This document shows, in pieces, positions 1 to 18,664 of a stretch of DNA of 18,664 nt. A program made the translations under genes and the position numbers. The number at the start of each line of letters is the position of its first letter. The first letter of the stretch is position 1. Origin of the DNA: a bacterium (GTDB lineage Bacteria; UBP15; UBA6099; DSWB01); contig JAGUYV010000314.1 in assembly GCA_020061125.1 (NCBI GenBank), forward strand, positions 1-18,664. The letters run 5' to 3'. The notes under the pieces were generated by a model that did no database searches, had not been told where the DNA came from, and saw nothing but the letters and a program-made list of their open reading frames with translations.

Positions 1-235
1 CCTGGAGCTGCACCGTGCCCCCGGAAATGCCCTTGACAACCACCTTGTATTGCACGCCCGGGGCCAGATCCTGCGCCGTTTTTACCGTGACCTGCTTGCC
101 GTCCAGGTCGAGCACGGCCCGGCCACCGCCGGATTCGACCACGGTGGCGGTCATCGTGCCCGCGCCGCCCTTGCCGCCGGTGTGCAGGTCCGCGGCGCGC
201 GCGGTAATGTTTGTCAGTTCGTAATTGTCGAACAT
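1..235 (-). CDS. N-terminal part of a probable flagellar hook-length control (FliK-like) protein, cut by window edge
   Basis: The minus strand is open from an ATG at 235-233 to the window edge and encodes 78 residues beginning MFDNYELTNITARAADL. An AGAGG Shine-Dalgarno lies about 5 bases upstream of that ATG. The visible part is a glycine-rich linker followed by a small beta-rich stretch (ATVVESGGGRAVLDLDGKQ, then PGVQYKVVVKG). That pattern resembles the repeated 'ATV...GRALLDLGG...PGQ' segments in the N-terminal half of FliK-like proteins. The gene is divergent from flgF, and hook-length genes are often near flg operons, which supports the guess. The diagnostic C-terminal FliK domain lies outside the window, so it could also be an unrelated OB-fold-like protein. 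I am confident of the reading frame but only moderately of the function. Confidence 0.5.
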   Translation of the reverse strand, partial: MFDNYELTNITARAADLHTGGKGGAGTMTATVVESGGGRAVLDLDGKQVTVKTAQDLAPGVQYKVVVKGISGGTVQLQ

Positions 236-381
236 AATGCCTCTGATTCGATCATCGGCAGGGCGGGGCCGCGACTCAAGGGGCCGGGACGAAAACACCC
301 GGTGCGGCCGTGAATCTGCAGGCGCGGGAATCCTGCTTTCTTTTATAAAAAATAACAAAAAATATTTTTTTCATCGGATCG

Positions 382-410
382 TTGATTTCAAGAAAATTCT
401 CAAGTAGAAT
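382..410 (+). promoter_or_regulatory. Sigma-70-like promoter for the flgF operon
   Basis: A -35 hexamer TTGATT (382-387) and a -10 hexamer TAGAAT (405-410) are separated by exactly 17 bases. They match the consensus at 4/6 and 5/6 positions. The AT-rich block lies just upstream, where an UP element would be. Transcription would begin near 417, giving a leader of about 77 bases before the flgF TTG. No sigma-54 or sigma-28 element with correct spacing was seen here. Confidence 0.5.
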
Positions 411-480
411 TCGGAGCGTATGGCACAAAAGGCCTGTATTTGCCTGTTTGCGCCTTTTCTGGAAAAGAATCTCAACGGGA

Positions 481-487
481 AGGAGGT
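481..487 (+). promoter_or_regulatory. Ribosome binding site that fixes the flgF TTG start
   Basis: AGGAGGT (481-487) is a near-perfect Shine-Dalgarno, 6 bases before the TTG at 494. The longer frame that could start at 440 has no such signal and would add 18 residues unlike FlgF, so the TTG is chosen. Confidence 0.8.
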
Positions 488-493
488 GACACA

Positions 494-1327
494 TTGTATC
501 AAGGTCTCTACACAGCATCAACCGGAATGCTGACCCAGGAGATCAAGCTGGATCTGGTCTCCAACAACCTTGCGAACGTCAACACCAACGGGTACAAGGG
601 CAACGCCAGCGCCATCAAGTCGTTTCCGCAAATGCTCGTGCACCGCATCAACGACGCATACCTGAAGGTTTCGGGCATTGAGGGCAACATGGACACAAGG
701 CCCCTCGTGGGACTGGCCTCCATGGGCGCCATCGTGGATGAAATCAGCACGGATTTCTCCAAGGGATCGCTTCTGAAAACCGACAGCAGCTTCGATCTGG
801 CCCTGGACGGCCCCGGGTTCTTCACCGTGCAGACGCCGTTCGGCGAACGGCTCACGCGCGACGGCAGCTTCACGCTCAACGCCAACATGGAACTCGTGAA
901 CCTCGAAGGCTACCGCGTCATGGGCGAGCAAGGCCCCATCGTGCTCGACGGCAAAGGCTTCAAAGTTGACGATCTCGGCATGATCTACATGGGCGAAAAC
1001 GAGGACCAGCTTGTGGACCGGCTCAAGACCGTGTTTGTCGAGGATCTGACCACGGTCAAGAAAGTCGGGCACAACCTGTTCATGGTGCCCAAGCACCTCG
1101 AACAGCCCCAGGCCCTGGTCGCGGCCGACCCGCTCACCGGACAGCTCCACTTCATGCAGGAATCAAAAATCCGGCAGGGAGTGATCGAGCGTTCCAATGT
1201 GAACGCCGTGACCCAGCTTCGCAACATGATAGACATCATGCGCACCTACGAGGCAAACTCCAAGGTCATCCACACCGAGGACAAGCTCATGGAGCAGGCG
1301 ATTAACAGCATCCCGAGAATCGGTTGA
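494..1327 (+). CDS. flgF: Flagellar basal-body proximal rod protein FlgF
   Basis: This 277-residue rod protein of the FlgF/FlgG/FlgE family is exported by the flagellar type III system and assembles into the periplasmic rod. The N-terminus (LYQGLYTASTGML, then DLVSNNLANVNTNGYKG) is the classic flagellar rod signature. The C-terminus (QGVIERSNVNAVTQLRNMIDIMRTYEANSKVI) is the family's C-terminal helix. In between is an FlgE/F/G-like beta domain with a 'GPGFFTVQTPFGERLTRDGSF' type segment. The start is TTG with a strong Shine-Dalgarno; family length is usually 240-280 residues. It is first in the operon and followed by the paralogue flgG. The FlgF rather than FlgG identity rests on gene order and on being the less canonical of the two copies. 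Confidence 0.9.
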   Translation: MYQGLYTASTGMLTQEIKLDLVSNNLANVNTNGYKGNASAIKSFPQMLVHRINDAYLKVSGIEGNMDTRPLVGLASMGAIVDEISTDFSKGSLLKTDSSFDLALDGPGFFTVQTPFGERLTRDGSFTLNANMELVNLEGYRVMGEQGPIVLDGKGFKVDDLGMIYMGENEDQLVDRLKTVFVEDLTTVKKVGHNLFMVPKHLEQPQALVAADPLTGQLHFMQESKIRQGVIERSNVNAVTQLRNMIDIMRTYEANSKVIHTEDKLMEQAINSIPRIG

Positions 1328-1593
1328 TTGAAGTGAAACAGTAGCACCGGAGTAAACCAGTCACAGAGACTCGAACGCGACGGACAGGTGAGACACAGCC
1401 GGACTGCACGCAGAAGCTGACGGAGGCGCCGACCGACAGACGCGCCCCCCCCACCCGCCGCAATCGAGAGGGAAGCCCCACCCCCGGATTGCCGCGCTCG
1501 CGCAGCCCCTCACGCAGCGCCGCATCGAGTCTCCGAAAACTACTAAAAATACCTCGCCCCGATGCGAGGCCCCATTTCGGAGGTAAGTCAATC
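1328..1593. other. Unusually long flgF-flgG gap, no gene seen
   Basis: These 266 bases separate two genes that are normally adjacent. I see no convincing coding frame with a ribosome binding site. The stretch contains a C-rich run near 1445-1455, and a short hairpin (CCTCG, 8-base loop, CGAGG) near 1552-1569 just ahead of the flgG Shine-Dalgarno. There is no T-tract, so it is not an intrinsic terminator. It may be a processed or regulated leader for flgG. Confidence 0.5.
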
Positions 1594-2394
1594 ATGATGC
1601 GTTCTCTGTACACCGCGGCAACGGGCATGCTCTCCGAGCAGCTCAACACCGACATCATCGCCCACAACCTGGCCAATGTTAACACCACAGGTTACAAAAA
1701 ACACAGACCCAACTTCCAGGACCTCTTTTACCAGACCCTGCAGGAAGCCGGAACCCCGGTCACCCAGGGCGCATCCATCCCCGTGCCCCTGCAGGTGGGT
1801 CTGGGCGTGCGCCCCGTGGCCAACCTCAAGCTCTTCATGCAGGGCAACCTCATCCAGACAGACCACAAGCTCGACCTGGCCATCGCCGACAACATCGGCG
1901 GCACCGCATTCTTCCAGATCCGCCTGCCCAACGGCGAAATCGCCTACACCCGCGACGGATCCTTCAAAATGGACAAGGACGGCAACATGGTCACCTCGAA
2001 CGGCTACTTCTTCGAGCCGGCCATCACCTTCCCGGACAACACCCTGGACATCGTGATCACCGAGGACGGCGTGGTCTCCGTGAAACTGCCCAACCAGATC
2101 GAGCCGCAGGAAATCGGCCAGATCAACTTGGTGCGTTTCATCAACCCCGCGGGCCTGGACAACATCGGCGACAACCTGTACATCGAAACCGCGGCTTCCG
2201 GGCCTCCCATCGAGGGCCAGCCCACGCTCGACGGCTTCGGCCAGGTCAAGCAGCGCTTCCTGGAACAGTCCAATGTGCAGGTGGTCGAGGAAATGGTCAA
2301 CCTCATCGTGGCCCAGCGCGCTTACGAAGTCAATTCCAAGGCCATCCAGACATCCGACGACATGCTCGGAGTGGCCAACAACCTGAAACGCTGA
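1594..2394 (+). CDS. flgG: Flagellar basal-body distal rod protein FlgG
   Basis: FlgG forms the distal rod, the axle that passes through the P and L rings. The 266-residue product starts MMRSLYTAATGM, contains the family signature NLANVNTTGYKKHR near residues 25-38, and ends with the conserved helix QSNVQVVEEMVNLIVAQRAYEVNSKAIQTSDDML. Length and both termini match FlgG closely. GGAGGT at 1579-1584 lies 9 bases before the first of two tandem ATGs (1594 and 1597). The frame is open further upstream, but that extension is basic and low-complexity and lacks a ribosome site. The protein is exported without a cleavable signal. It sits in the flg operon ahead of the ring genes. Confidence 0.95.
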   Translation: MMRSLYTAATGMLSEQLNTDIIAHNLANVNTTGYKKHRPNFQDLFYQTLQEAGTPVTQGASIPVPLQVGLGVRPVANLKLFMQGNLIQTDHKLDLAIADNIGGTAFFQIRLPNGEIAYTRDGSFKMDKDGNMVTSNGYFFEPAITFPDNTLDIVITEDGVVSVKLPNQIEPQEIGQINLVRFINPAGLDNIGDNLYIETAASGPPIEGQPTLDGFGQVKQRFLEQSNVQVVEEMVNLIVAQRAYEVNSKAIQTSDDMLGVANNLKR

Positions 2395-2464
2395 TGACGC
2401 GCGCCGCCGCCGGGGCTGAATAACCCCGCGCCCGGACACGCGGCGCCATCCTGCAACGGAAGTG

Positions 2465-3442
2465 ATGAACCGAGTGACACGCAGCATCGCCACAGCCACC
2501 GCCCTGTTCGCCCTCCTGCTGCTGGCCGTTCCGGTCACGGCCGCGGGGCGCATCGCGTTCTCGCAGCGCGTGGTGGTCGTGGACGAGGACATTCTCCTCG
2601 GAGAAGCCGCGGACATCTCCGGCGTGAGCGACGAGACAAAAGCCTCGCTGGCCGTGCTCAAGCTCGGCCGCGCGCCCCAGCCCGACAAGGACCTGAACCT
2701 CGCCCGCTCACAGGTCGAGGCCAGGCTCTACAACGCGGGCATAGACCCCGCGCTCTACCAGCTCGTGATTCCCGACACCGTGACATTCCACCGCAAGGCC
2801 AGCTTAGTCACCGGCGTCCAGCTCCTCGAATTCGCCAAAGAATACCTGGAGCGGAACATCGTGTGGCCCGGCGGCCCGGTGCGCGTGGAATTCATCAAGG
2901 AACCGCCCGGCGTGACCCTGCCTTACGGCGCCGTCACCTTCAGCGCGGTTCTGGACCGCAGCCCGGACCAGTCCGGCGCGCGCAGCTTCCGCATAGACAT
3001 CTACCTCGACGGCGTGAAGCAGCGCACGCAATCCATGTCCTCGTATCTGGAACTGTACGGAGACACACTGGTGGCCGCGCGGGACATCCCCGCGGGCACA
3101 TATTTAACGGACACGGATGTGGAAGTCAGGGAAGTGCGGCTGGACCAGGCGCGGCGCGGCGCGCTCACCAATCCGGACGATGCCGCGGGCAAGAAAGCCC
3201 GGCGCGCCATCCGGGCCGGTGAACCCGTCACCCGCGGCGCGCTTGACGTGGATCCCGACATCAAGGCCAACGCCGCAATCAACCTGATTATTCCAGGGCA
3301 GGGTTTCGTCGTGTCCGCCCGCGGCAAGGCTCTCGAAGACGGGTTCAAGGGCGAACTCATCCGCGTCATCACTCTGGAAAACCGCAAAGTTCTCGAAGGC
3401 GTGATCCTCGACGGCAACACCGTGGAAATCGTCACGCCTTGA
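2465..3442 (+). CDS. flgA: Flagellar P-ring assembly chaperone FlgA
   Basis: FlgA is a periplasmic chaperone needed for polymerising FlgI into the P ring. The 325-residue product has a Sec signal peptide (MNRVTRSIATATALFALLLL, cleavage likely after VTA near residue 26). It has a low-similarity middle and a C-terminal SAF/beta-clip domain from about residue 200 (TLVAARDIPAGTYLTDTDV...), ending in the typical KVLEGVILDGNTVEIVTP, similar to the 'GKVVRVRN..SGKVVEG.V...G.V.V' end of FlgA proteins. An ATG at 2465 directly follows an in-frame GTG at 2462; the only SD-like bases (GGAAG) lie very close, so the start could be either. It precedes flgH by 14 bases, in the order seen in many diderm bacteria. 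Confidence 0.88.
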   Translation: MNRVTRSIATATALFALLLLAVPVTAAGRIAFSQRVVVVDEDILLGEAADISGVSDETKASLAVLKLGRAPQPDKDLNLARSQVEARLYNAGIDPALYQLVIPDTVTFHRKASLVTGVQLLEFAKEYLERNIVWPGGPVRVEFIKEPPGVTLPYGAVTFSAVLDRSPDQSGARSFRIDIYLDGVKQRTQSMSSYLELYGDTLVAARDIPAGTYLTDTDVEVREVRLDQARRGALTNPDDAAGKKARRAIRAGEPVTRGALDVDPDIKANAAINLIIPGQGFVVSARGKALEDGFKGELIRVITLENRKVLEGVILDGNTVEIVTP

Positions 3443-3456
3443 GGGAGGCCCGAACC

Positions 3457-4053
3457 ATGAAACGCGCATTCCGCATCACTGCCTGGCCCGCGCTGCTGAC
3501 GCTGGCCCTGGCCCTGGCCGCCGCAGCCCCGGCCGCGGCGCAATCCCTTTGGTCCGACACTGTGGAACCGCTCTACACCGACGGCACCGCCAAGTTCGTG
3601 GGCGACATCGTCACCATCGTGGTCAGCGAAACCACACGCGCGTCCACCGAGGCCAGCACAGATGTGTCGCAACAGCACAGCATGGAAGGCAGCCAGGGCA
3701 CCGGCATTCTCGGCAAGTTCTTCGATGCGTTCGGCATAGACACCAGCGACCAGTACGAAGCCTCTGGCAGCACGGACAAGCGCGAAAGCCTCGTCACCAC
3801 CATCTCGGCCGAGGTCATGGAGGTTCTGCCCAACGGCAACCTCTACATCGAGGCCCGGCGCTCCATCGTGATCAACGAGGAAACCCAGATGGTCGTGTTG
3901 AGCGGCGTGATCCGCACGAGGGACATTTCGGGCGCGAACACCATCGCTTCCAACAAAATTTCAAACGCGCAGATTACCTACACGGGCCGCGGCCCCATCG
4001 CGCGCCGCCAGAGGCCCGGCGTATTAAGTAAAGTCTTTAATTGGATCTTTTGA
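3457..4053 (+). CDS. flgH: Flagellar L-ring protein FlgH, without lipobox
   Basis: FlgH forms the outer-membrane L ring, the bushing around the rod. The 198-residue product has a signal peptide (cleavage probably AAA|QS near residue 28). It then has family hallmarks: SLWSDTVEPLYTDGTAKFVGDIVTIVVSETT, a central VTTISAEVMEVLPNGNLYIEARRSI, and a C-terminal ISGVIRTRDIS...NTIASNKISNAQITYTGRG. The start ATG has GGGAGG 8 bases upstream. Oddly, the protein contains no cysteine, so it cannot be the lipoprotein that FlgH is in enterobacteria; it would be a soluble or otherwise anchored ring subunit. It lies 14 bases after flgA and 11 bases before flgI. The family call itself is secure. Confidence 0.92.
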   Translation: MKRAFRITAWPALLTLALALAAAAPAAAQSLWSDTVEPLYTDGTAKFVGDIVTIVVSETTRASTEASTDVSQQHSMEGSQGTGILGKFFDAFGIDTSDQYEASGSTDKRESLVTTISAEVMEVLPNGNLYIEARRSIVINEETQMVVLSGVIRTRDISGANTIASNKISNAQITYTGRGPIARRQRPGVLSKVFNWIF

Positions 4054-4064
4054 GGGGGACGGCC

Positions 4065-5204
4065 ATGCTACGCGCCATGTCAAAACCAATCATCACCATC
4101 GCCCTGGCCATCGCGGTTCTGGCCTGCGCCGGGGCGCCAGCGGCCCGGGCCGCCACCTCGCAGCGCATCAAGGATATCGCCAAAATCGAGGGCGTGCGCG
4201 AAAACCAGCTCGTGGGCTTCGGCCTGGTCACCGGACTCAACGGCACCGGCGACGGCGTAGACCTCACCAAAAGCGCTGTGCAGAACATGCTCGAGCGCTT
4301 TGACATCAAGGTGGACATCGGCGGCATCAATGTGGATAACATCGCCGCGGTCATGGTTACCGCGCAGATGCCCGCATTCGTCAAGCCCGGCGATACCGTG
4401 GACATCACCGTGTCCTCGATTGGCGATGCCGACAGCCTGCGCGGCGGCGCGCTGCTGCAGACCCCTCTGCGCGGCGCGGACGGCAAAGTTTACGCCGTGG
4501 CGCAGGGCGCGCTCTCCATCGGCGGATTCAGCGAAGGGCAGGGCGGCGCGCGCGCCGTCAAGGGTTTCCCCACCTCCGGCCGCATCCCCGGCGGCGCCAT
4601 TGTGGAGCGCATCATCCCCACCGAGATCATGCAGAATAACACCCTGTTTATTAATCTGAACAAGCCGGACTTCACCAACGCCGCGCGTGTGCAGAAAGCG
4701 ATTGACAAAAAATGCGCCACAGCCGAATGGCGGAGCCAGTGGGGCAACTGCTCCGCCACCGCGCTGGACGCATCCTCCATCAAAATCGTCGCCCCGGGCG
4801 TGGGCGACGCCAATCTCGTCACCTTCATCGCATTTGTGGAGACCTTGAGCGTGGACATAGACCATGTGGCCAAGGTCGTTATCAATGAAAAAACGGGCAC
4901 CATCGTCATGGGCGCGGACGTGAAAATTGATCCCGTGCAGATCGCCCACGGCAGCCTGTCCGTGAAAGTCGAGCCGGGCTACAATGTGAGCCAGCCCACC
5001 CCCTTCTCAAGAGGCGGGCAGACCGTGGTCACCAATGAGCCTGAACTCGAGGTCGAGGAGCCTAAAGTCAACTTCCACAAGGTCAGCGTGGGCGACATCG
5101 TCAAGGCTCTGAACGACATGGGCGTCACGCCCAGCGACATCATCGCCATCCTACAGGCCGCCAAAGTGGAAGGCGCCCTGCAGGCGGAAATCGTCACCAT
5201 GTAA
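4065..5204 (+). CDS. flgI: Flagellar P-ring protein FlgI
   Basis: FlgI makes the P ring around the rod in the peptidoglycan layer. The 379-residue product has a signal peptide (hydrophobic IITIALAIAVLACAGAP, cleavage probably ARA|AT near residue 29). This is followed by the highly conserved start of mature FlgI, RIKDIAKIEGVRENQLVGFGLVTGLNGTGD. Other family motifs follow: KPGDTVDITVSSIGDADSLRGG, a GRIPGGAIVER segment, and the C-terminal LNDMGVTPSDIIAILQAAKVEGALQAEI. ATG 4065 is preferred because GAGGGGG lies about 6 bases upstream. The mature part has one close cysteine pair (about residues 217 and 229), which could form a local disulfide. Length is typical for the family. Confidence 0.95.
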   Translation: MLRAMSKPIITIALAIAVLACAGAPAARAATSQRIKDIAKIEGVRENQLVGFGLVTGLNGTGDGVDLTKSAVQNMLERFDIKVDIGGINVDNIAAVMVTAQMPAFVKPGDTVDITVSSIGDADSLRGGALLQTPLRGADGKVYAVAQGALSIGGFSEGQGGARAVKGFPTSGRIPGGAIVERIIPTEIMQNNTLFINLNKPDFTNAARVQKAIDKKCATAEWRSQWGNCSATALDASSIKIVAPGVGDANLVTFIAFVETLSVDIDHVAKVVINEKTGTIVMGADVKIDPVQIAHGSLSVKVEPGYNVSQPTPFSRGGQTVVTNEPELEVEEPKVNFHKVSVGDIVKALNDMGVTPSDIIAILQAAKVEGALQAEIVTM

Positions 5205-5227
5205 TTATCTGACGGGAGCATCACCGA

Positions 5228-5656
5228 ATGGATCTCACAGGATTAAGCGGATTCTCTTTCGACAATCTCAACCCCGCGGGCAAAAGCCTCGAGGGGCGCA
5301 TCCGCGAGCTGCAGCAGAAAGGCCCCGCCACCGCCGAGGAAAAGGAACTCCTGGCCGCGGCGCAGGACTTCGAGTCCTTCTTCCTTTACATGCTGCTCAA
5401 GGAAATGCGCAAGACCGTGAACGAGTCGCCCATGTTCCACGGCGGCCGCGCCGAGGAAATTTTCCGGGACATGCTCGACGAGGAAATGTCCAAGCAGATA
5501 TCCAAAACTCCGGGCCAGGGAATCGGCATCGCCCAGCTTTTGTACGAGCAGCTCTCCCGCCCGCTCATCGCGCGCAGGCTGCAGGAGCAGGACGCCGCGC
5601 AGCAGGCGCTGCCCCAGCCCGAAGCATCGCAGAGCACGGACCATGACGCAGAATGA
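5228..5656 (+). CDS. flgJ: Rod-cap/rod-binding protein FlgJ, single-domain form
   Basis: This 142-residue protein carries the FlgJ N-terminal rod-binding domain: AAQDFESFFLYMLLKEMRKTV at about residues 40-60, then FHGGRAEEIFRDMLDEEMSKQISKTPGQGIGIAQLLYEQL. In enterobacteria FlgJ caps the growing rod and also carries a C-terminal muramidase. Here the protein stops after the rod-binding domain, as is common in many other phyla. A separate wall hydrolase, not in this window, must open the peptidoglycan. There is no signal peptide, as expected for a type III exported protein. A GGGAG sequence precedes the ATG. The stop codon overlaps the start of the next gene (ATGA), indicating translational coupling. 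Confidence 0.88.
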   Translation: MDLTGLSGFSFDNLNPAGKSLEGRIRELQQKGPATAEEKELLAAAQDFESFFLYMLLKEMRKTVNESPMFHGGRAEEIFRDMLDEEMSKQISKTPGQGIGIAQLLYEQLSRPLIARRLQEQDAAQQALPQPEASQSTDHDAE

Positions 5657-6660
5657 ACATCATTGTTCTCTCCAACCCGGGCCGCGCCGCGCCCTATGTC
5701 ATGATGGATCTGGCCGAGCATTTCAACAGCCTGGGGCACAACGCCCGCATGGTCAAGGTCGAGGATCTGTTCAATCTCGTCAGCCCGCCCAATACCAGGG
5801 AGGCGCTGCTGGAACTCACCTCGAAAATCGAGGCGCTGAATCCGGATGTGGTCATCGGCTACGGCGCCGTGTCCCTGCTGTTCTACAGAATCCAGGACGG
5901 GCCGCTGGTCAATGTGCTCCAGAGCATGAAGATCCCCATGGCCGGCATTTACTACGACAGCCCGTTGCACAAAGATGTGTTTCCCGCCGTTGCCGGCATG
6001 GCCTATTCCGATATCTATCACATGTTCATCTGGGACAGGTTTTACATCGGCGAACTCGAAAGGCTGGGGTTCAAGAACCTGCATTTCATGCCAATCGGCA
6101 CCAGCACCACGCGGTACCGCAAAATTTCGGAACAGGCGCGCGAGGCCAGCGAGTTCGCATGCGATGTGTCGTTCGTGGGCACCTGGAGTCCCAAGCGCGA
6201 CCTGGTGTTGCGCCGCCTCGCGGATTTCGATATGAAAATATACGGATACGGCTGGGACGGTGCATCCCTGGGCCTGCGCGAGAAATTCAGGAAAACCGCG
6301 GACAACATCACCGAACTGCCGTTCATATACAACTTCTCAAAGATCAATGTCAATGTGACCATGGAGCAGGGCGTATCAAGCCTCAACATGCGGGTGTTCG
6401 ATGTCATGGCCTGCGAGGGCTTTCTGATTTCGGATCACAAGTCCGACTTTGACGAGCTTTTTGATTGCGAAAAGGAAGTGGTGAGCTACAAGCATGTGGA
6501 CGAGCTGCCGAACCTGGTGCGGCACTATCTCGACCACGAGGACGAGCGCCGGGAAAAGGCTCGGGCCGCCCGGCGGCGCGTGCTCCGCGAGCACAGCTAC
6601 AAAAGACGCGCGGAGTTTATCATCGAAACATTGCAGAGAAGCGGCATAGGAAAAGGCTGA
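5653..6660 (+). CDS. CgeB-type glycosyltransferase embedded in the flagellar operon
   Basis: The 335-residue product looks like a two-domain GT-B glycosyltransferase of the CgeB / 'glycosyl transferases group 1' type. The N-terminal Rossmann-like half starts MNIIVLSNPGRAAPYVMMDL and contains NPDVVIGYGAVSLLFYR. The C-terminal half starts near residue 170 (CDVSFVGTWSPKRDLVLRRL) and carries the family signature SLNMRVFDVMACEGFLISD at about 243-261, followed by a 'YLDHEDERREKARAARRRVLREHSYKRRAEFII' tail. No signal peptide or membrane segment is seen, so it is probably cytoplasmic. It overlaps flgJ by 4 bases and lies 5 bases before flgN, so it is co-translated with rod and chaperone genes. Sugar donor and acceptor are not deducible. 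Flagellin or another axial protein is the natural guess. Confidence 0.75.
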   Translation: MNIIVLSNPGRAAPYVMMDLAEHFNSLGHNARMVKVEDLFNLVSPPNTREALLELTSKIEALNPDVVIGYGAVSLLFYRIQDGPLVNVLQSMKIPMAGIYYDSPLHKDVFPAVAGMAYSDIYHMFIWDRFYIGELERLGFKNLHFMPIGTSTTRYRKISEQAREASEFACDVSFVGTWSPKRDLVLRRLADFDMKIYGYGWDGASLGLREKFRKTADNITELPFIYNFSKINVNVTMEQGVSSLNMRVFDVMACEGFLISDHKSDFDELFDCEKEVVSYKHVDELPNLVRHYLDHEDERREKARAARRRVLREHSYKRRAEFIIETLQRSGIGKG

Positions 6661-6665
6661 ACATT

Positions 6666-7181
6666 ATGGATAACACGCAGCAGGAAACCACAAAGACCGT
6701 CTGGGACAGCGTGATCCGCGTCCTGCACAAACAGGCGGATACCTATGAACAGTTCAACGCATTTCTGAAAGATAAACAGAAGGCGATCATCAAGGGCGAC
6801 ACCGTGCTGCTCAAGGACCTCGAGGGCCGGGAAAAGGAATTTGTGAACACCCTGGAGCTGCTCGAAGACACGCGGCGCGAGTGCGCCATCGAATGTGTGG
6901 GCGGCGAAACGCCCACCCTGCGGGATCTGCTGGCCGGAGCGCCGGATCAGAGCCGCGCGGATCTCGAAGCCGCGGCCGTGCGCCTCATGGAGAGCATCAA
7001 CAGCGTGGTCATCACGCACAAGAGCAACGCGGAACTGCTCGAAGAGGCCATCCATTTCGTGCAGTTCAACCTGAACCTGCTCACCAGCAGCGGCACGCCC
7101 ACGGACAGCACCTACGGCGCCAGCGGCCGGCTCATCGAGGCCGAAAACAAAATCAAGGGACTGCTCAACAAACAGGTTTGA
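6666..7181 (+). CDS. flgN: FlgN-family export chaperone for FlgK/FlgL
   Basis: FlgN is a cytoplasmic helical chaperone that brings the hook-filament junction proteins FlgK and FlgL to the export gate. The 171-residue product is almost entirely helical and charged: VWDSVIRVLHKQADTYEQFNAFLKDKQKAIIKGD, then LEGREKEFVNTLELLEDTR, and a C-terminal NAELLEEAIHFVQFNLNLLTS helix. This is the FlgN pattern, including the 'Q..A....D' segment and the C-terminal 'N..LL..AL.F....L.LL' type helix. The ATG at 6666 has AAAAGG 9 bases upstream; the frame is open far into the preceding gene but that extension is spurious. It lies immediately upstream of flgK, its expected client. No flgM-like gene precedes it. 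Confidence 0.8.
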   Translation: MDNTQQETTKTVWDSVIRVLHKQADTYEQFNAFLKDKQKAIIKGDTVLLKDLEGREKEFVNTLELLEDTRRECAIECVGGETPTLRDLLAGAPDQSRADLEAAAVRLMESINSVVITHKSNAELLEEAIHFVQFNLNLLTSSGTPTDSTYGASGRLIEAENKIKGLLNKQV

Positions 7182-7223
7182 GCCTGGCTTGCACCGGGCC
7201 GGACACACCGGGAGGAATCCGCA

Positions 7224-9785
7224 GTGACATCAACTTTCTTTGGCATCGAAACCATGAGGCGCGCCATTCTCACGCACCGCACGGTCATGGATGTAATTGG
7301 CCACAACATCGCCAACGCCTCCACCGAGGGCTACCACCGCCAGCGCGCGGTTCTCAAAACCACCGAACCGTTCGCATATCCCGGAACAAACATCACCGGC
7401 GTGGGACAGCTCGGCACGGGCGTCAAGATTCAGGAAATCCAGCGCGTGGTGGATTTTTTTGTGGAAGATCAGCTCCGCGTGGGAACCTCGAGCAAGGGCC
7501 AGCTCGAAATCGAAAAGGAAACCCTGCGCCGCGTGGAAGCCGCGCTCATGGAACCCTCCACCACCGAGGGGTTGAGTGATGTTCTGTCCACTTTCTACAA
7601 GGCCTGGCAGGATTTGAGCCTTAGCCCGGACAGCACCGCGGCCCGCAACCAGGTCCTGTCCGCGGGCCAGAACCTCGTGGATGTCATCAACCAGATAGAC
7701 CAGTCGCTGCGCGACATCCGCAGCGACCTCAATGCGCAGGTGCGCGAAAGCGTCACCGAAGTCAACCGCATCTTGAGCGAACTCGCCACGCTCAACGACG
7801 AAATCAAAAAAGTGTATGTGCACGGAAACAATCCCAACGACATGCTGGACACGCGCGACGCGCTCCTGCTGGAACTCTCCCAGTACCTGGACATCAATGT
7901 CTCGGAAACCGACAACGGCATGATCGCCGTGCACAGCGGCTCCCGGCAACTGCTGTGGGACATGAATTACAGCCCCCTTTCCGACAGCCTGGCCTGGGAC
8001 CACCCTTCACAGAACACCCAGACCCCTTACTTCAGCGATGTTACACAGGCCGATTTCAACATGCTCGCGGATTTCTCGAGCGGCGCGTTCAAGGGGCTGA
8101 TCAACTCCCGCGACGAGATCGTGCCCGAAGTGCAGGACTGGTTCCAGGACATCGTGCGCACCCTCATGAACGAAGTCAACACCCTGCACTCCGCGGGGTT
8201 CGGCCTTCAGCAGTACAGCCAGGACATCGGCGTCACCACAACCAGCGACATCGTCGTCAGCCCCCCGGGCGCGGGCGTGGGCGACAACAGCGTGACTCTA
8301 ACCTCGGTGCAGAATGTGCTGATCGGCGACATACTCCACATCGAGGAAGCCGACACCCAGGAGGGAGACGGCGTCACCGTCAAGGTCATCCGCCTCGACG
8401 GGAACCGGGTGTACTTTGAAACCCTGGACGATCTTTCCCTGAACAAGGCCCGCTGGGAGGGCGACGCGCTCTCAACATTCACCGTGGGTTCGGGTGCGCA
8501 CATTTACAAGGTTGACGAGCCGAAAAATCTGTTCTTCGACCTGGCCATCACCCTGCCCAGCAGCTTCAAGGCCGACATGGCGCCCACCTACACCTCCACC
8601 ATGATCAGCACCGTGCAGCTCCACCAGGACATTGACCTCAACACCACCCTGGCCGACATCGAGCGCATCTACGGCATAGACCTCACCGACGCCCTCACCG
8701 GCAAGAGCGTGGCCTTGAGCAACGACGCAATCACCCAGAACTTCACAGAAAGCACCACCTTCGGATTCTTCCTGCAGAAGATGAATGAAATGCGCCCCGA
8801 GATCAACGGCGGCAAGCAGGTGGAGCTGAAATTCGATGAGATCAATCACCGGCTCGTGCTCACCGGCAGCGAATACACCTCGCTCTCCGAACTGGGCGGC
8901 AAGTACGGCTCCGAAATGGGTATCATGCGCCTGTTCGGATTCGAGGGCCAGGCCCTCACCGGGTTCCAATTGTTCGAGGGCGCGGCCCTTTACACAACCA
9001 CGCTTTCAGAAATCGGCGTGTCCGACGGCTACTTCTTGGTGGACGGCGTATCTCTGTACGCGGACAGCACGCAGACCCTCGCCAACAACCTCAACAACTG
9101 GAACGCGGCGCTCAACACCGCGGGCAGCACATCCCAGGGCACAAGCATTTTCTATGACCCCACGGCGCGCCGCATCAAAATCGTGAGCGATCACGCCTTC
9201 AGCGTGCGCGACGGCGTGAACCAGGCCGGGCTGCCCAACGCCCCCTTCATCAAGAGCAACTTTCTGGTGGAGATGGGCCTGCAGGCGGACAACGGGCAGA
9301 TCACCTTCTCCGCGGCCCAACAGAAAGCCTCCATCACATCGAGCGACACGGGAGCACGCATCCGCGTCAACGAAGCCCTGCTCGGCAACGCCAATCTCGT
9401 GGCCGCGGCCACCAGCGCCGCGGGCGTGCCCGGCGACAACTCCATCGCCACCGCCATGGGCGCCACCCGGACCGTGCTCGCCATGAACAGCACCGGCGTG
9501 GGAACCGTGATCACACCGAACGAATCCATTGAGGAATATTACGATGCGCAGATCGGCGCCCTCGGCACCCGCTCACAGCGCGCCATCGTGGATCTCGAAG
9601 TCACCGAACGCTTCATGGAATATTACGAACAAAAGCGCGACGAGGTATCGGGCGTGTCTCTGGACGAGGAAATGACCAAACTCATTGAAGCCCAGCACGC
9701 TTTCGCCGCAGCCTCGCGCATGATCAATGTCGTGGACGAAATGATTGACCGCATCATCAACGGCACGGGTCTGGCCGGCCGCTAA
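7224..9785 (+). CDS. flgK: Hook-filament junction protein 1, FlgK (HAP1), enlarged
   Basis: FlgK is the first of two junction proteins between hook and filament. The 853-residue product has the FlgK N-terminal D0 signature (TVMDVIGHNIANASTEGYHRQRA, about residues 21-43). It has a conserved D1 region (LSDVLSTFYKAWQDLSLSPDSTAARNQVLSAGQ and the ILSELATLNDEIKKV segment). It ends with the typical C-terminal helix VSLDEEMTKLIEAQHAFAAASRMINVVDEMIDRII. It is clearly longer than the enterobacterial protein (about 550). The extra length lies in the middle (about residues 330-740) as beta-rich, serine/threonine/aspartate-rich sequence, presumably surface-exposed domains. The start is GTG with GGGAGG 8 bases upstream. 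It follows flgN by 42 bases; flgL follows behind its own promoter. Confidence 0.93.
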   Translation: MTSTFFGIETMRRAILTHRTVMDVIGHNIANASTEGYHRQRAVLKTTEPFAYPGTNITGVGQLGTGVKIQEIQRVVDFFVEDQLRVGTSSKGQLEIEKETLRRVEAALMEPSTTEGLSDVLSTFYKAWQDLSLSPDSTAARNQVLSAGQNLVDVINQIDQSLRDIRSDLNAQVRESVTEVNRILSELATLNDEIKKVYVHGNNPNDMLDTRDALLLELSQYLDINVSETDNGMIAVHSGSRQLLWDMNYSPLSDSLAWDHPSQNTQTPYFSDVTQADFNMLADFSSGAFKGLINSRDEIVPEVQDWFQDIVRTLMNEVNTLHSAGFGLQQYSQDIGVTTTSDIVVSPPGAGVGDNSVTLTSVQNVLIGDILHIEEADTQEGDGVTVKVIRLDGNRVYFETLDDLSLNKARWEGDALSTFTVGSGAHIYKVDEPKNLFFDLAITLPSSFKADMAPTYTSTMISTVQLHQDIDLNTTLADIERIYGIDLTDALTGKSVALSNDAITQNFTESTTFGFFLQKMNEMRPEINGGKQVELKFDEINHRLVLTGSEYTSLSELGGKYGSEMGIMRLFGFEGQALTGFQLFEGAALYTTTLSEIGVSDGYFLVDGVSLYADSTQTLANNLNNWNAALNTAGSTSQGTSIFYDPTARRIKIVSDHAFSVRDGVNQAGLPNAPFIKSNFLVEMGLQADNGQITFSAAQQKASITSSDTGARIRVNEALLGNANLVAAATSAAGVPGDNSIATAMGATRTVLAMNSTGVGTVITPNESIEEYYDAQIGALGTRSQRAIVDLEVTERFMEYYEQKRDEVSGVSLDEEMTKLIEAQHAFAAASRMINVVDEMIDRIINGTGLAGR

Positions 9786-9802
9786 AGGAAAGCATTAAAA
9801 AC

Positions 9803-9830
9803 TAAAGTTTTTGGCCGATCCGGCCGATAA
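9803..9830 (+). promoter_or_regulatory. Consensus sigma-28 (FliA) promoter for flgL
   Basis: TAAAGTTT (9803-9810) and GCCGATAA (9823-9830) match the enterobacterial FliA -35 and -10 consensus at all 16 positions. They are separated by 12 bases (11 is the usual spacing). Transcription would start near 9837, about 50 bases before the flgL ATG. The elements overlap two small inverted repeats (AAAACT/AGTTTT and GGCCG/CGGCC), which explains the apparent hairpins in this gap. Confidence 0.8.
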
Positions 9831-9886
9831 ACAATTAAGACACGCGGCGATTTGAGGCATGCCGCGCCAACCGGGAGTGAAAGCGC

Positions 9887-11122
9887 ATGGTCTTCTCAAG
9901 AGTCACCAACTCGGCAATGACCAACATTTTCATCAACGACATCCGCCGCAACCTCGCGGACATCACAACTTTGCAGCACCAGATCTCCACGGGCAAGCGC
10001 GTGAGCTTCCCCTCGGACGATCCGGTCAGCGCCGATCGCATCCTGCGGCACACGCAGGAACTCGACAAAATTGACCAGTACATCCGCAACATCAAGGACG
10101 CCGACGGCCTGGCTTCGAGCCAGGACAGCCTGTTCGACACGCTCGAAAGCGTGCTCATGCGCGTGCGCGACCTGGCCGTGCGCGGCAACAACGAAGCTCC
10201 CTTCACGCAGAACGATCTGGACCCCATCGCCCAGGAAGTGGACCAGCTCATCCACATGATGTGGACCCAGGCCAACCAGAAATTCAACGGCAAATATGTG
10301 TTCGGCGGCTTCCAGACCGACAAAATGCCGTTCGCCATCAGCAATGAACTCGAATATGTGGTCAGCGGCCTGGGCGCGGCCACCGACACCCTCACCATGC
10401 CCGCCACTTCCACTGGCAACATCAGCAAAGCCATCACGGACGCCAATTCCATCACCGACATCCAGATATTCAACGCAGGCACAGGCACCTGGAACAGCGT
10501 GGGCGTGGCCATCACCAGCGACCCCGCCACCAACCAGGTCACCGTGGCCGGAGGCGGCAACACCTTCAACAACGGAGACCGCATCCGCCTGGTCTTCAAC
10601 AAAGATGTCATCATCACCTACAACGGCGACATGGGCGAAAAGGAAGTGGAAATCTCCGAAGGCATGAATGTGAAAACCACATTCGTGGGCGCGGCCGCGG
10701 ACGCCTCCCGGCAGACAACAATCTTCGGAACCCAGAGCGAAGACGAGCGCACCGCCAAATCCGTGGAAGCCTTCCAGCTTCTGTTCGACCTGCGCGACAA
10801 CCTGTACAAGTTCCAGGCGAGCAAGGACGCGGGCGTGGACATCATCAACGACCTGGGCCAGGCCATCACCGACATAGACGGCATCCGCAACCGCATCACC
10901 GACGCCCGCGCCGAACTCGGCGGCCGCGTCAACCGCATGGAGCTGGCCACAAACCGCCACGAGTCCATGAAAATCGAAAACAAAAAACTTTTGAGCAACC
11001 ACGAAGATGTGGACATGACCGAAGCGTTGAGCGATCTCGTTCTCAAGCAGAACATTTACCAGGCCGCCCTGGCCGCAGGCGCAAAAATAATTCAGACAAC
11101 ACTGCTTGACTTTTTGCGCTGA
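9887..11122 (+). CDS. flgL: Hook-filament junction protein 3, FlgL (HAP3)
   Basis: FlgL is the second junction protein and connects FlgK to the flagellin filament. The 411-residue product has the FlgL N-terminus (MVFSRVTNSAMTNIFINDIRRNL, then TLQHQISTGKRVSFPSDDPVSADRIL), which resembles flagellin D0/D1. It also has the FlgL region FTQNDLDPIAQEVDQLIHMMWTQANQKFNGKYVFGG, and a C-terminal LSDLVLKQNIYQAALAAGAKIIQTTLLDFL. A glycine/threonine/asparagine-rich middle (about residues 150-260) is an added surface domain; length is somewhat above the classical 317 but common elsewhere. ATG 9887 has GGGAGTG upstream. A consensus sigma-28 promoter directly upstream makes this a late gene. The -35 element of the next promoter lies within its last codons. 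Confidence 0.92.
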   Translation: MVFSRVTNSAMTNIFINDIRRNLADITTLQHQISTGKRVSFPSDDPVSADRILRHTQELDKIDQYIRNIKDADGLASSQDSLFDTLESVLMRVRDLAVRGNNEAPFTQNDLDPIAQEVDQLIHMMWTQANQKFNGKYVFGGFQTDKMPFAISNELEYVVSGLGAATDTLTMPATSTGNISKAITDANSITDIQIFNAGTGTWNSVGVAITSDPATNQVTVAGGGNTFNNGDRIRLVFNKDVIITYNGDMGEKEVEISEGMNVKTTFVGAAADASRQTTIFGTQSEDERTAKSVEAFQLLFDLRDNLYKFQASKDAGVDIINDLGQAITDIDGIRNRITDARAELGGRVNRMELATNRHESMKIENKKLLSNHEDVDMTEALSDLVLKQNIYQAALAAGAKIIQTTLLDFLR

Positions 11123-11135
11123 ATCCGGTTAAAAT
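11106..11135 (+). promoter_or_regulatory. Sigma-70-like promoter for fliW-csrA
   Basis: TTGACT (11106-11111, inside the last flgL codons) and TAAAAT (11130-11135) are separated by 18 bases, and each hexamer matches consensus at 5/6 positions. Transcription would start near 11142, leaving a leader of about 170 bases before fliW. The start region overlaps one arm of a 7-base inverted repeat. Confidence 0.5.
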
Positions 11136-11183
11136 GGTCATGTAACTAAATACATTATTACTATTAGTAGAAGTCGCATGACC
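11136..11183. repeat. Inverted repeat at the predicted fliW transcription start
   Basis: GGTCATG (11136-11142) and CATGACC (11177-11183) are perfect 7-base arms around a 34-base AT-rich interior. The interior itself holds a nested ACTAA/TTAGT pair (11145-11149 and 11164-11168). It is not followed by a T-run, so it is not an intrinsic terminator. It may be an operator at the promoter, or a leader hairpin if transcription comes from upstream. Confidence 0.5.
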
Positions 11184-11235
11184 CTCCTCTAGGCAATAAT
11201 CCCAACGGCAGCACGCGTTCGTCACGCTAGTTTTT

Positions 11236-11277
11236 GCGGAATGTGTTTCCGCGCCGGCGGCAATGGATGAAGCCGCC
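11236..11277 (+). promoter_or_regulatory. Two tandem hairpins in the fliW leader, one presenting a CsrA-type ATGGA loop
   Basis: The first hairpin is GCGGAA (11236-11241), loop TGTGT, TTCCGC (11247-11252). The second is GGCGGC (11256-11261), a 10-base loop, GCCGCC (11272-11277). The second loop contains ATGGA, the A-N-GGA core bound by CsrA when displayed in a loop. A second ATGGA overlaps the fliW ribosome site downstream. CsrA binding is inferred, not shown. Confidence 0.45.
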
Positions 11278-11304
11278 CGTTGGCGTTTTGAATGCTTAAA
11301 TCAT

Positions 11305-11310
11305 GGAGGA
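11305..11310 (+). promoter_or_regulatory. Ribosome binding site that favours a TTG start for fliW
   Basis: GGAGGA (11305-11310) lies 4 bases before TTG 11315. The in-frame ATG at 11303 overlaps this signal and has no Shine-Dalgarno of its own. Starting at TTG gives MKLTVSHLGEIDV, which matches where FliW proteins normally begin. The site is part of the sequence ATGGAGGA, a potential CsrA target. Confidence 0.7.
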
Positions 11311-11314
11311 TGCA

Positions 11315-11821
11315 TTGAAACTCACGGTGTCGCATTTAGGCGAAATTGACGTCGCCGAATCCGAAATCCTGAACGCTACGGTGCCTGTGCCCGGATTCCC
11401 GGACAGCCACCGCTATTTCTTCATTGAGCGCGACAAAATCAAGCCGTTCAAATGGCTGCAGTCCGCGGACGATCCCAACCTCACATTCGTGGTGGTGGAG
11501 CCGCATTATTTCTTCCATGACTACAAACCCAAGTTCGGGGCGTTTGATCTCAAGGAGATCGGGCTTGGCCCCGGCGAAAAGCCCGTGCTGTACGCCATCG
11601 TGGTTCTGCCCGAGGACTTGACCAAAATGACCGCGAACATGCGCGGACCGCTCATTGTCAATCCCGCGGGAAAGCTGTTCAAGCAGGTGTTTATCGAAAC
11701 CGACCGGTGGTCGGTGCGCGAATCCATCATCGAGGGCATCAAGCGCAAGGAGAAAGCCGCGCTGCAGGATAAAAAAAAACAGGGACCGCAGCCGGAGCAT
11801 AAGAACGCGGGCACTACATGA
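11315..11821 (+). CDS. fliW: Flagellar assembly factor FliW (CsrA antagonist)
   Basis: FliW binds CsrA and relieves its repression of flagellin translation. Free cytoplasmic flagellin in turn titrates FliW, so flagellin synthesis matches export. The 168-residue product begins MKLTVSHLGEIDVAESEILN and contains VPGFPDSHRYFFIERDKIKPFKWLQSADDPNLTFVVVEPHYFF, the FliW core ('GF....F.l......pf.wLqs.d.p.laFvv..P'). It then has LYAIVVLPEDLTKMTANMRGPLIVNPAGKLFKQVFIE, also typical. A lysine-rich tail follows. TTG 11315 is chosen on ribosome-site grounds; starting at ATG 11303 would add four residues. It is followed by csrA after 34 bases and then flagellin, the classic module. Confidence 0.92.
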   Translation: MKLTVSHLGEIDVAESEILNATVPVPGFPDSHRYFFIERDKIKPFKWLQSADDPNLTFVVVEPHYFFHDYKPKFGAFDLKEIGLGPGEKPVLYAIVVLPEDLTKMTANMRGPLIVNPAGKLFKQVFIETDRWSVRESIIEGIKRKEKAALQDKKKQGPQPEHKNAGTT

Positions 11822-11855
11822 GGTATGAACACCCAGGCGCCAGGAGGGCCGTTCC

Positions 11856-12098
11856 GTGCTGGTCTTATCGAGAAAACTTGAAGAAAGCATCATGATCGGC
11901 GACAAGATCGAAATCAAGGTCATCGCCGTGCACGGGGAAACCGTGAAGCTCGGAATCACGGCCCCGCGCAACATTCCCGTTCACCGCAAGGAGGTGTACG
12001 TCGAAATCGAAAAAGAGAATATCAGGGCGGCATCATCAGGAATGCCAGTTGAGACAATTGACCTGCTGCAGCACATATTCAAAGACGAGCAATCCTAA
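11856..12098 (+). CDS. csrA: Translational regulator CsrA
   Basis: CsrA is a small dimeric RNA-binding protein that blocks translation by binding A-N-GGA motifs, often over ribosome sites. The 80-residue product [22 protein letters not shown]... has the RNA-contacting residues L4, R6 and R44 (in VHRKEVY). It starts with GTG, with AGGAGG 8 bases upstream. It is longer than the 61-residue enterobacterial CsrA: the C-terminal extension after about residue 55 ([19 protein letters not shown]) is the type found in CsrA proteins controlled by FliW. Its position between fliW and flagellin supports a role as flagellin repressor. Its likely targets include the flagellin leader and its own operon leader. 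Confidence 0.95.
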
Positions 12099-12299
12099 CC
12101 TATTCAGACAAGCGCTCGCAGCAGTTCGTCAATTCACCCTATGTTCAAAAGGATCCTTACGCTGATTTAATCTGCTCGGGGGAGGGAGGTGCATAACGGC
12201 TACCCGACAATGAGGCAAAGGGGACCAGTCAAGGGAGCAAAGGATTTGTTCCCAAGTTTCTGGTGGCTCCAGGAACTATAAACAAGGAGGAGATAAACC
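12099..12299 (+). promoter_or_regulatory. Flagellin leader region with weak sigma-70-like promoter
   Basis: This 201-base gap probably carries the flagellin promoter and a long 5' leader. The best promoter seen is TTCAAA (12144-12149), 16-base spacer, TTTAAT (12166-12171), which is only moderate. No sigma-28 element with TAAA and GCCGATAA at correct spacing was found, although such a promoter is usual for flagellin. The last 70 bases carry the CsrA-type hairpin and ribosome site. Confidence 0.35.
12233..12292 (+). promoter_or_regulatory. Candidate CsrA-binding hairpin and overlapping ribosome site in the flagellin leader
   Basis: GGGAGC (12233-12238) pairs with GTTCCC (12248-12253) with one G-U pair, displaying AAAGGATTT (12239-12247), which contains AAGGA. 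The flagellin ribosome site AAGGAGG (12284-12290) sits in ACAAGGAGG, again an A-N-GGA core. One upstream hairpin site plus one site over the Shine-Dalgarno is the arrangement known for the Bacillus subtilis hag leader. Alternative pairings exist: GGAGC 12234-12238 with GCTCC 12266-12270, and GTTCC 12248-12252 with GGAAC 12272-12276. These could make a structural switch. Confidence 0.6.
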
Positions 12300-13175
12300 A
12301 TGTCAATCATGAACATCAACACCAACGTGAATTCTCTGATCGCCCAGGGGTCTTTGAGAAAGCTCGACTCCGGTTTAGGCACCACCATGAAGCGCCTGTC
12401 CAGCGGCCTGCGCATCAACAGCGCCGCGGACGATCCTTCAGGCGTGGCGCTGGCCAACAGCATGACCGCTCACATGCGCGGCGTGCACCAGGCCATCAAC
12501 AACGCCCAGGACGGCCTCAACCTCCTGGCGTTCGCGGACTCGGCTCTCAACGAGACCCTGGACATCCTTCAGAGGATGAACGATCTGGCGGTCAAGGCGT
12601 CGAACGAGGCTGTTCTCACCACGGCGGACATCCAGTCCATCCAGAACGAGATTGACAGCCTCCGCACCGAGCTGTCCCGCCGCGCGGGCGCGGTGACCTT
12701 CAACACCAAGATCCTGTTCTCCGGCGGATTCTCCGACGGGCAGATGCTCCAGATCGGCGCCAACAACGGCGCAGCATTCCAGATCACGGTTCAACTGGAG
12801 GCCGTGACCCTTTCCGGAATGGGCTTCTGGAGCGTCCCGGACACGATCTCTCTGGTGGTCACCTCGGGCGCTGCGAACTCGTCGCTCGGCGCAGCCGTCA
12901 CGGCCATAGACGCCGTGAAGAGCGCCATCAACATCGTCTCGAACATGCAGGCGGCCATCGGTGTGCAGGAGAAGAAACTCCAGTACATCATCAACGACTT
13001 GAGCAGCGAGGAAATCAACATCGCCGCCGCCAAGAGCCGCATCACCGACGCCGACATGGCTGCGGAGATCTCGGAGTTCACGCGCCTCCAGGTGCTGACC
13101 CAGTCCGCGACCGCCATGCTCGCGCAGGCCAACCTGCAGCCGCAGATCGTCACTCAACTGTTGGGCGTTGGCTAG
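12300..13175 (+). CDS. Flagellin (filament subunit)
   Basis: This 291-residue flagellin forms the filament after type III export. The N-terminal D0/D1 region has MNINTNVNSLIAQGSLRKL, then MKRLSSGLRINSAADDPSGVALAN (about residues 30-53) and NNAQDGLNLLAFADSALNETLDILQRMNDLAVKASN. The C-terminal D1/D0 has the conserved ITDADMAAEISEFTRLQVLTQSATAMLAQAN followed by LQPQIVTQLLGVG. The central part (about residues 145-200) is short, so the large outer domains D2/D3 are missing. AAGGAGG lies 9 bases before the ATG. It is preceded by the csrA gene and a leader with CsrA-type motifs, and closed by a strong terminator. Gene names hag or fliC would both be used; I leave the symbol open. Glycosylation is plausible from the nearby sugar genes. 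Confidence 0.96.
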   Translation: MSIMNINTNVNSLIAQGSLRKLDSGLGTTMKRLSSGLRINSAADDPSGVALANSMTAHMRGVHQAINNAQDGLNLLAFADSALNETLDILQRMNDLAVKASNEAVLTTADIQSIQNEIDSLRTELSRRAGAVTFNTKILFSGGFSDGQMLQIGANNGAAFQITVQLEAVTLSGMGFWSVPDTISLVVTSGAANSSLGAAVTAIDAVKSAINIVSNMQAAIGVQEKKLQYIINDLSSEEINIAAAKSRITDADMAAEISEFTRLQVLTQSATAMLAQANLQPQIVTQLLGVG

Positions 13176-13227
13176 GGTGTTTCCTTACCTACAGATTTAA
13201 ACCAGTCACTCACATTAAAACACCTAT

Positions 13228-13262
13228 TGCCTCCCGGCTGCGGCCGGGGGGCAGTTTTTTTT
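13228..13262 (+). terminator. Strong intrinsic terminator after flagellin
   Basis: An 11-base-pair GC-rich stem (13228-13238 with 13243-13253, one G-T pair, loop TGCG) is followed by eight T residues (13255-13262). It ends the flagellin transcript about 50 bases after the stop codon. Confidence 0.92.
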
Positions 13263-13325
13263 GTCCGGATCCCGCGGCGGCGGCTGCTGCTCTATAAATT
13301 GATCTGCAGATCTTTAAAATATGGC

Positions 13326-13354
13326 TTGACCCTAGAATGCGCGTTCATTATATT
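13326..13354 (+). promoter_or_regulatory. Sigma-70-like promoter P1 in the fadN upstream region
   Basis: TTGACC (13326-13331) and TATATT (13349-13354) are separated by exactly 17 bases, and each hexamer matches consensus at 5/6 positions. Predicted start is near 13361, about 70-75 bases ahead of an intrinsic terminator stem, so a short transcript of about 97 nt is expected. Confidence 0.55.
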
Positions 13355-13362
13355 AATGTCTG

Positions 13363-13380
13363 TTGTGACACACTTCACAA
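13363..13380. promoter_or_regulatory. Perfect CRP/FNR-superfamily-like operator
   Basis: TTGTGA (13363-13368), six bases, then TCACAA (13375-13380) form a perfect palindrome with the TGTGA-N6-TCACA layout of CRP-family sites. It lies at about +3 to +20 of promoter P1, a position where binding would block P1. It is about 120 bases upstream of the P2 start. The regulator is not in the window. Confidence 0.55.
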
Positions 13381-13433
13381 AGGCAAAATTCCGTGAGCAA
13401 ACCGGGTCCGGAACCTACAGGACACCCAATCAG

Positions 13434-13456
13434 AGCGGGCTGCGCCTGCTTTTTTT
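13434..13456 (+). terminator. Short intrinsic terminator between P1 and P2
   Basis: AGCGGGC (13434-13440), loop TGC, GCCTGCT (13444-13450) form a 7-base-pair stem with one G-T pair. It runs into seven T residues (13450-13456), then G and more T. Confidence 0.7.
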
Positions 13457-13459
13457 GTT

Positions 13460-13488
13460 TTATCACGAATGTGTTCAACATGTATAAT
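13460..13488 (+). promoter_or_regulatory. Sigma-70-like promoter P2 for fadN-fadA
   Basis: TTATCA (13460-13465) and a perfect TATAAT (13483-13488) are separated by 17 bases. The predicted start is near 13495, at the edge of the palindrome GCGGCGCGCCGC. The leader to fadN would be about 100 bases with a 6-base-pair hairpin (CCGGGC 13550-13555, GCCCGG 13561-13566) before the ribosome site. Confidence 0.55.
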
Positions 13489-13595
13489 GCATCTGCGGCG
13501 CGCCGCTGCGGCGGCCTGTGATGCTGTGAATAATCTTCTTTTCCCTTATCCGGGCATCCGGCCCGGAAATACCATCAGTGCATAGGAGGAATCGT

Positions 13596-16085
13596 ATGAG
13601 CAAAGACATCAGGAAGGTGGCGGTTCTGGGATCCGGCGTCATGGGTTGCGCCATCGCTTGCCATCTGGCCAACTGCGGCATCCCCGCCCTGATGCTTGAC
13701 ATCGTTCTGCCCCTGTCGGACGATGACAAAGCCAAGGGCGTCAAGGAAACCGACCCGGCTCACCGCAACAAGCTCTCCGCGGGCGCGCTGGCAAAGGCTC
13801 TGGCCGCAAAGCAGCCCATGTCCCCCCTGTACGTGAACAAAAATGCGCAGCTCATTGAAGTCGGAAACTTCACCGACGACATGCACCGCATCGCCGAGTG
13901 CGACTGGGTTGTGGAAGTTGTTCTCGAACGCATGGACATCAAGAAAAAGGTGTTCGCCCAGGTGGCCGAGTACTGGAAGCCCGGCATGATCGTCACTTCC
14001 AACACATCCGGTCTGCCCATCAAGGAAATGGCTTCCGAAATGCCCGCGGAGATGAAGAAGCACTTCTTCGTCACGCACTTCTTCAACCCAGTTCGCCACA
14101 TGAAACTTCTGGAATTCGTGCTCGGCGAAGACACGGATCCCCAGATCGCCTCGGCCCTGGCCGAATTCGGCGAAAAGGTTCTGGGCAAGGGCATCGTCAT
14201 CGGCAAGGACACCCCCAACTTCGTGGCCAACCGCATCGGCGTGTACGGCATCATGGCCGTGCTCAAGCACATGCAGGACATGGACATGCGCTTCGATGAG
14301 ATTGACGCCATCGCCGGCCCGCCCATGGGCCGCCCCAAGAGCGCCGTGTTCCGCACTGCCGACCTCGTGGGCCTCGACACCTTCAGCCATGTGTCCACCA
14401 CAGTGTACGACCTGTGCCCGGACGACGAGCAGCGCGATGTGTTCAAGGTTCCCGACTTCATGAAGAAGATGGTCGAGAACGGCTGGCTGGGCAACAAGTC
14501 CGGCCAGGGTTTCTACAAGAAGGACAAGGTTGACGGCAAGAAGGCGTTCTTCATTCTCGACTACAAAACCATGGAATACATCCCGAGCGCGAAAGCCGAT
14601 TTCGCCTCGGTCAAGAAAGCCAAGAAAGTGGACGGCGTGGGCGAGCGCATCAAGACCCTGGTGAACGGCGACGACAAGGCCGCCGAATTCGCCTGGAAAG
14701 CCGTGCGCGACAGCGTGATCTACTCCTGCAACCGCATCCCCGAGATCGCCGACGATGTGGTCAACATTGACAACGGCATGAAGTGGGGCTTTGCCTGGGA
14801 CATGGGTCCGTTCGAGACAGCGGACGCCATCGGAACCAAGGACATGGTCAAGCGCATCAAGGCCGACGGCCTCGAAGTGCCCAAGATTCTCGACGAAGCC
14901 GCCAAAAAGGGCGGGTTCTACAAGAAAATCGGCCCGGTTCTCAACTACCTCGACGCCGAGACCTTCACCTACAAGCCCGTTCCGCAGACGGCCCTGCAGT
15001 TGAACACCAACCAGTTGTCCGAGCGGGTTCAGGGCGCGGTCAAGTATCTCACCGACCCGGCCAGCAAGAAAATCTCCATCGCCGCCCTGTACGAGGCCGG
15101 CAAGTGCTTCGCCCGCAACGCAGGCGCCAGCTTGCTGGACATGGGCGACGGCGTGTGCCTTCTCGAGTTCCACACCTACAAGGGCATGAACCCCGTGGAT
15201 GCGGACATCATCATGATGATGATGCAGTGCGTGGAAGAAGTGCAGAAGCGCGGCTTCGTGGGCGTGGTCGTGGGCAACCAGGGCCAGAACTTCTCCGTGG
15301 GCGCCAACCTTCTGATGCTGCTCATGGAAGCCCGCCAGAAGAACTGGGACAATGTGGAAAAAGCTTCCAAGGGCCTGCAGGATGCGGCCATGCTGCTGAA
15401 ATACGCGCCGTTCCCGGTTGTGACCGCTCCGTTCGGCATGGTGCTGGGCGGCGGCTACGAAGTGGCGTCCCAGGGCGACATGATCTGCGCCGCGGCCGAG
15501 ACCTATCCGGGTCTGGTCGAAGTGGGCGTGGGCGTGCTCCCCGCAGGCGGCGGCTGCAAGGAAATGCTGCTGCGCCACACCGAGCAGGCCAACGGCAACA
15601 AGAACGAACCCTCGACCTTCAACTTCGTGCGCAACGCGTTCGAGAGCATCGCCATGGCCAAGGTCGCCATGAATGCGCAGCAGGCCATCGAGTGGGGCAT
15701 GTTCCGGCCCACCGACCATGTGAGCATCAACAAGGACTATCTGCTGGACGACGCCAAGCAGCTCGTGCTGGGCATGGCCCGCGCCGGGTACAATCCCAAG
15801 TCCCCCAAGAAAGACATCCGCATGCCCGGCCGCCAGTACTACGCCGCGTTCCTCAACGCCATCTGGACCATGCAGCAGGGCAACTACATCAGCGAGCACG
15901 ACGCGCTGATCGCCAAGAAAGTGGCCAAGGTCCTCACCGGCGGCGACATCGCCACCAACGCCATCATGACCGAGCAGGACATCCTCGACATGGAGCGCGA
16001 AGCGTTCGTCAGCCTCTGCGGCACCGAGAAAACACAGGATCGCATGCAGTACATGCTGCAGAACAACAAGCCGCTCCGCAACTGA
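13596..16085 (+). CDS. fadN: FadN-type bifunctional 3-hydroxyacyl-CoA dehydrogenase / enoyl-CoA hydratase
   Basis: This 829-residue enzyme should catalyse the middle two steps of fatty-acid beta-oxidation: hydration of enoyl-CoA and NAD-dependent oxidation of the 3-hydroxyacyl-CoA. The dehydrogenase is N-terminal: a Rossmann dinucleotide motif VLGSGVMG (GxGxxG at residues 12-17), the catalytic histidine in THFFNP (H161), and a C-terminal dehydrogenase region around 195-410. A crotonase domain follows: oxyanion segment NFSVGANL (565-572) and both catalytic glutamates (E622 in GGGYEVA, E642 in GLVEVGVGVLP), spaced 20 residues as in crotonase. This order is that of Bacillus FadN, the reverse of E. 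coli FadB. ATG 13596 has AGGAGGA 5 bases upstream. It is followed by the thiolase gene after 44 bases. Confidence 0.92.
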   Translation: MSKDIRKVAVLGSGVMGCAIACHLANCGIPALMLDIVLPLSDDDKAKGVKETDPAHRNKLSAGALAKALAAKQPMSPLYVNKNAQLIEVGNFTDDMHRIAECDWVVEVVLERMDIKKKVFAQVAEYWKPGMIVTSNTSGLPIKEMASEMPAEMKKHFFVTHFFNPVRHMKLLEFVLGEDTDPQIASALAEFGEKVLGKGIVIGKDTPNFVANRIGVYGIMAVLKHMQDMDMRFDEIDAIAGPPMGRPKSAVFRTADLVGLDTFSHVSTTVYDLCPDDEQRDVFKVPDFMKKMVENGWLGNKSGQGFYKKDKVDGKKAFFILDYKTMEYIPSAKADFASVKKAKKVDGVGERIKTLVNGDDKAAEFAWKAVRDSVIYSCNRIPEIADDVVNIDNGMKWGFAWDMGPFETADAIGTKDMVKRIKADGLEVPKILDEAAKKGGFYKKIGPVLNYLDAETFTYKPVPQTALQLNTNQLSERVQGAVKYLTDPASKKISIAALYEAGKCFARNAGASLLDMGDGVCLLEFHTYKGMNPVDADIIMMMMQCVEEVQKRGFVGVVVGNQGQNFSVGANLLMLLMEARQKNWDNVEKASKGLQDAAMLLKYAPFPVVTAPFGMVLGGGYEVASQGDMICAAAETYPGLVEVGVGVLPAGGGCKEMLLRHTEQANGNKNEPSTFNFVRNAFESIAMAKVAMNAQQAIEWGMFRPTDHVSINKDYLLDDAKQLVLGMARAGYNPKSPKKDIRMPGRQYYAAFLNAIWTMQQGNYISEHDALIAKKVAKVLTGGDIATNAIMTEQDILDMEREAFVSLCGTEKTQDRMQYMLQNNKPLRN

Positions 16086-16129
16086 TGGAGCTGCAATTTG
16101 GAGACAAAGACTAAATCCGGAGGTTCACT

Positions 16130-17302
16130 ATGAGTAGAGAAGCAGTCATCGTTTCCACGGTTCGGACGGCTGTCGGTCGCGCGAAAAAAGGCACCCTCAA
16201 GGACACCCGCGCCGACGATCTGGCCGGAATCGTGTTCAATGAAGCCATCAAGCGCGCGGGCATCAAGGCCGAGCAGGTGGAAGATGTCATCATGGGCTGC
16301 GCCATGCCCGAAGCCAGCCTGGGCATGAATGTGGCCCGCATCGCCGTCATGGCCGCGGGACTCCCCGACGATGTCCCCGGCGTGACCGTCAACAGGTTCT
16401 GTTCCTCGGGTCTCGAAGCCATCGGCATCGCAGCCGCCAAGATCATGGCCGGCTGGAACGACATCATCATCGCCGGCGGCCTCGAATCCATGACCATGGT
16501 TCCCATGGGAGGATTCACCCCCGAACTCAACCCCAAACTGGCCGAGGAATATCCCGAAGCCTATTGCCCCATGGGCATCACTGCGGAAAATGTAGCCACC
16601 CGCTACAACATCACCCGCGAAATGCAGGACGAGTTCGCTTACAACTCGCACATGAAAGCAGCGCAGGCTCTCAAAGACGGCGTGTTCAAGGACCAGATCG
16701 CCCCGGTCAAGACCCGCGTGTGGAAGGAAGGCAAGGGCTGGCAGGAGGTCACCTTCGAAGTGGACGAATGCCCGCGCCCCGAAACCACCATGGAAGGGCT
16801 CGCCAAGCTGAAACCCGTGTTCCGGCTGGGCGGCAGCGTGACCGCCGGCAACTCCAGCCCCATGAACGACGGCGCCGCCTGCTCCGTGCTCATGAGCAAG
16901 GAAAAAGCCAAGGAACTGGGCCTCAAGCCCATGGCCACTTTCCGCTTCCTGTCGTCCGTGGGCTGCAAGCCGGACGAAATGGGCGTCGGCCCCCTGTACG
17001 CGATCCGCGATCTCATGAAGCGCACCGGCCTGAATGTCAACGACATCAAGACCTACGAGATCAACGAAGCCTTCGCGTCCCAGGCCCGCTACTGCTGCGA
17101 AGAGCTTGGTCTGGACATGTCCACCGTGAACAAAAACGGCGGCGCCATCGCCTTGGGCCACCCCCTGGGCTGCACCGGCGGCAAGCTCACCACCCAGTGC
17201 GTGTATGAAGCCATCGCCAGCAAGAGCCAGTACGGCGTGGTTTCCATGTGCATCGGCGGCGGCATGGGCGCGGCTGGCCTGTTCGAAATCGAGAAATACT
17301 GA
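16130..17302 (+). CDS. fadA: Acetyl-CoA acyltransferase (3-ketoacyl-CoA thiolase) FadA
   Basis: This 390-residue thiolase would carry out the last beta-oxidation step, cleaving 3-ketoacyl-CoA to acetyl-CoA and a shortened acyl-CoA. The nucleophilic cysteine is C91 in [12 protein letters not shown]. The catalytic histidine is H344 in [14 protein letters not shown], and the acid/base cysteine is C374 in [14 protein letters not shown]. The NEAFASQ motif (about 313-319) is also intact. Length is standard for the family. CGGAGG lies 7 bases before the ATG. The close linkage to fadN, with shared promoter and a strong terminator behind, indicates a beta-oxidation operon; a biosynthetic acetoacetyl-CoA thiolase is the alternative but is less likely here. 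No acyl-CoA dehydrogenase or ligase gene is in the window. Confidence 0.94.
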
Positions 17303-17337
17303 ACCGCGGCAAACGCCGCATCACCATGATTCACTCT

Positions 17338-17377
17338 CGGGAGTCCCCGCAATCCGGGGGCTCCCGGTTTCTTTTCT
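17338..17377 (+). terminator. Strong intrinsic terminator after fadA
   Basis: A 12-base-pair stem (17338-17349 with 17355-17366, one T-G pair, 5-base loop) is followed by GTTTCTTTTCT. It ends the fadN-fadA unit about 35 bases after the stop codon and isolates the next unit. Confidence 0.9.
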
Positions 17378-17378
17378 G

Positions 17379-17405
17379 CAAAAATACCGTCCAATACGCC
17401 GATAT
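17379..17405 (+). promoter_or_regulatory. Sigma-28-like promoter for the sugar-modification genes
   Basis: GCCGATAT (17398-17405) matches the sigma-28/sigma-D -10 element at 7 or 8 of 8 positions. It is preceded at the correct 11-base spacing by CAAAAATA (17379-17386), a partial match (the AAA core) to TAAAGTTT. Transcription would start near 17412, at or next to the ATG of the acetyltransferase gene, so the message may be leaderless or nearly so. Confidence 0.5.
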
Positions 17406-17411
17406 TACTTT

Positions 17412-17951
17412 ATGGGCCAACATGTTTCGGACATGCCTTTGCGCGTGCGCCTGGTTCCGTTCTCGCGCCGCCACCTGGAGGATACCCTCACTTGGGTGAA
17501 CCTGCCGGAACTCTCGCATTTCACCGGCACTCTGTTCCCGGTGTCCCGCGCCGCACATTACAAGTGGTTCAACCAATTGAAAGACGACCCTCTGCGCCGC
17601 TGGTTCGCCATCGAGGCTGACGGTGCGCACTGCGGCAACACAGGCGTCAAGAGGCTGGACACGGAAAACCGCTGCGCGGAACTGTTTATTTACATCGGCG
17701 GCGAACAGTTCCGCGGATGCGGCATCGGCGTGCGGGCCACGGAGCAGCTCACCGAGTGGTGCTTCGGCCTTCTCGGACTGCATCGCGTGTTTGCGCAGGT
17801 CTTCGCCTACAACGCCGCGGCGCTGGCATGTTACGAACGCGCCGGATTCGCGCGCGAGGCCGTGCTGCGCGAACACTATTTCCACCAGGGGCGGCGGCAT
17901 GATCAAATCGTGCTCGCCCGCGTGAATCATGGTGTATACGGATCACAATAA
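17412..17951 (+). CDS. GNAT-family N-acetyltransferase, PseH/RimL-like
   Basis: The product (179 residues from ATG 17412) has the GNAT fold. It starts with an RVRLVPFSRRHLEDTLTWVN segment typical of RimJ/RimL and PseH relatives, then has HYKWFNQLKDDPLRRWFAIE. The acetyl-CoA loop is FRGCGIGVRA at about residues 100-109 and the C-terminal GNAT motif is NAAALACYERAGF (134-146). PseH-type enzymes acetylate a 4-amino sugar nucleotide on the way to pseudaminic acid, used to glycosylate flagellin. The overlapping SpsF-family gene supports a sugar role over a ribosomal-protein role. ATG 17433 is an alternative start; neither has a clear Shine-Dalgarno, and a sigma-28-like promoter ends just upstream. 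The exact substrate is inference. Confidence 0.75.
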   Translation: MGQHVSDMPLRVRLVPFSRRHLEDTLTWVNLPELSHFTGTLFPVSRAAHYKWFNQLKDDPLRRWFAIEADGAHCGNTGVKRLDTENRCAELFIYIGGEQFRGCGIGVRATEQLTEWCFGLLGLHRVFAQVFAYNAAALACYERAGFAREAVLREHYFHQGRRHDQIVLARVNHGVYGSQ

Positions 17952-18609
17952 AACCGTGGCGGTCGTGCTGGCCCGCATGGGGTCCACGCGCATGCCGGGA
18001 AAGGTGGCCCGGCAGTTTTCATCCGGACTGTCCATGCTTCAGCTTCTGATCCGCCGTCTCAAGCGCTGCTCCACGCTCGACTCCATTGTCATCGCATATC
18101 CATACCTGAATGAAAGCCAGCCCATCGCGCGCATCGCGGCCGTCGAGGGCGTGCTCACGAGCGGCGGCAGCGAGCACGATGTGCTCGACCGTTTCTATAA
18201 AGCCGCGCTCGGCCGCCGCGCGGGCATCATCGCGCGCGTATGCGCCGACAATCCGCTCACAGACCCCGTGGTCATTGATCGCTGCGTCGAGGAATTCCAT
18301 GCAAAACGCCCCGATTATCTGATCCCCACGGGCGTACCCCTGGGAACCTTCGCGGAAATCATGTCCCTGAACGCCCTGCAGCACGCGTGGGACAACGCCA
18401 CGGATCCGGGCGACCGCGAGCATGTCACACCTTTCATCCGGCGCGACAAAAAGAATCTCACCCACAGCGAACTGCGCTGGCCCCCGGTGCGATGGATTCA
18501 CGATCGCCTCACTGTGGACACCGAGGCGGATTTCAACAAGGTGGACGCCATTATCCGGCGCTCCGGCGGCGACGGCGTCTGGATTTCTCTCGAAGACCTC
18601 AAGACATGA
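17929..18609 (+). CDS. SpsF-family cytidylyltransferase
   Basis: The 226-residue product resembles the SpsF / acylneuraminate cytidylyltransferase family, which activates acidic sugars as CMP derivatives. The signature VVLARMGSTRMPGKV (about residues 12-26) holds the nucleotide-binding R, K and G residues. It is followed by SGGSEHDVLDRFYKAAL, RVCADNPLTDPVVID and, near the C-terminus, RLTVDTEADF, all hallmarks of SpsF proteins. The frame overlaps the acetyltransferase by 23 bases; GTG 17956, just after the acetyltransferase stop, is an alternative start that would remove nine residues. The stop overlaps the next start codon (ATGA). With the neighbours it suggests activation of a nonulosonate-like sugar, possibly for flagellin; the sugar itself cannot be told. 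Confidence 0.82.
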   Translation: MVYTDHNKTVAVVLARMGSTRMPGKVARQFSSGLSMLQLLIRRLKRCSTLDSIVIAYPYLNESQPIARIAAVEGVLTSGGSEHDVLDRFYKAALGRRAGIIARVCADNPLTDPVVIDRCVEEFHAKRPDYLIPTGVPLGTFAEIMSLNALQHAWDNATDPGDREHVTPFIRRDKKNLTHSELRWPPVRWIHDRLTVDTEADFNKVDAIIRRSGGDGVWISLEDLKT

Positions 18610-18664
18610 CCGCAGCCAACAAAACACTCCTTGTCATCGGCGCAGGCGTGTTGCAGGCGCCCGC
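18606..18664 (+). CDS. Start of a protein cut by the window edge, possibly ATP-grasp family
   Basis: An ATG at 18606 overlaps the preceding stop by 4 bases, and the frame is open to the window edge. The 19 visible residues (MTAANKTLLVIGAGVLQAP) have a beta strand followed by a GAG loop, like the N-terminus of PylC/carbamoyl-phosphate-synthase-like ATP-grasp proteins ('LLVIGAG.LQ.P'). SpsF and acetyltransferase genes are often followed by such ligases in surface-sugar clusters. Too little is visible for more than a guess. Confidence 0.45.
   Translation, partial: MTAANKTLLVIGAGVLQAP

Follow-up and report, generated by a model that had tools for sequence, protein, structure and literature searches.

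The DNA ahead of a fadN-type beta-oxidation gene in an uncultured bacterium of the UBP15 phylum holds two promoters, a palindrome and a terminator-like hairpin, which raises the question of which regulator reads the palindrome and whether the first promoter serves fadN or a separate short RNA. The window (the whole stretch of DNA analysed, 18,664 nt) was compared within the phylum across seven genomes, namely the genome that hosts the window (G000) and six relatives (G001 to G006). The features that concern the question are:

13326..13354, + strand: P1, a sigma70-type promoter TTGACC-N17-TATATT (10/12), with a predicted start near 13361
13363..13380, no strand assigned: predicted Rex operator TTGTGACACACTTCACAA, 18 bp, 8 nt past the -10 box, at about +3 to +20
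13432..13463, + strand: intrinsic-terminator-like hairpin (stem 13432-13452) with a T-rich tail
13460..13488, + strand: P2, a second sigma70-type promoter TTATCA-N17-TATAAT (10/12), outside the operator
13596..16085, + strand: fadN-type gene for a 3-hydroxyacyl-CoA dehydrogenase / enoyl-CoA hydratase (Pfam 3HCDH_N, 3HCDH and ECH_1)
16130..17302, + strand: second gene of the operon, a fadI/fadA-type acetyl-CoA acyltransferase (thiolase; NCBIfam TIGR01930 above cut-off)

The start codon of fadN is the ATG at 13596, with AGGAGGAA just upstream. Other hairpins flank the region: a strong terminator (about -25 kcal/mol) lies behind the flagellin gene at 13226-13255 of the window, and a hairpin with a T-rich tail, seen by eye at 17338-17376 behind the thiolase gene, probably marks the end of the fadN-fadI operon.

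The initial annotation had described P1, a palindrome, a terminator and P2 at these positions, and all four are located there in the sequence. The palindrome had been called perfect, which holds for the 12 fixed bases of TTGTGA-N6-TCACAA and does not extend to the six inner bases of TTGTGACACACTTCACAA, which are asymmetric. Exact copies of TTGTGA-N6-TCACAA number three in the 4.12-Mb genome, against none for the reversed-pattern control, and a Rex score of 13/14 is attained in 0 of 3000 Markov-1 simulations of the intergenic region. The terminator stem has 9 pairs (5 of them G-C, about -12 kcal/mol) and is followed by a run of T. A comparable terminator arises in about 1-3% of simulations and the P2 score of 10/12 in about 1%, and the P2 score is thus modestly beyond chance, as is the terminator; the palindrome lies far outside chance expectation.

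The palindrome is likely to be the operator of the NADH/NAD+-sensing repressor Rex at the fadN-fadI promoter. The site agrees at 13/14 positions with the Rex operator consensus, the 18-bp TTGTGAANNNNTTCACAA, described by Ravcheev et al. 2012 (cited in PMC5317091 and PMC6391272) and in PMC5355995. Across 17 sites from the phylum, a set partly picked by its match to TTGTGA-N6-TCACAA, position 7 of the half-site is A in 23/34 cases and the CRP base T in 3/34. At position 5 the same set has G or T, in line with the variant TTGTTAA, a Rex half-site known from Clostridia (PMC9600882). In each of the genomes, sites carrying no more than one mismatch outnumber reversed controls by a factor of about 2.7 to 8. 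The operator lies directly behind the -10 box, at 8 nt in the window and at 8-9 nt across the window and its relatives, a position that suits a repressor. The pattern TTGTGA-N6-TCACAA has also been assigned to HcpR, a CRP-family regulator, in Desulfovibrio (PMC545781). It is common to CRP, HcpR and Rex, which are told apart by the position of the site and by the co-regulated genes; attribution to CRP is a natural misreading, corrected here.

Conservation in close relatives, which had been proposed as a check, is found for the palindrome before fadN in five genomes, G002 to G006. Orthologues of fadN share 69-74% amino acid identity in six genomes of the same order and 72-74% in the five with the same layout. 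The leaders of these five hold a sigma70 promoter TTGACA-N18-TAAAAT/TACAAT (11/12), then 9 nt, then TTGTGACTATTTTCACAA or ATGTGATATATTTCACAA, with the operator at about 193-204 nt 5' of the fadN start codon. Counting the window's own, a strong promoter directly ahead of a Rex-type palindrome is present at fadN in six genomes; no such site was found upstream of the fadN orthologue in G001, a point against the Rex assignment. The gene 5' of fadN in the relatives differs from the window's upstream gene, which, with fadN itself conserved at 72-74%, argues for assigning the promoter and operator to fadN rather than to the flagellar genes next to it. A P2-like TTTACA-N17-TATGAT (10/12) lies downstream of the operator in four genomes of the related genus g3 at another spacing, a score attained in about 1-2% of simulations. 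At distant FadN genes (Syntrophomonadaceae, Planococcus, Myxococcales) no site above control level was found except one of 11/14 in a Myxococcales MAG, and the fadN arrangement therefore seems specific to the UBP15 phylum.

The other sites in the phylum show which genes would be co-regulated. The second perfect site of the window's genome follows TTGACA-N18-TAGATT upstream of a nuo (complex I) operon. Rex-type sites also precede hppA (membrane pyrophosphatase) in six genomes, two of which repeat the arrangement of TATATT, 8 nt and site, and they precede two [FeFe]-hydrogenase operons with NuoE/NuoF-like subunits, an Nfn fusion, an acyl-CoA dehydrogenase and a thiolase. The weaker members of this set, two of the hppA sites and the nuo site of G001, reach only 11/14. 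In Streptomyces avermitilis, Rex binds the promoters of nuoA1 (site TTGTGACCTGCTTCACAT), hppA and echA7 (PMC5355995). Against the Rex assignment, some sites precede genes that lack a clear redox role: perfect 14/14 Rex-type sites lie near a PilZ-like gene and a TPR/rhomboid locus, neither with an evident redox role (G003:C9:57340, in L183:3341; G002:C203:24344; G005:C599:2331, in L178:2331).

Several details of these loci were recorded alongside. Three genomes keep, just 5' of a radical-SAM/B12-type gene classed by eye, a site in which one half reads TTGTTAA (L169:1527 in G005, L182:1518 in G003 and L188:1501 in G002). The apparent NfnA-NfnB fusion is a protein of 768 aa (L218:434-2737, G005:C88) with its Rex-type site 81 nt upstream. 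In the [FeFe]-hydrogenase operon (L213, L214), small proteins and HATPase-like and PHP-like proteins, assigned by eye, are encoded between the NuoE/NuoF-like and HydA-like subunits; one small protein has no Pfam or NCBIfam match and is presumably of the DRTGG type. At L215:1808 (G000:C130), two tandem elements ending TTACATATTTCACAA stand before a gene of unknown function.

Each of the seven genomes encodes one canonical Rex; the copy of G000 (G000:C393) scores over cut-off with PF06971 and the NCBIfam Rex models and matches PDB 5zz5 (E 4e-54), and the aligned Rex proteins of three other genomes are 68-74% identical to it. CRP-like proteins with a helix-turn-helix (HTH) over cut-off are encoded in three of the seven (G000, G002 and G003), and no CRP-type HTH over cut-off was found in G001, G004, G005 or G006, the last three of which are incomplete MAGs (67-88% complete).

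That a CRP-like protein binds the palindrome instead, either repressing P1 from over its start or acting on P2 from about -123, is improbable. The case for it lies in the 12/12 match of the window site to TTGTGA-N6-TCACAA, the motif shared with HcpR of Desulfovibrio (PMC545781), and in the CRP-like proteins of the three genomes named above; that of the window's genome carries the CRP-type recognition helix TTRETLTR and could bind TGTGA half-sites, and the form ATGTGATATATTTCACAA, found in the genus of G002, G003, G004 and G006, scores 11/12 for CRP, both of which weigh against the Rex assignment. The window site itself departs from the CRP pattern with inner bases TGTGAT....ATCACA, which it matches at 10/12. 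Its centre at about +10 is not an activating position, its inner bases are Rex-like in a set where T at position 7 is rare, and the co-targets are typical of Rex. G004 to G006 keep the fadN site while a CRP-type HTH over cut-off was not found in these 67-88% complete assemblies. Upstream of hcp in G000 to G003 the best match to the HcpR motif is 8-9 of 12, and hcp genes that lack the motif argue against HcpR, weakening it as the binder. Site sequence, position, co-regulated genes, regulator distribution and the lack of the motif before hcp together favour Rex over CRP/FNR, and the CRP/FNR-family regulator originally proposed is probably wrong. The fadN palindrome is most likely a known kind of switch, met here in a bacterial phylum that is uncultured and little studied.

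With Rex as the preferred regulator, the hairpin between P1 and fadN still calls for an account. One reading makes P1 the promoter of a Rex- or CRP-regulated small RNA of about 97 nt that ends at the terminator, with fadN driven solely by P2. Promoter, operator, terminator and a separate P2 do stand in the correct order for this, and simulations yield each of the last two at a rate of only about 1-3%. The body of the transcript, however, was found neither in the six phylum relatives nor elsewhere in the genome: a search of 13381-13595 against the phylum genomes gave no meaningful match (three of 18-23 bases, E 0.04-0.06), and 13381-13500 is single-copy in the window's genome. Nor does 13170-13620 match Rfam, apart from one chance-level snoRNA far below cut-off, and 13361-13457 folds only slightly better than its shuffles (z -1.4). 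No comparable terminator was found in the fadN leaders of the operator-bearing relatives, whose P1 can only feed fadN. A dedicated small RNA, as the initial annotation had suggested, is thus very improbable, its body and terminator being missing from relatives' leaders and from elsewhere in the phylum, with no Rfam match. A trans-acting role was rejected for a sequence that, across the seven genomes, is neither conserved nor repeated beyond one and matches no Rfam family. Because P1 of the relatives can only serve fadN, the simplest history is that P1 and its operator are the old promoter of fadN and that the terminator was gained later in this lineage.

The hairpin could alternatively be the working part of an attenuated leader, in which RNA from P1 takes up one of two folds, terminator or antiterminator, or in which a leader ORF is read, giving fadN a second control that is compatible with Rex. 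The terminator does sit within the leader, 13399-13407 pairs at 8 of 9 positions with its 3' arm, and a GTG-start ORF of about 42 codons (13394-13522, found by eye) crosses the hairpin as a possible, weak leader peptide. An 8/9 pairing is nevertheless expected by chance about once in seven by our own estimate, the minimum-energy fold of the whole leader retains the terminator stem, and none of the relatives compared keeps the leader. Regulated switching of this kind is unlikely and would, if real, be specific to the window's genome. The terminator is probably a recent, leaky attenuator specific to this genome, and P2 may be a basal promoter.

Under the Rex assignment, the region would work as follows. 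At low NADH, Rex would be bound at +3 to +20 and would block RNA polymerase at P1. As NADH rises, Rex-NADH would release the site and P1 would fire, as would the genes for hydrogenase, Nfn, complex I, pyrophosphatase, acyl-CoA dehydrogenase and thiolase where the genome in question encodes them. The weak terminator between P1 and fadN, a feature of this genome alone, would cut short a share of the RNAs begun at P1, and P2, lying outside the operator, would supply basal fadN mRNA. The best explanation, as proposed here, is that Rex couples FadN-FadI to the redox state. The link of fatty-acid use to the energy state that the initial annotation had drawn is kept in this narrower form, with real regulatory elements and a conserved palindrome behind it; the regulator family it had named is not.

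Rex usually controls NADH-consuming steps and normally frees genes when NADH piles up. Beta-oxidation makes NADH, so an enzyme with a purely catabolic role would not be expected to be derepressed by it, a point that counts against the Rex assignment, the logic of which fits best with the enzymes running in reverse or alongside hydrogenase. FadN-FadI may run reductively, as Rex-controlled reverse beta-oxidation does in chain-elongating Clostridia (PMC9600882), or may be co-induced with an NADH-draining hydrogenase. The compound proposal, that Rex controls a reductive FadN-FadI in the phylum (reverse beta-oxidation as an NADH outlet) and that in this species the acquired terminator lets the Rex promoter yield a redox-controlled short RNA as well, is a long shot.

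Taken together, these sites predict a redox regulon in a phylum represented here by metagenome assemblies alone; fatty-acid oxidation falls within it, beside hydrogenase, Nfn, complex I and pyrophosphatase. With Rex freeing genes as NADH piles up, FadN may be reversed for electron disposal, or fatty acids may be oxidised only together with hydrogen release.

Among known systems, the HcpR regulon of Desulfovibrio (PMC545781) shares the palindrome TTGTGANNNNNNTCACAA and differs in that HcpR is a CRP/FNR regulator, whereas the hcp promoters of the present phylum lack the motif. Chain-elongating Clostridia, in which reverse beta-oxidation is under Rex control, likewise have predicted Rex sites before the reverse beta-oxidation genes and hydA, but with the motif TTGTTAANNNNTTAACAA and separate enzymes, whereas here the enzyme is a fused FadN type that may work in either direction (PMC9600882). 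Rex of S. avermitilis shares nuo, hppA and an enoyl-CoA hydratase gene, echA7, as bound promoters (PMC5355995). The known Rex regulon more broadly shares the 18-bp operator TTGTGAANNNNTTCACAA, with sites in or behind the promoter (PMC5317091, PMC6391272, PMC5355995), and, in Caldithrix, hydrogenase as a target. The present case differs from it in that fadN-fadI is a predicted target conserved within a candidate phylum, and in that the operator sits at about +3, directly behind the -10 box.
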